A DNA stretch of 64,000 nucleotides, taken from assembly GCA_021768705.1 (NCBI GenBank), contig JAETUG010000001.1, forward strand, positions 1-64,000, written 5' to 3'. Positions 1 to 64,000 of this stretch are shown one piece after another. The notes below the pieces were generated by a model. It had not been told where the DNA came from. It worked only from the letters and a program-made list of their open reading frames with translations, and searched no databases. Both the position numbers and the translations under genes were made by a program. Source of the DNA: Bacillota bacterium (GTDB lineage: Bacteria; Bacillota; Clostridia; Lachnospirales; Anaerotignaceae). Every line of letters begins with the position of its first letter. Position 1 is the first letter of the stretch.

Positions 1-488
1 ATGAGAGAAAGGAGAGGGGCGGGTACGACGTTTGTAGCATCATATTTGCCTCCAAGTCCGACCTCTAAAACCAATATATCCACCTTCTGTTCGGAGAAAT
101 AATGAAATGCCGCACCGGTGACGATCTCAAAAAGGGTAGGCACGGGCTTGCCCTCTGCTGACAGTTCCTCGCAGATTTCCTTCATCAAAGTGATCTCTTT
201 AGCAAAATCACCATCGGAGATTTCCACATCATTTATGAGAAAACGTTCGTTATAGCGTTCCAAATGGGGGGAGGTATACGTTCCGACGCGGTATCCTGCT
301 TCTTTCAGGATGGAGGCAAGCATGGCAACAGCAGAACCTTTCCCGTTGGTCCCTGCAATATGAATAATAGGAAGCCTCTGTTCGGGGTTTCCCAGCTTTT
401 CACAAAGTAATTCTATACGTTCCAGCCCAGGTACAGAACCAAAGCCGACTTCTTTTTCTAAATAATGGATACACTCTTGATAATTCAC
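1..488 (-). CDS. folC: Bifunctional folylpolyglutamate/dihydrofolate synthase, N-terminal part (cut by window edge)
   Basis: FolC adds glutamate to folates (and to dihydropteroate in bifunctional forms) in the cytoplasm. About 162 N-terminal residues are present. I see the ATP-binding P-loop HIAGTNGKGS, the following TYTSPHLERYNERF region, and LEVGLGGKYDATNV, all typical of the Mur-ligase-like FolC family. The start is GTG at 488-486, preceded by a GAGAGGAGAA ribosome binding site at the right distance, which gives the usual family N-terminus (VNYQECIHYLEKE). The frame stays open to position 1, so the C-terminal two thirds lie outside. It is divergent from mltG. Whether it has dihydrofolate synthase activity cannot be judged from this fragment. 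Confidence 0.93.
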   Translation of the reverse strand, partial: MNYQECIHYLEKEVGFGSVPGLERIELLCEKLGNPEQRLPIIHIAGTNGKGSAVAMLASILKEAGYRVGTYTSPHLERYNERFLINDVEISDGDFAKEITLMKEICEELSAEGKPVPTLFEIVTGAAFHYFSEQKVDILVLEVGLGGKYDATNVVPAPLLSL

Positions 489-607
489 GGAAATTCTCCT
501 CTCAATTTTTTCCCATTTTTTAATTATAGCAAAGCTAAGAATTTCTGCAATAATCTTAAGAAAAATGAAAAAGAAAAAGTTGAATTCTTTTATATTGTAA
601 GAAAAGG

Positions 608-636
608 TTGTAGGATAAAGGAGAAAAATGTATAAT
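608..636 (+). promoter_or_regulatory. Promoter for the mltG operon
   Basis: TTGTAG at 608-613 and TATAAT at 631-636 are separated by exactly 17 bases. They lie about 30 bases ahead of the mltG start, as expected for a housekeeping-sigma promoter. Confidence 0.65.
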
Positions 637-668
637 AATATGATGGAATGAAGAAAGGAGCATCACAT

Positions 669-2081
669 ATGGATGATAGATTCGATAGAGAAAATGAATA
701 CTCCGAAACCAAATATCCTCGGAGAGAAAGCTATACCATAGATGGGAATACAAGATATCCTGTCAGAGAAGAACGTCAGCCTTTGCGTAGTTCTCATAAA
801 CAGACAAGTATTCCGAAAAGAGAAGAGCCTGTTCAGGAACAAAACGGTTTTACGGAATATGAACAGCAGACAGCCGACACACGGGCTGAATTTTCCAGAG
901 AAACAAGGGAAGCCTATCACGAAGAAACACGCAGAGAACGTCTTGCCAGAGAGGAACATTCTCCCAGAGAGGGACGCCCTGCCAAAGAAAGCAGAAACCA
1001 TTCCTCTGCCCCCCAAAGAAAGAGTAAGCATCGGAAGAAACGTCATCTGACCGGTTTTGCAAAAGGGTTGATCATTCTGTTGTTGGCTCTGATCGTGGGG
1101 CTGATTTCCTTTACATTTATGAATCACCTTATGAATCCGCCTACAGAAGAAGTAGAACTGAGCGGAGAAACGGTTTCCATCACTATTCCTGAAGGTGCAG
1201 GCACAGATGAAATTGCCAAGATACTGAAAGAGAATAAGCTTATCCATAGCGTTTTTGGCTTCAAGATGACCAGTAAGCTGGAAGGATTTGACGGCACCTA
1301 TAAGCATGGCACCTATGAAGTGGATACAGGTCTGACAAAACGCCAGATCATGGAGCTGCTGCAAAGCGGCAAGGTAGCGGCAAATCTGAAAATTACCATT
1401 CCCGAAGGGTATAATGTGCAGCAGATTGCCGCAAAGGTTGCGGAAACGGAAATCTGTACGGCAGAAGAGTTTATCAATGAATGCAACAATGGCACATTCG
1501 ATTACGATTTCCTGAAAGACTTGCCCGACAGAGAATATAAACTGGAAGGGTATCTCTTCCCCGATACCTATTTCCTGCACGAAAGCATGACAGCTCATGA
1601 TATCATCAATGCAATGCTGGCTCGCTTTGATAAAATGTATACGAAAGAGTATCAGAAGGTTGTTGAAGAAAGCGAATACTCTTTGGATGAGATCGTGACT
1701 ATCGCTTCTATGATCGAAAAAGAAATCAAAGTTGCCGATGAAAGACCCAAAGCCGCCGGTGTCATCTACAACCGTTTGAAAAAGGAAATGTCTCTTGGTA
1801 TCGATGCCACAGTATTGTATGCTGTTGGGAAAAACGCCGGTGAATTGACACAGGAAGATCTGAATACAGATTCTCCTTATAATACAAGAAAAAATCAGGG
1901 CTTACCGTTGGGGCCTATTTCTAACCCCGGGGAATCCTCCTTCAAGGCAGCCCTTTATCCGGAAGATAATAACTATCTGTACTATGTAGTAGAAGCAGCA
2001 GGCAAAGATAACCATGTTTACTGTGAAACTTATGACGAATTCCTGGCGGCGAAGAAAGCATATAACGCTAGTACACAGTGA
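669..2081 (+). CDS. mltG: Endolytic transglycosylase MltG (YceG-like) with long charged N-terminal extension
   Basis: MltG cleaves nascent peptidoglycan glycan strands at the outer face of the membrane and is thought to set strand length. The 470-residue protein has a cytoplasmic, Glu/Arg-rich low-complexity stretch of about 125 residues, one membrane segment at about 128-151, a LysM-like region, and the YceG catalytic domain. The motif IASMIEKE carries the family's catalytic glutamate, and GLPLGPISNPG is the conserved C-terminal loop. I chose ATG 669 because GAAAGGAG sits 8 bases ahead; an in-frame ATG at 648 has no such site. It is first in an operon with trmR and trhP, the same order as yrrL-yrrM-yrrN/O in Bacillus subtilis. 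The long charged tail is longer than in most homologues I know. Confidence 0.95.
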   Translation: MDDRFDRENEYSETKYPRRESYTIDGNTRYPVREERQPLRSSHKQTSIPKREEPVQEQNGFTEYEQQTADTRAEFSRETREAYHEETRRERLAREEHSPREGRPAKESRNHSSAPQRKSKHRKKRHLTGFAKGLIILLLALIVGLISFTFMNHLMNPPTEEVELSGETVSITIPEGAGTDEIAKILKENKLIHSVFGFKMTSKLEGFDGTYKHGTYEVDTGLTKRQIMELLQSGKVAANLKITIPEGYNVQQIAAKVAETEICTAEEFINECNNGTFDYDFLKDLPDREYKLEGYLFPDTYFLHESMTAHDIINAMLARFDKMYTKEYQKVVEESEYSLDEIVTIASMIEKEIKVADERPKAAGVIYNRLKKEMSLGIDATVLYAVGKNAGELTQEDLNTDSPYNTRKNQGLPLGPISNPGESSFKAALYPEDNNYLYYVVEAAGKDNHVYCETYDEFLAAKKAYNASTQ

Positions 2082-2102
2082 TAGAAAATAGGAGAAAAGA
2101 AA

Positions 2103-2810
2103 ATGAACTATGTAACTGATGATACAATGAATGCCTATCTGCGTACGGTGCAGCCCATGTATGGTGGTGTGCTGGGAGAGATTCAGAAGGAAGCCATGGC
2201 GGCGGAGGTTCCGATCGTGCCCCCCGAAGTGGCTCGCCTTTTGAGCGTTCTGCTGACCATGCAGAAGCCGAAAAATATTTTGGAGATCGGTACAGCCGTT
2301 GCCTTTTCCGCAGGGCTGATGTGCCGCTATTTGCCGGAAGAAGGTACGGTAACGACCATTGATCGATATGAAGTGATGCTGAAAGATGCCCGTGTGAATA
2401 TCAAACGCATGGGACTGGAAGATAAGATCAAAATTCTGGAAGGGGATGCGGCGGATATCCTGCCTACTCTGGAAGGTCCCTATGATGTCATTTTTATGGA
2501 TGCGGCGAAAGGGCAGTATCAGGCGTTCCTGCCCCATTGCCTGCGGCTTTTGCCTGTGGGTGGCCTGCTGATCGTAGATGATGTTCTGCAGGGCGGCACC
2601 ATCGCTCAGACCCGCTTCAGTGTGCCCCGCAGACAGCGTACTATCCATAAAAGACTGCGGAATTTCCTGTGGGAGATCACCCACAACGATGCATTGGAAA
2701 CTTCCATCATCCCTATCGGTGATGGTGTTGCTCTGTGCTATAAGAAAAAAGAGATCGAATGGAAAGAACCGGAAGTTGAAACAAAAGGAGAAACGGATGA
2801 TGGAGAATAA
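2103..2810 (+). CDS. trmR: tRNA 5-hydroxyuridine methyltransferase TrmR (SAM-dependent O-methyltransferase)
   Basis: A 235-residue class I methyltransferase of the caffeoyl-CoA O-methyltransferase-like family (B. subtilis YrrM). The SAM-binding motif ILEIGTAVAFSAG is at about 60-72, the acidic loop VTTIDRYE follows, and VIFMDAAKGQY and LLIVDDVLQGG form the metal and catalytic region. In B. subtilis TrmR methylates 5-hydroxyuridine at wobble position 34 of tRNA to 5-methoxyuridine. The next gene encodes the U32 protein that makes the hydroxyuridine, which strongly supports this role over a generic O-methyltransferase. An AATAGGAGAA site precedes the ATG. Its 3' end overlaps trhP by 14 bases, suggesting translational coupling. 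Confidence 0.85.
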   Translation: MNYVTDDTMNAYLRTVQPMYGGVLGEIQKEAMAAEVPIVPPEVARLLSVLLTMQKPKNILEIGTAVAFSAGLMCRYLPEEGTVTTIDRYEVMLKDARVNIKRMGLEDKIKILEGDAADILPTLEGPYDVIFMDAAKGQYQAFLPHCLRLLPVGGLLIVDDVLQGGTIAQTRFSVPRRQRTIHKRLRNFLWEITHNDALETSIIPIGDGVALCYKKKEIEWKEPEVETKGETDDGE

Positions 2811-4050
2811 AAAGAAACTGGAATTGCTGGCACCTGCCGGTGATCTGGAAAAACTGAAAATCGCTGTACTTTACGGCGCAGACGCAGTATATATTGGCGG
2901 CGAGGCTTATGGTCTCAGAGCCAAAGCAAAAAACTTTGATATGGATACCATGGCGGAAGGGGTGCAATTTGCCCATGACCATGGCGTTAAGGTATATGTG
3001 ACAGCCAATATTTTTGCCCATAACCCCGATTTTGAGGGCATGGCAGAATATTTCAAAGAAGTGGAAGCCATCGGTGTAGATGCCCTCATTATCTCTGATT
3101 TGGGTGTGTTTTCCGTTGCAAAGGAAGCTGTTCCTAATATGGAGATCCATGTTTCCACTCAGGCAAACAACACCAACTACAAATCCGCACAAATGTGGTA
3201 CCAGCTTGGTGCCAGACGTGTGGTGGTTGCCCGTGAGCTTTCCATGAAAGAAATCAGACAGATTCGGGACAGCATTCCTGAGGACATGGAGATCGAAGCC
3301 TTCGTCCATGGGGCAATGTGTATTTCCTATTCCGGCAGATGCCTGCTGAGCAACTATCTGGCAGGCAGAGATGCCAATAAAGGGGCTTGTGCCCACCCCT
3401 GCCGTTGGAAATATCATCTGGTGGAAGAAACCAGACCCGGCGAATATATGCCTATCGAAGAAAATGAAAGAGGGACTTATATCTATAACTCCAAAGACCT
3501 CTGCATGATCGAGCATATCCCCGATATCGATCAAGCGGGTATCTACAGCCTGAAAATCGAAGGCCGTATGAAAACACCTTTTTACGTTGGCACAGTGGTA
3601 AAAGCCTATCGTCAGGCCATCGATGATTATTACACAGACCCGAAGCTCTATGAGGAACGTCTGCCTTACTATCTGTCAGAGGTTTCCAAAGCGAGCCACA
3701 GAGAATACACAACCGCCTTCTACTATGGCAAGCCCGACGGCAACCAGCAGGTATATACAAACAACTCCTATATCCGTGAATACGATTTCATCGGTATGGT
3801 GCAGGAAAATTGGGATGAAAATACAGGCTTTGCTGTTGTGGAGCAGAGAAATAAATTCTCTGTTGGGGAAGAGATCGAAGTAATGCCTGCCAAAGGCGAT
3901 TCTTTCTCCATGGTCGTTACCGAGATCGTTAATGAAGCAGGAGAACAGGTGGATTCCGCTCCTCATCCCCAGGAGATTTTGAAGGTAAAATTCGATAGAC
4001 CTGTGAAAAAATTCGATATGCTTCGCAAAATTCCCACAGATACAAAATAA
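2797..4050 (+). CDS. trhP: U32 family tRNA uridine hydroxylase TrhP (formerly peptidase U32)
   Basis: The 417-residue protein carries the U32 signature region at about 165-205: FVHGAMCISYSGRCLLSNY followed by an R-x-A-N-x-G-x-C-A-x-P-C-R cysteine cluster. Cysteines of this family are thought to hold an iron-sulfur cluster. In B. subtilis and E. coli the relatives (TrhP) use prephenate to hydroxylate U34 of tRNA. Upstream trmR would then methylate the product, so the two genes form a complete wobble-uridine pathway. Two adjacent ATG codons (2797 and 2800) follow AAAAGGAG; I took the first. One copy is present here, whereas B. subtilis has two tandem paralogues (YrrN, YrrO). The start lies inside the trmR reading frame. 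Confidence 0.9.
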   Translation: MMENKKKLELLAPAGDLEKLKIAVLYGADAVYIGGEAYGLRAKAKNFDMDTMAEGVQFAHDHGVKVYVTANIFAHNPDFEGMAEYFKEVEAIGVDALIISDLGVFSVAKEAVPNMEIHVSTQANNTNYKSAQMWYQLGARRVVVARELSMKEIRQIRDSIPEDMEIEAFVHGAMCISYSGRCLLSNYLAGRDANKGACAHPCRWKYHLVEETRPGEYMPIEENERGTYIYNSKDLCMIEHIPDIDQAGIYSLKIEGRMKTPFYVGTVVKAYRQAIDDYYTDPKLYEERLPYYLSEVSKASHREYTTAFYYGKPDGNQQVYTNNSYIREYDFIGMVQENWDENTGFAVVEQRNKFSVGEEIEVMPAKGDSFSMVVTEIVNEAGEQVDSAPHPQEILKVKFDRPVKKFDMLRKIPTDTK

Positions 4051-4115
4051 AAAGCTTGATTTTCTGTCGAAATAAAGATATCCTAGAAGTATCCTAATGA
4101 AAGAATGGTAAAACT

Positions 4116-4541
4116 ATGGAATTGACACAATGTATCAACTACTTGCTGACAACTTCACAGCATACGGTTTTCCAGTATTTGAATGGAAAACTTTCCGAAT
4201 ATGATCTGACACCATCTCAGTATGGCGTGCTGAGTTGTTTGTGGCAGAAGGAATTTGCGACACCAAAACAGATTTCCGAGATCCTTTGCCTGGAAACTTC
4301 TACAATTTCCGGCGTATTGGACAGAATGCAAAAAAAAGGCCTTATCGACCGTGTGATCAATCGGGAGGACAGAAGAGAGGTTCGTGTCGTTCCTACGGAA
4401 AAAGGCAAACAGCTGCAGGAGCCTATTACAAAGATCATTGATGAAGTAAACGAAGAAGTTTTGAAATGTTTTACAGAAGAGGAAGTTGCCGCATTGAAAA
4501 ATGCATTGCGCGTCATTGCGGATGGTAGTCATTTTAAATAA
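4116..4541 (+). CDS. MarR family transcriptional regulator
   Basis: A 141-residue winged-helix protein. LTPSQYGVLSCLWQ is helix 1/2 of the DNA-binding domain, TPKQISEILCLETSTISGVL is the recognition helix-turn-helix, and NREDRREVRVVPTEKG is the wing, with the D-x-R-E pattern typical of MarR proteins. Members usually repress neighbouring genes and respond to small phenolic or oxidant ligands, but no obvious target is adjacent: trhP ends 65 bases upstream and sigK converges downstream. The ribosome binding site is weak (GAAAGAATGG). The target is unknown. Confidence 0.85.
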   Translation: MELTQCINYLLTTSQHTVFQYLNGKLSEYDLTPSQYGVLSCLWQKEFATPKQISEILCLETSTISGVLDRMQKKGLIDRVINREDRREVRVVPTEKGKQLQEPITKIIDEVNEEVLKCFTEEEVAALKNALRVIADGSHFK

Positions 4542-4542
4542 G

Positions 4543-4584
4543 AAAAGCTGAGTGGGCCTGGTTTCAGGTCTGCTTTCTTTTTTT
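4543..4584 (+). terminator. Rho-independent terminator after marR
   Basis: Imperfect stem from AAAAGC to GCTTTC with an inner GGCCTG/CAGGTC helix and GTTT loop, followed by seven T residues. Confidence 0.6.
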
Positions 4585-4608
4585 GAAGGGAAAAGAAAAA
4601 GGGTATGT

Positions 4609-4627
4609 AGCAGGGCAAAGCCCTGTT
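4609..4627 (-). terminator. Hairpin at the end of sigK
   Basis: AGCAGGGC and GCCCTGTT pair around an AAA loop and overlap the sigK stop codon. The T run on the minus strand begins about nine bases later, so termination is less certain. Confidence 0.35.
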
Positions 4628-5309
4628 ATTCGTTTAATGCGGCATTGAGTTTTTTCAATGCCTTTTTTTCGATGCGGGAAACATAGGAACGGGAGATACC
4701 TAGCCTTTCCGCAATTTCCTGCTGGGTCAGTTCATCCAGATTCCATAGACCATAGCGCAGTGTGACTACGATCTGCTCTCGTTCAGAAAGCTTTTCCTGT
4801 ATGGCTTTTAGCATTTTCTGAGATTGCAGGGAAAGATCCAACTGGTCGGCAAAATCAGGGGTATCGCTGTTGATGACATCTAGCATGACGATTTCGTTGC
4901 CATCTCGGTCTGTACCGATGGGTTCATGCAGGGAAATATCATTTTGGAATTTTTTCGAAAACCGCAAAGACATCAAAATTTCATTTTCGATACAACGAGA
5001 AGCATACGTAGCCAAGCGTATGCTTTTTTCATTGTCATAAGATAGAATTGCTTTGATCAGCCCAACGATACCGATAGAAATCAGTTCTTCCGAATCTTTT
5101 TGGATATTATTATATTTCTTAGCGATATGGGCGACCAGCCGCAGATTGTGCAAGATCAATTCCTGTTTAGCGGCTTCTTTCTCTTCGTCGGTACCATTTT
5201 TGAATTGCAGAAGAAAACGCTGCTCCTCTTCCTTGGATAATGGTTTTGGAAAGGAGCCTGAGGAAGCAAAAGCACAGCAGCAGGGGATACATAGCAAAAA
5301 CAAAAGCAC
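4626..5309 (-). CDS. sigK: RNA polymerase sporulation sigma factor sigma-K (pro-form), uninterrupted
   Basis: Sigma-K directs late mother-cell genes for cortex, coat and spore maturation. The 227-residue protein has a hydrophobic, cysteine-rich N-terminal leader (about 20 residues, LLFLLCIPCCCAFASS) matching the pro-sequence that anchors pro-sigma-K until SpoIVFB cleaves it. Region 2 includes HNLRLVAHIAKKY and LATYASRCIENEIL; region 4 ends with ISRSYVSRIEKKALKKL. No skin-type element interrupts the gene. The start is GTG 5309, seven bases after GGAGGT; a GTG at 5318 would overlap that site. CATAAAAT at 5347-5340 resembles a sigma-E -10 element, as expected for sigK, but I could not fix a -35. 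It is divergent from spoIIA. Confidence 0.92.
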   Translation of the reverse strand: MLLFLLCIPCCCAFASSGSFPKPLSKEEEQRFLLQFKNGTDEEKEAAKQELILHNLRLVAHIAKKYNNIQKDSEELISIGIVGLIKAILSYDNEKSIRLATYASRCIENEILMSLRFSKKFQNDISLHEPIGTDRDGNEIVMLDVINSDTPDFADQLDLSLQSQKMLKAIQEKLSEREQIVVTLRYGLWNLDELTQQEIAERLGISRSYVSRIEKKALKKLNAALNE

Positions 5310-5495
5310 GGAGTACACCTCCGATCAAGGGGATATTTTATTTTATGGGAAAGATTTGCTATTTGTGCGTGTCTGAATGAAAGATTTTGTGTCCAAAATC
5401 CTTCAGGTGTGTCGAAGAAGGCAGGAAGTTGCGGTGGAAAGAGACAAAAAACAGGTATTTTATCAGGTATTATTTTGGAAAAGGAGGAATTTTTT

Positions 5496-5855
5496 ATGGA
5501 ACTGAAATTCAAACGGAAAAATAAAACACTCATCATACAAATATCAGGAGAGATCGACCATCATACTGCTGCAGAACTGCGTCGTCAGACGGAAAGTGCC
5601 CTGGAACAAATGGGCGGACGAAACATTATCTTTGGCTTTCAGGAGGTCACTTTCATGGATAGTTCTGGTATCGGCGTAATGATCGGGAGATACAAACAGA
5701 TTCAGTCTTTGGGCGGACGCATCGCCATTGCCTGTCCCAACGAAAAAATAGAGGAAATCATTCGTCTTTCGGGGTTATCCCGTTTACTACCATCTTTCCC
5801 GACCCTGAACGAAGCCATTGCCTATGCAGAAGGGAGGGAAAGTGATGCAGTTTGA
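5496..5855 (+). CDS. spoIIAA: Anti-sigma F factor antagonist SpoIIAA
   Basis: This 119-residue STAS-domain protein frees sigma-F by binding SpoIIAB once SpoIIE has dephosphorylated it. The phosphoacceptor motif FMDSSGIGVMIGRYK is clear; Ser56 aligns with Ser58 of the B. subtilis protein. ATG 5496 follows AAAGGAGGAA. It is the first gene of the classic three-gene spoIIA operon and overlaps spoIIAB by 11 bases, fitting the need for matched protein amounts. The 180 bases shared with divergent sigK should hold a sigma-H promoter, but I found no convincing match. Confidence 0.95.
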   Translation: MELKFKRKNKTLIIQISGEIDHHTAAELRRQTESALEQMGGRNIIFGFQEVTFMDSSGIGVMIGRYKQIQSLGGRIAIACPNEKIEEIIRLSGLSRLLPSFPTLNEAIAYAEGRESDAV

Positions 5856-6273
5856 TAATGAAGCCCGCGTTTTTTTCAGCGCAAAATCGGAAAATGAAAG
5901 CTTTGCCCGTTTGTTTGCCGCAGGCTTTCTGACACAATTAGACCCCACCATTTCCGAACTGACAGATGTAAAAACAGCTGTTTCCGAAGCGGTCACAAAT
6001 GCCATCATCCATGGGTATGAAAACAAAACGGGCATAGTGGAGCTATTCTGCGGTTATGTGGGAAAGCATATTTACATAGAGGTGGCAGATAAAGGCAAGG
6101 GGATCGAAAACGTAGAACAGGCGCGAGAGCCTCTTTATACCTCCAAGCCTGAGATGGAACGTTCCGGCATGGGCTTTACCATTATGGAAACCTTTATGGA
6201 AAATGTCCGCATCGAAAGCATCGTAGGGGAAGGTACCCGCATCTTCATGGAAAAGACCCTTGCAAAGGAGTGA
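5845..6273 (+). CDS. spoIIAB: Anti-sigma F factor / serine kinase SpoIIAB
   Basis: A GHKL-fold kinase (142 residues) that binds sigma-F and phosphorylates SpoIIAA. The N box AVSEAVTNAIIHGYEN, the G1 box EVADKGKGI and the G2 region ERSGMGFTIMETFM form the ATP site. The start at 5845 follows GGGAGGGA inside the end of spoIIAA. An in-frame upstream ATG lies within spoIIAA coding sequence and lacks this spacing. Forespore-specific release of sigma-F depends on the balance of this protein with its two operon neighbours. Confidence 0.95.
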   Translation: MQFDNEARVFFSAKSENESFARLFAAGFLTQLDPTISELTDVKTAVSEAVTNAIIHGYENKTGIVELFCGYVGKHIYIEVADKGKGIENVEQAREPLYTSKPEMERSGMGFTIMETFMENVRIESIVGEGTRIFMEKTLAKE

Positions 6274-6277
6274 TTCC

Positions 6278-6991
6278 ATGGAGCATATCTATGAGTGCAT
6301 CAGAAGGGCCCAGGCAGGGGATGCAGCAGCCAAAGACCAATTGCTGCAGGAAAATTCCGGTCTCATCTGGAGCGTTGTACGGCGTTTTAACGGCCGTGGA
6401 GAGCAGGAGGACTTATATCAGATCGGTGCCATCGGCCTTCTGAAATGTATCGAAAAATTCGACTTTAGCTATGACGTAAAATTTTCCACATACGCAGTTC
6501 CCATGATTATGGGCGAGATCAAACGGTTTCTCAGGGATGACGGGACGGTGAAGGTCAGCCGCAGTCTGAAGGAACTTTCTTATCGTGCGAAAAAACTGCA
6601 GGAAAAAGCATTAAAAGAGGAAAACAATGAATTGACTTTGCAAGAAATGGCAAACATGCTGGAAGTGGAAAAAGAAGAACTGCTCTTGGCATTGGAATCG
6701 GGGCGAGAAGTGGAAAGTCTCTATGCCGCTCAGGGAGGAAATGGCGGAGATACACCGCTGCAACTGATCGATAAACTGGCAGATACCACTGAAAATGAAA
6801 AAATGATGGAACGGCTTTCCTTAATGGAAGCCTTAGAGCATCTGGATGCGAAAGAGAGACAGATCATTACCATGCGATATTTTCAGGACAGGACACAATC
6901 AGATGTGGCAAAGTGCATCGGCATCTCTCAGGTACAGGTCTCCCGTATCGAAAAGCGGGTGCTGTCCCAGATGCGGGAAGCATTGGAATGA
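6278..6991 (+). CDS. sigF: RNA polymerase sporulation sigma factor sigma-F
   Basis: Sigma-F (237 residues) starts forespore gene expression. Region 2 reads EDLYQIGAIGLLKCIEKF and FSTYAVPMIMGEIKRFLRDD, region 3 RSLKELSYRAKKLQEKA, and region 4 GISQVQVSRIEKRVL. The ATG at 6278 follows AAAGGAG, which overlaps the end of spoIIAB; four bases separate the two genes. Sigma-F is closely related to sigma-G, but linkage to spoIIAA and spoIIAB fixes the identity. A strong hairpin follows 12 bases after the stop. Confidence 0.96.
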   Translation: MEHIYECIRRAQAGDAAAKDQLLQENSGLIWSVVRRFNGRGEQEDLYQIGAIGLLKCIEKFDFSYDVKFSTYAVPMIMGEIKRFLRDDGTVKVSRSLKELSYRAKKLQEKALKEENNELTLQEMANMLEVEKEELLLALESGREVESLYAAQGGNGGDTPLQLIDKLADTTENEKMMERLSLMEALEHLDAKERQIITMRYFQDRTQSDVAKCIGISQVQVSRIEKRVLSQMREALE

Positions 6992-7002
6992 GCCCAAATT
7001 CA

Positions 7003-7045
7003 AAAAGACAGGAAAAAATGAACAAGCTATCTTTTCCTGTCTTTT
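7003..7045 (+). terminator. Terminator of the spoIIA operon
   Basis: Perfect 14-base arms, AAAAGACAGGAAAA and TTTTCCTGTCTTTT, around a 15-base loop. The A/T-rich ends could also serve the converging DUF1963 pseudogene. Confidence 0.75.
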
Positions 7046-7064
7046 CTGGGTTTTATGCAGAAAT

Positions 7065-7910
7065 TCAGTAACACTGCAAGATCAGCCAAACACGGTCAAA
7101 GCGGCGGGCGTGCAAATCTTCCTTGCGGATATAGAAATAAATTCTTCCGCAGTCACCAAACATCAACTCAAATTCTTTATGTGTAATCGTGTCTAGCTGG
7201 AATAGAAGCAGCCACTGGTCTAAAGAATTCTTTTTGGCAGACTCCCGTTCTTCTATAGGAACATCTTCCCAAAGACCGCCCAGATCATAGCCTTTGCTTA
7301 CCAATTCACATTCTGTAGTCATATTATTTTGAATGATATCAGGCCAGCCCAGAAGCTTCGAAGAGATTTCGGGCAAATCATAGCCCATCATGGCTTTTTC
7401 TTCATAGAATTGGTCATATTCATCGACGAGTTCACTTTCCTTCAGTTCAAAATCGGCCCAATCCGGAAAGGAGTTTTTTGCGTTTAGCTTGATTCCTACC
7501 TGGGGAAAGCAGTATTCTTTTGGTAAATCTGCAGGAAGCTCTGCGGCAGAAAGGGAAGATACATCCTCAAACTAATAGACCTTTGCACAGCCCTTGTCCT
7601 TTGGATCAAAGCCCCAACATTCAGCAGTCGTTATATGGAAAAAGGAGAGCAGCCCTGTTTTAGGCAAGAGATTATCCTTATTATATTCTGCTAATTCCGC
7701 ACAGTTGAATTGAGCGAGGAAATGCAGGGGACGATTTTTGATTTCATCGTCATAAAAAGTGGCTGTTTCAAAAACAGGCCAAACAAAGTCTTTCGGTACA
7801 TCCGGTACACCGCCGAAACGTGTGCCGCCGGTTTGATAAGAGATATCACCGCTGATGTCCAGGCTGATTTCGTTTTTCATCATTTTTTTCAGCTTTTTTT
7901 CAAAATACAT
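7065..7910 (-). pseudogene. DUF1963 (YwqG-like) protein split by one in-frame TAG
   Basis: The frame is open for 281 codons, the usual YwqG length, except for TAG at 7574-7572. The first part (from ATG 7910, after AAAGGAGG) contains TRFGGVPDVPKDFVWP and PLHFLAQFNCAEL, typical of the family's N-terminal half. After the stop, the same frame continues as FEDVSSLSAAELPADLP and runs to CGRIYFYIRKEDL and the end. Nothing else is lost, so this looks like one recent point mutation (VY-stop-FED, probably once a Tyr codon). The function of DUF1963 proteins is unknown. It lies 20 bases downstream of a zinc-ribbon gene, so the two were probably co-transcribed. A sequencing error or natural readthrough is the alternative. 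Confidence 0.85.
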
Positions 7911-7930
7911 ATCCGTTCCTCCTTTGTCTT

Positions 7931-8302
7931 TTATAGCTTTCTGCCACACTTGGGGCAGTATTCATATTCGGGAGTCAAAAGATATCCGCAGTTGGGGCAG
8001 TTGTTGGTTCTGCTGCTGTCCATCCCAACGATCGTTAAATCTTCTTCCCGCAGTGTCACAGTTTCTCCCCGTTCGATAGAGCGTCCCATCTCCTGATCGA
8101 TGGCATAAACGGTATTACAGCAATTGGAAACAGCGTAATATTTTTTGCCCCACTTGAAAAGGGGGATGAAGAAAAAACTGAAATAGGTATAAACCATAAA
8201 AACAGAAATACTGCTGTAGCGTCCGCATTTTTTGCAGATCATCGTTTGGCGAAAGAAATCAAAGTCTTTTCTGCCTTGGGCGATCCCACCAATAAATATC
8301 AT
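7931..8302 (-). CDS. Zinc-ribbon domain protein with a hydrophobic stretch
   Basis: A 123-residue protein of a small family seen in Firmicutes; the function is unknown. It starts MIFIGGIAQG, then has CKKCG (Cys23/26), an aromatic hydrophobic stretch at about 34-51 (VFMVYTYFSFFFIPLF) that may associate with membrane, a Cys-Cys pair near 59, and a C-terminal ribbon of CPNCG and CPKCG (Cys102/105/116/119). The four C-terminal cysteines are a standard zinc site. It is upstream of the broken DUF1963 gene on the same strand. The start is the first ATG of the frame; no strong ribosome binding site is visible. Confidence 0.75.
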   Translation of the reverse strand: MIFIGGIAQGRKDFDFFRQTMICKKCGRYSSISVFMVYTYFSFFFIPLFKWGKKYYAVSNCCNTVYAIDQEMGRSIERGETVTLREEDLTIVGMDSSRTNNCPNCGYLLTPEYEYCPKCGRKL

Positions 8303-8340
8303 AAAAACACATCCTTAACATGAAAATTTTGCGAATTCAT

Positions 8341-8369
8341 TTTACAACTACTGGTTAACATGATAAAAT
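8341..8369 (+). promoter_or_regulatory. Promoter for the 33-residue peptide gene
   Basis: TTTACA at 8341-8346, 17 bases, then TAAAAT at 8364-8369 preceded by TG (extended -10). It lies about 45 bases ahead of the small gene's ATG. Confidence 0.6.
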
Positions 8370-8412
8370 AATTCCAAGTGAAAAGCAACTATTTTCCAGA
8401 GGAGGGGAAAAC

Positions 8413-8514
8413 ATGAAAGTATCTCGTTTGGTTGTAAGCGCAGTATCTCTGGCAGTTTCTGCAGCCCTGCTGACGCTGAGCATCATCGATTTGATCCACA
8501 TCGATGAATATTGA
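8413..8514 (+). CDS. 33-residue small membrane peptide, unknown function
   Basis: The translation begins MKVSRLVVSAVSLAVSAALL and ends in an acidic tail, DLIHIDEY. One hydrophobic helix of about 22 residues spans most of it, with positive residues before and negative residues after, so a single membrane segment with the N-terminus inside is likely. Support for a real gene is unusually good for its size: a near-consensus promoter about 45 bases upstream, a strong GGAGGGG site just ahead of the ATG, and a clean stop. It sits alone between the zinc-ribbon gene (opposite strand) and the first GAPDH gene. I do not recognise it. A leftover signal peptide or type I toxin-like peptide are alternatives. 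Confidence 0.6.
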   Translation: MKVSRLVVSAVSLAVSAALLTLSIIDLIHIDEY

Positions 8515-8672
8515 GTTTGAATAAAAAATGAAAAACAGGAAAAACTGTTAGCAGTTATTCCGAAAATCCAAGTGTTTGGCGGGAGAAAAGCAACAATTTG
8601 CATCTATTTCTTTCGCCAAAACTTTTATCCATGTACTTTTTCGGAAAATAGGCAGTTTTTTCTATTTTTTTG

Positions 8673-9788
<1,116 letters not shown>

Positions 9789-9889
9789 TTAGAAGTTTCG
9801 CATAGAAAGGCTTTCGAAAGCATATTCACTGAAACTGCTTGTAGGAGCAGGAAAATAATTGGGACGAAAGCAATTTGCAGAGCAAACAT

Positions 9890-9920
9890 AGCCTTAGATT
9901 CTATGAGTCTAAGGCTTATT
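9890..9920 (+). terminator. Terminator after the first GAPDH gene
   Basis: AGCCTTAGA (9890-9898) and TCTAAGGCT (9908-9916) form a 9-bp stem with a 9-base loop, followed by TATTTTAT. Confidence 0.6.
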
Positions 9921-11204
<1,284 letters not shown>

Positions 11205-11220
11205 CAACGATGTAACAAAA

Positions 11221-11246
11221 AAGAGTCCTTAAGGACTCTTTTTTTG
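11221..11246 (+). terminator. Terminator of the second GAPDH gene
   Basis: AAGAGTCC-TTAA-GGACTCTT, an 8-bp perfect stem followed by a run of T. Confidence 0.85.
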
Positions 11247-11280
11247 TTGAAAAGATGAAAGGGGATCTTTTTTTGCTGCA

Positions 11281-11326
11281 AAAAAATAAAAAAGAGCCTT
11301 TAATCATTTTGAGATCAAGGCTCTTT
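11281..11326 (-). terminator. Terminator of the kdpD-like/kdpE-like/crcB operon
   Basis: AAAGAGCCTT (11291-11300) pairs with AAGGCTCTTT (11317-11326). On the minus strand the stem is followed by a T-rich tract. Confidence 0.75.
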
Positions 11327-11333
11327 CTTGTAT

Positions 11334-11699
11334 TCAAATCATTTTTGCCAAAGAATGTCCGATAAATATACCGATCAGACAGCAAAACACGCTCAGCAGG
11401 ATATAGAGAACGCCTGCAAAGAGCTGCCCGCCCTCCAAGAGCTGAAAGGCCTCCAAAGAAAAAGTGGAAAAGGTAGTAAAGTCACCGCAAAGACCGGTTT
11501 TCCAGAATAACATCGTGTGACTGGAAATCTTTTTTCCATTCAACATCATGCCTGCCAAAAAACCAATGAGCAAGGCCCCCAAAATATTGGTCACCAGTGT
11601 TAAGAGAGGAAAGGACATGCGGCAGGGGATCAAACTGATCAAGTAGCGCAGCAGCGCACCGATGCCACCGCCCAGCATTACAAAAATTCCATTCATCAT
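11334..11699 (-). CDS. crcB: Fluoride exporter CrcB/Fluc
   Basis: A 121-residue, four-helix membrane protein that exports fluoride as a dual-topology dimer. The family marks are GGGIGALLRYLIS, TLVTNILGALLIGF and the pore motif TGLCGDFTTFSTFSLE. I start at ATG 11699, since TGAGG lies 8 bases ahead; an ATG at 11720 precedes that site and overlaps the upstream gene. It is the last gene of an operon with a KdpD/KdpE-like two-component system, ten bases after the regulator. I see no fluoride riboswitch upstream. A single crcB copy implies a homodimer unless another lies elsewhere. Confidence 0.93.
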   Translation of the reverse strand: MMNGIFVMLGGGIGALLRYLISLIPCRMSFPLLTLVTNILGALLIGFLAGMMLNGKKISSHTMLFWKTGLCGDFTTFSTFSLEAFQLLEGGQLFAGVLYILLSVFCCLIGIFIGHSLAKMI

Positions 11700-11709
11700 A
11701 TCAATATCC

Positions 11710-12411
11710 TCAAGGTTCATCGATCATACGATAGCCAATACCGACTTCTGTAAAAATATATTCAGGAGAAGCAGGATTTTTTTCCAGTTTTCTGCGGATA
11801 TTTGCCATATTTACCCGAAGGATTTGATTATCCTTGACTGCATAAGGCCCCCACAGTTCTGTAATGATAAAATCATATGTAAGAACACGACCGGCACTTT
11901 TTGCCAACAAGGATACGATCTTGAATTCGATCTGCGTCAGATGAACCTCTTTGCCATCTACCATTATTTGGCGTTTTCCAAAGTCAATGGTCAGGCCTTT
12001 TGTAGAGAAGACATCACTGGCGGGGGTACCGTTGTTATTTTTTGCACTATGGCGCAAAGCTGTACGGATACGTGCCAGTAATTCAGATGTGCCAAAGGGT
12101 TTGCAAATATAATCATCTGCACCAAGATCCAATGCCTCTACCTTATCAGATTCTTCCCCACGGGCAGAAACCACAATCACTGGAACAGATGACCATTCTC
12201 TGATTTTTTTCAGGATCTCAATGCCATCCATATCAGGCAGACCCAAATCCAGTAGGATCAGATCCGGGCAATGGGATGGGATCATAGAAAGGGCTTCGCT
12301 GGCTGTTTTTGCCACCAGAGGTGCATAAGCATTGGCTTTTAATGTCGTTGCAATAAAGTTGCTGATGGCATCTTCGTCTTCGATGATCATTACTTTGATT
12401 TTATTGGGCAT
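11710..12411 (-). CDS. KdpE-like response regulator (OmpR/PhoB family)
   Basis: A 233-residue regulator: receiver domain at 1-120 with acidic pocket EDED (11-14), phospho-acceptor Asp55 in LLDLGLPDMDG and Lys in ICKPFG, then an OmpR-type winged helix (VHLTQIEFKIVSLLAKSAGR, TEVGIGYRM). The sequence is closest to KdpE, which activates the Kdp potassium pump genes. No kdpFABC genes are in the window. It overlaps the sensor kinase gene by 11 bases. Target genes are unknown; the downstream crcB suggests a link to ion stress. Confidence 0.88.
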   Translation of the reverse strand: MPNKIKVMIIEDEDAISNFIATTLKANAYAPLVAKTASEALSMIPSHCPDLILLDLGLPDMDGIEILKKIREWSSVPVIVVSARGEESDKVEALDLGADDYICKPFGTSELLARIRTALRHSAKNNNGTPASDVFSTKGLTIDFGKRQIMVDGKEVHLTQIEFKIVSLLAKSAGRVLTYDFIITELWGPYAVKDNQILRVNMANIRRKLEKNPASPEYIFTEVGIGYRMIDEP

Positions 12412-13960
12412 ATTCTTTGCCTCCTTTCATGGGCAGTACAAAGGAAAAGCTTGCACCGCCATCCAAATTATTTTTCACAAAAATATTGCCGTCATGGGCT
12501 AAAATAATAGATTTGCAGATGGAAAGGCCGATACCGATGCCACGGCTGGAATCGCTGGATCCTTTTTGCGAGTTCCCATCAAAAATATCAGGAATACGGG
12601 AAGGATCGATCCCTTTGCCATGATCTGAAATGGTAAAGACTGCGCCACTTTTTTCCTTAGAAACCTTTAGATTGATCGGCAGGGTACTGCCAGAATGGCG
12701 AATGGCGTTTTCCATCAAATTGATCAATACTTGTTCGATCAGAGTAGCATCCATGGGCACCAGCATCACTTCGTCAGGCACCTCTACATTGATACAGGAA
12801 CCGGGAAAACGCTTGCGAATACGGGAAACAGCTTCGCTGACGACTTCTTCTATGATCTCTTCCTGTTTTTTCAAGGTTGTTGTACCGCCGCTGATCCTTG
12901 TGACAGAGAGCAGGTTTTCCACCATATGGACCAGCCATTCCGCATCATGCTGGATATCTGTCAGCATTTTTCTGCCTGCTTCTTCACCAATTTCGTCTCC
13001 ATTTTCCAACAATGTTGTAGCAGAACCAATAATACCGGTCAATGGAGTACGCAGATCGTGGGAAACAGCACGAAGCAGATTGCTCCGCATTTTTTCTTTT
13101 TCTGTTTCCAAAAGGATTTGCTGTGCCTTTTCATTTGCCTGCTGTTTTTCCAGAGCCAAAATAGTCTGAGAGATCATGACATTGATAAAGCTGAATGTAT
13201 CATCCAGAAGCAGCTTGGTATCATCAAATATGAGCCCGACTACGCCGTATTTTTTTTCTTCTGTGGCAATGGGAAAGTAGGTTCCTTTACAGTTCCGCGT
13301 GACATTCTCGATCTCTGCTCCAACGGGACGACATTCTTCAAAAGCTCTGCAAGCGACCTGTTTTTCCAAAATACTGGAGAAGAACCGCTCATCTTTCTCA
13401 TTGGAAGCTCTTACCACGTGCTTGACATCTTCCATAGGAGAACCGATATAAAGCACGACACTGCATTGGTTTGCCTCATGGAAGGAATCCGCTGCCATAC
13501 CGATGATCGTATCTACATCTACAGCCGTTAGAATCGCTGTACTCATTTCATTCAATGTTTCAGCCCTTTTTTTACCTGCAGCAGAAATGGCAGCCGCTTT
13601 TTTTACCTTTGCTGTCAAAGCACTGACCAGAACAGACATCAAAAGCATGATAGAAAATGTGATGGGATAGCCGGTGAGGGTAAAGTTCAAGGCAAAATAA
13701 GGGAAGGTAAAGAAGAAGTTTACCCCAATCACGCCGCCGATAGAAGCCAGGATCCCCCAAATATAACCACTGGTCATAAAAGAGATCAGGGCAACCCCCA
13801 ACATATATACACCAAAAATATTGTCGTTCATGACAGATGCCTGATTTAGCAAAAGGGCAAAGCAGGTAGCAATCATATATACAAAAAGAGTCCGGGTAAA
13901 GTCCAGAAACAGCGTCAAACTATCAAAATTGTTTAAAAATCTTTTAATACGTTTCTTCAT
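12401..13960 (-). CDS. KdpD-like sensor histidine kinase lacking the N-terminal KdpD/Usp domains
   Basis: The 519-residue protein starts directly before a DUF4118-type block of four membrane helices (about 20-115), followed by a GAF-like domain (about 130-270), a HisKA domain with the phospho-acceptor in SHDLRTPLTG, and the ATPase boxes (NLMENAIRHSG, SDHGKGIDPSRIPDIF, GIGIGLSICKSII). Full KdpD proteins carry about 350 more N-terminal residues (KdpD and Usp domains) that bind ATP and cyclic di-AMP; these are absent. The start is supported by CAGGAG ahead of the ATG and by a TATAAT in the upstream gap, so this is a natural short form, not a fragment. It overlaps the regulator gene. Confidence 0.9.
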   Translation of the reverse strand: MKKRIKRFLNNFDSLTLFLDFTRTLFVYMIATCFALLLNQASVMNDNIFGVYMLGVALISFMTSGYIWGILASIGGVIGVNFFFTFPYFALNFTLTGYPITFSIMLLMSVLVSALTAKVKKAAAISAAGKKRAETLNEMSTAILTAVDVDTIIGMAADSFHEANQCSVVLYIGSPMEDVKHVVRASNEKDERFFSSILEKQVACRAFEECRPVGAEIENVTRNCKGTYFPIATEEKKYGVVGLIFDDTKLLLDDTFSFINVMISQTILALEKQQANEKAQQILLETEKEKMRSNLLRAVSHDLRTPLTGIIGSATTLLENGDEIGEEAGRKMLTDIQHDAEWLVHMVENLLSVTRISGGTTTLKKQEEIIEEVVSEAVSRIRKRFPGSCINVEVPDEVMLVPMDATLIEQVLINLMENAIRHSGSTLPINLKVSKEKSGAVFTISDHGKGIDPSRIPDIFDGNSQKGSSDSSRGIGIGLSICKSIILAHDGNIFVKNNLDGGASFSFVLPMKGGKEYAQ

Positions 13961-14102
13961 AGGTATTCTCCTGATATGTATAAAAAATTATTAAGATATT
14001 ATACAACATATTACAAAGAAAAGGAATAAAGAAGTTCTAATGATTTTAACAGTCAGTATGGAAATTTTCAACGAAATAAGACGAAAAAGAGAAAATGCTG
14101 CA

Positions 14103-14131
14103 TTGCAAAGGCTTTTATAGTTTGTTATAAT
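14103..14131 (+). promoter_or_regulatory. Promoter of lysA
   Basis: TTGCAA, 17 bases, TATAAT with an extended TG two bases before the -10. Confidence 0.75.
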
Positions 14132-14174
14132 ATTCAAGAATGTTTGCAATTTTTAGTAAAGGAGATATACGCAA

Positions 14175-15431
14175 ATGAAAAAACCTTTCGTTTCTTTAGA
14201 ACAGGCAAAAAAAATCATCGAACAATACCCCACACCCTTCCACTTGTATGATGAAAAGGGCATCCGTGAAAATGCAAGAAAGGTAAATGAAGCATTTTCC
14301 TGGAATAAGGGGTTCAAAGAATATTTTGCAGTGAAGGCTACCCCCACACCCGGCATTCTGAAGATACTGAAAGAAGAAGGCTGCGGCGCAGACTGTTCTT
14401 CTTATACAGAATTGATCATGTCCGAAGCGGTAGGGTATCAGGGGCATGATATCATGTTCTCTTCCAACGTGACACCTGCAGAGGATTTTGTAAAAGCTGC
14501 GGAATTGGGTGCCATCATCAACTTTGACGATATCACACATATTCCTTTCTTTGAAAAACTGGCTGCTATTCCCGAAACCGTATGCTGTCGCTACAATCCC
14601 GGCGGTTTTTTCCAGGTGAGCAACGGCATCATGGACAATCCTGGTGATGCGAAATATGGCATGACAAAGGAACAGATGAAGGAAGCCTTTAAAATGCTGA
14701 AGGAAAAGGGCGCAAAGCACTTTGGTATCCATTCCTTCTTGGCAAGCAGTACAAAATCAAATGATTATTATCCTATGCTGGCAAAGATCTTATTTGAACT
14801 GGCAGTAGAACTGAAAAAAGAACTGGATATTCATATCGCATTCATCAACCTGTCCGGTGGTGTAGGTATCCCTTATGAACCTACAGAAACTGCCTGTGAC
14901 ATTATGGCCATCGGTGAAGGGGTAAGAAAGGTTTATGAAGAAGTGCTGGTTCCCGAAGGCATGGATGATGTAGCTATTTTCACAGAAATGGGGCGTTTCA
15001 TGCTGGCTCCCTATGGTGCATTGCTGGCAACAGCTATCCATGAAAAGCACATCCACAAAGAATATATCGGCCTGGATGCCTGTGCTGCAAACCTGATGCG
15101 TCCTGCCATGTATGGTTCTTATCACCATATTACCGTTCTGGGCAAGGAAGATGCTCCTTGTGATCATAAATATGACATTACAGGTGGTTTATGCGAAAAT
15201 AATGATAAATTTGCGATCGACCGTATGTTGCCTGAAATCGAAATCGGCGATATCATTTATATCCACGATACAGGTGCCCATGGTCATGCAATGGGTTACA
15301 ACTATAATGGCAAGCTGCGTTCCGCAGAATTGCTGCTGAAAGAAGACGGCAGCGTGGAAATGATCCGCAGAGCCGAAACACCTGCAGACTATTTTGCAAC
15401 CTTTGACTTTACAGGTCTTTTCGATAAATAA
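14175..15431 (+). CDS. lysA: Diaminopimelate decarboxylase
   Basis: Makes L-lysine from meso-diaminopimelate, the last step of lysine synthesis (PLP enzyme, fold-type III). In 418 residues I see Lys54 in EYFAVKATPTPG (PLP Schiff base), GFHSFLAS-type region at 180-190, the phosphate-binding loop NLSGGVGIPYEP, and the C-terminal signature HDTGAHGHAMGYNYNGKLR with the active-site aromatic residue. ATG 14175 follows AAAGGAG. Length and C-terminal motif match LysA rather than carboxynorspermidine decarboxylase or ornithine decarboxylase. It stands alone between its own promoter and a shared terminator. Confidence 0.92.
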   Translation: MKKPFVSLEQAKKIIEQYPTPFHLYDEKGIRENARKVNEAFSWNKGFKEYFAVKATPTPGILKILKEEGCGADCSSYTELIMSEAVGYQGHDIMFSSNVTPAEDFVKAAELGAIINFDDITHIPFFEKLAAIPETVCCRYNPGGFFQVSNGIMDNPGDAKYGMTKEQMKEAFKMLKEKGAKHFGIHSFLASSTKSNDYYPMLAKILFELAVELKKELDIHIAFINLSGGVGIPYEPTETACDIMAIGEGVRKVYEEVLVPEGMDDVAIFTEMGRFMLAPYGALLATAIHEKHIHKEYIGLDACAANLMRPAMYGSYHHITVLGKEDAPCDHKYDITGGLCENNDKFAIDRMLPEIEIGDIIYIHDTGAHGHAMGYNYNGKLRSAELLLKEDGSVEMIRRAETPADYFATFDFTGLFDK

Positions 15432-15450
15432 TGAAAAAACCTTACATAAA

Positions 15451-15480
15451 AAAGGAGTTGGAATTTCCAACTCCTTTTTT
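15451..15480. terminator. Bidirectional terminator between lysA and dsdA
   Basis: A near-perfect palindrome with 13-base arms (AAAGGAGTTGGAA and its complement), flanked by A on one side and T on the other, between converging genes. Confidence 0.85.
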
Positions 15481-15489
15481 TCTTATTAC

Positions 15490-16821
15490 TTATTTCAGGT
15501 GTGTGTTTTTGTATTCTTCACGAATATCATCGGGAACTAAGCTGCCGCCTGTAGCCCAGGGGATATGTGTGGCATTTGCCATTTTGTCTTCCAGGCCCAT
15601 TTTTTTGATGTAAGCCTGTACCTTTTCATCCTTCAGCATAATAGGACCCCAGAAGGATGCACATGCAGAGGGTTCGATAAAGATATCTTCTGTTGCAACC
15701 AGATCTCTCATCAGATCATAAAGGTGATAGTCTTCCAGAGTCACTTCGCCGGACAGCAGATTTGTCATCACGCCGCCAACAAAACCGGAAGCGCGGCCAA
15801 CTGCCAGACCATCTGCATGAGTCAGACCGGTCAGACCGAAGTCTTTTACGCATACTTCATTCTGCAGACCGGAAGCCATACCAACCAGCATACAAGGTGC
15901 CTGTGTAGGTTCTACAAAGAAAACGTGTACATTATCGCCAAACAGCTTCTTGAAACCGAAAGCAACACCGCCGGGTGCGCCACCTACACCGCAGGGGATA
16001 TATACGAACAGGGGATGATCAGCATCTACTGTAATATTCTTTTCTGCAAACTGTTTTACGATACGCTTTGCTGCAACTGCATAGCCCAAGAACAAAGTTA
16101 CGGAATTTTCATCATCTACAAAATAGCTGGAAGGGTCAGCATCGGAATTTTTACGACCAACTTCCACAGCCTTACTGTAGTCATCTGCATATTCTACAAC
16201 TTCTGCACCTCTTTGACGAAGCAGATCCTTTTTCCACTGTTTTGCATCGGCAGACATATGAACGATAACATGGAAGCCCAAGGCTGCGCTCATGATACCG
16301 ATGGACATACCCAGATTCCCTGTGGAACCAACCTGAATCTTGAATTTGCTGAAAAATTCTCTGAATTCGGGGGAAGCAAATACGCTGTAGTCATCGCCTT
16401 CCTTCAGCATACCATGTTCCAGAGCCAAATCTTCGGCATGTTTCAGAACTTCATAGATACCGCCGCGGGCTTTGACAGAACCGGAAATTGCCAGATGGCT
16501 GTCCTGCTTCAGGAAAAGCTTGCCTGGGATAGAAATGCCATATTCTGCTTCCAATTTCTTCTGCATATTAGGGATATATGTCAGAGGAGATTCGATCAGA
16601 CCATTTGTGGGGACTGTTTCAGGGAATTTTTTCATCAGGAAAGGTGCAAAACGAGCCAGTCTTGCTTCTGCATCATCAATATCAGCCATAGTGATATTAA
16701 TTTTTGCCATGGCATCATCTGTTTTTTCCAGGTTTTCATTGATCCAAACAACTTCTTTGGCTTCAGAAACCTGTTTCAGCAGGTCAACATTTTTTACCTT
16801 ACCCCAAAGTTCATTGTTCAT
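15490..16821 (-). CDS. dsdA: D-serine dehydratase
   Basis: Converts D-serine to pyruvate and ammonia. The 443-residue PLP enzyme (fold-type II) has the lysine motif SGSVKARGG (Lys117), the glycine-rich phosphate loop VGSTGNLGMSIG, and CGVGGAPGGVAFG. The length equals that of E. coli DsdA. The start is ATG 16821 after AAGGAGGAA. No dsdC-type regulator or D-serine transporter is nearby, so it is probably a standalone gene. It likely protects against D-serine or lets the cell use it as a carbon and nitrogen source. Confidence 0.95.
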   Translation of the reverse strand: MNNELWGKVKNVDLLKQVSEAKEVVWINENLEKTDDAMAKINITMADIDDAEARLARFAPFLMKKFPETVPTNGLIESPLTYIPNMQKKLEAEYGISIPGKLFLKQDSHLAISGSVKARGGIYEVLKHAEDLALEHGMLKEGDDYSVFASPEFREFFSKFKIQVGSTGNLGMSIGIMSAALGFHVIVHMSADAKQWKKDLLRQRGAEVVEYADDYSKAVEVGRKNSDADPSSYFVDDENSVTLFLGYAVAAKRIVKQFAEKNITVDADHPLFVYIPCGVGGAPGGVAFGFKKLFGDNVHVFFVEPTQAPCMLVGMASGLQNEVCVKDFGLTGLTHADGLAVGRASGFVGGVMTNLLSGEVTLEDYHLYDLMRDLVATEDIFIEPSACASFWGPIMLKDEKVQAYIKKMGLEDKMANATHIPWATGGSLVPDDIREEYKNTHLK

Positions 16822-16858
16822 AAAATATTCCTCCTTTATGATTATCATTTCTATTTTT

Positions 16859-16887
16859 ATAGTAGCATATCAAATTCTGCTCTGCAA
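16859..16887 (-). promoter_or_regulatory. Promoter of dsdA
   Basis: On the minus strand, TTGCAG (16887-16882), 17 bases, TACTAT (16864-16859), about 40 bases before the ATG. Confidence 0.6.
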
Positions 16888-16928
16888 GGTAAATGTAGGA
16901 ATTTGAAAATATACTGATTTTTCAAGGA

Positions 16929-16957
16929 TTGACAGGAAAAGTCGAAACCTGTAAAAT
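16929..16957 (+). promoter_or_regulatory. Promoter of the FNT channel gene
   Basis: Consensus TTGACA, 17 bases, TAAAAT, ending 47 bases before the gene. Confidence 0.75.
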
Positions 16958-17004
16958 AAGAGAATGATGAAAAGTTTTTTACAATTTAATAAGGAGGTTT
17001 TTTT

Positions 17005-17628
17005 ATGGAAAGAGTAAGGCAATTTTTTTCTGCGATTCTGGCTGGTATGCTGATCGGTATGGGGGGAACTGTGTTTCTTTCTCAGTCCAATCCTGTGGTA
17101 GGCAGTTTCCTGTTTGCAATCGGTCTGTTTACGATCGTTGTATTCCAGCTGCATCTTTTCACCGGGAAGGTAGGGTATACACCCTTCCAGAAGCCTGTGT
17201 ATCTGATCGAACTGGCGATCACATGGTTGGGAAACCTGGTTGGGACAGGGATCACAGCATGTATGGTAAGAAACAGCCGTATTTATGAGGGGATGGCTGA
17301 AAGAGTCGCTGGCATTGCCGAAGTCAAATTGGCAGATAATTTTCTCAGCCTTTTCCTTCTGGCAATTTTCTGCGGTATGCTGATGTTTATTGCAGTGGAC
17401 TGTTTCCGCAATGTGCAGGGTTCTACACTGCGTTTCATTGGCGTATTCATTCCTGTTATGGTCTTTATTCTGAGCGGCTTTGAACATGTAATCGCAAATA
17501 TGTTCTATTTCAGTTTGGCTGGCGCATGGAGTGCCCATTGCTTGGCAGCTATCATTTTGATGACGCTGGGCAATGCAGTAGGTGGTATGCTGATTCCGGT
17601 ATACCTGAAAATATTTAAGATAAGATAA
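17005..17628 (+). CDS. Formate/nitrite transporter (FNT) family channel, compact form
   Basis: A 207-residue membrane protein with six predicted helices. The family marks are HLFTGK in the first re-entrant loop, a conserved LGNLVGT helix, and GFEHVIANMFY, the signature containing the central-pore histidine. FNT proteins move formate, nitrite or hydrosulfide as pentamers. It is about 50-70 residues shorter than FocA because loops and tails are short; the helices are all present. Which anion it carries cannot be told from sequence alone. AAGGAGG precedes the ATG. Confidence 0.85.
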   Translation: MERVRQFFSAILAGMLIGMGGTVFLSQSNPVVGSFLFAIGLFTIVVFQLHLFTGKVGYTPFQKPVYLIELAITWLGNLVGTGITACMVRNSRIYEGMAERVAGIAEVKLADNFLSLFLLAIFCGMLMFIAVDCFRNVQGSTLRFIGVFIPVMVFILSGFEHVIANMFYFSLAGAWSAHCLAAIILMTLGNAVGGMLIPVYLKIFKIR

Positions 17629-17663
17629 GAAATAGGGAGACATAAAGTCTCCTATTTCTTTGT
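17629..17663 (+). terminator. Terminator of the FNT gene
   Basis: GAAATAGGGAGAC pairs with GTCTCCTATTTC (one bulged G), followed by TTTGTG. It ends just before the mutY ribosome binding site. Confidence 0.55.
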
Positions 17664-17676
17664 GAAAAGGAGAGTT

Positions 17677-18726
17677 ATGGGAGAACTGAAACATATTGTG
17701 GAACCTTTGGTACAATGGTACCATGAAAATAAAAGAGATCTGCCCTGGCGGCAGACAAAAGATCCTTACCGTATCTGGGTATCGGAGATCATGCTGCAGC
17801 AAACGAGGGTAGAGGCGGTAAAGCCCTATTATGAGCGGTTTCTGTTGACTTTGCCTACGGTGAAGGACCTGGCAGAAGCCGATGAGGAGACGATCTTAAA
17901 GCTTTGGGAAGGCTTGGGGTATTATAGTCGTGTCCGTAATATGCAAAAGGCTGCTATGCAGGTCATGGAAGAACACGGCGGATGCTTTCCTGCCGATCAG
18001 AAAGCTCTGCTGAAGCTGAAAGGCATCGGGCCATATACGGCTGGGGCAGTAGGCTCTATTGCTTTTTCTCTGCCCATCCCTGCGGTAGATGGGAACGTTC
18101 TGCGTGTCATGTCCAGAATCACTTCCGATGCAGCGGATATTTCTTTGCAGGCAACAAAAAAAGAATGGGAAGAACGATTAACAGAGATCATGCCAGCGGA
18201 TTGCCCCGGAGATATGAATCAGGCTTTGATGGAACTGGGGGCAACGGTCTGTCTGCCGAATGGCGCACCGAAATGCGATATTTGCCCCGTACGGAAATAT
18301 TGCGAAGCGTATCGTAAAAATCAGACCATGTTGTATCCCGTGAAGGCGGAAAAAAAGGCACGCACATTAGAATATCTGAATGTCTTTTTCTGTGTGGATG
18401 GAAATAGGATCGCCATTGACAAACGTCCCCCAAAAGGCCTGCTTTCCGGTTTATGGGAATTACCCAATGGAAAGCAGGATATGGCACCTCCTGCGATTTT
18501 GCAGGAAATGGGTATCCTGCAGGCAGAATTGATCCCCATGAAAAATCAGAAACATATTTTCACCCATGTGGAATGGCACATGGATTGCTATTTTGTAAAG
18601 GTATTAAAAAGAATAGATTCCAATCTGCTTTGGCTGACAAAGGAGGAAGCCGAGGCATCCTTTGCACTGCCTTCTGCTTTCAAAAAAATCTGGCAGGAAG
18701 GGATAGAAAGAATGGAGAAAGGCTAA
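17677..18726 (+). CDS. mutY: A/G-specific adenine DNA glycosylase
   Basis: MutY removes adenine mispaired with 8-oxoguanine. In 349 residues: catalytic Glu37 (VSEIMLQQTRV), helix-hairpin-helix KLKGIGPYTAG with Tyr120, catalytic Asp138 (IPAVDGNVLRV), and four cluster cysteines spaced C-x7-C-x2-C-x5-C (ending CDICPVRKYC), followed by a NUDIX-like C-terminal domain that reads 8-oxoguanine (GLLSGLWELPNG). I start at ATG 17677, four bases after AAAAGGAG; a GTG at 17662 has no site ahead. It has no partner genes around it. Confidence 0.95.
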   Translation: MGELKHIVEPLVQWYHENKRDLPWRQTKDPYRIWVSEIMLQQTRVEAVKPYYERFLLTLPTVKDLAEADEETILKLWEGLGYYSRVRNMQKAAMQVMEEHGGCFPADQKALLKLKGIGPYTAGAVGSIAFSLPIPAVDGNVLRVMSRITSDAADISLQATKKEWEERLTEIMPADCPGDMNQALMELGATVCLPNGAPKCDICPVRKYCEAYRKNQTMLYPVKAEKKARTLEYLNVFFCVDGNRIAIDKRPPKGLLSGLWELPNGKQDMAPPAILQEMGILQAELIPMKNQKHIFTHVEWHMDCYFVKVLKRIDSNLLWLTKEEAEASFALPSAFKKIWQEGIERMEKG

Positions 18727-18825
18727 ATCCTTTTTCATGGAAAATGATCTGATTCCATTGAAATGGATTCGGCATAGTACACAAAAAAATCATCAAAAAG
18801 ATTGTTAAATAAGAATAATTATCGG

Positions 18826-18854
18826 TTGTTTTTTGTTTTCAAACAGAGTATAAT
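18826..18854 (+). promoter_or_regulatory. Promoter of the GNAT/DUF2156 pair
   Basis: TTGTTT, 17 bases, TATAAT, about 40 bases upstream of the GNAT start. Confidence 0.7.
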
Positions 18855-18895
18855 AAATAAGTCATAGAGAAAAGATAGGATAAGGAGGGACAAGC

Positions 18896-19996
18896 ATGGA
18901 TTTCGTCAGAGTGGCAAAAATGGAAGATAAGGCTGACTTTTACAGGCTATGGAAGATCTGCTTTGGTGACAGCGATGCTTTCTGCCATTGGTTTTTCGAA
19001 AACCGCTTTGCACCTGCCTATTCGATCGTTTTGGAAGCAGAAGGGGAGGTTGCCAGCTGTATGCAGGCATTCCCTTATGCACTGCGTATCCGTGGGAAAA
19101 AAGTCTCCGGGGCGATGCTCTGCGGTGTTTCCACCCATCCCAGCCATCGTAAAAAGGGCTTTATGAGGCAGATTTTCAGTTATGAAATGAATCATCTGCG
19201 GGAAAAAGGTTGCATCGTTGCACCCCATACACCGGCGGTGCTGCCCAGTTATTTTTCCTTTGGGCATTTGCCTGTAGCAGATGCAAACTATCTGGAGTGT
19301 AAATGTGTTCCTTCCTTTGATACTTCTGTAGAACTGGTTTCCATAGAGGAAAAGGATTGGGGCAAGCTGTTCCCTTTGTATGAACGCTTTGCGGCAAACT
19401 ATAGCGGTATTATTTGGCGCACAAAAGAAGATTTTCTTCGAAAAACTGCGGACTATGCTGCGGACGGTGGGAAGTGTGCTGCATATATTAGGAATAACGA
19501 GATCAAAGGGTATGCCTTTTATTATCAGACGGAGGATATGTTCCTTTGCGTAGAAACGGTAGCAGAGGCTGGATATTATCATAGCCTGATGGAAGGGTTG
19601 CTTTCCTTTGGGCAGGGGTTGGCGTTTTCTGCGAAGCTTCCACCTGAATTGTATCTTTCTTTTCCCTTGGGAAAATTAGAAAGAAAACAGAAGGGGGTCA
19701 TGGGGCTCTGCAATGGGCCTGTGCTGTTGAAAGCTCTTGATCTAGAAATTCCTTACGGATTCAAAGTAAATGATCCAGTGGTTCCGGAAAACAACGGAGT
19801 CTTTGATTTTAAGGGAAACCACTGCACCAGTGAGCCTGTGTTTGAGATCTCCGCAGGGCATCTCCTGCAGGTTTTGGTAGGGTATCATTCCCTTAGTGAA
19901 TTAGAAAAAGAAATTATAGTCTTCGACAAAGAAAAATTCGATGAAATCGATGCTCTTTTGCCGAAGCAGAACTGTTATATTATAGATGAATATTAA
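18896..19996 (+). CDS. GNAT family N-acetyltransferase, Eis-like
   Basis: A 366-residue protein whose first 130 residues form a GNAT domain: acceptor-side strands followed by CGVSTHPSHRKKGFMRQIF, which contains the acetyl-CoA pyrophosphate loop (H-x3-K-K-G). The remainder resembles the second GNAT-like and sterol-carrier-like parts of Eis proteins, so the substrate may be an amine or small molecule. The real substrate is unknown. TAAGGAGGG precedes the ATG. The DUF2156 gene starts 20 bases after its stop, so the two are co-transcribed; both encode acyl/aminoacyl-transferase-type folds. Confidence 0.78.
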   Translation: MDFVRVAKMEDKADFYRLWKICFGDSDAFCHWFFENRFAPAYSIVLEAEGEVASCMQAFPYALRIRGKKVSGAMLCGVSTHPSHRKKGFMRQIFSYEMNHLREKGCIVAPHTPAVLPSYFSFGHLPVADANYLECKCVPSFDTSVELVSIEEKDWGKLFPLYERFAANYSGIIWRTKEDFLRKTADYAADGGKCAAYIRNNEIKGYAFYYQTEDMFLCVETVAEAGYYHSLMEGLLSFGQGLAFSAKLPPELYLSFPLGKLERKQKGVMGLCNGPVLLKALDLEIPYGFKVNDPVVPENNGVFDFKGNHCTSEPVFEISAGHLLQVLVGYHSLSELEKEIIVFDKEKFDEIDALLPKQNCYIIDEY

Positions 19997-20015
19997 AAAA
20001 ATGGAGGCAATTTTT

Positions 20016-21011
20016 ATGCCAAGATGTTTGGAATGTGAAAAAAAGAATATAGAAAACAATACAGCAGAGCTGGTTTTCAAGCCTATCACTCTGGATACAA
20101 AGAAAACAATTGATTCCTATACAAAGCCCTGGAAGCTGGAATGTTCTGATCTTTCCTTTGCAAATCTCTTTATTTGGGGTGCCGATGGGAAGATGGAATA
20201 TGCGGAGAAAAACCACGTATTGTATATCAAACTGGATTTTGAAGGCGTGCCTGTATTCCTTTGGGCGCCCATTCCCATGTATGGTGCAGAAGTGGATTAT
20301 CGGAAGGTCATTTATGATGGTATCGAATATATGAAAAGCATTGGTACAGAGCCCACCTTCCGTTCTGTTTGGACACCCTTCCGGGATAAAATGCTGGAAG
20401 CTTACCCTGAGTTGGTTTCCGTACCTACGGATATTGCCTGGGATTATGTTTATTCCAGAGAAAGCCTGGCTACCCTGAAAGGGAAAAAACTGCATGGAAA
20501 ACGCAACCATATCAATAAATTTCTTTCAAAGTATCCTGATTATGAATACAAAAAACTGGACAAATCCATGATCGAAGATTGTATCGCCTTGTACGATCAG
20601 TGGATCGAAGAAAAGGATGAAAAAGAATCAAAATCCATGGAGGATGAAAAGAGATCTGTTCAGCTGGCGCTGCACAATATGGACGAACTGGAATTGACCG
20701 GCGGCACCATCTATATCAATGACAAGCTGTGTGCATTTACCGTAGGCGAACGTCTGCATCCACATATCCAGCTGATCCATATCGAAAAAGCAAATACAGA
20801 ATACGAAGGTATTTTTCCCATGATCAATCAACAGTATATCCTGCATGAATGTGAAGGAGTGGAACTGGTGAACAGGGAAGAGGATATGGGCATCGAAGGG
20901 ATGCGAAAAGCAAAACGTTCCTATAATCCTCTGAAAATGATAGAAAAATATATGCTCAGTACCAGAGACCTGACTGATGTGAAAGGGATCTGGGGCAGGG
21001 AAGAAGATTAA
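20016..21011 (+). CDS. DUF2156 (GNAT-like, phosphatidylglycerol lysyltransferase C-terminal-like) protein
   Basis: A 331-residue soluble protein. The core (about 45-300) matches DUF2156, related to the catalytic domain of MprF and to FemX-like aminoacyl transferases: DLSFANLFIW near the start, GKKLHGKRNHINKFLS in the middle, and INREEDMGIEGMRKAKRSY-like C-terminal block (VNREEDMG here). There are no membrane segments, unlike MprF. The N-terminus has a C-x-x-C pair (PRCLECEKK) that may bind metal. ATG 20016 follows ATGGAGG by 8 bases; an ATG at 19986 lies inside the previous gene. The function is unknown. Confidence 0.8.
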   Translation: MPRCLECEKKNIENNTAELVFKPITLDTKKTIDSYTKPWKLECSDLSFANLFIWGADGKMEYAEKNHVLYIKLDFEGVPVFLWAPIPMYGAEVDYRKVIYDGIEYMKSIGTEPTFRSVWTPFRDKMLEAYPELVSVPTDIAWDYVYSRESLATLKGKKLHGKRNHINKFLSKYPDYEYKKLDKSMIEDCIALYDQWIEEKDEKESKSMEDEKRSVQLALHNMDELELTGGTIYINDKLCAFTVGERLHPHIQLIHIEKANTEYEGIFPMINQQYILHECEGVELVNREEDMGIEGMRKAKRSYNPLKMIEKYMLSTRDLTDVKGIWGREED

Positions 21012-21018
21012 AAAAATG

Positions 21019-21059
21019 GGGCCGATACTATGTTAATACATGTGCAGGCTCCTTTTTTC
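21019..21059 (+). terminator. Terminator of the GNAT/DUF2156 pair
   Basis: GGGGCC and GGCTCC arms (one G-U pair) around an AT-rich loop, followed by six T. Confidence 0.6.
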
Positions 21060-21105
21060 ATGGAAGATTTAACATAACATTCCTAGTTTTTTTATTATAA
21101 TTCTA

Positions 21106-21142
21106 TTGACAAAGCAGAAAGTCTAATTTATAATAATTATCA
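21106..21142 (+). promoter_or_regulatory. Consensus promoter overlapped by a PerR-like operator
   Basis: TTGACA (21106-21111), 17 bases, TATAAT (21129-21134). The 15-mer at 21128-21142, TTATAATAATTATCA, matches the PerR box TTATAATnATTATAA at 13 of the 14 defined positions and covers the -10. Peroxide-sensing repressor binding here would block RNA polymerase. PerR control of reverse rubrerythrin is known in Clostridium acetobutylicum; its use here is inferred. Confidence 0.7.
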
Positions 21143-21202
21143 GATAACAACAATTTATCATTTTAAAAATAGAATTTAAAGCGTTTTAAGGAGGAAAAAG
21201 TT

Positions 21203-21748
21203 ATGAAAAAATTTGTATGTTCTGTATGTGGTTATGTTCATGTTGGTGATTCTGCTCCTGCAGAATGTCCCGTTTGCCACGTTGGTGCTGATAAGTTCGT
21301 AGAACAGAAATCCGGCGAAATGGAATGGGCAGCTGAACACGTTGTTGGCGTTGCACAGGGCTCCAGCGAAGATATCATGGCTGACCTGAGAGCAAACTTT
21401 GAAGGCGAATGCACAGAAGTTGGTATGTATCTGGCAATGGCTAGAGTTGCTCATAGAGAAGGCTATCCTGAAATCGGTCTGTACTGGGAAAAAGCTGCTT
21501 ACGAAGAAGCAGAACACGCTGCAAAATTTGCAGAACTGCTGGGTGAAGTTGTAACAGACTCCACAAAGAAAAATCTGGAACTGAGAATCGACGCTGAAAA
21601 CGGCGCAACAGCTGGTAAATTCGATCTGGCTAAGAGAGCAAAAGCTGCTAACCTGGATGCTATCCATGACACAGTTCATGAAATGGCTCGTGACGAAGCA
21701 AGACACGGTAAAGCATTCCTGGGTCTGTACAACAGATACTTCAAATAA
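21203..21748 (+). CDS. Reverse rubrerythrin (rubredoxin domain first)
   Basis: This 181-residue protein reduces hydrogen peroxide (and possibly oxygen) with electrons from NADH via rubredoxin, protecting anaerobes. The rubredoxin-like iron site is N-terminal (Cys6, Cys9, Cys22, Cys25), followed by a four-helix diiron domain with [31 protein letters not shown] and [11 protein letters not shown] (Glu and His ligands). This order is the reverse of classical rubrerythrin. Codons are strongly biased and the ribosome binding site is AAGGAGG, both suggesting high expression. A PerR-like site covers the promoter. Confidence 0.95.
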
Positions 21749-21762
21749 TCATAGAAATCATC

Positions 21763-21796
21763 AAAGGGCAGGAGAAAACTCCTGTCCCTTTTCTTT
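21763..21796 (+). terminator. Terminator of the rubrerythrin gene
   Basis: AAAGGGCAGGAG-AAAA-CTCCTGTCCCTTT (one bulge), followed by T-rich sequence. Confidence 0.75.
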
Positions 21797-21820
21797 TCTG
21801 TGAAAAATCAAGAGCTTTTG

Positions 21821-21829
21821 TGGTATAAT
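21821..21829 (+). promoter_or_regulatory. Extended -10 promoter of the M16 peptidase gene
   Basis: TGGTATAAT, an exact extended -10 match, 30 bases ahead of the ATG. No good -35 is visible. Both GAPDH promoters have the same GTGGTA lead-in. Confidence 0.5.
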
Positions 21830-21858
21830 TATTTTATTATACTTTAAGGAGGTGCTTT

Positions 21859-24777
21859 ATGGCTGAATTTAACTTAAACAAGACCTATCATGGATTTACA
21901 TTGGAAAAAATAGAAGAGATCAGCGACGTTCACAGCACAGCATATCTTTTTCTGCACGAAAAGAGTGGGGCGCGCTTATTCTATCTGAAAAATACGGACA
22001 ACAATAAAGTTTTCAATGTGGCATTCAAAACACCGCCTGCCGATGACTGCGGTATACCTCATATTCTGGAACATTCCGTTCTCTGCGGTTCCAGAAAATA
22101 TGAAGCGAAAGACCCTTTTAATGAACTGGCAAAAGGTTCTTTGAATACCTTTCTGAACGCCATGACCTATGCGGATAAGACTATGTATCCTATTGCAAGC
22201 TGCAACGAAAAGGACTTCCATAATTTGATGGATGTTTATTTGGATGCGGTTTTTTTCCCTAAAATTTATGAGAAAAAGGAGATTTTCCAACAAGAGGGCT
22301 GGCGTTATCTCCTGAAAGACGCAGATGCTCCCCTGGAAGTCACCGGCGTGGTCTACAATGAAATGAAAGGGGCACTCTCTGATCGTGAAAGCCTGCTGAA
22401 CGGTGTAATCTCCCGTTCTATATTCGGAAAAACCACATATGGCTTTGAATCCGGCGGCGATCCTGCTGCCATTCCAGACCTGACATACAAAAATTTCTTG
22501 GATTTTCATAGGAAATATTATCATCCTTCCAATGCTTATTTCTTTCTTTATGGGAATATGGAACCTTTGGCTTGCTTGCGACATATCGATGAAGGCTTTT
22601 TGAGGGAATTCACAAGGAGTACTGCACTTCCTGTGATCTGTGAAACAAAATGTGCAAAAAAGGGGGAAATCATCCATGAAACTTACCCTGCCGCAGAAGA
22701 TGGGCAGGAGGGCGGTACTTTTCTGACTTATAATCTAAAAGTCGGCAAATGCACCGACCCCGAACGTATCATGGCAATGCAGATATTATCCTATATTTTG
22801 CTGGAGACCAACGCTTCTCCCCTGAAAACAGCTTTGATGGAAGCTGGCATCTGCCAGGAAACAGAAGGCTGGTTCGATTCTTCCACCTATGAAATGGTAT
22901 TCAGCATCGTTGCAAAAAACGCCGATGCAAAGAAAGCTGACGAGTTTATCCGTATCATAGATGAGGAATGGAAACGCCTGATTTCCGAAGGGCTTCCTAA
23001 AGATTTGCTGAAGGGTGCCTTGCGGAAATATGATTTCCTGCTGCGGGAAGAAGATTATGGTTCTATGCCGAAGGGACTGATTTATTGCTCCAGGCTGATG
23101 AAACGCTGGCTTCACGGAGAAGATCCCTGTGACAGTCTGCGTCTGCTGAAAACTATGGAAACGTTGAAAAAGGGCAGCATTGAAAATTATTTTGAAAACC
23201 TGATGGATAACGTTTTCTTAAATAATAAGGACAAGACGTATGTAGTTTTCATGTCGGAAAAAGGCAAGGCACAAAAGGAATCCGAAGCCTTCACCACAAA
23301 AATGGCAAAACGAAAAGAAGCTATGACGCAAGCGGATTTTGATGAGATCAAAGCCGATGCAGAAAAACTGAGTGTGTTCCAGAAGCAGGAAGATTCTCCG
23401 GAAATTCTTGCACAGATTCCTTTGCTGGAGATCTCTGAGATTGATGAAAAGCCTCAGCTGACAGAATATCAGATTGAAACACTGGGGTTCAACCATTCGT
23501 TCTTGCATGTTCCTATGGAAAGCAATGGAATCCTTTATCTGAAACTAATGTTCGATACGTCTGCCGTGCCTCAGGAATTGCTGCCTTATACGGGCCTGCT
23601 GACGGATCTACTGGGAAAATTGGATACAGAAAACTATTCTTATCGGGAATTGCCAACGGTAAAAAATCAGGTATATGGCGGCTTCTCTCTGCACAACAAT
23701 ATCTATAATATAGATGCTTCTGCTTATCGATCTTTTGTAACAGTAAAAGAAAAGCTACTGAGGGAAGACCTGGATGCAGCCCTTTCCATGACAGAAGAAA
23801 TCCTCTTCCGCACAAAATTTGACTCCGTGGAAAGTATGAAAAAGATCGTAAAATCTGCAAAAATCAAAGGAGAGAATGAGCTGCTGAACAATTCTCACTA
23901 TTTTGCTATCTTCTATAGCGGCAGCAATTTGTTCTCCGGTCAACGGGTGGAAGATATCACCAGCGGCATTCGCTACTATCGTTTCCTTTGTGAGACGGAT
24001 GCACAATTAGAAAAAGACCCTGCGCCTATTATTGAAAAGCTGAAAGAAACCGCAGCCATTCTTTTTACACAACAGAATATGCATGTTGCTCTGGGGAGTG
24101 AAAGAGCTGATCAGGCAGAGGTGCAGAAAAAACTTGATGCTTTTCAGGCCAAATTGTCTTCCAGAGAGCAGGAAAAAGCTGTGTATCACTTTGATATCCA
24201 GACGGAAAAAACCGCTTTTACCAGCACTGGTGGCGTATTATATAACATCACATCCTTTGATTATCAGAAGTATGGTATGAATTTTCACGGGAAATATCAA
24301 GTGCTGAAAACCATCATCAATCTGGAATATCTTTGGAATCAGATCCGCGTACAGGGTGGGGCCTATGGCTGTGGCTGCAAATTTATGAGAAGTGGTTTCA
24401 GTTATTTTTATTCCTACCGTGACCCCAATCTAACGGAAACCTATCATATTTATCAAAAGCTTTGTAAGGAAGTCCAGAATTTCAAAGCTGACACGCGTGA
24501 AATGACAAAATATATTCTTGGAACCATCAATGGATTGGATCAGCCTAAAACCAATATGGATCAGCTAAACGAAGCCATCAGCAGATTCTACAAGAATATC
24601 ACAGAGGAAGACTTGATGCAGGAACGTCTGGAAATTCTGCATACAACAGATGAAGATATCCGCAGCTGCAAAAATCTGCTGGAATGCATCGACTGTGAAA
24701 ATATCTGCAGTATTGGTAATGAACAAAAAATCAAAACCAGCGCAGATACATTTACAAAAATCGAACCTCTGGTTTAA
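21859..24777 (+). CDS. M16C metallopeptidase (presequence protease/insulinase family)
   Basis: A 972-residue zinc peptidase of the PreP/Cym1 type with four M16 domains in one chain. The inverted zinc motif is H68-x-x-E71-H72 in GIPHILEHSVLCGSR, and the distal glutamate lies in YNEMKGALSD near residue 165-175. The family degrades short unfolded peptides inside a closed chamber. There is no signal peptide, so it is cytoplasmic. The C-terminal half keeps a G-G-A-Y-G-x-G loop (VQGGAYGCGC). AAGGAGG precedes the ATG. It is monocistronic, with its own promoter and terminator. Confidence 0.93.
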   Translation: MAEFNLNKTYHGFTLEKIEEISDVHSTAYLFLHEKSGARLFYLKNTDNNKVFNVAFKTPPADDCGIPHILEHSVLCGSRKYEAKDPFNELAKGSLNTFLNAMTYADKTMYPIASCNEKDFHNLMDVYLDAVFFPKIYEKKEIFQQEGWRYLLKDADAPLEVTGVVYNEMKGALSDRESLLNGVISRSIFGKTTYGFESGGDPAAIPDLTYKNFLDFHRKYYHPSNAYFFLYGNMEPLACLRHIDEGFLREFTRSTALPVICETKCAKKGEIIHETYPAAEDGQEGGTFLTYNLKVGKCTDPERIMAMQILSYILLETNASPLKTALMEAGICQETEGWFDSSTYEMVFSIVAKNADAKKADEFIRIIDEEWKRLISEGLPKDLLKGALRKYDFLLREEDYGSMPKGLIYCSRLMKRWLHGEDPCDSLRLLKTMETLKKGSIENYFENLMDNVFLNNKDKTYVVFMSEKGKAQKESEAFTTKMAKRKEAMTQADFDEIKADAEKLSVFQKQEDSPEILAQIPLLEISEIDEKPQLTEYQIETLGFNHSFLHVPMESNGILYLKLMFDTSAVPQELLPYTGLLTDLLGKLDTENYSYRELPTVKNQVYGGFSLHNNIYNIDASAYRSFVTVKEKLLREDLDAALSMTEEILFRTKFDSVESMKKIVKSAKIKGENELLNNSHYFAIFYSGSNLFSGQRVEDITSGIRYYRFLCETDAQLEKDPAPIIEKLKETAAILFTQQNMHVALGSERADQAEVQKKLDAFQAKLSSREQEKAVYHFDIQTEKTAFTSTGGVLYNITSFDYQKYGMNFHGKYQVLKTIINLEYLWNQIRVQGGAYGCGCKFMRSGFSYFYSYRDPNLTETYHIYQKLCKEVQNFKADTREMTKYILGTINGLDQPKTNMDQLNEAISRFYKNITEEDLMQERLEILHTTDEDIRSCKNLLECIDCENICSIGNEQKIKTSADTFTKIEPLV

Positions 24778-24784
24778 TGGCATA

Positions 24785-24826
24785 AAAAAGTGTTTGAGAC
24801 AAAAAGAACTCAAACACTTTTTATTT
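24785..24826 (+). terminator. Terminator of the M16 peptidase gene
   Basis: AAAAAGTGTTTGAG pairs with CTCAAACACTTTTT around a 10-base loop, followed by ATTTTT. Confidence 0.85.
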
Positions 24827-25299
24827 TTCAGTTTTTCATATTTGAACTGTAACAAGTGCTATAGCAAAATTCATTGTGACTGTCTAAATCTGGTTTTGTT
24901 CAGGATGAATTTCTCAAAAAGGGGAAGGATATATTTATTCGCAAAACGATACTTTTACGAAATTATACACGAAAAACAATAGATAAACGCTATAGCGATT
25001 CCAGTGTATCATCCATTCGTATGTCAGCAATGTTTCTGCACCTCCACTTGATTTTATGCTATAATTATTTGATTGCATTTTAATGCTTTTTCCGAATCTC
25101 ATTTCATCCTCAATGCATCTATGCATCTGGTATTCCTTCAATTTTTTGAAACATATCCTTAGTTCATCTTACAAAAACTGAAGCATCTGTACAGGCATTT
25201 TATCTATCTCCATAGAGGTTGATCTTAAATGATATTTAATTTACATAATATTATTATGGTAATCTTATGTTTTCATCTCACCCATTATCATAAATAGAT
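24827..25299. other. Gene-poor AT-rich gap
   Basis: About 470 bases without a credible gene. Short open frames on both strands lack a ribosome binding site or recognisable sequence. GCTATAGC occurs twice (near 24859 and 24990), and TATAATTATTTGAT near 25059 looks promoter-like, but nothing follows it. It could be a decayed gene or a non-coding RNA locus; I see no proof of either. Confidence 0.4.
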
Positions 25300-25341
25300 G
25301 AAAAAACAGGATGACATCTTTCGACACCATCCTGCTGTTTT
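25300..25341 (-). terminator. Terminator of the M23 hydrolase gene
   Basis: AAAAACAGGATG and CATCCTGCTGTTTTT pair with a one-base bulge; the minus-strand side ends in T. Confidence 0.6.
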
Positions 25342-25354
25342 TATTCTTATAGGC

Positions 25355-26506
25355 TTACAAGTAATTACTGGGATTTACATATGCGCCATTTTTCAATACG
25401 GAGAAATGACAATGGTTACCTGTAGACCAACCGGTACTGCCGCATTTTGCTACAGTCTGACCACGGCTAACAACCTGACCAACCTTCGCTACCAAAGAAG
25501 AGTTATGTCCGTACAACGTGTTTAAGCCGCCGCCATGATTGATGATAATGGTATAGCCGTACCCATTCATCCAGCCGGAATATGTAACCTTACCTGCTTC
25601 TGCTGCAACAATAGGCGTACCATAAGCTGCCGGAATATCCAGACCGCTATGGGATTCTGTTCTGCCTGTGATCGGGCTGGTACGGGTAACAAATCCACTG
25701 CTGACTCTGGAATATCCCGGTACAGGCCAACCTAAGGAACCATTACCGGTATAATATACTTTGGAACTACTGCTACTACTGTTTTGTTTTGCGATCTGAT
25801 TCAGTACTTCTTTATCCGCTTTTTCATTTGCTGCGATCATCTGTTCATATTTTTTTACATCATTTTCATAGGATGCAACCAGAGCTTTCTTTTCATTAAC
25901 GACTTCCTGTTGTTCTTCCAGTTTTTTCTGCTGCAGTTTTACAACTTCTTCCTGCTCTGCACGATTTTCTTCGATTTCCTTTTTCTTTGCCTGAATGGTT
26001 TCCTGCGTTTTCTGCAGTTCATCCAAAATTTCTTTATCATATCCCATGATGTCATTTACATACTGCATACGAAGGAACAGATCTGAAAAACTTTCTGCTT
26101 CAAAAAGAATTTCGAGATAACCGGTTGAGCCTTTCTGCTGCAGGAAGCGCATACGGCTGCCAAGCAATTCAAACTGCTCATCTCTTTTTCTTGTAGCTTC
26201 TTCCAATTCTGCTTCCGCAGCTGCCAGTTGAGCCGTCAAAATATTCAAATCTTCCGTTGCAGCATCCAATTCAGCCTGAATACTGTTTAGAATTTTATCC
26301 ATAGCTTCCATTTCCTGTTCGGCAGAAAGCTGTTTGTTTTTAATGCTTTGGATTTCTTGTTTTGCCTTTTCTGTACTGGAAGCTAAATTTTTACGTTTTT
26401 GCTGCAATTCTGAAATTGTAGCAGCACTTGTGCTATAGGTAGGAATGGCTGTGATGGCTACTGCGGCAGCCAATGCAGCGCATATATATTTTTTCATTTT
26501 TTTCAT
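25355..26506 (-). CDS. Secreted M23 peptidoglycan hydrolase with coiled coil (EnvC/NlpD-like)
   Basis: In 383 residues: a signal peptide (about 1-29, ending near TSAA), a long coiled coil (about 32-235, rich in Glu, Lys and Gln), a serine-rich linker, and a C-terminal LytM domain. The zinc residues are intact: HSGLDIPA (H-x3-D) and NHCHFSVLKNG (H-x-H). It should therefore be an active endopeptidase or a strong activator, unlike EnvC itself, which lacks zinc ligands. A role in daughter-cell separation or spore cortex remodelling is plausible but not shown. The ATG at 26506 follows TGAGG; a TTG two codons earlier is the alternative. No ftsEX is adjacent. Confidence 0.93.
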   Translation of the reverse strand: MKKMKKYICAALAAAVAITAIPTYSTSAATISELQQKRKNLASSTEKAKQEIQSIKNKQLSAEQEMEAMDKILNSIQAELDAATEDLNILTAQLAAAEAELEEATRKRDEQFELLGSRMRFLQQKGSTGYLEILFEAESFSDLFLRMQYVNDIMGYDKEILDELQKTQETIQAKKKEIEENRAEQEEVVKLQQKKLEEQQEVVNEKKALVASYENDVKKYEQMIAANEKADKEVLNQIAKQNSSSSSSKVYYTGNGSLGWPVPGYSRVSSGFVTRTSPITGRTESHSGLDIPAAYGTPIVAAEAGKVTYSGWMNGYGYTIIINHGGGLNTLYGHNSSLVAKVGQVVSRGQTVAKCGSTGWSTGNHCHFSVLKNGAYVNPSNYL

Positions 26507-26586
26507 GGTCAAAACCTCATACTACTTTTATTTTATCTTATTATTATAAAGATTTATTCCTCTATTTTCAACGATTTTTGAATTTT

Positions 26587-27261
26587 TTAAGGATTTTTTA
26601 AGTTTTTAGCAGTAATTTCAACCATTTTTCCCGAAAAAGTACCAATTCCATCACAAAGGCAAATAGCATATTGAGGAAGCAAATCCTGGCACTCTCTGAA
26701 ATACAGTTGTTTTCCTTCGAATGCCATGGTATCCAAAAGGATGCCATCCTGTACAAAAGAAAGCTGTTCCATAGGCAGTTGAAGACCACGTCCATCCCAT
26801 TTGATGAGGCTTTCTTTTCTCGCCCAAAGGCGGTAGAACAACTGAATACGCTCTGTTTCCGGCAGCCCATCCAAATATGCTCTTTCTTCATCTGATAGAA
26901 TCCGTGTTGTTCGCTTGGGCAGCGTTTCTTTGATTTGCTGGATATCTGCGCCGATTGGCGCACTGGAAACAGCGCAAATTGCATAGTGTCCGGAATGGGA
27001 TAAACTAAAATGAAGCTCTGTGTGCTTTAAATAGGGTTTTCCATGGGCTCCTATTTCAATCTGATCCATTTTATTACCCAGGCCAGATTCATCTAAGGCA
27101 AGCTTAAGCAAAACGCCTGCCCCCAAAGAAAGTCTGGCAGTTATAGGGTTTTTAAATGTCTGTATTCTTTCTCTTCTATCTGCAGAAACCAGAGATATCC
27201 CTTTTTCAAACAATGCATCAGTTTCGAATAAATTTACATCTATATAAAGAAGTTTCACCAT
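26587..27261 (-). CDS. 4'-phosphopantetheinyl transferase, Sfp type
   Basis: Transfers the phosphopantetheine arm of coenzyme A to a serine on a carrier protein. The 224-residue length and motifs fit the Sfp superfamily: HGKPYLKHTELHFSLSHSG, the metal-binding region IGADIQQI and WARKESLIKWDGRGL. The usual glutamate two positions after the metal Asp is Gln here (ADIQ rather than VDIE), a modest deviation. No polyketide, peptide or fatty-acid synthase lies nearby, so it may serve a distant cluster or act as the general enzyme. GGAGGG lies ahead of ATG 27261. Confidence 0.85.
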   Translation of the reverse strand: MVKLLYIDVNLFETDALFEKGISLVSADRRERIQTFKNPITARLSLGAGVLLKLALDESGLGNKMDQIEIGAHGKPYLKHTELHFSLSHSGHYAICAVSSAPIGADIQQIKETLPKRTTRILSDEERAYLDGLPETERIQLFYRLWARKESLIKWDGRGLQLPMEQLSFVQDGILLDTMAFEGKQLYFRECQDLLPQYAICLCDGIGTFSGKMVEITAKNLKNP

Positions 27262-27294
27262 TTGCTGCCCTCCTTTCTTTTTGCAAAAACAAGT

Positions 27295-27323
27295 ACAAAA
27301 AGCAGGGTTGATACAACCCTGCT
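27295..27323 (-). terminator. Terminator of leuS
   Basis: AGCAGGGTTG-ATA-CAACCCTGCT, a 10-bp perfect stem with T on the minus-strand 3' side. Confidence 0.75.
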
Positions 27324-27341
27324 CCTTCTTATGCTTTTCGA

Positions 27342-29753
27342 TTATTTTACAATCAGGTTCACGATCTTGCCAGGAACATAAATTTCTTTTACTACTGTCT
27401 TGCCTTCGATTCTGGAAGCCAGTACTTCTTTTGCCTGTGCCAAAACATCGTCTTTTGCCGCATCTTTGGAGATTTCCATTTTGCCTCTCAGCTTGCCACC
27501 GATCTGCAGAGCAATCTCGACTGTATCCTGAACCAGTTTGCTTTCGTCAGCTTTAGGCCAGCCGGCATCAAATACAGAACCTTCATGACCCATTTCGTGC
27601 CACATTTCTTCTGCGATATGGGGTGCGAAAGGCGCCAGCATAACTGTCATTGTTTCCAGAGTTTCCTTGGACAGGCCGCCTTCCTTTTTCGCAACATCCA
27701 GCAGTTTGTTTGTAGATTCCATGAAGGTACTTACAATGGTGTTCATTGCCAGAGATTCTACACGGTTTGTAACGTCTACGATCATCTTATTCACAATAAA
27801 CTCTTCTTCTTTTGTTGCAGCCTTGGGCGCATCTTTATAGTTATAAACCATTTTCCAAACTCTGTTCAGGAAACGGAATACGCCATCGATACCGCTGTCA
27901 TCCCAGTCACAATCCATTTCAGGAGGACCTACGAACAGTTCATACATTCTCAGGGAGTCACAGCCATATTTTTCTACCAGTTCATCGGGAGAAACAACGT
28001 TGCCCAAAGATTTGGACATCTTGCCGCCGTTCTTTGTGATCATGCCCTGGTTGAACAGTTTCAGGAAAGGTTCATCAAAGGGAACTGCGCCGATATCATA
28101 CAGGAATTTTGTATAGAAACGTGCATACAGCAGGTGCAGTACAGCATGTTCGATACCACCAACGTACAGATCGACAGGAGCCCATTTCTTCAGAGCATCC
28201 ATGCTGGCCAATTCGTTATCATTGTGTACATCTGTATAACGCAGGAAGTACCAGCTGGAACCTGCCCACTGAGGCATTGTATTTGTTTCACGTTTTGCAG
28301 GTCTGCCACAAACTGGACATGTTGTATTTACCCATTCATCGATATGTGCCAGAGGAGATTCCCCTGTATCTGTAGGCTGATAAGATTCTACATCGGGCAG
28401 CAATACGGGCAGCTGATCTTCGGGGACGGGAACTGCACCACAATGTTCGCAGTGGATGATGGGGATAGGTTCGCCCCAGTACCTCTGTCTGGAGAATACC
28501 CAGTCACGCAGTTTGTAGTTGACTGTTTTTCTGCCCCAGCCCTTTTCTTCCATCAGGAAAGGTACTTTTTCTTTTGCTTCGGAAACTGTCATACCGTTCC
28601 AGTCGCCGGAGTTAATGACAATACCTTCGCCGGTATATGCTTCTTCCAGTTCACCCATATCTTTGCCATCGGGAGAGATAACAGGAATGATATCCATACC
28701 GAATTTTTTCGCAAATTCAAAGTCACGCTGGTCGTGAGCTGCTACTACCATGACAGCACCAGTACCGTAATCAGCCAGTACATAGTCTGCAACCCAGATA
28801 GGCAGTTCTTTGCCGTTTACGGGGTTGATGCAATAGGAACCTGTGAAGGCACCGGTTTTTTCTTTATCTGTCATACGGTCTACAGAAGATTTTGTGGAAG
28901 CATCGTAGCAATATTTGTCTACGTCTGCTTTGCATTCCGGTTTTACCAGCGTATCCAGGCCTTTATATTCAGGTGCCAGTACCATACAAGCAGTACCATA
29001 CAGTGTATCAGGTCTTGTTGTATAAACTGTGATCACTTCATCGGAATCCTTCACTTTGAAGTCAACTTCTGCACCATAGCTCTTGCCAATCCAGTCTGTC
29101 TGCATTTTTTTAACTTTTTCGGACCAATCCAGTTTGTTCAGGTCTTCCAGCAGTCTGTCTGCATAAGCTGTGATCTTCAGCATCCACTGACGCAGGTTTT
29201 TCTTTGTTACAACGGAACCGCAGCGTTCATGGACACCGCCGGCTGCTTCTTCGTTTGCCAGTACGCATTTACATTTGGGGCACCAGTTCAGGGGCATTTC
29301 CTGTTCATAAGCCAGACCTTTTTTGAACATCTGCACAAAGATCCACTGTGTCCATTTATAATATTTCGGGTCGGTTGTATCTACTTCTTTGTCCCAATCA
29401 TAGATGGCACTGATCTCATGCAGCTGTCTTTTTGCATTCTGGATATTAGCATCTGTAGAAATTCTGGGGTGTGTGTTTGTTTTGATGGCATAGTTTTCCG
29501 CAGGCAGACCGAATGCGTCCCACCCCATGGGATGCAGCACCTGATAGCCCTGCAGCACTTTATAACGGCTGACTACGTCAGACAATACATATCCTCTCCA
29601 GTGGCCTACATGCAGCCCGGAACCGGAAGGATAAGGGAACATATCCAGACAATAAAATCTGGGTTTCACATCGTCTTCTTTGTTGATGGGGTTCTTTTCC
29701 CATTCCGCACGCCATTTTTTCTCAATGGTTCTGAAATCATAGCGACTCTCCAT
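27342..29753 (-). CDS. leuS: Leucyl-tRNA synthetase
   Basis: Class I synthetase, 803 residues. The HIGH motif is HVGH in FPYPSGSGLHVGHWRG near residue 45; the KMSKS motif is GGKMSKSLGN. Between them the CP1 editing domain carries TTRPDTLYG (threonine-rich editing site), and zinc-type cysteine pairs occur (CPKC, CPVC). The C-terminal anticodon and tRNA-binding domains are complete. The start is ATG 29753 after AAGGAGGAA; upstream in-frame codons lie within the leader RNA. Transcription is controlled by a T-box leader just upstream. Confidence 0.98.
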   Translation of the reverse strand: MESRYDFRTIEKKWRAEWEKNPINKEDDVKPRFYCLDMFPYPSGSGLHVGHWRGYVLSDVVSRYKVLQGYQVLHPMGWDAFGLPAENYAIKTNTHPRISTDANIQNAKRQLHEISAIYDWDKEVDTTDPKYYKWTQWIFVQMFKKGLAYEQEMPLNWCPKCKCVLANEEAAGGVHERCGSVVTKKNLRQWMLKITAYADRLLEDLNKLDWSEKVKKMQTDWIGKSYGAEVDFKVKDSDEVITVYTTRPDTLYGTACMVLAPEYKGLDTLVKPECKADVDKYCYDASTKSSVDRMTDKEKTGAFTGSYCINPVNGKELPIWVADYVLADYGTGAVMVVAAHDQRDFEFAKKFGMDIIPVISPDGKDMGELEEAYTGEGIVINSGDWNGMTVSEAKEKVPFLMEEKGWGRKTVNYKLRDWVFSRQRYWGEPIPIIHCEHCGAVPVPEDQLPVLLPDVESYQPTDTGESPLAHIDEWVNTTCPVCGRPAKRETNTMPQWAGSSWYFLRYTDVHNDNELASMDALKKWAPVDLYVGGIEHAVLHLLYARFYTKFLYDIGAVPFDEPFLKLFNQGMITKNGGKMSKSLGNVVSPDELVEKYGCDSLRMYELFVGPPEMDCDWDDSGIDGVFRFLNRVWKMVYNYKDAPKAATKEEEFIVNKMIVDVTNRVESLAMNTIVSTFMESTNKLLDVAKKEGGLSKETLETMTVMLAPFAPHIAEEMWHEMGHEGSVFDAGWPKADESKLVQDTVEIALQIGGKLRGKMEISKDAAKDDVLAQAKEVLASRIEGKTVVKEIYVPGKIVNLIVK

Positions 29754-29803
29754 AGCAAATTCCTCCTTAAAAAACCTTTGTTTTTTGATCTTTTCGTGAA
29801 AAC

Positions 29804-30050
29804 TAAAAAGTCCCTTCGTCTCAGTTAGAGACGAAGGGACACTCCGTGTTACCACTCTAGTTTGCCCATATGTTTCCCGGGCACACTCAAAACCTATAAC
29901 GGTGGCTGCCGCTGCATCCTACTTGTATACCACGTTCGGTACAGAACTCCAAGGCCAGTTCCGCTTTCTCCTTTTACTGCCTCGCACCGACCGACAGCTC
30001 TCTGAAAAAGGGTCAAAAAGCATACTACTCCTCTTCAATGTCTTTTCACA
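29804..30050 (-). promoter_or_regulatory. T-box riboswitch controlling leuS
   Basis: Reading the minus strand, the transcript starts near 30050, passes an AGAGAG region of stem I and a probable Leu specifier CUU (29953-29951), then reaches the T-box core AGAGTGGTAACACGG (29858-29844). The terminator GTCCCTTCGTCTC/GAGACGAAGGGAC (29840-29810, 13 bp) ends in TTTTTAG. Uncharged tRNA-Leu would pair with the specifier and the T-box core and so allow readthrough into leuS. The specifier position is inferred from comparison with typical T-box stem I layout, not from a folded model. Confidence 0.92.
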
Positions 30051-30056
30051 AGAACA

Positions 30057-30085
30057 TTTATATCATATTTACCAAAATAAATCAA
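30057..30085 (-). promoter_or_regulatory. Promoter of the leuS T-box transcript
   Basis: TTGATT (30085-30080), 17 bases, TATAAA (30062-30057) on the minus strand, placing the start at the head of the T-box. Confidence 0.65.
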
Positions 30086-30138
30086 GTATTTTTAGGAAAC
30101 TTTTAAAAGAATACAATCCACATTATCCCAGATTCTGT

Positions 30139-31965
30139 TTAAACCGCTTCATTTTGGTCGAACTGATTTGTATACAGGTTATAATAAAACCCTTTTTTCT
30201 CCATCAACTGCTGATGATTGCCCCTCTCGATAATTTCGCCATGGTTTACAACGGCGATTAGGTCTGCATCCTTGATAGTGCTCAATCTGTGGGCAATGAC
30301 GAAATTGGTTCTGCCCTTCATCAGGTTATGCATGGCTTCCTGAATCTTCACTTCTGTTCTGGTATCGACACTGCTGGTGGCTTCATCCAAAATCAGTACA
30401 GAAGGATTTGCCAGAATTGCCCTGGCAATGGAGATCATCTGACGCTGCCCCTGGCTCAGGTTGCCGCCGCCGTCTGTCAGCATAGTATCATAACCATCGG
30501 GCAGTCTGCGGATAAATTCATGGGCATTTGCCAGCTTTGCCGCTTCGATGATTTCTTCATCTGTTGCGTTCAGTCTGCCGTAGCGGATATTCTCTTTGAT
30601 GGAATCTGTAAACAAATAGGTATCCTGTAAAACGATACTCAAGGCAGAACGCAGGCTATTTCGTTTTGTTTTATAGATATCATGTCCGTCAATGGTGATA
30701 GAACCACTGTCGATATCATAAAATCGAGTCAGCAGATTGATAATAGTTGTTTTCCCTGCCCCAGTAGGGCCAACAAAGGCGATGGTCTGACCAGGTCTTG
30801 CATATAGATTCACGTTTTTCAGAATAGGATGCCCTTTTTCGTAGGAAAAATTCACATCTGTCAGTACAACATCCCCTTCGATCTCACCCATGTCATAGGC
30901 ATCGGGTGCATCAGGCTCTTCTTCTGCTTCATCCAGCACTTCGAAAACACGTTCTGCGCCGGCGATGGCAGACATGATGGTGTTTGCCTGATTCGCCAGT
31001 TCTGTCAGAGGTCTTGCAAACTGTTTGGAATAGATGATAAAGTTGGAAATGATACCCAGGGTCATGCCGCTGCCAACGACCATCAGGATACCGCCTGTGG
31101 CAACGACGATGGCATAAGTCATGTTATTGATGGCAGTCATAATGGGGCCAATGGCACCGGAAAAAATCTCTGCACGAACGCTTTTATCCAATAAATCATC
31201 ATTCAGCTTTTCAAATTCCTTGATTTCTTCCTCTTCTCTGCAGAACACCTTTACAACTTTCTGCCCGGAAATGATCTCTTCAATATGCCCGTTCAGCGCA
31301 CCCAAGCGGTTCTGTTTATCCTTGAAATATTTTCTGGAATGTTTTGTTACCCATTTTGTCATGGCGAGCATCAAAGGAATCGTCACCACTGTGGCAATCG
31401 TCAAAGGGATACTCAGATACAGCATCATGAAGAATGTGCCAATGACCGTCAGGATACTCTGCAGAATCTGAGAAACGCTGCTGTTCAAGCACATGGAGAC
31501 ATTGTCCACGTCATTTGTGACACGGCTCATCAGTTCCCCATGGGTGGTTTTATCAAAATACTTTAACGGGAGCTTCTGGAACTTCTCAAAGATTTCTCGT
31601 CTTAATGTGGCAACGGTCTCCTGTCCTACTTTCAGCATCAGATAGCTATACAGCCATGTAGCAATAGAAGAAACAACATATATTGACAGCAATGTAAAAC
31701 AAATCTTCCAAAGACCGGGAAAGTCGAATACAGAGATATAATCATCGATGGCTACGCCGATCAGGCTTGTAGCATAAACGGTAACCAACGTAGTAAAAGC
31801 GATACAGATCACAGAAATCAGGAGCAAAGGCCAAAATCTTCCCAGATATCTGCAAAGACGAAGCAAAGTTTTCTTTGTATTTTTGGGTTTTCCATGCATT
31901 ATTATATGCGGACCGGGGCCACCATGGGGAGGAACCATAGGTTTTTTCATTTTAACCTCACTCAT
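30139..31965 (-). CDS. Heterodimeric ABC exporter subunit with intact ATP site (BmrD/YheH-like)
   Basis: A 608-residue half-transporter: an N-terminal extension rich in Gly, Pro and His, six membrane helices (about 45-330), and an ATPase domain. Walker A is GPTGAGKTT, the signature is LSQGQRQMISIAR, Walker B with catalytic Glu is VLILDEATSSVDTRTE, and the switch histidine is in VIAHRLSTIKDAD. It pairs with the gene upstream, which it overlaps by 8 bases, to form a type IV exporter of the BmrCD/TM287-288 kind that pumps drugs or lipids. The substrate is not predictable. AAAGGAG precedes the ATG. Confidence 0.93.
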   Translation of the reverse strand: MSEVKMKKPMVPPHGGPGPHIIMHGKPKNTKKTLLRLCRYLGRFWPLLLISVICIAFTTLVTVYATSLIGVAIDDYISVFDFPGLWKICFTLLSIYVVSSIATWLYSYLMLKVGQETVATLRREIFEKFQKLPLKYFDKTTHGELMSRVTNDVDNVSMCLNSSVSQILQSILTVIGTFFMMLYLSIPLTIATVVTIPLMLAMTKWVTKHSRKYFKDKQNRLGALNGHIEEIISGQKVVKVFCREEEEIKEFEKLNDDLLDKSVRAEIFSGAIGPIMTAINNMTYAIVVATGGILMVVGSGMTLGIISNFIIYSKQFARPLTELANQANTIMSAIAGAERVFEVLDEAEEEPDAPDAYDMGEIEGDVVLTDVNFSYEKGHPILKNVNLYARPGQTIAFVGPTGAGKTTIINLLTRFYDIDSGSITIDGHDIYKTKRNSLRSALSIVLQDTYLFTDSIKENIRYGRLNATDEEIIEAAKLANAHEFIRRLPDGYDTMLTDGGGNLSQGQRQMISIARAILANPSVLILDEATSSVDTRTEVKIQEAMHNLMKGRTNFVIAHRLSTIKDADLIAVVNHGEIIERGNHQQLMEKKGFYYNLYTNQFDQNEAV

Positions 31966-33694
31966 CTGCCATCACTCCTTTCTTCATCTGGGATGCCAGA
32001 ATTTCCTGATAATCCTTGCTAGTTTCCATAAGATAATTATGGTTACCTTCTGCAACAATTCTGCCACCGCTCAAAACCAAAATCTTATCCGCATCCCTTA
32101 AAGAACTGATACGCTGGGCAATGATAAATTTTGTACAGCCGCTATGAGATTCCTTCATGGCCTGGCGGATATTCTTTTCTGTCAGGGAGTCTACCGCACT
32201 GGTACTGTCATCAAAAATGATAATTTCAGGGTTTTGGATCAACGCTCGGGCAATGGAAATACGCTGCTTCTGCCCGCCGGAAACATTGACCCCTCTCTGC
32301 CCCAATTCTGTATCATATTTTTCAGGCAGTTCCATAATGAAGTCGTGAGCCTGGGCGGCTTTTGCCGCCGCAATGACTTCCTCTTCTGTGGCATCGGGTT
32401 TGCCCCATTTGATATTGTCGCGGATGGTACCGGAAAACAGGATGGTTTCCTGCAGAACGACCGCTACACGCTTACGCAGGTCTTTGATGGCATACTCTCT
32501 GACATCCACGCCATCTACCAGAATCTGCCCTTCTGTAACGTCATATAGACGAGGCAGCAGATTCACCAGTGTGGATTTACCGGAACCGGTTTCCCCCAGA
32601 ATACCAATCGTCTGCCCCGATTCTGCCGTGAAAGAGATGCCTTCCAAAACAGGGTCACCGCTGCCCATTTTATAGCGATAGGATACGTTTTTATATTCTA
32701 CCCTGCCCGCTACAATGGCAGGCAGTTTGGGCTCTGCAGGGTCTGCAATATCCACTATTGTGTCTAAAATTTCCGTCAGTCGATCTGTAGATACTTTTGC
32801 TCTGGAAATGAACATAAAGCTCATCGATAACATCATGGTCGCCATCATCATCTGCATCAGATATGTAATGCAAGCCATGATTTCCTCTACAGCCATACTG
32901 CCTGCCTGCGCCTGTAAACCACCAAACCAAAGGATAGCAATGATGGTGCCATTTACCAGGATCATCATAGTCGGCATCATCAGCAACATCAGTTTAAAGG
33001 CACTGACTGTGGTATTTTTATAATCTTCATTGACATTTGTAAACTTTTCCATTTCGTATTCATTTCGTACAAAGGCCTTTACGACACGAATACCAGCCAG
33101 ACATTCCCGCATGACAGTATTTACTTTATCCAGCTTTTCCTGCACCATCTTAAATTTGGGCAAAGCTGCCTTCAAAATCAGGAAAACTGCCACTGCCAGC
33201 AGAAGCACGACAAAAATAAACAAAAAAGCGATCTTTGCATTGATGCTGAATGCCATAACGATGCTGCCCACGCAAAGTAAAGGGGAACGCACCAGCATAC
33301 GCAAACACATCATAATCACCAGCTGTATCTGTGTAATGTCATTGGTCAGCCTTGTGATCAGGGAAGGCGTGGAAAAGGTATCGATATTATGGAAAGAGAA
33401 TTCCTGGATCTTTTGGAATGCTGCCCTTCTCAAATCCGTACCTGTTCTTTGGCTGACGATGCTGGCACATATCAAGCACCCGATCCCCCCAAAGATACCA
33501 ATGACAGAAATGACCAGCATTGCAACACCTGTTTTGGTAATCAGAGCCGTGTTTCCCATACCTACCCCCTGATTGATCATATATGTCATGATCTTTGGCA
33601 TTGCCAATTCTGCTGAAACCTCCAGCAGCATCAATAATGGAGCCAATATGGCCAGTTTTCGATAGGGTTTCATGTATTCACATATTTTTTTCAT
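31958..33694 (-). CDS. Heterodimeric ABC exporter subunit with degenerate ATP site (BmrC/YheI-like)
   Basis: A 578-residue half-transporter with six membrane helices followed by an ATPase domain. Walker A is GETGSGKSTLVNLL and the signature VSGGQKQRISIARAL, but Walker B reads IIIFDDSTSAVD, with Asp in place of the catalytic Glu, and the switch histidine is Gln (IIAQRISSLRDAD). These changes mark the non-catalytic site of heterodimeric exporters. The canonical signature here completes the active site contributed by the partner. ATG 33694 follows AGAGGTG. There is no regulator in the pair. Confidence 0.93.
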   Translation of the reverse strand: MKKICEYMKPYRKLAILAPLLMLLEVSAELAMPKIMTYMINQGVGMGNTALITKTGVAMLVISVIGIFGGIGCLICASIVSQRTGTDLRRAAFQKIQEFSFHNIDTFSTPSLITRLTNDITQIQLVIMMCLRMLVRSPLLCVGSIVMAFSINAKIAFLFIFVVLLLAVAVFLILKAALPKFKMVQEKLDKVNTVMRECLAGIRVVKAFVRNEYEMEKFTNVNEDYKNTTVSAFKLMLLMMPTMMILVNGTIIAILWFGGLQAQAGSMAVEEIMACITYLMQMMMATMMLSMSFMFISRAKVSTDRLTEILDTIVDIADPAEPKLPAIVAGRVEYKNVSYRYKMGSGDPVLEGISFTAESGQTIGILGETGSGKSTLVNLLPRLYDVTEGQILVDGVDVREYAIKDLRKRVAVVLQETILFSGTIRDNIKWGKPDATEEEVIAAAKAAQAHDFIMELPEKYDTELGQRGVNVSGGQKQRISIARALIQNPEIIIFDDSTSAVDSLTEKNIRQAMKESHSGCTKFIIAQRISSLRDADKILVLSGGRIVAEGNHNYLMETSKDYQEILASQMKKGVMADE

Positions 33695-33723
33695 ACTTTC
33701 ACCTCTCAAACGAATAAATTCAT

Positions 33724-33758
33724 CAAAAAAAGTCAGGCATCTAAAAGGTAGATGCCTA
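33724..33758 (-). terminator. Terminator of trhA
   Basis: CAGGCATCTA and TAGATGCCTA arms with a 5-base loop; on the minus strand, T7 follows. Confidence 0.75.
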
Positions 33759-33820
33759 ACTATTTTATTTTATCATATATATAAAGATTGTCAATTAAAG
33801 TAAGATTAAATTCTTTGTTC

Positions 33821-34492
33821 TTACAGCACATAAAGGAACATAAATGCAATATGAAACGCAGAGCCGATCATCACAAACACATGGAAGATTTCATGGAAGC
33901 CAAAGCTTTTCAATATCGCCAGATTTGGCTTTTTCAGTGCGTAGATCAATGCGCCTACTGTATAAGCAATACCACCTGCCAGAAGCATTCCCAAGCCGCC
34001 CCAGCCTGTAGCGGCTTTTAAGGGAACAAAAGCACTGATAGAAACCCAACCCATAACAACATAAATCAGAGTGGAAAACCAACGTGGCGCACCCATCCAG
34101 AAAATTTTCATTATGATACCGAAAATGGCGATTCCCCAAATGCCAATCAGCATGGCTGTTCCCCAAATCCCCTGCAATGTTACCAGACAGATGGGCGTAT
34201 AGGTGCCGGCAATCAGCACAAAAATCATCATGTGATCAATACGGCGCAGTACTGCTGTTTTTTCAGGGGACAAGCGCAGGGTGTGATAGATCGTGCTTGC
34301 ACCATACAGCAAAAGCAAGGATGCACCAAACACCGCAAAGCCGATCACATGCAGCATCGTTGCTTCCGCTCTTGCTTTTTCCATCAAAATGATAAATACA
34401 GGGATAACCGCCAGAAAACCAATAAAATGTGTCAATGCACTGAGGGGGTCTTTCACCTGAAATTTTTCTCTTTTCGTCATTACCATATCCAT
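33821..34492 (-). CDS. trhA: Hemolysin III family membrane protein TrhA (PAQR-type)
   Basis: A 223-residue, seven-helix membrane protein. Family residues form a metal site: STIYHTL in helix 2/3 and FHEIFHVFVMIGSAFHIAFM at the C-terminus, with a conserved Ser-x3-His and His-x3-His pattern, plus RIDHMMIFVLIAGTYTP. Despite the name, E. coli TrhA was linked to membrane energetics and unsaturated lipid control; haemolysis is doubtful. AAAGGAG precedes ATG 34492. It is divergent from a DUF1836 gene, with matching inverted repeats in both promoters. Confidence 0.88.
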   Translation of the reverse strand: MDMVMTKREKFQVKDPLSALTHFIGFLAVIPVFIILMEKARAEATMLHVIGFAVFGASLLLLYGASTIYHTLRLSPEKTAVLRRIDHMMIFVLIAGTYTPICLVTLQGIWGTAMLIGIWGIAIFGIIMKIFWMGAPRWFSTLIYVVMGWVSISAFVPLKAATGWGGLGMLLAGGIAYTVGALIYALKKPNLAILKSFGFHEIFHVFVMIGSAFHIAFMFLYVL

Positions 34493-34514
34493 ACTTTCAG
34501 CTCCTTTGCAACAA

Positions 34515-34531
34515 GTAGTTTTTAATACTAC
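34515..34531. promoter_or_regulatory. 17-bp inverted repeat, operator A (trhA side)
   Basis: GTAGT-N7-ACTAC. It lies just downstream of a minus-strand -10 TATAAT (34542-34537), at the likely transcript start of trhA. Same arm and spacer lengths as operator B. Confidence 0.6.
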
Positions 34532-34596
34532 ATATCATTATATCGATATGTTAACACATTATTCTTGCTATTTCAAGGGAAATTTTCGATAAAAAC

Positions 34597-34625
34597 TTGC
34601 GACATAGTTTAAAATACTATATAAT
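34597..34625 (+). promoter_or_regulatory. DUF1836 gene promoter with operator B in the spacer
   Basis: TTGCGA (34597-34602), 17 bases, TATAAT (34620-34625). The spacer contains ATAGT-N7-ACTAT (34604-34620), a second 17-bp inverted repeat that differs from operator A by symmetric outer-base changes. Confidence 0.65.
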
Positions 34626-34673
34626 GATGAAGTTAAGAAGTTTATTTTTTTCAGAATTTCGAGGTGAAGAAGT

Positions 34674-35255
34674 ATGAACACATTCAATGAAGTGGTAGAT
34701 TGCTATGCCGCTCAGATCCGTTCATCCGATGTCATTGAGATCGAAGATATCCCCAATATCGACCTTTACATGGATCAGGTAACGACTTTCATGGATAAAG
34801 GTCTAGCTCAATATAAACGTAATGAACAGGATAAGATCCTGACAAAAACCATGATCAATAACTATACCAAGGCAAAGATCTTCCCTCCTCCGGTGAAGAA
34901 AAAATACGGTCGTGCCCATTTGATGCTCTTGATCATGATCTACCATCTGAAATCTATCCTTTCCATCAAGGATATCGGCGTTCTGTTCCAGTCCGCATTG
35001 GAGGAATCGGATAGGGAGAAGCAGGCAAAACAGATCGAAACGATTTATGCAGGTTTTGTGGCACTGCAAAAAATCACAAATACCTATTTGGCAAATGCTG
35101 CAGAAGGCAAGCCTGATGAATCTTTTTATGGGAGAGATCTGCTGATAGAATATCAGGATGATGAATTGAAACGTATTTTGTTGGTATTGGCTTTGACGAT
35201 CCGTGCAAATACAGAAAAGCAGTTGGCGGAACACGCACTGGATTCCTATTTTTGA
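34674..35255 (+). CDS. DUF1836 family protein, probable transcriptional repressor
   Basis: A 193-residue protein of the DUF1836 family (B. subtilis YkrK type). The N-terminal half has IEDIPNIDLYMDQVTTFMD and then KILTKTMINNYTKAKIFPPP, a MerR/HTH-like DNA-binding block followed by a helical region (HLMLLIMIYHLKSILSIKDI). YkrK has, as I recall, been reported to repress htpX; I could not check this. Divergence from trhA and an operator-like repeat inside its own promoter argue for a repressor that controls both itself and trhA. GAGGTGAAGAAG precedes ATG 34674. Confidence 0.85.
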   Translation: MNTFNEVVDCYAAQIRSSDVIEIEDIPNIDLYMDQVTTFMDKGLAQYKRNEQDKILTKTMINNYTKAKIFPPPVKKKYGRAHLMLLIMIYHLKSILSIKDIGVLFQSALEESDREKQAKQIETIYAGFVALQKITNTYLANAAEGKPDESFYGRDLLIEYQDDELKRILLVLALTIRANTEKQLAEHALDSYF

Positions 35256-35256
35256 T

Positions 35257-35287
35257 AAAAAACCACCGAATATTCGGTGGTTTTTTT
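35257..35287. terminator. Bidirectional terminator between the DUF1836 gene and polC
   Basis: AAAAAACCACCGAA-TA-TTCGGTGGTTTTTT, a perfect palindrome between converging genes. Confidence 0.85.
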
Positions 35288-35289
35288 AT

Positions 35290-38200
35290 TTAGAATAGGC
35301 TCAGCTGATTGGTTTCGGGGATGCCATCCAGCACGCTGTTTTCTTTCAGAAGATCGATCAGGGAACGTCCTAAAGAGGTGCGCTCCTTCAATTCCTCCAA
35401 GGTTTTGAATTCCCCGTCTTTCCTGCCCTCTACGATACTCTGGGCTGCATTGACGCCCAAGCCCTGCAGGGAACTGAAAGGCGGCAAAAGTCCGTTTTCT
35501 GTTGGAATAAAATTCTTTGCATCAGATTTATATAGATCGATAGGACAGAATTTGAATCCTCTGGCATAAAATTCAACGATAATTTCCAATACCGTCTGCT
35601 TATTTTTATCCTTCGCAGTAGCCTCCTGCCCCTTGGCATGGATCTCTTTGATGGCTTCCCTGGCAACTTCAATGCCCTTGCACATACAGGAGTAGTCAAA
35701 GTCGTCACAGGCTCGCACCGAAAAATAAGAAGCATAATAGGCTTCGGGGTAGTTTATTTTAAAATATGCAATACGAAACGCCATCATGACATAGGCCGCT
35801 GCATGGGCCTTCGGGAACATATATTTGATCTTTTGGCAGGATTCGATGTACCAATCCGGTACGTTTGCTGCCTTCATATCTGCAATATCCTCCTCTGTCA
35901 AGCCCTTCCCTTTTCTAACCTTCTCCATGATTTTAAAGGACTTCTTTTTTTCTACCCCTTTATTGATGAGGTAGATCATAATACTGTCACGGGTGGAAAT
36001 GGTCTCTTTCAGGGTAATCGTACCATTTTCGATCAAGGTCTGGGCATTGCCCAGCCATACATCTGTACCGTGGGAAAGGCCGGAAATACGCAGCAAGTCC
36101 GCAAAAGTCTTTGGTTTTGTATCCAAAAGCATCCCTCGAACGAATTTCGTACCAAATTCCGGAATACCCAATGTGCCGGTTTTACAGTTGATCTCCTCTG
36201 CTGTTACCCCTAATGCTGCCGGGGATTCAAAGAGAGACATGGTTTCCGGATCGCCCAAAGGTACATCCTGTGGATTTACTCCGGTTAAGTCATAAAGCAT
36301 TCGAATAACCGTAGGATCGTCGTGTCCCAGCAGGTCAAGTTTCAGCAAACGACCGGAGATGGAGTGGTAATCAAAATGGGTGGTTGTTACGGTGGAATTC
36401 ACGTCATTGGCAGGGCGTTGAATAGGACAAAATTCATGGATATCATGGTCGCTGGGAACGACCATCAGCCCACCGGGATGCTGCCCTGTCGTTCGCTTTA
36501 CCCCTGTACAACCCTCCGTCAGGCGGTTGATCTCTGCGTTATGAGGTGTAATTTCTCTGGCATCAAAATATTTTTTTACAAAACCATAAGCAGTCTTATC
36601 CGCTAATGTGCCAATGGTACCGGCTTTGAATACCTTACCTTTGCCAAACAGTTCTTCCGTATAGGCATGGGCCTGCTGCTGATAGTCCCCGGAGAAGTTC
36701 AGGTCGATATCAGGTTCCTTATCCCCTTCAAATCCAAGGAAGGTCTGGAAAGGAATATCATGTCCGTCTTTCCGCAGTTTTGTACCGCATACAGGACAAT
36801 CCTTGTCTGGCATATCGCATCCGCTGGCCTCTTCCATGGCATAAGCCTTCACCACATCCGATTCAAAATCAGAGTATTTGCAGTTGGGGCAAATGTAATG
36901 GGGCGGCAAGGAATTTACTTCAGTGATACCTGCCATATTTGCTGCAAAGGAGGAGCCTACAGAACCACGGGAGCCTACCAAATAGCCATCGGCAACGGAT
37001 TTCCATACCAGCTTCTGGGCGATGATATAAAGTACCGCATAACCGTTGCTAATGATGGAGTTCAGCTCTGTTTCCAGTCTGTCGCGGACGATTTCCGGCA
37101 GAGGATCACCGTAAATGGAGATGGCCTTATCCATGCAGATTTGCCGCAGTTCTTCATCCGCCCCTTCAATCTTGGGGGGAAAGGTTTCATCGGGAATAGG
37201 CTTGATCTTTTCGATCATATCTGCGATTTTATTTGTATTGGTGATAACGACCTCTCTGGCCTTTTCTTCACCCAAATAACTAAATTCCTTTAGCATTTCC
37301 TTTGTTGTTCGGAAATATAGGGGTGCCTGATTATCCGCATCAGCAAAGCCTTCCGCCGCCATAATGATCTTACGGAACGCCGCATCCTGAGGATCGATGA
37401 AATGAACGTCACAGGTAGCCACAACGAGCTTATTGTGTTCCTCTGCCAAAGAGACGATCCGTTTATTGATGTTGATAATATCCTCCATAGAGTTTACATT
37501 TTCCACTCTGGGAGAATCAATCATAAATTTATTGTTGCCCAAGGGTTGGATCTCCAGATAATCATAGAAATTTACCAGTTCTTCGATGACCTGTTTGGGC
37601 TTGTCCTCCAAAATGGCACGATAGAGTTCGCCCGCTTCGCAGGCACTGCCCAAAATCAGCCCTTCCCGATGCTGGATCAGCTTGCTTTTGGGAATACGGG
37701 GTCTGCGGAAGAAATAATCGATATGAGACAAAGAGATCAGCTCATACAGATTGCGCAGGCCAGTGTAATTCTGCGCCAAAATAATAGCATGATGGGCTTT
37801 CAGCTTTTTATAATTGATGGTCTGGCTGGCAAAAACATTGATATCGTCTACACGATAAATCTTCTTTTCCACCAGCATATCAATAAAGCGGAGGAACACC
37901 TCTGCTGTGGCCTCTGCATCATTCACTGCTCTGTGGTGCCCTTCCAAAGAAACGCCTAAATGTTCGCAAACGATATTCAATTTATGTTTATTCAGTTCCG
38001 GCAATAAGGAACGGGATAATTCGAGGGTATCCAGAACGGTGTTTTTCACTTCAATGCCACATTTCCGCTCCGCATTTACACGGATGAAGCCTGTATCAAA
38101 GTTGGCATTATGGGCAACCAAAACAGCATCACCGCAAAATTTCAAGAATTCCGGCAGGATATCCTGAATCACAGGTGCATCGGCAACCATATCATCGGTA

Positions 38201-39621
38201 ATACCTGTCAGCTTGGTGATTTCAGTGGAAATAGGCTTTTCGGGATTTACAAAGGTACTGAAACGGTCAATGATTTTACCGTCCTTTACCTTCACTGCGC
38301 CGATTTCCGTAATTCTTTCCGTTTCTCTGGAAAGCCCGGTTGTTTCAATGTCGAATACGACAAAGGTGTCATCCAAAGACTGTCCTCTGGGCATGGTTAC
38401 GACACTGCCCAAATCATCGATCAGATAAGCCTCCACACCATAAATGACTTTTAAGTCAGACTTTCCTACAGCATTCATGGCATCAGGGAAAGCCTGCACC
38501 ACGCCATGGTCGGTGATGGCAATGGCCTTATGCCCCCAAGCGATGGCACGTTCGATATATTTTTTAACATGGGTCACACCGTCCATGCTGCTCATCTGGG
38601 TATGCAGATGCAGCTCTACTCGCTTTTCTTCGGAATCATCCATGCGAGGTGCCGGTGCAGCGGCGGTCATGATATTTTTTGCCATAATATCGATTTCTTT
38701 TGTATATTTATCAAACTGCACTTCCCCTTGCACCCGAAGATATTTTCCCTTCTTGATCTTATCACTCAATTCCTGATCGAATACGCTTTTCTTTACAAAG
38801 AATTTGACCGTCGTAGAATCACTCAAGTCGGTAATATCGAAGGAAACGATGTATTTCTCACCCTTGATCTCCCTGGGCTCAATATTATAGATACTGCCTT
38901 CAATAATAACATTTTCCCCAACGATCTTTGTGTCGATGATCTTCATGTTGCTGCCATTGATTTCTTTCCCCAGCAGAATACCCTTGGAAACAGAAGAGGA
39001 AACAGCCGCCACTTCCGCATTGGCTTTTTCCTTGACTGCTTCTGCTTGGGTGGTGACGATCTGTCGGCTCAATTCTTCCAGTTTTTCCTGCTGTTTTTGC
39101 TCAAACAAAGCCCGTTCTTCCGCTGTAGTCTGTACGTTTTTGAACTGGATCATCAGATTCTGCCCTGTTTCCGTTTGAATCATTTTCATAATGGCATCAT
39201 CCAGATGTTTCTGAGCCAGATAGTAAGCCATATTGTTTTTTACGAAGATCTGCATCTTGTTATCAATGATTTTCCATTCCGCATCTGCAATAACGCCGGC
39301 ACAGACCTTGCTTTCGTGGCTCACCAGTGTTTTGATGCTTTCCCAATAGCCCTCTGCCAGAGCTTCGGGGCTTTGTTCTTCCAGTTCATATGTAATCTCA
39401 ATATCCACTTCCCGGATACCAGGCAGATTCTTCAGAAGCTCCCCTCTCAGGTCTTCCCATTTTTGCAGAGGGATGAGCTGTTTTGCCGAGATCTCCATGC
39501 TGATATTACGTTCTTTTTTATGAATCGTTAGTTTTCGAACTTCTGTACCCTGAAAAGCTTCCTGTACTGCCAGAGATAATGAAATTTTCTGAAATACAGT
39601 TTCAAAATTCTGTGCGGTCAC
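35290..39621 (-). CDS. polC: DNA polymerase III subunit alpha, PolC type
   Basis: The main replicative polymerase of low-GC Gram-positives, 1443 residues. Order: N-terminal and OB domains, PHP domain (HLHTQMSSMDGVTH, AITDHGVVQAFPDA) interrupted by a DEDDh 3'-5' exonuclease (FVVFDIETTGLSRE ... HRAVNDAEATA), a second PHP part, a Cys4 zinc site (CPNC ... CPVC), then palm and fingers (EPDIDLNFSGDYQ holds catalytic aspartates). The start is GTG 39621, preceded by AAAGGAGGG. It ends the long rpsB-to-polC gene series, as in many Firmicutes, and lies 37 bases after ispG. Confidence 0.98.
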   Translation of the reverse strand: MTAQNFETVFQKISLSLAVQEAFQGTEVRKLTIHKKERNISMEISAKQLIPLQKWEDLRGELLKNLPGIREVDIEITYELEEQSPEALAEGYWESIKTLVSHESKVCAGVIADAEWKIIDNKMQIFVKNNMAYYLAQKHLDDAIMKMIQTETGQNLMIQFKNVQTTAEERALFEQKQQEKLEELSRQIVTTQAEAVKEKANAEVAAVSSSVSKGILLGKEINGSNMKIIDTKIVGENVIIEGSIYNIEPREIKGEKYIVSFDITDLSDSTTVKFFVKKSVFDQELSDKIKKGKYLRVQGEVQFDKYTKEIDIMAKNIMTAAAPAPRMDDSEEKRVELHLHTQMSSMDGVTHVKKYIERAIAWGHKAIAITDHGVVQAFPDAMNAVGKSDLKVIYGVEAYLIDDLGSVVTMPRGQSLDDTFVVFDIETTGLSRETERITEIGAVKVKDGKIIDRFSTFVNPEKPISTEITKLTGITDDMVADAPVIQDILPEFLKFCGDAVLVAHNANFDTGFIRVNAERKCGIEVKNTVLDTLELSRSLLPELNKHKLNIVCEHLGVSLEGHHRAVNDAEATAEVFLRFIDMLVEKKIYRVDDINVFASQTINYKKLKAHHAIILAQNYTGLRNLYELISLSHIDYFFRRPRIPKSKLIQHREGLILGSACEAGELYRAILEDKPKQVIEELVNFYDYLEIQPLGNNKFMIDSPRVENVNSMEDIININKRIVSLAEEHNKLVVATCDVHFIDPQDAAFRKIIMAAEGFADADNQAPLYFRTTKEMLKEFSYLGEEKAREVVITNTNKIADMIEKIKPIPDETFPPKIEGADEELRQICMDKAISIYGDPLPEIVRDRLETELNSIISNGYAVLYIIAQKLVWKSVADGYLVGSRGSVGSSFAANMAGITEVNSLPPHYICPNCKYSDFESDVVKAYAMEEASGCDMPDKDCPVCGTKLRKDGHDIPFQTFLGFEGDKEPDIDLNFSGDYQQQAHAYTEELFGKGKVFKAGTIGTLADKTAYGFVKKYFDAREITPHNAEINRLTEGCTGVKRTTGQHPGGLMVVPSDHDIHEFCPIQRPANDVNSTVTTTHFDYHSISGRLLKLDLLGHDDPTVIRMLYDLTGVNPQDVPLGDPETMSLFESPAALGVTAEEINCKTGTLGIPEFGTKFVRGMLLDTKPKTFADLLRISGLSHGTDVWLGNAQTLIENGTITLKETISTRDSIMIYLINKGVEKKKSFKIMEKVRKGKGLTEEDIADMKAANVPDWYIESCQKIKYMFPKAHAAAYVMMAFRIAYFKINYPEAYYASYFSVRACDDFDYSCMCKGIEVAREAIKEIHAKGQEATAKDKNKQTVLEIIVEFYARGFKFCPIDLYKSDAKNFIPTENGLLPPFSSLQGLGVNAAQSIVEGRKDGEFKTLEELKERTSLGRSLIDLLKENSVLDGIPETNQLSLF

Positions 39622-39658
39622 CGCTCTCCCTCCTTTCTCTTCAAAAACCGAACCATCA

Positions 39659-40708
39659 TCAGGCTTTTTCGATCTCTTCCATCAAAGCCAAAACCAGCTC
39701 GTCCTCCTGCACCTTACGAATGATCTCCCCTTTTTTGAACACCAGTCCAACGCCTTTGCCGCCGGCAATGCCCAGATCGGCTTCCCTGGCTTCACCGGGA
39801 CCATTTACCACACAGCCCATGACTGCTACTTTGAGATTTTTATCGATATGTCTGCATTTTTCTTCCACTTCATTGGCAATGGAGATCAGATCGATCTCTG
39901 TTCTGCCGCAAGTGGGACAAGATACAAATTCGATGCCGAATTTTCTAAGTCCAAGGCTTTTCAAAATTTCTCTGCCCGCTTTGATCTCCTCTACAGGGTC
40001 GCCTGTCAGAGAAACACGAATGGTATCGCCAATGCCCATAGCCAAAATTGTGCCGATGCCAACGGCAGATTTGATGGTGCCTGCATAAGGTGTGCCTGCT
40101 TCGGTGATGCCAACATGGATGGGATAAGGAATGGCTTTGGAAAGCAGGCGATAGGCCTCGATGGAGAAAGGAACATCGGATGCTTTGATCGAAACCACAA
40201 TATCATAAAATTCATATTTTTCAAGAATACGCACATGCTTCAATGCGCTTTCCACCAGCCCCTGGGGCGTTACACCGCCGTATTTTTCCACCAATTCCTT
40301 TTCCAGAGAACCGCTGTTGACACCGATACGGATGGGGATATGCTTTTCTTTCGCCATTTCTACCACCTGACGGATGCGATCCTCGTCACCAATATTACCG
40401 GGGTTGATACGAACTTTATCGATACCCAGCTCCATGACGCGCAGGGCCAGTCTGTAGTCAAAATGAATATCTGCTACCAATGGGATATGGATGCGCTTCT
40501 TGATCTCCTCAATGGCATCTGCCGCCGCCATATCAGGAATAGCCACACGCACCAGTTCGCACCCTGCTTCTTCCAGCTTCAAGATCTGTGCTACTGTGGC
40601 ATCCACATCTCTTGTGTCTGTGTTGCACATGGACTGAAGGATGACGGGGTTCTTTCCGCCCAGCATCAAATTCCCTACTTTGACTTCTCTTGTCAGTTTT
40701 CTTTCCAT
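39659..40708 (-). CDS. ispG: 4-hydroxy-3-methylbut-2-enyl diphosphate synthase (flavodoxin)
   Basis: Makes HMBPP from MEcPP in the MEP isoprenoid pathway (349 residues). A TIM-barrel part ([15 protein letters not shown]) is followed by the 4Fe-4S domain with [14 protein letters not shown] and [17 protein letters not shown], giving three cysteine ligands and the conserved Glu. With dxr, four genes away, it ties isoprenoid supply to uppS, which uses the products. GTAGGAGG precedes the ATG. Confidence 0.97.
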
Positions 40709-40803
40709 TTTCTTGCCTCCTACTGTCTCCAGAAGATATTATCTTTTGGAAACGCAAACTCAAGATCGAAACTTTTTTCATTCTTATATTTTTGAATCCA
40801 GAA

Positions 40804-40827
40804 AACGCCTAATTCTCATTAGGCGTT
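40804..40827 (-). terminator. Intercistronic hairpin between rseP and ispG
   Basis: AACGCCTAAT-TCTC-ATTAGGCGTT, a 10-bp perfect stem. The T tract on the minus strand is short (TTTTC), so it may act in processing or partial termination. Confidence 0.5.
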
Positions 40828-40836
40828 CTTTCTTGT

Positions 40837-41913
40837 CTATATGATAAATTTTGAGATATCTCCCAGAATAACGAACGCCATCAACCCCATCAGGAACATA
40901 AACCCAAGGAACTGCAGCTTCGCTTCTGTTTCCACATCCATCGGCTTTCTTCGGATGGCTTCGATCAGAAGGAATAAGATACGCCCGCCATCCAATGCGG
41001 GAATAGGAAATAGGTTTAGTACACCTAAATTGGCGCTCAGTACCGCGCCAATATAAACGACATTCTGGATCGCCGCTTTCAGGCTGTATTCCAAACCGGC
41101 CTCATAGCTGTCCCCCACCATTTTGAAAATAGCAATGGGGCCGCCATATTCATCGCTTTCCGCTGTAAATGTGAATACCCGCAGCAAGCCTTCCGCTGTC
41201 ATTTTCACATAGTTAATCATGGCAAAATAGCTATAATGGGCAGTTTCGCCAACGCTCATTTTTTCGTAGCCCTCTGCTTCTTCTGCAAAAAGGCCACTGT
41301 AGATTTGAGGACTGAAGCCGATGAGATATCTGCCGGATGCTTCATCCAGTTTCGGCTGCAGTTCATATTTATAGTGCTGATCATCCTTTCCGATGACATC
41401 CAAAAGGATGGTTTCCCCACGGTTCTGCTGGAGGATATATTGCAGTTCGTCATAGATATGGATGGTCTTCCCATCAATCTTTTTAATGACATCTCCTGCT
41501 TCCAATCCGATCTCCGCTGCTGCGGAATCCGGCAAAACTTCGCGGATTTCCGGTGTTGCCGTAAAGCTGGTACAGGTCAGACCGAAAATCATAATAAACG
41601 CCAAAATAAAGTTCATAAAAGGCCCTGCTGCCATAACAGCCAACCGCACACCGATGGATTTGCTTAGAAAAGACGTAGAACTGGGGGCAACTCCTTCTTC
41701 CGTTTCCCCTTCCATCCGGCAGAAACCGCCCAGGGGCAGCGCACGAAGGCTATACTCCGTATCGCCTTTCCTGCGGGAACAAATCTTTGGGCCCATACCA
41801 ATGGCAAATTCCTGCACACAGATACCGCTTTTCTTTGCAACGATGAAATGCCCAAATTCATGGGCAACGACCAAAACACTAAGAAGAATAATTGTAATCA
41901 ATAACGAGGAAAT
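40837..41913 (-). CDS. rseP: Site-2 intramembrane metalloprotease RseP, probable AUU start
   Basis: Cuts membrane-bound substrates such as anti-sigma factors or signal peptides. The zinc motif HEFGH in the first helix, a PDZ domain (about 110-190, GLEAGDVIKKIDG) and the third zinc ligand in NLFPIPALDGGRI are intact. The start is unclear: the frame has TTG 41928 and GTG 41922, but the only good ribosome binding site, GGAGGT (41926-41921), is placed 7 bases before ATT at 41913. That would give an N-terminus (MSSLLITIILLSVLVVAHEFGH-like) of normal family length. The zinc ligands and PDZ are independent of this choice. It lies between dxr and ispG. Confidence 0.93.
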   Translation of the reverse strand: MSSLLITIILLSVLVVAHEFGHFIVAKKSGICVQEFAIGMGPKICSRRKGDTEYSLRALPLGGFCRMEGETEEGVAPSSTSFLSKSIGVRLAVMAAGPFMNFILAFIMIFGLTCTSFTATPEIREVLPDSAAAEIGLEAGDVIKKIDGKTIHIYDELQYILQQNRGETILLDVIGKDDQHYKYELQPKLDEASGRYLIGFSPQIYSGLFAEEAEGYEKMSVGETAHYSYFAMINYVKMTAEGLLRVFTFTAESDEYGGPIAIFKMVGDSYEAGLEYSLKAAIQNVVYIGAVLSANLGVLNLFPIPALDGGRILFLLIEAIRRKPMDVETEAKLQFLGFMFLMGLMAFVILGDISKFII

Positions 41914-41937
41914 CTTCCCCACCTCCAAATAGATTTA

Positions 41938-43083
41938 TCAGAAGCTTACCTTTTTGGCATAGGCTTTTGCCCATGCATCTGCTTCCAGCAAATCTTCTAA
42001 AGTATATTCATATTTGACAGTATATGCATCCATAGTCTGTTCTATCAATGCGGGAATCTGTAGGAAGGAAATCTCTCCCTTCAGAAAGCGGGCAACCGCC
42101 ACCTCATTAGCTCCATTGAGCACCGCAGGCAAGGTGCCGCCTGTTTTCAAGGCGCGATAGGCCAGAGATAGACATTTGAATGTATCCATGTCAGGTTTAT
42201 CAAAGGTCAAATTGCTGCGCTGTGCAAAATCAACACGAGGAAAAGGATTTTTCACACGCTTTGGATAGGTCAGCGCATATTGGATGGGCACACGCATATC
42301 AGGTTCGCCCAACTGCGCGATGATGGCACCATCTTCATATTCCACGGCAGAATGAACGATGCTCTGGGGATGAATCAGGACTTCGATCTGATCCACATCC
42401 ACGTCGAACAGCCATTTTGCCTCCATCACTTCCAGTCCTTTATTCATCAGCGTTGCGGAATCAATGGTAATCTTTTTTCCCATGCTCCAGTTAGGGTGAG
42501 CCAATGCATCAGCCGCAGTCACATGCTCCAGTTCCTCTCTTTTTTTCCCACGGAAAGGACCGCCGGAAGCAGTCAGTAGGATACGCTGGATCCTATTTCC
42601 CGTGTTTCCCTGCAAAGACTGAAAAATAGCGGAGTGTTCGCTGTCTACAGGATAGATATGGATATGGTGCTTCTTTGCCAAGTCCATGACCAGCTGACCT
42701 GCAGAAACCAGCGTTTCCTTATTGGCCAGAGCAATATTTTTGCCTGCACGGATGGCTTCAAAAGTCGGTTTCAAACCAATGTTGCCCACAACGGATGTTA
42801 CAACTGTATCCACGCCCTCGTAAGTAGCCGCTTCCACCAGGCCATCCATACCACTGACGATACGGATCTTCTGATCTGCTAGCCTGCCCTTCAATATCTC
42901 TGCGTTTTTTTCATTCATGACAGCCACCAATTCTGGGTGGAATTTTCTAGCCTGCTTTTCCAGCAGATCGATATTGCTGTTGCCGGTGATTGCCATAACT
43001 TTGATATTCTCTAAATTTTCAACTACTTCCAGGGTCTGGGTACCGATGGAACCGGTAGACCCTAAAATAGAAATTTTTCTCAT
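41938..43083 (-). CDS. dxr: 1-deoxy-D-xylulose 5-phosphate reductoisomerase
   Basis: Converts DXP to MEP, the first committed step of the MEP pathway (NADPH, divalent metal). In 381 residues: ILGSTGSIGTQTLEVV nucleotide fold, ANKETLVSAG, PVDSEHSAIFQ (metal ligands Asp and Glu), LTASGGPF, and MNKGLEVMEA. GAAGGTG precedes the ATG. It is separated from cdsA by 21 bases and followed closely by rseP. Confidence 0.98.
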   Translation of the reverse strand: MRKISILGSTGSIGTQTLEVVENLENIKVMAITGNSNIDLLEKQARKFHPELVAVMNEKNAEILKGRLADQKIRIVSGMDGLVEAATYEGVDTVVTSVVGNIGLKPTFEAIRAGKNIALANKETLVSAGQLVMDLAKKHHIHIYPVDSEHSAIFQSLQGNTGNRIQRILLTASGGPFRGKKREELEHVTAADALAHPNWSMGKKITIDSATLMNKGLEVMEAKWLFDVDVDQIEVLIHPQSIVHSAVEYEDGAIIAQLGEPDMRVPIQYALTYPKRVKNPFPRVDFAQRSNLTFDKPDMDTFKCLSLAYRALKTGGTLPAVLNGANEVAVARFLKGEISFLQIPALIEQTMDAYTVKYEYTLEDLLEADAWAKAYAKKVSF

Positions 43084-43104
43084 TCTTACACCTTCATTTA
43101 TTGT

Positions 43105-43917
43105 TTATACCTGAATCAGGAACAACATAATATAGTATAGCACCGGCGCAGTCAGGATGACACTGTCAAATCGATCCAATACACCGCCGTGACCGGGCAT
43201 CAGATTGCCATAGTCCTTGATGCCTGTCTGCCGTTTGATAGAGGATGCCGCCAGATCGCCGATCTGCGCCAAAAAAGAACCAAAGAACCCGGTCAAACCG
43301 CAAAGAAGCAGTACGTTGACCCCATCCAGAGGATAGTATCTATTGATCCAAAGGCCATAGAGAACAGACAATACTGTAGCTGTAATGACCCCACCGACAG
43401 AGCCTTCGATGGTCTTTTTGGGGCTCAGGGCAGGACACAGCTTATGCTTGCCCAGGAAATAGCCTGTGAAATATGCCCCTGTGTCACAGCCGAAAGCAGT
43501 GATGAATACCAGCCAGACCAGCAGCTTCCCATGGGTATATTCCCGAATCAGATATACATGGGACAGCAGGAAACAGGCATAAAAGAAGCCAAAAAACGCC
43601 GTCATAACTTCTTTATTATTGGTATGCTGATAGCGCAATACGCTGTAGATCAGCAGAGCAATCACAAAGGCCGAAACAAATACACTGAAAAAATTGCTCG
43701 TATAGATGATTTCATCTATGAAAACCATATAAAATACACCAAATAGCTCGGAAATGTCGTATGCGCCCTTTCTTTCCTTAGAAAACGCTCTATAAAATTC
43801 TCGCATCCCAATGATACCAAGAAGCAGGATGCCCACATGGAGCCAATTGCCACCGCTGACAACAATAAAAATCAGCAGAGGCAAAGCAACCAGAGCAGAA
43901 ATAATTCTCGTTTTCAT
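43105..43917 (-). CDS. cdsA: Phosphatidate cytidylyltransferase
   Basis: Makes CDP-diacylglycerol from phosphatidate and CTP at the membrane. In 270 residues it has about seven to eight hydrophobic helices and the family signature SSIKRQTGIKDYGNLMPGHG followed by G-V-L-D-R-x-D with metal-binding aspartates. GAGGTG precedes the ATG. It is 11 bases downstream of uppS. Confidence 0.96.
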   Translation of the reverse strand: MKTRIISALVALPLLIFIVVSGGNWLHVGILLLGIIGMREFYRAFSKERKGAYDISELFGVFYMVFIDEIIYTSNFFSVFVSAFVIALLIYSVLRYQHTNNKEVMTAFFGFFYACFLLSHVYLIREYTHGKLLVWLVFITAFGCDTGAYFTGYFLGKHKLCPALSPKKTIEGSVGGVITATVLSVLYGLWINRYYPLDGVNVLLLCGLTGFFGSFLAQIGDLAASSIKRQTGIKDYGNLMPGHGGVLDRFDSVILTAPVLYYIMLFLIQV

Positions 43918-43928
43918 ATCGCGTCACC

Positions 43929-44675
43929 TCATTTCAGTCTGCCGCCAAAACGACGTTCTCTATTCTGGTAATAATAGATGGCTTTTTCCAGTTCTTTTTT
44001 ATCAAAATCAGGCCAGAGTACTTCGGAAAAATAAAATTCGGAATAAGCGATCTGCCACAACAGGAAATTACTGATGCGTTCCTCGCCGCTGGTACGGATC
44101 ATCAACTCAGGATCGGGCGTACCTGCAGTATCCAGCGCATTGGTGATAACGTCTTCCGTTACATCTGCAGGATGCAATCTGCCTGCAGCCACATCTTCTG
44201 CGATTTTTCCTACGGCACGGCGCAGTTCATCCCTACCGCCGTAGTTCAGAGCGATATGAACAAACAAACCTGTTTTCTCTTTTGAAATTTCTTCGATCTC
44301 CAGAATGCTTTCCTGAATATCCTTGTCCAAACGAGTGATATCACCGATGACATCCATACGAACGTTATCCTTCAGAAATTTCTTGAAATAGTTTTTCAGA
44401 TACATCCGCAGCAAATCCATGATGGCGCCGACTTCTTCTTCGGAACGTTTCCAGTTTTCCGTGGAAAAAGCATATACAGTCAGATGCTCCAGCCCCATAT
44501 CCTTCGCTGCGTAAATGATTTTCTCCAATGCTTCCGCACCGGCTTTATGGCCTGCCTTTCTGGGCAGGGAACGTTTTGTTGCCCATCTGCCGTTACCATC
44601 CATGATGATGGCGATGTGCTTGGGCATTTTATCGGGATTCAGTTCGTAGGAACTGGTTTCTTTTCCAAAAAACAT
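43929..44675 (-). CDS. uppS: Undecaprenyl diphosphate synthase (isoprenyl transferase)
   Basis: Adds cis-isoprene units to farnesyl diphosphate to form the C55 wall carrier lipid. In 248 residues: the catalytic IIMDGNGRWATKR, the GHKAG helix, AFSTENWKRS, and the C-terminal LMIRTSGEERISNFLLWQ with substrate-binding arginines. ATG 44675 follows GGGAGG by 6 bases; an in-frame GTG/ATG at 44720 lies within an intercistronic hairpin. Confidence 0.97.
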   Translation of the reverse strand: MFFGKETSSYELNPDKMPKHIAIIMDGNGRWATKRSLPRKAGHKAGAEALEKIIYAAKDMGLEHLTVYAFSTENWKRSEEEVGAIMDLLRMYLKNYFKKFLKDNVRMDVIGDITRLDKDIQESILEIEEISKEKTGLFVHIALNYGGRDELRRAVGKIAEDVAAGRLHPADVTEDVITNALDTAGTPDPELMIRTSGEERISNFLLWQIAYSEFYFSEVLWPDFDKKELEKAIYYYQNRERRFGGRLK

Positions 44676-44695
44676 AATTGCCTCCCTGTAACAAA

Positions 44696-44718
44696 GCCCC
44701 TCTCCGAAGAAGAGGGGC
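44696..44718 (-). terminator. Intercistronic hairpin between frr and uppS
   Basis: GCCCCTCT and AGAGGGGC with a 7-base loop; the minus strand then reads TTTGTT. A weak terminator or processing site. Confidence 0.45.
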
Positions 44719-44734
44719 ATGGATATTCCAATGA

Positions 44735-45292
44735 TTACACTGTAAGGATATCCTTACTTTTTGCTTCAGCTTTTGTGTCGATTTCAGCAACATATTTATC
44801 TGTCAGTTTCTGTGTTTCTTCTTCCAGGTCTTTCAGCTGATCTTCTGTGAGCTCTTTTGCTTTTTCTGCCTTTTTAAAAGACTCCATAGCGTCTCTTCTG
44901 ATGTTTCTGATGGCAACTTTAGAAGCTTCTGCTTTTTTCTTAACGTCCTTTGTCAGTTCTTTACGTCTTTCTTCTGTCAGTTCGGGGAATACCAGACGGA
45001 TCACTTTACCATCGTTGTTGGGGTTAATACCCAATTCAGACATATTGATGGCTTTTTCGATGGCTTTCAGCAGGGATGTATCCCAAGGCTGGATCTGCAG
45101 CAGACGAGGTTCGGGAACGGAAATATTACCAACCTGATTCAGGGGAGTAGGTGTACCATAATAGTCTACTGTGATCTTATCCAAAACATGGGGGTTTGCA
45201 CGACCAGCGCGGATTGTGCTGTAATCACTGTCCAAAGCTGCCAGTGTTTTTTTCATTTTTTCTTCATAAGGTTTTGTCAGTTCAGATGCCAT
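44735..45292 (-). CDS. frr: Ribosome recycling factor
   Basis: Splits post-termination ribosomes together with EF-G. The length of 185 residues is standard. The first helix [16 protein letters not shown] and the domain II region [20 protein letters not shown] are highly conserved, and [20 protein letters not shown] is the third long helix. AGGAGG precedes the ATG. It is 29 bases after pyrH. Confidence 0.98.
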
Positions 45293-45321
45293 AATTTATT
45301 CCTCCTGTGATAACAAAATCT

Positions 45322-46026
45322 TTAAACGGTTACAATCGTACCGATCTTTTCGCCGCCCACCGCACGGATGATGCTGTTTTCTTCATTCAGTCCGAAGATA
45401 ATAACAGGAATCTTGCGTTCGAAGCAAAGATTTGCGGCTGCCATATCGATGACTTTCAGGTTATTTTTCACGATGCTTTCCGCTTTGATGATATCGATCT
45501 TCTTTGCATTGGGGTTGATGGCAGGGTCGTCATCATACACACCATCGATGCTCTTTGCAAAGAACAGACCATCTACATCCAGTTCAGCGCCTCTCAAAGC
45601 TGTGATCGTATCTGTAGAGAAGAAAGGATGACCCATACCAGCTGCGAAGATGACTACTTCGCCCTTTTCCAGATGTGCAATGGCACTTTCCTTGGAAAAC
45701 TGTTCTGTCATCGTGCCGATGATAATGGGTGTCTGTACGAATGCTTTGATGCCATTCTGGCGGAATGCATCAGCCACATAGATCGCATTCATGACAGTTG
45801 CCAGCATACCGATCTGGTCTGCTTTTGTACGATCCATATTGGAATCCGCACTTCTGCCCCTCCAGAAATTGCCGCCGCCGATAACGAGAGAAACCTGTGT
45901 CCCCTTTGCCATGACTGCTTTAATCTGATCGATCAGACCCCAGATCACTGTATCGTCAAAGGTTACGCCTTTCTTGTCGCCGGCCAATGCTTCACCACTC
46001 AATTTCAGCACAATTCTCTTATACAT
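45322..46026 (-). CDS. pyrH: Uridylate kinase
   Basis: Phosphorylates UMP to UDP (hexamer, amino-acid-kinase fold, 234 residues). LKLSGEAL is the ATP site, VIGGGNFWRGR the substrate loop, GTGNPFFSTDT-type motif appears as GMGHPFFSTDT, and KSIDGVYDDDP closes the nucleotide site. TAAGGAGG precedes the ATG. A strong terminator lies between tsf and this gene, so a promoter close to pyrH is likely, though I could not define one. Confidence 0.97.
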   Translation of the reverse strand: MYKRIVLKLSGEALAGDKKGVTFDDTVIWGLIDQIKAVMAKGTQVSLVIGGGNFWRGRSADSNMDRTKADQIGMLATVMNAIYVADAFRQNGIKAFVQTPIIIGTMTEQFSKESAIAHLEKGEVVIFAAGMGHPFFSTDTITALRGAELDVDGLFFAKSIDGVYDDDPAINPNAKKIDIIKAESIVKNNLKVIDMAAANLCFERKIPVIIFGLNEENSIIRAVGGEKIGTIVTV

Positions 46027-46121
46027 TTTTCACAGCCTCCTTACCATTCTAATGTAACACAAATCGCAAAAAATTTCCACCTTATTTTCTCTTCCGCCCC
46101 AAATGTATGGAAAAAGTCCCG

Positions 46122-46175
46122 TAAAAAAAGAAACGCTTGGGGTATCGGCTTTGCCGCACTGCTCATAAGCGTTTC
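46122..46175 (-). terminator. Terminator between tsf and pyrH
   Basis: On the minus strand GAAACGCTT and AAGCGTTTC pair around a loop that contains a second small hairpin (CGGC/GCCG), followed by seven T. This is the strongest stop signal inside the rpsB-polC series. Confidence 0.7.
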
Positions 46176-46208
46176 CTTTTCATTTTTAAAAGCGTATCCG
46201 TTTACTGA

Positions 46209-47141
46209 TTAGTTCATTGCTTTTGCAACTTCATCAGCAAAGTTTTCTTCTTTCTTTTCCATGCCTTCGCCTGTTTCGAAACGAACATATCTTGTGATTT
46301 CGATGGGAGCGCCAACTACTTTTGCTACAGAATCAATATACTGTTTTACGGACATGTCTGTATCTTTTACGTAGGGCTGTTCAACCAGACAGAATTCTTT
46401 CAGTTCTTTTTTCAGTCTGCCTTCGATCATCTTAGCGATGATGTTGTCGGGTTTCTTAGCGTTTTTAGGATCATTCTTAGCCTGTACTGTCAGGATTTCT
46501 GTTTCTTTTGCGATGAAATCAGCGGGAACATCTTTTTCTGCGATGAATTTAGGGTTCAGAGCTGCGATCTGCATAGCGATGTTTTTACCCAGTTCAACCA
46601 GTTCGTCTGCTTCGTTTGCGCAAGCCAGTTCGATCAGAACACCGATTCTGCCGCCGCCGTGGATATAGGAAACCAGTTTGCCAGCCTGTGCTTTTTCGTA
46701 TTTTTCGAAACGTCTGATGTTCAGGTTTTCGCCGATAACAGCTACCTGCTGAGACAGAGCTTCTTTTACTGTGAACTGAGGATCCAGAGCCCATTTTTCT
46801 TCAAAGAAAGCATCCATATCTGCTGCTGTTGTTTCAGAAGCCTGTTTTGCAACTGCTGCAACATAATCTCTGAATACCTGGTTCTTTGCGACGAAGTCTG
46901 TTTCGGAGTTTACTTCTACGATAGCGCCAACTTTGTTGTCATCGCTCAGGAATACTTCAACCATACCTTCGGAAGCGATGCGGCCAGCTTTTTTAGCGGA
47001 TGCAGCCAGACCTTTTTCTCTCAGCAGTTCTACTGCTTTTTCCATGTTGCCGTCAGCTTCTGCCAGAGCTTTTTTGCAGTCCATCATGCCTGCGCCTGTC
47101 ATTTCTCTCAGTTCTTTTACCATTGCTGCTGTAATAGCCAT
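46209..47141 (-). CDS. tsf: Translation elongation factor Ts
   Basis: Nucleotide exchange factor for EF-Tu. In 310 residues: the N-terminal UBA-like domain (KELREMTGAGMMDCKKALAE) and the core contact NSETDFVAKNQVFRDYV, including the Thr-Asp-Phe-Val motif that opens the EF-Tu site. ATG 47141 follows GGAGGG; a TTG/ATG five codons earlier overlaps that site. It follows rpsB after an 83-base gap with a hairpin. Confidence 0.98.
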   Translation of the reverse strand: MAITAAMVKELREMTGAGMMDCKKALAEADGNMEKAVELLREKGLAASAKKAGRIASEGMVEVFLSDDNKVGAIVEVNSETDFVAKNQVFRDYVAAVAKQASETTAADMDAFFEEKWALDPQFTVKEALSQQVAVIGENLNIRRFEKYEKAQAGKLVSYIHGGGRIGVLIELACANEADELVELGKNIAMQIAALNPKFIAEKDVPADFIAKETEILTVQAKNDPKNAKKPDNIIAKMIEGRLKKELKEFCLVEQPYVKDTDMSVKQYIDSVAKVVGAPIEITRYVRFETGEGMEKKEENFADEVAKAMN

Positions 47142-47175
47142 GTTTTTTCCCTCCATACTCGTATCATAATAGAAA

Positions 47176-47204
47176 GAGCTTCAGCCCGTTTTAGGCTGAA
47201 GCTC
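47176..47204 (-). terminator. Hairpin between rpsB and tsf
   Basis: GAGCTTCAGCC and GGCTGAAGCTC, 11-bp arms with a 7-base loop, followed by TTTCTATT on the minus strand. Probably an attenuator that lowers tsf relative to rpsB. Confidence 0.5.
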
Positions 47205-47224
47205 GGGCAAATGCCTTTTTAAAA

Positions 47225-47941
47225 TTATTCAGCTTCTACTGTTTCAGCTGTTTCCTGTTCACCCTGTTTGGATTCCAGAACAGCGTCAGCTACTTTGGAA
47301 GCGATCAGTTTTACCGCACGGATAGCGTCATCGTTACCGGGGATTACATAATCGATTTCATCGGGATCGCAGTTTGTATCTACGATAGCTACTGTAGGGA
47401 TACCCAATGTATGAGCTTCCTGAACAGCGATTCTTTCTTTTCTTGTGTCAACGATGAACATCATATCGGGAACTTTTTTCATTTCCTTGATACCGCCAAC
47501 GTTTTTCTGCAGTTTTTCCATTTCGTGCATCAGTTTTGCAACTTCTTTTTTGGGCAGTACTTCGAATGTACCATCTTCCTGCATTTTTTCCAGTTCTTTC
47601 AGTCTGGCGATTCTTGTTTTGATTGTTGTGAAGTTTGTCAGCATACCACCCAGCCATCTCTGGTTAACGTAGTACATGCCGCATCTTTCAGCTTCTTCAC
47701 GGATGCATTCCTGTGCCTGTTTCTTTGTACCTACGAACAGGATTTCGCCGCCTTCTGCGATGCAGTTGCAGATTGCTGCGTAAGCTTCATCAACTTTTTT
47801 TACTGTTTTCTGCAGGTCGATGATATAAATGCCGTTTCTTTCTGCGAAGATGTATTCAGCCATTTTAGGGTTCCATCTTCTTGTCTGGTGACCAAAGTGT
47901 ACACCAGCTTCTAATAACTGTTTCATTGAAATTACGCTCAT
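47225..47941 (-). CDS. rpsB: 30S ribosomal protein S2
   Basis: 238 residues, standard bacterial S2: [19 protein letters not shown] at the start, [13 protein letters not shown] (ribosomal protein S2 signature 1 region), and [25 protein letters not shown]-type ending seen as [29 protein letters not shown] precedes the ATG. It has its own promoter and a structured leader of about 100 bases. Confidence 0.98.
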
Positions 47942-48045
47942 AGCGCACCTCCTATTGGTTGATCCTCCGCATCCTTTCAGCAGGATAACTGACCTTTGTC
48001 AGCACCAATCCTCTCTCTTAGGATACGTGTGTACTAAAAGTTACC
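47942..48045 (-). promoter_or_regulatory. Structured 5' leader of rpsB, candidate S2 autoregulatory RNA
   Basis: On the minus strand the leader holds ATCCT-N7-AGGAT, CTGAC-AAAG-GTCAG and ATCCT-N6-AGGAT hairpins, then GGAGGAT before the ribosome binding site. Because three AGGAT copies can compete for two ATCCT copies, alternative folds are possible. Ribosomal protein leaders that bind their own product are common in Firmicutes; binding by S2 here is inferred only. Confidence 0.5.
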
Positions 48046-48051
48046 TATGGG

Positions 48052-48080
48052 ATTATAGCACAGTTAAAACCAAAAAACAA
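48052..48080 (-). promoter_or_regulatory. Promoter of rpsB
   Basis: TTGTTT (48080-48075), 17 bases, TATAAT (48057-48052). The -35 lies in the topA terminator arm. Confidence 0.75.
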
Positions 48081-48126
48081 CTACTTTTTCTCTGTTTTTT
48101 GAAAAATTTGAGAAAAAATAGTTGTT
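48071..48126 (-). terminator. Terminator of topA
   Basis: AACAACTACTTTTTCTC (48076-48092) pairs with GAGAAAAAATAGTTGTT (48110-48126) with one mismatch or wobble; T-rich on the minus strand. Confidence 0.65.
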
Positions 48127-48140
48127 CTTTTCATTTCAGA

Positions 48141-50318
48141 TCACTCTGCGTCTTCTTCCGCGGGTTTTTCCTGCACAAAACCGCATTTTTCATTGGAACA
48201 TACGATCTTGGGGTTCTTTCTGCCTTTTTCCTCCAGGGAAGAGCCGCATCTAGGACACTTTTCACCGGTAGGCTTATTCCAACTCATGAAGCCGCATTCA
48301 TCAGGGTTATGTTCACAACCGTAATAAACACGACCTTTTTTCGTTTTCTTGATCAAAACTTTGCCGCCGCATTCGGGACAGTTTACCCCTGCCTCTTCAA
48401 AATATGGCTTGGCATTCTGGCATTCCGGAAAACCTGGACAGGCCAGGAATTTGCCGTATCTGCCGTATTTGATAACCATGTTTCTACCGCATTTTTCGCA
48501 GATGACATCGCTTTCTTCATCCTTGATCTCGATTTTTTCCAGTTTTTCCGCAGCAGCTTCCACGCTTTCTTTAAAACCGGGGTAGAAATCACGGATGATC
48601 TGCTTCCATTCCTCCTTGCCCATTTCCACGTCGTCCAGTCGTTCCTCCATATGGGCTGTGAAATCGATATCCACAATATCAGGGAAATAGCCTTTCATGA
48701 TATCATCTACCAATTCACCCAGTTCTGTAGGGAAAAGGTTCTTCGCTTCTTTTGTTACATAATGGCGGGCTTGGATGGTCGTCAAAGTAGGTGCATAGGT
48801 AGAAGGTCTGCCGACGCCGATTTCTTCCAGTGTTTTAATCAGAGAAGCATCGGTATATCTTGCAGGGGGCTGGGTGAAATGCTGTTCTGGCAGCAATTTC
48901 TCTGCCTGCAGCTTATCCCCCTCAGATAATTTGGGGATGACTTTTTCATCCTCTTCCTCCCCTTTGTTATAAACCTCCAGGAAACCTGCAAAACGCAGTC
49001 TGGAACCGGAAGCACGGAAGTTGGAATCCCCTGCTGCCAACTTGACAGAAAGGGTATCATACAGGGCAGGGCTCATCTGACTGGCAACAAAGCGTTCCCA
49101 AATCAGCTTATACAGACGATACTGATCCTTGGACAGGGAATCCTTGATACTGTCAGGTGTTCTGTTTACATTTGTGGGGCGGATGGCTTCGTGGGCATCC
49201 TGAGTTTTCCCCTTGGATTTGTAGATGATCCGTTCAGGATTCACAAATTCTTCACCGTAGGTGTCTTTGATGAATGCCACTGCTGCTTCATAGGCTTCAT
49301 CGGAGATACGGAAGGAGTCTGTACGGATATAGGAAACCAGACCCACAGTGCCTTCCCCTTTTACATTGACGCCTTCATACAGCTGCTGAGCGATCATCAT
49401 GGTTTTCTGGGTCGCCATGTTCAGGTGCTTGCTGGCTTCCTGCTGCATGGTACTTGTGGTAAACGGTGCAACAGGCTTTTTCTGTCTGCTGCCGGTTTTT
49501 ACTTCTGTAATCTCGAAATCCTTGCCTTCCAGACCAGCCAGCACTTTGTTGGTTTCTGCTTCATTGGCAAGCTCCATTTTCTCGTCGTTTTTGCCGTAAA
49601 ATTTGGCTTCGAACCCTTTGCCGTTTGCATCTTTCAGTTTGGCGCCCAGTGTCCAGTATTCTTCGGGAATGAAATCTCTGATCTCATCTTCTCTGTCGCA
49701 GATCAGACGCAGGGCAACGGACTGCACACGACCGCCGCTAAGCCCTTTTTTCACCTTTTTCCAAAGCAGATCACTGATGGTATAGCCAACCACTCTGTCC
49801 AGCACACGGCGTGCCTGCTGGGCATCTACCAGATCCATATCGATGTCTCTGGCTTCTGTGATGGATTTTTTGACTGCTGTTTTCGTAATTTCGTTAAATG
49901 TGATACGGCTGATGGGCTTTTCATCGCCAAGGTTGAGGGCGTGAAGCAGATGCCAGCTGATGGCTTCCCCCTCACGGTCCGGGTCAGTTGCCAGATATAC
50001 TTTATCAGCTGCCTTCGCATCTTTGCGTAGCTTGCTCAAAAGCTCCCCCTTCCCACGAATCGTAATGTATTTCGGTTCAAAATCATTCTCGAAATCGATG
50101 CCCATCTGACTTTTCGGCATATCACGGACATGCCCCATGGAAGCTTCGATCTTGTAATTGCTTCCCAGAAATTTGCCGATGGTGGTAGCTTTTGCAGGAG
50201 ATTCTACAATGACAAGATATTTCTTTCCTGTCTTCGCAGCTTTTTTTGCCGTTGCTTTCTTCGTTGCAGGTTTTTTTTCTGTTGCTTTCTTTTTTTCTGT
50301 TGTGGCTGTTTTTGTCAA
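48141..50318 (-). CDS. topA: DNA topoisomerase I (type IA)
   Basis: Relaxes negative supercoils. The 725-residue protein has a short Lys/Ala/Thr-rich N-terminal tail (about 30 residues), the Toprim domain (YLVIVESPAKATTIGKFLG, ATDPDREGEAISWH), the active-site tyrosine in LVSYIRTDSFRIS, and three C-terminal Cys4 zinc modules (CEKCG/CPGFPEC, CPECGG/CEHNPDEC, CPRCG/CSNEKC). I start at TTG 50318, six bases after GAGGTG; an ATG at 50351 lies within dprA and lacks a binding site. It is 16 bases downstream of dprA. Confidence 0.97.
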   Translation of the reverse strand: MTKTATTEKKKATEKKPATKKATAKKAAKTGKKYLVIVESPAKATTIGKFLGSNYKIEASMGHVRDMPKSQMGIDFENDFEPKYITIRGKGELLSKLRKDAKAADKVYLATDPDREGEAISWHLLHALNLGDEKPISRITFNEITKTAVKKSITEARDIDMDLVDAQQARRVLDRVVGYTISDLLWKKVKKGLSGGRVQSVALRLICDREDEIRDFIPEEYWTLGAKLKDANGKGFEAKFYGKNDEKMELANEAETNKVLAGLEGKDFEITEVKTGSRQKKPVAPFTTSTMQQEASKHLNMATQKTMMIAQQLYEGVNVKGEGTVGLVSYIRTDSFRISDEAYEAAVAFIKDTYGEEFVNPERIIYKSKGKTQDAHEAIRPTNVNRTPDSIKDSLSKDQYRLYKLIWERFVASQMSPALYDTLSVKLAAGDSNFRASGSRLRFAGFLEVYNKGEEEDEKVIPKLSEGDKLQAEKLLPEQHFTQPPARYTDASLIKTLEEIGVGRPSTYAPTLTTIQARHYVTKEAKNLFPTELGELVDDIMKGYFPDIVDIDFTAHMEERLDDVEMGKEEWKQIIRDFYPGFKESVEAAAEKLEKIEIKDEESDVICEKCGRNMVIKYGRYGKFLACPGFPECQNAKPYFEEAGVNCPECGGKVLIKKTKKGRVYYGCEHNPDECGFMSWNKPTGEKCPRCGSSLEEKGRKNPKIVCSNEKCGFVQEKPAEEDAE

Positions 50319-50334
50319 ACTGATCACCTCTATT

Positions 50335-51423
50335 TTAACTTGCTCTGACATAGCCTGCCTGGGGAATCTTTACGATATACCCGGACAGTTCCAGCAGAGA
50401 TAAGATATATTGCACTTCCTGGATCTCTTTCTTTAGCTTTCTGCACAGAGCTTCCGCAGAAATGGGCGTTTCCTCTTCGATCAGGTCGTAAATTTCTTTC
50501 TCCTCTGCGGAAATATTCTCCGCAGCTTTATTTTTAAACTTTTCTTTTTCTTCTATTTTGTATGCAATCCCTAATGAAATCAGGATATCTTTTCCTTCTG
50601 TGATGATAGGACAGCCCTGCTTGATCAGGGCATTGGTGCCATAACTCAGCGCACTGGTGACATTTCCAGGAACTACATAGACATCCCTGCCGCATTCCAG
50701 TGCCATATCCGCCGTGATAAGGGTGCCGCTTTTCTTCCCAGCTTCTACAACGACCACCATTTTGCTCAAACCGGCAATAATGCGGTTTCTGGCAGGAAAA
50801 TTGCCTGGAACTGCCGGCATCCCCGGTGGGTATTCGGAAAGGATGCAGCCATTTTCTACGATGCGTTCCATCAATTCCCGATTTTCAGGTGGATAGCAAA
50901 TATCCACACCACAGCCCAAAACTGCAATGGTCTTGCCGCCGCCGTCCAGAATGCCTTTATGCCCTTCGCTGTCGATCCCACGGGCCATACCGCTGACAAC
51001 GATCACATTGGTCTTCCCCAAATCCTTTGCGATCTCATAGGCCACCGTTGCCCCGTAACGGGAACATTTTCTTGCACCAATGATGGCAACTGTATCGATC
51101 TCATCATCGGGCAGTTCCCCGCGTACATAGATGCCCATAGGCGGATGATAGATCTCCTTCAACAGTTTCGGGTAACGGGGATGCCAGTAGGAATAAAAAT
51201 CGATCTGCTTTTCCTCCAGTTCGATGATCCATTCATTCAACTGGTCTTCATCTCTGGATGTGAGAAGTATTTCTCCCATCTTATCCGGAAGAACTTGTCT
51301 GATCTTCTCGGGTTCTGCATACCAAATGGCTTCCGCACTGCCGAAGTGCTCCAGAAGTTGGTTCGCTCGTTTGAAGCCGATTCCCTCTACACGGGATAAC
51401 CACATCAGATAAAATTCTTCCAT
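50335..51423 (-). CDS. dprA: DNA-processing protein DprA
   Basis: Loads RecA onto incoming single-stranded DNA in transformation. In 362 residues: an N-terminal SAM-like/HhH region (VEGIGFKRANQLLEHFG), the Rossmann-like core (AIIGARKCSRYG, VSGMARGIDSEGHKGIL, TIAVLGCGVDICYPPENREL), FPARNRIIAGLS and SGTLITADMALECGRDVYVVPGN, then a C-terminal winged helix. ATG 51423 follows GGAAGGAG. It is divergent from comM. A full competence system is not visible in this window. Confidence 0.96.
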   Translation of the reverse strand: MEEFYLMWLSRVEGIGFKRANQLLEHFGSAEAIWYAEPEKIRQVLPDKMGEILLTSRDEDQLNEWIIELEEKQIDFYSYWHPRYPKLLKEIYHPPMGIYVRGELPDDEIDTVAIIGARKCSRYGATVAYEIAKDLGKTNVIVVSGMARGIDSEGHKGILDGGGKTIAVLGCGVDICYPPENRELMERIVENGCILSEYPPGMPAVPGNFPARNRIIAGLSKMVVVVEAGKKSGTLITADMALECGRDVYVVPGNVTSALSYGTNALIKQGCPIITEGKDILISLGIAYKIEEKEKFKNKAAENISAEEKEIYDLIEEETPISAEALCRKLKKEIQEVQYILSLLELSGYIVKIPQAGYVRAS

Positions 51424-51460
51424 ACGAACACTCCTTCCCCATTTCTGAGTTACGTCCTCT

Positions 51461-51489
51461 ACTATAAAACCTTTCTGATTAAAATTCAA
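51461..51489 (-). promoter_or_regulatory. Promoter of dprA-topA
   Basis: TTGAAT (51489-51484), 17 bases, TATAGT (51466-51461) on the minus strand. Confidence 0.6.
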
Positions 51490-51560
51490 TACCAAATTTT
51501 TTTAAACCTGAAAATTTCAGTAATAATAGCTTATTATATAGTAGGAATTTTGACATCTGA

Positions 51561-51589
51561 TTGCACTTTTTGGTAAAAGTTGATATGAT
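51561..51589 (+). promoter_or_regulatory. Promoter of comM
   Basis: TTGCAC, 17 bases, TATGAT, 34 bases before the ATG. A TTGACA at 51550 lacks a good -10 partner. Confidence 0.6.
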
Positions 51590-51622
51590 AAAAACAAATT
51601 TTAGAGAAAAGAGGCTTAAAAA

Positions 51623-53158
51623 ATGCTTTCCATCATAAAATCTGCCGCCATTCTGGGCATCGACAGCTATCCCGTAGATGTTGAAGTAGACCTGAGCAAC
51701 GGCCTGCCTGCTTTTGATATCGTTGGCCTGCCCGATTCTGCTGTCAAGGAATCCCGAGAAAGGGTACGAACTGCCATCCGCAATTCCGGTTTTTCTTTTC
51801 CCGTCAAAAGGATCACTGTAAATCTCGCTCCTGCCGATACAAAAAAAGAAGGCGCTTCCTTCGATCTGCCCATTGCTTTAGGGATTTTAGCTGCCTGCAA
51901 TCTGTTTTCCTCCGTTCAGACGGAAGATGCCATCATCACAGGGGAGCTTTCCCTGGATGGCTCTGTCCGTCCTGTCAATGGTGTCCTGCCCATGATGTAT
52001 GATGCCTATCGCAGAGGCGTTCGAAAGTGTTATGTACCTGCGGAAAATGCCCCTGAAGCGACGCTGGTAGAAGGGATGACTGTTTATCCCGTTCATACCA
52101 TACAGGAAGTGGTAAACCACCTTTCCAGCGGAAAACAGATCACACCTTTTCAAAAAACAAACAATATGCTGCTTGTCCAGAAGGAGGCGGAACTGGAAAA
52201 GCTGGATTTTTCCCATGTAAAAGGACAGGAAAACGCCAAACGCGCCATGGAAATCGCTGCAGCAGGCGGTCACAATATTCTGCTCATTGGCCCTCCCGGC
52301 TCTGGAAAAACCATGCTAGCAAAACGTCTGCCCACAATCCTGCCCGATCTGAGCTTTGAAGAAAGTATAGAGATTACGAAAATTTACAGCGTGGCTGGGT
52401 TGCTGAAAGAGAAGAATGCCCTTGTAAAAACAAGACCTTTCCGCTCTCCCCATCATACCATTTCCGCCTCTGCTCTGACCGGCGGCGGACGCATCCCAAG
52501 ACCCGGGGAGATTTCTCTGGCCCATCATGGTGTTCTTTTTTTAGATGAATTACCTGAATTTCAGAGAAACGCCCTGGAAGTCATGCGTCAGCCTTTGGAA
52601 GATGGGAAAGTGACGATCGCCCGTGTCAATGGTACATTGACTTTCCCTTCCGATTTTATGCTGGCGGCAGCCATGAACCCCTGCCCCTGTGGCTATCTGG
52701 GCAACAGCGAGAAATGCCATTGCTCCGCTAATGAAATTATGAAATATCATCGAAAGATCAGCGGCCCTCTGCTGGATCGTATCGATCTAATGGTGGAAAT
52801 GCCTCCTGTGGCTTATGAAGACTTAGAGAGCACCACTCCCGCCGAATCCTCTGCCTCTATCAAGGAAAGAGTGGTTCGTGCCCATAAAATTCAGTTGGAA
52901 CGCTTCAAAAACGAGGGGATCTTCTTCAACGCTCAAATGAATGCAGCCCAGGTAGAAAAATACTGTCCTCTGCAGCCGAAAGATAAAGAAGTCCTCCGTA
53001 CCGCTTTTGAGCGGATGGAACTTAGTGCCAGAGCTTACCACAAAATCCTGAAGCTAGCTCGCACCGCAGCCGATCTGGCAGGAGAAGAACAAATCTCCCT
53101 GAAGCACCTGTTGGAGGTACTGCAGTATCGTTCTTTGGACAGAAAATATTTATTATAA
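51623..53158 (+). CDS. comM: ComM/YifB family AAA+ ATPase (Mg chelatase-like)
   Basis: ComM is a branch-migration helicase in natural transformation. In 511 residues: an N-terminal Lon-like fold domain (FDIVGLPDSAVKESRERVR), AAA+ core with Walker A LLIGPPGSGKTMLAKRLP, Walker B GVLFLDELPEF, RPFRSPHHTISASALTGGG, a zinc-type cysteine cluster MNPCPCGYLG..CHCS, and a C-terminal helical lid. Divergent dprA supports a shared DNA-uptake or recombination theme, though these genes also occur in bacteria not known to be competent. It is followed 18 bases later by the DUF1275 gene. Confidence 0.95.
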   Translation: MLSIIKSAAILGIDSYPVDVEVDLSNGLPAFDIVGLPDSAVKESRERVRTAIRNSGFSFPVKRITVNLAPADTKKEGASFDLPIALGILAACNLFSSVQTEDAIITGELSLDGSVRPVNGVLPMMYDAYRRGVRKCYVPAENAPEATLVEGMTVYPVHTIQEVVNHLSSGKQITPFQKTNNMLLVQKEAELEKLDFSHVKGQENAKRAMEIAAAGGHNILLIGPPGSGKTMLAKRLPTILPDLSFEESIEITKIYSVAGLLKEKNALVKTRPFRSPHHTISASALTGGGRIPRPGEISLAHHGVLFLDELPEFQRNALEVMRQPLEDGKVTIARVNGTLTFPSDFMLAAAMNPCPCGYLGNSEKCHCSANEIMKYHRKISGPLLDRIDLMVEMPPVAYEDLESTTPAESSASIKERVVRAHKIQLERFKNEGIFFNAQMNAAQVEKYCPLQPKDKEVLRTAFERMELSARAYHKILKLARTAADLAGEEQISLKHLLEVLQYRSLDRKYLL

Positions 53159-53176
53159 AGAAAAGAGGCCTTTCTG

Positions 53177-53848
53177 ATGATATATTCTAAGCGGCAAATG
53201 TCCGATTCATTCCTCATCGCCGCCCTGCTGGCTATCGTTGGCGGCTTTCTGGATGCCTATACCTATGTGGCAAGGGGGCATGTGTTCGCCAATGCCCAGA
53301 CAGGCAATATTGTCCTGTTCGGGCTGCATCTGGCGGAGGGAGAATGGATTCCGGCACTTTCCTATTTCATTCCCATTGCAGCTTTCGTGTTGGGGATCTT
53401 CGTGGATGAATGGATCAAAAAAATCGTTCTGCCCCTACCAAAGATACACTGGCGGCAGATCGTCCTACTTTTTGAAGTTTTAACCCTGTTCGTTGTTGCG
53501 TGGCTGCCTTTGGGCGGTACAAACGATTTGATCGCCAATACCCTTGTTTCCTTCGTTTGCTCCATGCAGGTACAGAGCTTCCGTAAGGTTCATGGTATGC
53601 CCTACGCCACCACCATGTGTACCGGCAATCTCCGCAGCGGGACGGAACTGTTCTTCCGTTATACCCAAAGCAAAGATAAAGAACTGCGGCATAAAAGCAT
53701 AAAATATTATGGCGTGATTCTGTTCTTCATCCTTGGCGCCGGCATTGGCGCTTTGGTGACAATGCATTGCGGCAATTTTGCAGCAGTCTATTGCAATATT
53801 CTTTTGCTATTGGTCTGTGGATTGCTCTTTATTCGAAATGAAACTTGA
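53177..53848 (+). CDS. DUF1275 (YoaK) membrane protein
   Basis: A 223-residue protein with about six membrane helices. Family marks are AIVGGFLDAYTYV, GHVFANAQTGNIVLFG and ATTMCTGNLRSGTEL, two similar T-G-N repeats suggesting an internal duplication. The function of the family is unknown; a transporter role has been proposed from topology only. AAGAGG precedes the ATG. It is probably co-transcribed with comM, without an evident functional link. Confidence 0.88.
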   Translation: MIYSKRQMSDSFLIAALLAIVGGFLDAYTYVARGHVFANAQTGNIVLFGLHLAEGEWIPALSYFIPIAAFVLGIFVDEWIKKIVLPLPKIHWRQIVLLFEVLTLFVVAWLPLGGTNDLIANTLVSFVCSMQVQSFRKVHGMPYATTMCTGNLRSGTELFFRYTQSKDKELRHKSIKYYGVILFFILGAGIGALVTMHCGNFAAVYCNILLLLVCGLLFIRNET

Positions 53849-53853
53849 TAGAA

Positions 53854-53885
53854 AAAGCTCTGCACCAATCGTGTAGAGCTTTCGT
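53854..53885. terminator. Bidirectional terminator between the DUF1275 gene and sbcC
   Basis: AAAGCTCTGCAC and GTGTAGAGCTTT pair (one G-U) around a 5-base loop, A-rich before and T-rich after. Confidence 0.75.
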
Positions 53886-53893
53886 TTTCTCTC

Positions 53894-56800
53894 TTATGTT
53901 TTTATTTCCACAGTGCTGCCGGCACTGCTTTTTTTAACGATAATTTTCTTATCGATGGTCTCTTTTAATTCAGATACATGAGAAATAATACCCACCAGCC
54001 TGTCCCCATAGGAGAGCTTTTGCAGCACTTCCACAGCCTGTTCTCTGGAATGGTCATCCAAAGAGCCAAAGCCTTCATCAATAAACATGGCATCGATGCG
54101 GACGCCGCCAGCATGAGCCTGTATTACATCGGAAAGGCCAAGCGCAAGGCAGAGGGATGCTTTAAAAGCTTCCCCACCTGAAAGAGAACGGACAGAGCGG
54201 CTTTTTCCCGTGTAATGATCCAATACTTCCAACTCCAATCCTGCCTGAGAGCGTTTATTTGCTGCTTTCTGGATATGGAGCAGCAGATATCGTCCTTCTG
54301 TCATATCTTTCAGGCGCAGGTTTGCCGCCTGCAGGATCTTCTGGAAATAGAATCCCTGTACGAACTGCTCGAAGGCGACCTTATCTTTTCCCACCAGTTC
54401 ACCGTTGGCTGTTTTGGAAAGCTCGGAAATGGGCAGAAATTCCTTTGCAGCCTTTTCTCTCTCCGCCAGTTCCTTTTTGGCATTTTGCAGCTGATTGCCC
54501 AAAACTGCCACCTTTGCACGGGCTTCATCTGCCGCCAGCTTGCAGGTTTCCTTTTCTTTGGAAAGCTTTATTTTTGTTTCTTCCAAAGCAGTGATATCCT
54601 TCTTTTCTTTTGTTTCACATTCCTGACGCAGATTTTCCGCTGCCTGTTTCAGCAGTGCCAGATCTAGAAAAAATTTTCGGTTTTCTTTTTCTGCTTTTTC
54701 CAACACGGAACGTTCCGGCAAAGTCAGCTGGTATTCATTCTGGTTTTCGAAACCATTTTCATCCAACGCCCGTAAGAATTTTTTCTCTGCAGTTTCTGCT
54801 GCCTTCTCTGCTTCTGTGGCTTCTCTTTCTGCCTGTTCCTTCAAAGCAGCAGCTCTCTCTTTTTCTTCCCTATGAGACTGCAAAGCTTCATTTAGTCTGG
54901 ATTCTGTTTCTTCTGCATGAGAAAGTTCCTCCTGCAAAACAGCGCATCTTTCCTGCAATTGGGCTGCTGTGGTTTCTCCCAACTGCTCTTGCAAAATGCC
55001 AAACTCCCCCTGTTTTTGACGAAAGACTGCAGTCAACTCTGTTGTATTTTCTTCCAGCTCCATGGCAAATTTTTCTGTTTTGATAATGTCTGATTCCAAT
55101 TTTACTTTTTGGGGCCGCAGGGCTTCCATGGATGCAGCTGCTTCTCGTTGATTGGAAAGCATCTCTTTTTCCTGACGCAGTGCAGCTTCTGCAATTTCCT
55201 TTTCCGCCGCCAAATTTTCTGCATCAATGCCTATCTTTTCGCAACCTGCAAGGAAAGTTTCCTGCATCAGATTCAGTTTTTCCCTTTCCCCTTTGCCCTG
55301 CTCGGAAAGTGCCTGCCGTTTTTTGCTGGCAGTCTCCAATGAAGCTTTTTTTGCCTTCCATTCTGCTTCCGTGGGTGCGTTGCCTGTCAGTTTTGCTTTA
55401 TCGGGGTGATGGATAGAACCGCAGACAGGGCAGGCCATGCCCTCTTCCAGTCCATCCGCCAAAAAACCTGCCTGTTCCCGTAGGAAAAGGGTTTCCGCCA
55501 AATCGGCATCCTCCTTCGCCTGTTTCCATTTCGCTTCAGCCGCAAGATATTTCTGCGCCAGCTGTCGCAAGTCTGCCTTTTTTTTACCAATATCCTCTTT
55601 CTGCTCAATCAGAGATCCTATGGCATGGATACGTTCTTCTTTCTGTGCCGCTTTCTGCTCCTCCAATCTGATCTCGGCAGTCAATCTATCCAGTTTCAAA
55701 AGAGCATTCTGCCATACTTCCAACTGTTCTTTTTGTTGGGTCAGCTGCTCTTTTTTTCGGGAAAGTTCTTTTTCTAAGGTCGTTTTCTTTTCGGAAAGTT
55801 TTTGCAATTCCTTTTCCAAGGCTTCCTTTTGCTGATACCGTTCCTGTTCTTCTGTCAGCTTACGAAGCAAATTTCGTTTTTCTTCCAACTGAGGTTTTTT
55901 CGCATCCAGTGCCTGCTTTTGCATAGAAAGCTCTGCCAATTTTACTTCTGCCTGCTTCTGCTTTTCCATATTTTCAGCAAAAGTTTTTTTCCAGTTTTCG
56001 TGAGTCGTTTTTGCAGTTTCCCAAGCCTGTTCCAAAGGGTAGACCACATCCAAAGCAAGACGCTGTTTTCTGAGATGTGCCTCTTCTGCCTGCTTTTCTT
56101 CTGTCAAAGCATCTTGTTTCAGCCAAATTCCCCGAGCAGTGGCTTCTCTTGCAAAAAGCTGCTCCGTTTCTCTTCCTTCGGCAATCTCCCGCTCCAATCG
56201 ATGCAATTCCTTTTCCATATCCGCTAATTCACCATCGGCTTTCCACAGGGTTTCTTCCATGGTTTTCAGAATTTCCTCTTGTTGAGAAAGGAGTTCTCCC
56301 CCCCGAAAAAGGTCGATCTTATCCAGTTCTTCTCCTGTCATCTGCTTCAGGTATTGCAGGAGCCGTTTTTCGCTGTCCTCCAAAGCGACACGCTTTTCCT
56401 TTTCTGCTTCCTTCAGCTGCTTCTGGAAATCTGCGTACAGATCGGTATGAAAAACCTTGCGGAAAATGCTGCCCCTTTCTCCGCTGTCGGCATAGAGCAG
56501 CTTCAGAAATTCTCCCTGAGCGATCATACAAATTTGCTTGAACTGCTTGGCATCCACCCCCAGTAGCTTTTCGATCTCATTTTTCACAGGAGTGAAGCCT
56601 GTCACAAGGGTCTCTTTCTCGTCGCCTTCTTCCCGATAAAGGGATGCTTCTGCCGTTTCCGTCGTCAGTCCTCCCCCCCGCAGCTTCGGTCTTTGATAAG
56701 CAGGATTTCGCACCACTCGATAGTTCTTCCCCCTATGGGAAAACACAAAATCTACATAGGTTTTCGTACCGGGTAAAGCAAAATCGCTGCGGATACTGTC

Positions 56801-56989
56801 GATTCCACGGTTGGAACCGCTGACTTCTCCAAAGAGGGCAAAACATATCCCATCGAACAAAGTTGTTTTTCCGGCACCAGTGTCCCCACTGATGAGGAAT
56901 AGCCCTTGTTCCCCTAGTTTTTCAAAGGAGATCTCTGTTTTTTCCGCAAAAGGACCAAAGGCAGAAATGGTCAAATATAGTGGTTTCAT
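53894..56989 (-). CDS. sbcC: Exonuclease SbcC (SMC-like ATPase)
   Basis: Partner of SbcD in the Mre11-Rad50-like nuclease that opens hairpins and trims blocked DNA ends. The 1031 residues hold Walker A (ISGDTGAGKTTLFDGICFA), two very long coiled-coil arms (about 180-500 and 560-850), the zinc hook CPVCGSIHH between them, the signature VRSLSGGEAFKASLCLALG, and Walker B AMFIDEGFGSLDDHS. The start ATG overlaps the sbcD stop in ATGA, so translation is coupled. Confidence 0.96.
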   Translation of the reverse strand: MKPLYLTISAFGPFAEKTEISFEKLGEQGLFLISGDTGAGKTTLFDGICFALFGEVSGSNRGIDSIRSDFALPGTKTYVDFVFSHRGKNYRVVRNPAYQRPKLRGGGLTTETAEASLYREEGDEKETLVTGFTPVKNEIEKLLGVDAKQFKQICMIAQGEFLKLLYADSGERGSIFRKVFHTDLYADFQKQLKEAEKEKRVALEDSEKRLLQYLKQMTGEELDKIDLFRGGELLSQQEEILKTMEETLWKADGELADMEKELHRLEREIAEGRETEQLFAREATARGIWLKQDALTEEKQAEEAHLRKQRLALDVVYPLEQAWETAKTTHENWKKTFAENMEKQKQAEVKLAELSMQKQALDAKKPQLEEKRNLLRKLTEEQERYQQKEALEKELQKLSEKKTTLEKELSRKKEQLTQQKEQLEVWQNALLKLDRLTAEIRLEEQKAAQKEERIHAIGSLIEQKEDIGKKKADLRQLAQKYLAAEAKWKQAKEDADLAETLFLREQAGFLADGLEEGMACPVCGSIHHPDKAKLTGNAPTEAEWKAKKASLETASKKRQALSEQGKGEREKLNLMQETFLAGCEKIGIDAENLAAEKEIAEAALRQEKEMLSNQREAAASMEALRPQKVKLESDIIKTEKFAMELEENTTELTAVFRQKQGEFGILQEQLGETTAAQLQERCAVLQEELSHAEETESRLNEALQSHREEKERAAALKEQAEREATEAEKAAETAEKKFLRALDENGFENQNEYQLTLPERSVLEKAEKENRKFFLDLALLKQAAENLRQECETKEKKDITALEETKIKLSKEKETCKLAADEARAKVAVLGNQLQNAKKELAEREKAAKEFLPISELSKTANGELVGKDKVAFEQFVQGFYFQKILQAANLRLKDMTEGRYLLLHIQKAANKRSQAGLELEVLDHYTGKSRSVRSLSGGEAFKASLCLALGLSDVIQAHAGGVRIDAMFIDEGFGSLDDHSREQAVEVLQKLSYGDRLVGIISHVSELKETIDKKIIVKKSSAGSTVEIKT

Positions 56990-58119
56990 GCTTTTTCCTC
57001 CAATCCTCTCCAGATTTTTTGAAGCAGTTTTTGCTGTGTTTCGTTGAGTTTCCTGTCATTTTGTTTTTCAAAAAACAGAGAAAATAATTCATTCGGCTTC
57101 ATATCTTCCGTGTCTACAGTGATCTCCTGTTCGTATGCCGTTTCTTTTTGTGCAAATTCCAAGGTCATCAGATTAGGATAAACGCTTCGCAGCTGCCCGA
57201 TAGGGTCAAGCAAAGCCTCCTGATCTGTCAGGATGCAGCGGATATAATCCTCTGAACCGCCCTCCTCTTTTGCCGCTTTGAGCAGTTCCGACAAAGGCCC
57301 TTTGATTTCCCGAAATTTCCGTTTTGTTTCCAAGGGGATAAAATCAAAGGTGATACTCCCCTTTTCTTTCAACTCTACCACAGTAATGCCCTTCTTCTGG
57401 CAAATTTCCGAAAAGGAATAGGGCATGGGCGAGCCTGCATAGCGCACCGTGTCTTTTCCCATTGGCTGAGGGCTGTGAAGATGCCCCAAAGCCGTATAAT
57501 CGAAGGGGAAAAACAGGCTTGCATCGATCTCATCCACCCCGCCCAGAGACATCGTCTCAGAATCGCTGCGCTCTGCATTCCCCTTCCAAGTCACAAATTG
57601 GTGGGCAAGAATGACATTTCTCTTTGAAAAATCAATTTCTGCACAATCCAACAATGCTTTTGCTGCTTCCCCATAGGAAGAAAAAGTTTGATCCACAAAC
57701 ACCCCATTGACATGAGCAGGCTTGAAGAAAGGCAGAAGCCAGATATCCACAGCCCCAAAGGCATCTATTTCTGTGAAATGCTCCATTTTCTCGCTGATAT
57801 TGCCCGCAATATGGATATTATTTTTCCCGAAGATGTCCTTCCCGAATTCCAGCCTCTGGGCAGAGTCATGATTACCTGCGATCAGGTAGGTATGCATATC
57901 TCGTGCGGAAAGCTCCGTCAGAAAATCATCCAGCAGACGCACCGCTTCCACTGGCGGTACAGGCTTGTCATACACATCCCCGCTGATCAAGAGAGCATCA
58001 GGCTTTTCTTCCTCAATTTTTTGCAATACGGTGCAGAGCAGTTCTTTCTGCTCCTCCAGCATGGAAAATTCATATACCCGCTTGCCTAGGTGCAAGTCGC
58101 TGATATGAAAGAATTTCAT
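56986..58119 (-). CDS. sbcD: Exonuclease SbcD (Mre11-like nuclease)
   Basis: A 377-residue metallophosphoesterase. Metal-binding motifs run in order: FHISDLHLGKR, LLISGDVYDK, YLIAGNHDS, HQFV and DYTALGHLHSPQ. ATG 58119 follows TTAGGAGGG by 6 bases; an in-frame start at 58158 lies in an upstream terminator hairpin. It is first in the sbcDC operon. Confidence 0.96.
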   Translation of the reverse strand: MKFFHISDLHLGKRVYEFSMLEEQKELLCTVLQKIEEEKPDALLISGDVYDKPVPPVEAVRLLDDFLTELSARDMHTYLIAGNHDSAQRLEFGKDIFGKNNIHIAGNISEKMEHFTEIDAFGAVDIWLLPFFKPAHVNGVFVDQTFSSYGEAAKALLDCAEIDFSKRNVILAHQFVTWKGNAERSDSETMSLGGVDEIDASLFFPFDYTALGHLHSPQPMGKDTVRYAGSPMPYSFSEICQKKGITVVELKEKGSITFDFIPLETKRKFREIKGPLSELLKAAKEEGGSEDYIRCILTDQEALLDPIGQLRSVYPNLMTLEFAQKETAYEQEITVDTEDMKPNELFSLFFEKQNDRKLNETQQKLLQKIWRGLEEKA

Positions 58120-58132
58120 GGAATCCCTCCTA

Positions 58133-58165
58133 ACAAAAAGCGGTATAACTTTCGCCATACCGCTT
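58133..58165 (-). terminator. Terminator of the flavodoxin-fold oxidoreductase gene
   Basis: AAGCGGTAT (58138-58146) and ATACCGCTT (58157-58165), followed by TTTTTG on the minus strand. Confidence 0.7.
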
Positions 58166-58197
58166 CGAATCTATAATCAGCATTTCTGCCCTCTTTC

Positions 58198-58788
58198 TCA
58201 GAATGTTTTCGCAACCTCTGTTGCTTTCGCCTTTGCCTGATCCAGCAGTTCTTCTACAGGCCATACGCCGATATCCAAACCTTCCGCTGCTACGCAGTCA
58301 TATTGATCGATACCAAAGAAAATAGCCATCTGTTTCAGATAAGCAGAACCCATTTCCATGGCAGAATCGGTGTAAATACCACCTCTGGTTGTCAGATAAA
58401 CCATGTGATCTGCCTTGCACAGACCAACCAGACCTTCTGCACCGGTATGGAAGGTAATACCGTCCACACAAAGATTTTCGATGTATACCTTCAGCAGAGC
58501 AGGAAAGCTCAGATCCCAGAAAGGTGCTGCAATGACGATTTTATCTGCTGTTGCAAACTGATGGGCATAACGGAAACGAGGGTGATCCATCTCGCCGGCT
58601 TCCAGCAGTCTTTCTCTCTGTAGGAAAAATCCATCGGAGAAATAAGACAGATTTTCATCCATCAGGCAAATGGTTTCGATCTCATATTCACCCGTTTTTT
58701 CCAGTTCACCGATGAAATGATCAGCCAGTTTCTTGGAGCGAGAGCCTTCTCGGCGAATACAGCAATCTACAAATAATACTTTTTTCAT
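58198..58788 (-). CDS. Flavodoxin-fold NAD(P)H oxidoreductase (AzoR/NQO-like)
   Basis: A 196-residue FMN protein. KVLFVDCCIRREGSRSKKLA is the phosphate-binding start, IVIAAPFWDLSFPALLKVYI the second flavin loop, and LTTRGGIYTD the third. This pattern fits quinone or azo-dye reductases that pass two electrons from NAD(P)H. The natural substrate is unknown; detoxifying quinones is a common role. GAAGGGGG precedes ATG 58788, which lies seven codons inside the longest frame. Confidence 0.85.
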   Translation of the reverse strand: MKKVLFVDCCIRREGSRSKKLADHFIGELEKTGEYEIETICLMDENLSYFSDGFFLQRERLLEAGEMDHPRFRYAHQFATADKIVIAAPFWDLSFPALLKVYIENLCVDGITFHTGAEGLVGLCKADHMVYLTTRGGIYTDSAMEMGSAYLKQMAIFFGIDQYDCVAAEGLDIGVWPVEELLDQAKAKATEVAKTF

Positions 58789-58975
58789 CTCAAAATCCCC
58801 CTTCAACAATCTTTTCCACTACTCTTTTGCCATAATCTCTTACGGTAAAGTATAGCACAACAGCTTATATTCTTCAAATGCTTCCCGCCGCTTTTCATCT
58901 TTCCTATTTTCTCATCAGGTTAAATACTTTCTTTAGATACTCCCTTATAGGGTCTGGCTGTTTCTGCCATATGAT

Positions 58976-59009
58976 AAAAAAGCCTCAATCACTTTTTTGT
59001 GATTGAGAC
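58976..59009 (-). terminator. Terminator of tgt-yajC
   Basis: GCCTCAATCAC and GTGATTGAGAC (one mismatch at the base) around TTTTTT; T6 follows on the minus strand. Confidence 0.8.
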
Positions 59010-59023
59010 TTTGTTTTCCGAAA

Positions 59024-59467
59024 TTAACCTCTGCGGAACAGACCTTTTTTCTTAGGTTCTTCTTCTACAGGAGGTGCTTCATTGGACATATTGGGCTCCG
59101 CAATACCAAAGATTTCTGTTTTTGCAACAGGGATACGCACACCTCTGTTCAGACCAAATTCAACAATTGCGCAGTCGTATGTCATATCTACAACTTTACC
59201 GTAGAAACCACTGTTTGTAACAATAGAATCGCCGATTGCAACGGCATCTCTCAATTCAGCCAGTTTCTTTTCTTTCTTCTGCGTAGGTCTAATGGAAAGG
59301 AAATACATGATCAAAAGCAGAACTACACAGTAGATAACGATCAGCATAACGGGATGATCTGCCATCCATGTGCCGAAAAGTCCTGAGCTCTGTGTTGCTT
59401 TTGTGGCTGTTTCTGTCGCTGCTTCGCCGCCGGGTGTAATAACTGTGTCAAGTAAGAATGGTACCAT
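59024..59467 (-). CDS. yajC: Preprotein translocase subunit YajC
   Basis: A small helper of the Sec machinery, with SecDF. The 147 residues hold a short outer N-terminal part, one membrane helix (about 38-60, MLIVIYCVVLLLIMYFLSIRP) and the YajC core, RPTQKKEKKLAELRDAVAIG followed by SIVTNSGFYGKVV. A charged, proline-rich tail ends in KKKGLFRRG. The gene lies after tgt, a common order in bacteria. TAGGAGAG precedes the ATG. secDF is not in the window. Confidence 0.95.
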   Translation of the reverse strand: MVPFLLDTVITPGGEAATETATKATQSSGLFGTWMADHPVMLIVIYCVVLLLIMYFLSIRPTQKKEKKLAELRDAVAIGDSIVTNSGFYGKVVDMTYDCAIVEFGLNRGVRIPVAKTEIFGIAEPNMSNEAPPVEEEPKKKGLFRRG

Positions 59468-59555
59468 TTTTTTCTCTCCTAACTTTATGGATTTGATTTC
59501 ATGTAATACATAATTATATATAATTTTTCATTTTCCGTCAAGTATGGCAATGATC

Positions 59556-60689
59556 TTATTTGCCGTTCTGCTTGAATCCTTCCAGTTTCGCTTTCTTGTA
59601 TTCAGGGAAACGGTCCTCTTCAATGGCCTGTCGGATCTCTTCCATCAGGCTGTTGAAGAAATACAGATTATGCATCACGCAAAGGCGCATTGCCAGCATT
59701 TCCTTCGCCTTGAACAGATGACGGATGTATGCCTTCGTATATCTTCTGCAGGCAGGACAGCCGCAGGTATCATCGATAGGGGTTTCATCTTTTTCATATT
59801 TTGCATTCAGCAGGTTCAGCTTGCCTTTATTTGTGTAAACATGGGCATGACGGCCATTTCTTGCAGGCAATACGCAGTCAAAGAAGTCTACCCCCCGTTC
59901 TACCGCTTCCAAAATATTTTCCGGTGTACCAACGCCCATCAGGTATGTGGGCTTATCCAGAGGCAAATAAGGCACAACATCTTCCAGCACCTGATACATT
60001 TCCGCATGACTTTCCCCTACCGCCAGACCGCCGATGGCATAGCCATCCAGATCCATATCTGAAATGACTTTTGCATGTTCGATACGGATATCCTTGTAGG
60101 TTGCGCCCTGATTGATAGCAAAAAGCATTTGCTGTTTATTGATGGTATCATCAAGAGCATTCAGCCTTGCCAGCTCTTTTTTACAACGTTCCAGCCAGCG
60201 GGTGGTTCTTGCTACGGATGCCTCTACATAAGGTCTTTCCGCTGGCAAACCGATACATTCATCAAAAGCCATTGCAATGGTAGAGCCCAAATTGGACTGT
60301 ATCTGCATACTCTCTTCGGGACCCATGAAGATTTTTCTGCCATCGATATGAGAGCTGAAATAAACCCCCTCTTCTTTGATCTTTCTCAAAAGCCCCAGAG
60401 AGAACACCTGAAAGCCACCGGAATCCGTCAAAATAGGCTTGTCCCAAACCATGAATTTGTGCAGACCACCCATCTCCTTGATGAGCTTGTCACCGGGACG
60501 CAAATGCAGGTGATATGTGTTGGAAAGTTCCACCTGGCATTTCAGCTGTTCCAAATCTTCTGTGGAAACAGCCCCCTTGATGGCACCTGCTGTACCCACA
60601 TTCATGAATACAGGCGTCTGGATTACGCCGTGGGATGTATGGAATTCGGCACGTTTTGCTCTGCCGCATGTTTTCAATACTTTGTACAT
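59556..60689 (-). CDS. tgt: Queuine (preQ1) tRNA-guanine transglycosylase
   Basis: Replaces guanine 34 of Asn, Asp, His and Tyr tRNAs with preQ1. In 377 residues: TDSGGFQVFSL (catalytic Asp), MAFDECIGLPA, GGLAVGE, VDFFDCVLPARNGRHAH (nucleophile Asp and tRNA contact), and the zinc site CGCPACRRYTKAYIRHL. ATG 60689 follows GCGAGG by 6 bases; the open frame extends 29 codons upstream with no ribosome binding site. queA is not adjacent. Confidence 0.97.
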   Translation of the reverse strand: MYKVLKTCGRAKRAEFHTSHGVIQTPVFMNVGTAGAIKGAVSTEDLEQLKCQVELSNTYHLHLRPGDKLIKEMGGLHKFMVWDKPILTDSGGFQVFSLGLLRKIKEEGVYFSSHIDGRKIFMGPEESMQIQSNLGSTIAMAFDECIGLPAERPYVEASVARTTRWLERCKKELARLNALDDTINKQQMLFAINQGATYKDIRIEHAKVISDMDLDGYAIGGLAVGESHAEMYQVLEDVVPYLPLDKPTYLMGVGTPENILEAVERGVDFFDCVLPARNGRHAHVYTNKGKLNLLNAKYEKDETPIDDTCGCPACRRYTKAYIRHLFKAKEMLAMRLCVMHNLYFFNSLMEEIRQAIEEDRFPEYKKAKLEGFKQNGK

Positions 60690-60840
60690 AATTATCCTCG
60701 CTTTATCAAAATTTTCAACTTGTTTTATGATACCTTTTTTTCTGCTTTTCTTCAAGGGGTTCTTCCTTTTTTGCAAAAAAAATGGTAGACTGTTGAAAGA
60801 GTATGTTTTTTAGTTTTGACAAAAAGATTGGAGATAAAAC

Positions 60841-61989
60841 ATGAGCATCAATTTGATCGCAACGACTACCTTCGGCTTGGAAGCTGTAGTCAAAAGAGAG
60901 TGTCAGGCTCTCGGTTTTCAGAATATTAAAACATCCGACGGCAAAGTGGAATTTACCGGTACTGAAGCAGATATCGTAAAGGCAAACCTGTGGCTGAGAT
61001 GCGCCGGGCGTGTATGGGTTAAAATGGGTACCTTTAAAGCCGTGACTTTTACAGAGCTGTTCGACCAGACAAAAGCCCTGCCCTGGGGCGATTGGATCCC
61101 TGAAGACGGGAAATTCACCGTTGTGGGAAAATCCGTAAAATCCACCCTGTTCAGCGTTTCCGACTGTCAGGCCATCGTAAAAAAAGCTGTCGTTGAAAAG
61201 TTGAAGGAAAAATATAAAACAGACTGGTTCGATGAAACAGGTGCATCCTATACGATTCAGGTAGGTATCTTAAAAGATGTCGTCACACTGGCTATCGATA
61301 CCAGCGGTTCCGGTCTGCATATGCGGGGCTACCGTGCCAATGCCCTGGATGCTCCTTTGAAGGAATCTATTGCATCTGCCATGATTCAGCTGAGCTACTG
61401 GAGAAAAGACCGTATCCTGCTGGATCCCTTCTGCGGTTCCGGCACCATTCCCATCGAAGCGGCCATGATCGCCCGAAATATTGCCCCCGGCATCAACCGT
61501 AAATTTGCTTCCGAAGAATGGGAACGCATCGACAAAGATCTTTGGAAACAGGCAAGAAAAGAAGCCTATCAGGCCATTGATTATGATGTGATGCCTGAAA
61601 TCTACGGCAGCGATATCGACCCTGCCGCCATCGAACTGGCCAAAGCCAATGCAGAACTGGCCGGCGTGGATGACTGCATTACCTTCGAAGTAAAACCCTC
61701 TCAGGATGTAGTATTGCCTGGAAAATATGGCGTGCTGATCTCCAATCCACCCTATGGGGAACGTATCGGAGAATTGAAGGAAGTTGAGAATATGTATCGT
61801 GCTTTGGGTGTCACCATGAAAACGGATACCACATGGTCTACCTATGTCATCACTTCAATGGAATATTTCGAATCCCTTTTCGGCAGAAAAGCGGACAGGA
61901 AGAGAAAACTTTTTAACGGGCGTATCAAAACAGACTATTATCAGTTTGAAGGTCCTCGCCCGTCCAGAAAAGAAAATCCTGAAAAATAA
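60841..61989 (+). CDS. THUMP-domain rRNA guanine-N2 methyltransferase (RlmL/YpsC-like)
   Basis: A class I SAM-dependent RNA methyltransferase of 382 residues. The THUMP domain (about 45-155) is followed by the Rossmann fold with LLDPFCGSGTIPIEAAMIA, IYGSDIDPAAIELAKANAEL and the catalytic VLISNPPYGERIGE (N-P-P-Y), which indicates exocyclic amino methylation, most likely of G2445 in 23S rRNA. It lacks the RlmK half that is fused in E. coli RlmKL, as is usual in Firmicutes. GGAGAT precedes the ATG. It is monocistronic. Confidence 0.93.
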   Translation: MSINLIATTTFGLEAVVKRECQALGFQNIKTSDGKVEFTGTEADIVKANLWLRCAGRVWVKMGTFKAVTFTELFDQTKALPWGDWIPEDGKFTVVGKSVKSTLFSVSDCQAIVKKAVVEKLKEKYKTDWFDETGASYTIQVGILKDVVTLAIDTSGSGLHMRGYRANALDAPLKESIASAMIQLSYWRKDRILLDPFCGSGTIPIEAAMIARNIAPGINRKFASEEWERIDKDLWKQARKEAYQAIDYDVMPEIYGSDIDPAAIELAKANAELAGVDDCITFEVKPSQDVVLPGKYGVLISNPPYGERIGELKEVENMYRALGVTMKTDTTWSTYVITSMEYFESLFGRKADRKRKLFNGRIKTDYYQFEGPRPSRKENPEK

Positions 61990-61995
61990 GCAAAC

Positions 61996-62026
61996 AAAAA
62001 GAGTCCTTTCGGACTCTTTTTGTTTT
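61996..62026. terminator. Bidirectional terminator between the RlmL-like gene and the carboxypeptidase gene
   Basis: AAAAAGAGTCC-TTTC-GGACTCTTTTT between converging genes. Confidence 0.85.
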
Positions 62027-62030
62027 GCAA

Positions 62031-63635
62031 TTAAAATCTTCTTCTGCCGCCTCTGCGTCTGCCTTTGCCGCCCATATTCAGACCGGAACCAAAATTGTAG
62101 CCGCCTCTGCGCCTGCTGTTTCTGCGATTGCCAATAAATTTGATGCCAATGATGACAACAGCGATTACCACAATGATGCCAACCAGTGTCAGGATTCCCT
62201 TCAAGGTAAACAGGTTTTTGAAGAAATAGCCAATGGAACTGAAGATTGTACCCTTGGATACCTCTCTGCCTGCGTAAACAGGTGCTTCCAGAACCGTCTT
62301 ACCCTTCACTTCATAGGAAGCCACACCGATTTGTGCCCCCTTCTCGATAGGTGCTTTCAGGGAAACATTGCCTTCTTTATCGGTTACCGCATAGGCTTCA
62401 TCATAGGTTACTGTTGCTTTCAGGCTATCCCCGGCAGATGTGGGCAAGAAAGCAACCATATCTTCTTTAAATACTACCGGAAGGGTATCGCCTTCGGATT
62501 TTTTATGTTTTGTTAAAGGAACCTCTTCAATGGTTGCATTTGCTTTCGCAATCTCAATCTTCTGATAGTTATTAAAGCCATATTCAAAAAGGTTCTTCGC
62601 ATCCAGCCAACGGTTAGGGTCTTCGGAGTGGAAAACCACTGCGATCAACTGCACGTCATTTTTTTCCGCTGACGCCGTTACACAATCCCCAGCTTCATCT
62701 GTGAAACCGGTCTTGATGCCTGTTGCATAAGGATAGTTATATTCGCCATCTGTAATGAGCAGGTTATGGCTGCGCCATGCGTATTCCTGCGTCTTCATGT
62801 TTTCATTGCTTTCGAACATATTATCCGCACCATTGCCGGAAAAGCTCTTTTCATTGGCGATTTCTGCCAGTGTTTCATTTTCCATGAAAGCTCTGGCAAT
62901 CAGTGCCATGTCGTGGGCTGTAGTATAATGATCTTCCGAATGGTAACCGTGGGCATTGGCAAAATGACTGTTCGTTGCCCCCAGTTTTTCCGCTTTTTGA
63001 TTCATCAGATCTGTGAAAACTGCTTCACATTTGGCAAAGCTAAGGCTGTCGTCATTTTCTGCTCTTTTTACTACCGCTGCCGCAACTACGTTGGCAGAAT
63101 CGTTTCCGGAAGGAATGATCAGACCTCTGATCGCATTTTTCATAGTCAGAGTTTCCCCTAACTGATGGCCTGCCTTACTGGAGTCCAGTGTTACTTCGTT
63201 GATCTCGGTGCCGACCGTGATGAGTTCTTCAGGTTCAAAATAGTCCAAAGCCACCAGAGCTGTCAGCATTTTTGTCATGCTGGCAGGATACATCTTCTGG
63301 TCAGGATTTTTTTCAAATAAAATCGTCCCTGTGGATGCTTCGATCAGGATAGCCGAAGATGCCTCCACACTGGGTGCACCATCGGCAGCCAGAACGGCAT
63401 CCTGCAAATCATTCTTTTTCACCACAGGCAGGGCTTTGTCCTTGCCGCTCTCCTCTTTTTCACCTGCGGATGTAGCGTCTTTGCTGTTGTTTTCACCCTC
63501 TGTATTCATTTTTTCTTCACTTACCGCAGCATTTTCTTCCTGCTGCTCTGTCTGATCTTTGCCACAGCCGGCTGCACCAAGGGCTACTGCTGCCGCCAAA
63601 AATAAAGCAATATATTTTGCGAAAGATCTTTTCAT
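62031..63635 (-). CDS. D-alanyl-D-alanine carboxypeptidase, lipoprotein with C-terminal membrane helix and Arg-rich tail
   Basis: Trims the terminal D-alanine of wall peptides (penicillin-binding protein 5 class). In 534 residues: a lipoprotein-like signal (AVALGAAGC, Cys24), an acidic low-complexity linker (25-80), then the serine-peptidase core with S119-x-x-K122 (YPASMTKML), SGNDSAN, and KTGFTDEAG. A small beta domain follows, then a strong membrane helix near 475-497 (LTLVGIIVVIAVVIIGIKF) and a tail with many Arg and Gly ending GRRRGGRRRF. ATG 63635 follows AAAGGAG and overlaps the upstream stop in ATGA. DacA or DacF are possible names; I cannot choose. Confidence 0.9.
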   Translation of the reverse strand: MKRSFAKYIALFLAAAVALGAAGCGKDQTEQQEENAAVSEEKMNTEGENNSKDATSAGEKEESGKDKALPVVKKNDLQDAVLAADGAPSVEASSAILIEASTGTILFEKNPDQKMYPASMTKMLTALVALDYFEPEELITVGTEINEVTLDSSKAGHQLGETLTMKNAIRGLIIPSGNDSANVVAAAVVKRAENDDSLSFAKCEAVFTDLMNQKAEKLGATNSHFANAHGYHSEDHYTTAHDMALIARAFMENETLAEIANEKSFSGNGADNMFESNENMKTQEYAWRSHNLLITDGEYNYPYATGIKTGFTDEAGDCVTASAEKNDVQLIAVVFHSEDPNRWLDAKNLFEYGFNNYQKIEIAKANATIEEVPLTKHKKSEGDTLPVVFKEDMVAFLPTSAGDSLKATVTYDEAYAVTDKEGNVSLKAPIEKGAQIGVASYEVKGKTVLEAPVYAGREVSKGTIFSSIGYFFKNLFTLKGILTLVGIIVVIAVVIIGIKFIGNRRNSRRRGGYNFGSGLNMGGKGRRRGGRRRF

Positions 63636-64000
63636 TTCGAAACTCCTTTCTGCTTTTTCCATTTTTTCTTCTCTTCCAGTTCCCGTTTCAGGGCTTTCAA
63701 TTCTTCATCAAACCGCTTGGAACGCAGCCCTGGATAGGCATTCATCAAACGCCGTTCGATCAAACTGCTTCGATTGAGGGCATTGACACGGTTTTCCATT
63801 TTTTCTTTGATCTCGTTCATCATGTATTCTCTGCGAAGCCGTTCTTCTTCTCGCAGCAGCTTGATCTGTTCATTTTCTTCTGCGATGCGTTCCTTCAAAT
63901 CTCGCAGCATTTCCACAGCGGGCATATTTTCAAAGTGGACAATGATCTCCTGTCGGGTACCATAAAGCTTGGTGCCTTCCAGTTTTTCCCGCAGATGGTC
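63632..64000 (-). CDS. C-terminal part of an unidentified coiled-coil protein (cut by window edge)
   Basis: The frame is open from position 64000 to its stop at 63632 (122 residues visible). The sequence is rich in Glu, Lys, Arg and Leu with heptad-like spacing (MLRDLKERIAEENEQIKLL, LKALKRELEEKKKWKKQK), so a coiled coil is likely. I see no domain I can name. An internal ATG at 63925 has no clear ribosome binding site, so the gene probably starts outside the window. The last bases overlap the carboxypeptidase gene by 4, so the two are coupled and perhaps both act at the cell envelope. Confidence 0.65.
   Translation of the reverse strand, partial: DHLREKLEGTKLYGTRQEIIVHFENMPAVEMLRDLKERIAEENEQIKLLREEERLRREYMMNEIKEKMENRVNALNRSSLIERRLMNAYPGLRSKRFDEELKALKRELEEKKKWKKQKGVSK

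Follow-up and report, generated by a model that had tools for sequence, protein, structure and literature searches.

Judging by comparison with its relatives, the plus-strand frame at positions 8413–8514 of the window (the whole 64,000-nt stretch of DNA that was analysed, from an assembly of 1.86 Mb that is 85% complete) is a real gene whose amino-acid sequence is under selection. Its predicted product belongs to a selected, so far unnamed family of about 33 residues, encoded among genes of central metabolism in Anaerotignaceae and in related members of Lachnospirales. The full reading favoured here, which joins a genuine peptide gene to a promoter that once served purL and to a single helix packing through a serine face on itself or on a membrane partner, is given a probability of about 0.5. 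The locus comprises the following features.

7931–8302, minus strand: Zn_ribbon_15 gene (E 1.1e-21), divergent from the promoter and kept on its left side in relatives
8341–8369, plus strand: promoter TTTACA-17-TAAAAT with TG-extended −10 (sequence scan and conservation)
8385–8388, plus strand: GCAA element in the presumed 5′ leader, exactly 15 nt past the −10 box (kept in relatives)
8401–8407, plus strand: ribosome binding site GGAGGGG (sequence; purine-rich GGAGG-like stretches in relatives)
8413–8514, plus strand: gene for the predicted 33-residue single-pass membrane peptide (frame and comparison)
8570–8624, plus strand: hairpin between the peptide gene and gapA, terminator-like with a weak T run (folding z −4.35)
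8673–8700, plus strand: possible own promoter of gapA, TTGTGT-16-TATACT, TG before the −10 and a weak −35 (read by eye)
8781–9788, plus strand: gapA, type I glyceraldehyde-3-phosphate dehydrogenase (GAPDH), the usual 3′ neighbour (family match)

The sequence-only reading had placed a near-consensus extended −10 promoter, a strong ribosome site and a charge-asymmetric hydrophobic helix in an otherwise empty gap between a zinc-ribbon gene and a glycolytic gene. The promoter was recovered with 10 of 12 consensus matches (TTTACA at 8341–8346, a 17-nt spacer, and TAAAAT at 8364–8369 preceded by TG), the GGAGGGG site lies 5 nt ahead of the ATG at 8413, and both neighbours are as described. The encoded peptide has one hydrophobic stretch, basic residues K2 and R5, and an acidic tail, DEY. 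The gap is not wholly empty, as it contains the strong hairpin at 8570–8624. A similar hairpin occurs in three relatives (G003, G007 and G008) with altered stem sequence and retained pairing; the terminator scan made no call at 8570–8624, and the candidate gapA promoter is absent from the promoter-scan list. The bare promoter consensus occurs at 4 sites in the approximately 1.1-kb stretch against 3.0 expected, which is no excess over chance, so that the weight falls on its conservation between genomes. The combination TGATAAAAT-13..17-GCAA occurs twice genome-wide, once at this locus.

Distribution of the gene and selection on its frame

Relatives of the peptide were found with a 27-member profile in 48 of 58 Anaerotignaceae genomes at E ≤ 3.1e-9, one of them (G029) interrupted by a contig end. 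The first search, made with a single sequence and a cutoff of E ≤ 1, had picked out 30 of 60 relatives; the match in G057, which sits within a 357-aa frame, was rejected as chance. With a 28-member profile, 71 of 392 genomes of the order had matches at E ≤ 0.01, of which 64 were accepted and 7 were not. The accepted members comprise the 48 in the family and 16 among the other 334 order genomes searched, 15 of which belong to family f12 and the last to f17; for G270 and G586 the deciding point was that gapA comes next. A class-wide sample of 291 genomes contained members only in G000 and G003, both of the same genus, and one further match lay inside a 441-aa frame. Three weak profile matches (G112, G204 and G118) were removed before the 62 members with surroundings were counted, the first two having neither gapA nor purL nearby and unrelated surroundings; those in G142, G198, G639, G664 and G666 were likewise not taken as members. 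On the evidence of these genomes the peptide gene is vertically inherited and unannotated, and it is neither recent nor local, reaching other families of the order.

Selection on the frame was measured over codons 2–26. Within the genus of the window (g1), comparison with six same-genus relatives gave a pN/pS of 0.062, with no second-position change in any of the 6 comparisons and all differences at first or third positions. The ratio was 0.076 in g17, 0.078 in g11, 0.23 in g13 and 0.34 in g7; it was 0.74 in g55, a mixed and divergent set. For the entire peptide in g1, including its tail, the value of 0.127 compares with 0.094 for gapA and 0.089 for the zinc-ribbon gene (five genomes). In the remaining frames the ratio is higher or stops are numerous. 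One antisense frame, that at offset 2, is mostly open (stops in 2 of 39) with a pN/pS of 0.42 and is regarded as a shadow of the sense frame. The test proposed from the sequence, conservation across related Clostridia, was thus run and came out in favour of the gene in the family, in the order and in pN/pS. Frame-breaking substitutions, which had been named as evidence against it, were seen in none of the gene-bearing relatives.

These ratios bear on the idea that the conserved element is a structured or regulatory RNA in which the frame is incidental. The conserved GCAA element and the hairpin would suit such an RNA, but the pN/pS values speak for the protein, leader and frame fold no better than shuffled sequence (z −0.68), and no Rfam family was found in 8200–10250, where the single match is at chance level and inside gapA. 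An RNA of this kind is barely conceivable as the explanation.

The pattern of inheritance likewise makes it very unlikely that the peptide is the hydrophobic toxin of a type I toxin–antitoxin pair. Phages and plasmids are frequent carriers of type I toxins, which also often come in multiple copies. The peptide resembles them in its size, its single hydrophobic helix and its strong ribosome site, but in G000 and in each of the family genomes listed a single strong copy was found, its position is conserved and its pattern is vertical, phage and plasmid records gave no match at E ≤ 1, and PADLOC gave none beyond chance level. The only antisense promoter-like site close to the gene matches at 9 of 12 positions, and chance alone would be expected to produce sites of this kind.

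The gene is absent at a readable locus in five family genomes, and since it is missing there it is dispensable in those genomes. In three of them (G010, G024 and G035) gapA adjoins an apparent zinc-ribbon gene, and in G023 purL and gapA are intact with the peptide missing. In G061 (locus L163) the −10 box and GCAA are kept upstream of gapA, whereas the peptide is gone and a −35 cannot be clearly recognised; this is a hint of some further role for the promoter region. Five genomes stand outside this count: G001, G005, G034 and G063, in which gapA of the window type was not found, and G076, which gave no match either and in which the region upstream of gapA is unassembled.

Gene neighbourhood and promoter history

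Most members share one neighbourhood. On the same strand, gapA starts at most 700 nt downstream in 57 of 62 members, at a distance from the peptide gene of 24–338 nt (24–33 nt in some), and it also follows in G270 and G586. Within 900 nt upstream lies the end of purL, identified by its match to TIGR01857, in 37 members and the divergent zinc-ribbon gene in 23, with neither in two; beyond purL, where it is present, there is usually a divergent zinc-ribbon gene. The five members without a near gapA are G029 (contig end), G304, whose contig runs 1,185 nt past the peptide gene with no gapA, and G031, G073 and G074, in which gapA is located elsewhere and the peptide is still behind purL. A degenerate DNA pattern applied to 52 named loci, which overlap the genomes already counted, found gapA downstream at 44, with 4 too short and 4 without gapA (L111, L137, L140 and L158).

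The order purL–gapA is also found without the peptide. Among 28 loci from other families of the order (one with just 201 nt upstream), none had a small membrane frame with a ribosome site before gapA, and purL and gapA were adjacent in 4 of them (G041, G059, G118 and G249), as in G023; the neighbourhood is therefore partly an old gene order. At L111, on a metagenome-assembled contig, the peptide gene lies 13 nt behind an HD-domain (hydrolase) gene with neither purL nor gapA beside it, and a terminator-like repeat, read by eye, closes the unit directly behind the peptide; the best GAPDHs of that genome are 48% identical to that of the window. The HD gene has relatives in 36 of the 58 genomes of the family; that of the window's own genome is on a different contig.

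Because the peptide is kept without purL as a neighbour, without gapA as a neighbour (three genomes) and once with neither adjoining it, it is an independent gene and not a leader of gapA, and comparative evidence indicates that neither GapA nor PurL is an obligatory partner. That it is a leader peptide or upstream frame controlling the expression of gapA, or of purL, accordingly attracts little credence: its place ahead of gapA and the strong hairpin that follows it in the window would fit such a role, but selection acts on its amino acids, the full peptide and its ribosome site are retained away from gapA, and the repeat at L111 comes right after the peptide.

A functional link to GapA, drawn by analogy, in which the peptide would recruit GapA to the membrane or modulate it, much as SR1P acts in Bacillus, is the most daring alternative considered and is unlikely. 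It draws on the closeness of gapA in most members and on the continued pairing of peptide and gapA after the departure of purL, together with two precedents. SR1P, a GapA-binding protein of 39 aa encoded by a dual-function sRNA, is confined to Bacillales according to its authors (PMC8152036). Prli42 of Listeria is a membrane-spanning mini-protein whose cytosolic basic N-terminus tethers a soluble complex, in the Prli42/RsbR stressosome system (PMC6614362). Against the link stand the three genomes with gapA elsewhere, the L111 genome without a gapA of the window type, the five purL–gapA pairs without the peptide, and a cytoplasmic part of about 5 residues, which leaves almost nothing to bind GapA. 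The likeness to SR1P is that of a short protein with a GapA connection, which for the peptide is one of neighbourhood only; by description the two are set apart, SR1P being a soluble partner of GapA and the peptide a membrane helix beside the chromosomal gapA. With Prli42 it shares the predicted form of a membrane mini-protein with a basic N-terminus, but the basic tail of Prli42 is longer and relies on K4, K5 and R8 (PMC6614362), whereas K2 alone is near-invariant in the peptide. The more specific proposal that this family, with its K2 and serine heptad, is a docking or scaffold element that ties GapA (and, ancestrally, PurL), or the flux through these enzymes, to the membrane as a Lachnospirales counterpart of SR1P is rather improbable.

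The favoured reading takes the upstream promoter to be older than its present arrangement. Of the 22 Anaerotignum-like genomes in a scan anchored on GCAA, a set that leaves out G026 as being of another genus, all but G002 and G004 carry TTTAC(A/T)-17-TG-N-TAAAAT-like-15-GCAA ahead of the peptide gene (20 of 22). A TTTAC-17-extended −10 promoter also stands before purL in every one of the 21 regions from the family and in 2 of the 10 from other families, whereas shuffled sequence would give 0.2 of 31, and some purL promoters have the spacer end of the window promoter, TTAACATGA. PurL is encoded away from the peptide locus in all 17 Anaerotignum-like and g3 genomes; where the gene is unsplit, its product is 56–58% identical to PurL of the locus type, which is itself 66–76% identical within the family and 60–67% identical to PurL at purL–peptide loci in other families.

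From these comparisons we infer an ancestral order of divergent zinc-ribbon gene, promoter, purL, peptide gene and gapA. In the Anaerotignum-like clade purL would have been replaced and lost from the locus, with the peptide gene inheriting its promoter. As purL has left the locus and the promoter architecture is shared, the promoter at 8341 is most likely the former purL promoter. The gene can thus be called stand-alone, as first read, in the Anaerotignum-like clade, but in most other genera it follows directly behind purL; similarly, the promoter is conserved ahead of the peptide gene to which it had been assigned, but appears to be inherited from purL.

Helix anatomy and candidate partners

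Members are 31–38 aa long. The best 19-residue Kyte–Doolittle mean is 2.33 for the window peptide, and the best hydrophobic stretch scores 2.13–2.74 in 62 of 62 members. The predicted monomer structure is a single helix of residues 2–32 (mean pLDDT 89.4), a length that in this model suffices to cross a membrane. An alignment of 28 diverse members shows M1 without variation and K2, S9, S16 and S23 at least 90% conserved; in the 42-member set taken from named loci, no variation occurs at M1 or S9, and K2, S16, L20, S23 and I24 reach at least 90%. The three serines are spaced by seven residues, one per two turns, on a common helix face. Their heptad class (positions 9, 16 and 23) has a mean conservation of 0.92 in 22 non-redundant members, a value that the best heptad class attains in 0.4% of 20,000 permutations of positions (p 0.004). 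Only this class is significant, as general helical periodicity of conservation gave p 0.19 at 100 degrees and 0.054 at 105 degrees.

The N-terminal charge is +1 or +2 in 62 of 62 members. The C-terminal tail, by contrast, carries net negative charge in 30 of the 47 members from the family and is basic in 13 of the 14 from elsewhere, a difference that gives no support for one fixed topology; topology may vary among families, and in Anaerotignaceae the K2-bearing N-terminus is most likely on the cytoplasmic side. A basic start, a hydrophobic core and a variable tail of 7–10 residues could also describe a secreted-signal precursor, the helix serving as signal sequence and the tail being released, but conservation lies in the helix and not in the tail, and by eye there is no clear signal-peptidase site and no lipobox, which makes a precursor hardly probable.

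In the favoured mechanism the peptide would insert into the cytoplasmic membrane as one helix, its S9–S16–S23 face would pack on a second copy or on one of the helices of some larger membrane protein, and the packing would stabilise or tune that partner, as other small membrane subunits do. Serine-zipper transmembrane helices carry serines every seven residues along one face. The peptide resembles them in having a conserved serine at i, i+7 and i+14, a likeness known here from sequence. KdpF, CydX and MgtS each serve a larger membrane protein as subunit or modulator, as AcrZ does with AcrB. With these four the predicted peptide shares a length below 50 residues, a single membrane helix and no detectable catalytic part; unlike them, it has no sequence-family match and no adjoining membrane-protein gene that points to a partner.

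For 27 members, Pfam, NCBIfam and PADLOC returned only weak, chance-level matches and no family that fits; PHROGs, searched with three members, gave chance-level matches only, and nothing among PDB sequences matched at E ≤ 10. The literature searches made here turned up no paper on the peptide or on small Anaerotignum frames. By these comparisons the peptide constitutes a new protein family within a known class, the small single-pass membrane proteins, to which it is assigned by prediction. Its function is testable because the family occurs in the cultured Anaerotignum lactatifermentans, A. neopropionicum and Clostridium sp. ASF356, and the natural experiments provided by purL loss, gapA displacement, the move to the HD gene and the gene losses yield sharp predictions of dependence.

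Other features of the window

At four loci, L085, L087, L088 and L089 (genomes G227, G258, G267 and G109), the peptide is followed by a GAPDH that is only 44–49% identical to that of the window, against 64–76% for GAPDH in the related g55 genomes, so that the four loci carry a different GAPDH type in the same place. The window itself has tandem GAPDH genes (8781–9788 and 10187–11204, plus strand) that are approximately 63% identical. Upstream of the second are the palindromes AGGACAAAATACGTCCC (9951) and GGGACGTTTTCCGTCCC (9992), which we take to resemble CggR operators; two such matches arise in 22 of 100 shuffles and are not rare by chance. A CggR-like operator linked to the peptide was considered and rejected, as within the window the GGGAC/GTCCC repeats occur only near the second GAPDH gene.

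On the minus strand, a DUF1963 gene is split over two frames at 7065–7949, with profile positions 1–74 in 7572–7916 and 145–216 in 7065–7391, and is probably broken or mis-assembled. Three adjacent plus-strand frames at 5409–6991 are, going by their translations, presumably spoIIAA, spoIIAB and sigF.

Follow-up and report, generated by a model that had tools for sequence, protein, structure and literature searches.

A putative operator shared by DUF1836, trhA and degV genes of Bacillota points to a probable MerR-type repressor of lipid homeostasis

Within the 64,000-nucleotide stretch of Bacillota DNA analyzed here (the window), a gene of the DUF1836 family and the membrane-protein gene trhA (hlyIII) are transcribed divergently, and the gap between them carries two inverted repeats. 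Which protein recognizes these repeats, and which genes does it control? The identity of both gene products is clear from profile searches. The DUF1836 protein matches PF08876 at E = 6e-35 (119.9 bits, cut-off 27) over profile positions 2-104 of 105. It is 90% identical to that of an Anaerotignum species (L035), the closest named genome identified, which makes Anaerotignum the probable genus of the window. The trhA product matches PF03006 at E = 4e-50 and passes the NCBIfam TrhA equivalog model NF011669 (207.6 bits, cut-off 80).

A regulatory connection between these two families has been proposed before. The 2011 CREST paper reported that, in STRING, hemolysin III genes neighbor DUF1836 genes and, separately, DegV genes, and from this gene neighborhood it proposed that DUF1836 regulates hemolysin III (PMC3146951). 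The gene pair and the idea of regulation are the same as those considered here, but that proposal came with no operator, regulon or test, and it did not join DUF1836 and DegV into one regulon (PMC3146951). No report of a DUF1836 operator, regulon or experiment was found in the literature searched, with subscription papers and preprints falling outside the search, and the operator with its promoter geometry appears to be new, as does a regulon that joins trhA and degV. DegV and hemolysin III also change together in published pneumococcal transcriptomes, but too unspecifically to count as support.

The divergent gap and its promoters

The trhA-DUF1836 gap measures 181 bp from start codon to start codon (34493-34673), and its features are collected in Table 1. 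The original prediction described two inverted repeats of equal 5-7-5 geometry in this gap, one of them between the -35 and -10 elements of the DUF1836 gene, and direct reading confirms both points. The two repeats are perfect, GTAGT-TTTTAAT-ACTAC on the trhA side and ATAGT-TTAAAAT-ACTAT on the DUF1836 side, and the latter occupies the whole 17-bp spacer of the DUF1836 promoter (TTGCGA-N17-TATAAT) and touches the -10 element. The other repeat had been placed at the start point of trhA, which holds approximately. As there are two candidate -10 elements, trhA transcription would start near 34541 or 34531, and the repeat sits approximately at, or just downstream of, this likely start. TTG, TATG-TA and ATATAAT elements recur among 63 operator-anchored trhA promoters.

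Table 1. Genes, promoter elements and putative operators around the trhA-DUF1836 gap (window coordinates).
Feature	Position	Strand	Location	Basis
DUF1836 gene, 193 aa; product predicted to be a winged-helix repressor of MerR type with C-terminal helices	34674..35255	+		PF08876, AlphaFold2
trhA / hlyIII (PAQR family), 223 aa	33821..34492	-		Pfam, NCBIfam
DUF1836 -35, TTGCGA	34597-34602	+		promoter scan; TTG-type -35 with 17-bp spacing in homologues
DUF1836 -10, TATAAT	34620-34625	+		promoter scan; ACTATATAAT conserved in homologues
Candidate trhA promoter, TTGAAA-N17-TAACAT, upstream TG	34576-34571 and 34553-34548	-		promoter scan
Alternative trhA -10, TATAAT	34543-34538	-		read directly
Putative trhA-side operator, GTAGTTTTTAATACTAC	34515-34531		~22 bp before trhA start codon	read directly
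Putative DUF1836-promoter operator, ATAGTTTAAAATACTAT	34604-34620			read directly; same promoter-operator fusion in homologues

The sequence common to the repeats, TAGT-N7-ACTA, occurs twice in the 64-kb window, both times in this gap, against 0.32 copies expected by shuffling. In dinucleotide shuffles of the AT-rich gap, a pair of perfect 5-7-5 repeats of any sequence arises in 5.3% of cases versus 0.005% for a pair of TAGT-N7-ACTA, and it is therefore the arms common to both repeats that matter. At the level of sequence, the decisive evidence that the repeats are real is their conservation in other genomes.

Two further elements lie nearby. A third, imperfect inverted repeat (ACATATC-N8-GATATGT, 34530-34551) overlaps the trhA promoter and -10 region, and its ATATCGATAT portion is found again in genus members. 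Between trhA and ABC exporter genes, the element GGCATCTA-AAAGG-TAGATGCC (33736-33757) is followed on the minus strand by a run of T and so may be the trhA terminator, or else an operator for the two exporter genes. A string resembling it, TAGATGCCTAACTATTTTAT, is found near a MarR gene at another locus (L019).

Conservation of the repeat and its target genes

DUF1836 is present in 30 of 40 relatives. The same repeats occur in the DUF1836 and trhA promoters of these relatives, and a string like TTGATACATAGTTTAAAATACTATATAAT precedes most DUF1836 genes. Among 137 distinct DUF1836 upstream regions, the exact TAGT-N7-ACTA is found in 69, compared to 1 of 614 background windows, and a matrix score of at least 12 is reached in 106. 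The operator is fused to TATAAT in 67 of the 137 regions; the best -35 lies at 17 bp in all of these fused promoters (67/67), and 66 of the 67 have a -35 with at least four matches to TTGACA. Named Clostridia loci have the operator before DUF1836 even where trhA is not adjacent, and at one locus (L016) where trhA has been relocated away from the DUF1836 regulator, it retains its own operator copy. DUF1836 loci sampled at the level of the phylum also carry the operator, sometimes as ATCTAGT-N7-ACTAGAT, and about half of them have an hly or degV neighbor. From these comparisons, we consider the two repeats to be copies of a putative operator that is conserved across Bacillota.

Two aspects of this conservation deserve a closer look. 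Across the window and its relatives, 16 distinct divergent loci have less than 100 bp from operator to operator; the distance is 88-90 bp in 11 of them, and two others have 98-99 bp. These spacings differ by about one helical turn, and spacing between the operators could matter, or the recurring distances may be explained by close relatedness. Additionally, a shorter form of DUF1836, without the first 10-30 profile positions, has no operator and no hly/trhA or degV neighbors (L027-L030, L293-L295). We therefore restrict our claim to full-length DUF1836, and the Pfam family probably spans at least two functions.

The genome that contains the window is 85% complete and was scanned for further sites by pattern searches, with coverage counted as sites with at most two mismatches to the 21-mer. 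TAGTW-N5-WACTA is found at four places, which are the two gap repeats, the promoter region of one DegV gene, and a coding region (C31:1562); this last site was rejected because it lies inside the coding region, without the flanking bases. Allowing up to two mismatches to the 21-base pattern brings in one more site, 69 bp upstream of another DegV gene. Five sites differ from the 21-mer at no more than one base, at DUF1836, trhA, degV (C34:38698), degV (C10:96272) and C13:47110, the last of which was discounted for its matrix score of only 11.6. The trhA site scores 25.4 and the two degV sites, which stood outside the matrix training set, score 20.0 and 17.5, with 11.6 as the next best score in the genome. 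Both degV targets clearly belong to the DegV family by Pfam and NCBIfam (208.5 and 142.9 bits). They reach 108.6 and 59.8 bits against the FakB1 equivalog cut-off of 350, and are termed “FakB-like” only for this reason.

The same set of targets recurs in other genomes. In 45 family genomes, strict sites precede DUF1836, hly, degV and a FabK-like gene, along with a few other genes, and the FabK-like target of these relatives is of the nitronate monooxygenase family and is located beside a FabT-like gene. Sites in the wider order precede degV, hly, DUF1836 and the gene for an 89-residue protein, with a minority before unrelated genes. In one family of the order (L161, L162, L165), the operator precedes the gene of the 89-residue protein (MNAKELQKYFKEHLVPSKLYKIGG...), for which there is no Pfam or NCBIfam match; from the position of the operator, the protein is a possible further regulon member.

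The original prediction had tied DUF1836 to its own gene and to trhA, and proposed a check for the repeat in related loci. With that check run, the prediction was not refuted, as the repeat is kept upstream of DUF1836 and trhA across the order and the phylum, including at unlinked trhA genes. The prediction is incomplete in that it names trhA where several genes are probable targets, and a putative lipid-homeostasis regulon composed of trhA, degV/fakB-like genes and, in relatives, fabK-like genes appears to be a better description than the trhA link alone.

The binding protein and competing explanations

The distribution of the sites points to the protein that binds them. Of 30 trhA promoters from genomes with full-length DUF1836, 22 have the site, and for 10 of these 22 the flanking sequence covered contains no DUF1836 gene. 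The repeat is missing from trhA promoters in all DUF1836-less genomes with upstream sequence (0/24), which is consistent with a regulatory link (Fisher 1e-8 for the contrast, with genomes treated as independent). The one exception to this pattern, L201, is at a contig end in an 82%-complete genome. Over 146 genomes of the order, again treated as independent, the strict 21-mer is present in 42 of 75 with full-length DUF1836 versus 5 of 71 without (p = 1e-10). The reversed control pattern, in the same 146 genomes and under the same assumption of independence, gives 24/75 versus 11/71 (p = 0.02), a weak trend only that may reflect genome size or composition. The 33 of 75 genomes with full-length DUF1836 in which the strict 21-mer is missing have degenerate or variant sites. 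One 99%-complete genome (G049) has the operator before degV (C44:37194; L127), yet no DUF1836 or HlyIII match; the adjacent DUF1836-HlyIII pair may have been lost together, or may lie in an assembly gap.

Based on this co-occurrence, full-length DUF1836 protein very probably binds the TAGT-N7-ACTA operator. The most invariant residues of the protein are found around 27-35, 57-66 and 76-78, which fits with an invariant operator. There is a small probability that a different protein, co-inherited with DUF1836, binds the sites instead.

The predicted structure of the DUF1836 protein suggests how it would do so. The AlphaFold2 model (mean pLDDT 89.6) shows a winged helix of MerR type, with long helices C-terminal to it. 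A plain Foldseek search of the model against the Protein Data Bank gave nothing below E 0.001, and the MerR-type assignment comes from a second look at the predicted structure with VIA-align, in which the top seven rows are all MerR-family chains at moderate Z-scores of 5.2-7.8 and the next row falls to 3.7. The best row is 3gpv (Z 7.8, 101 residues, 2.8 Å), and CueR, CadR with DNA and GlnR with DNA (4r4e) are also in the top rows. By sequence, the protein matched no MerR family model (Pfam gives DUF1836 only, NCBIfam nothing), and a sequence search of the Protein Data Bank found no relative.

A comparison with GlnR and TnrA, Bacillales regulators of the MerR superfamily, is instructive, as they also combine a 17-bp operator with an N7 center, normally spaced promoters and a MerR-type winged helix (PMC6191146). 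Their operator is TGTNAN7TNACA at optimally spaced promoters (PMC6191146), whereas the DUF1836 half-site is TAGT and departs from this consensus. The DUF1836 system also differs from GlnR/TnrA in that its targets concern lipids instead of nitrogen, its C-terminal part is different, and its sequence has no family match to MerR. TnrA, which is also MerR-type and shares this operator geometry, acts mainly by activation (PMC6191146), and by analogy DUF1836 protein might bind these sites to repress itself but activate trhA and degV. This is rather improbable, as the spacer of the DUF1836 promoter is the standard 17 bp (67/67 fused promoters) and not the non-optimal spacing of MerR activators, and the trhA site at or after the start point would be in a repressing position.

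A MarR-type, FabT-like regulator is another candidate for binding the sites, since several relatives have a site in the interval that separates the fabK-like gene from the FabT-like gene encoded beside it. We find this very unlikely, given that the genome of the window carries the sites yet has only weak MarR matches (23-31% identity), and that none of eleven DUF1836-less genomes that encode both trhA and a clear FabT-like protein (E 3e-23 to 4e-47) has a site at trhA.

The core of a FapR box reads TAGTA..TACTA. FapR of Bacillus and Staphylococcus is an autoregulated repressor whose 17-bp inverted repeat is positioned inside lipid-gene promoters or just downstream of them (PMC5052256, PMC3536700), and with lipid genes as targets here as well, the repeats could be FapR boxes and DUF1836 merely one FapR target. 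However, no FapR scored over the cut-off in the 40 nearest genomes (0/40) or matched in the window's own genome (85% complete), while the B. subtilis control was positive, and the sites track DUF1836. FapR also senses malonyl-CoA through its own effector domain, whereas the DUF1836 model resembles MerR proteins, and control here would fall on trhA and degV, not on the main fab/pls operons. FapR as the binding protein is highly improbable. Lastly, two arbitrary 5-7-5 repeats do occur in 5% of gap shuffles, but the idea that the repeats are chance palindromes of AT-rich intergenic DNA is refuted by the conserved sequence, position and target genes across the order and beyond.

Proposed mechanism and its meaning

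Our preferred reading, to which we give a probability of roughly 80%, is that DUF1836 is an autorepressor that ties trhA to fatty-acid handling by means of a MerR-type dimer on the palindrome, with lipid state as the probable signal. We infer that the full-length protein acts as a dimeric MerR-type repressor and that the dimer binds a 17-21 bp palindrome with the consensus A-Y-R-TAGT-W-N5-W-ACTA-Y-R-T. Occupying a standard spacer, or lying at or after the start point, would put an operator in a repressing position. At its own promoter, the operator fills the 17-bp spacer between the -35 and -10, and for this reason bound DUF1836 would keep RNA polymerase off the promoter, resulting in negative autoregulation; the self-repression proposed originally fits with this arrangement. 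The operators of trhA, the degV/fakB-like genes and, in relatives, the fabK-like gene either overlap the core promoter or lie closely downstream of it, and repression would occur likewise there.

The regulon would couple a PAQR membrane-homeostasis protein with fatty-acid binding or uptake and, in places, synthesis, and lipid state is the probable inducing signal because of this coupling. Free fatty acid, an acyl carrier or a DegV/FakB protein could be the inducer. GlnR is controlled by glutamine synthetase, and on that model full-length DUF1836 proteins could make up a widespread, unrecognized class of lipid-homeostasis repressors controlled by contact with lipid-loaded or empty DegV/FakB, not through a small-molecule pocket, which we regard as unlikely. 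Control of trhA by E. coli FabR offers a parallel, since trhA is part of an unsaturated-fatty-acid regulon there and cells that lose TrhA show changed fatty-acid profiles and membrane potential (PMC9017321). This parallel also makes a lipid signal seem likeliest, although regulator, operator and organism group all differ between the two systems.

These findings give a domain family of unknown function, found across Bacillota, a putative DNA-binding site, a set of targets and a role that is open to testing. The bacterial PAQR protein TrhA would be tied to fatty-acid handling through one regulator, and the DUF1836 repressor would add a further type of lipid regulator next to FapR and FabT.
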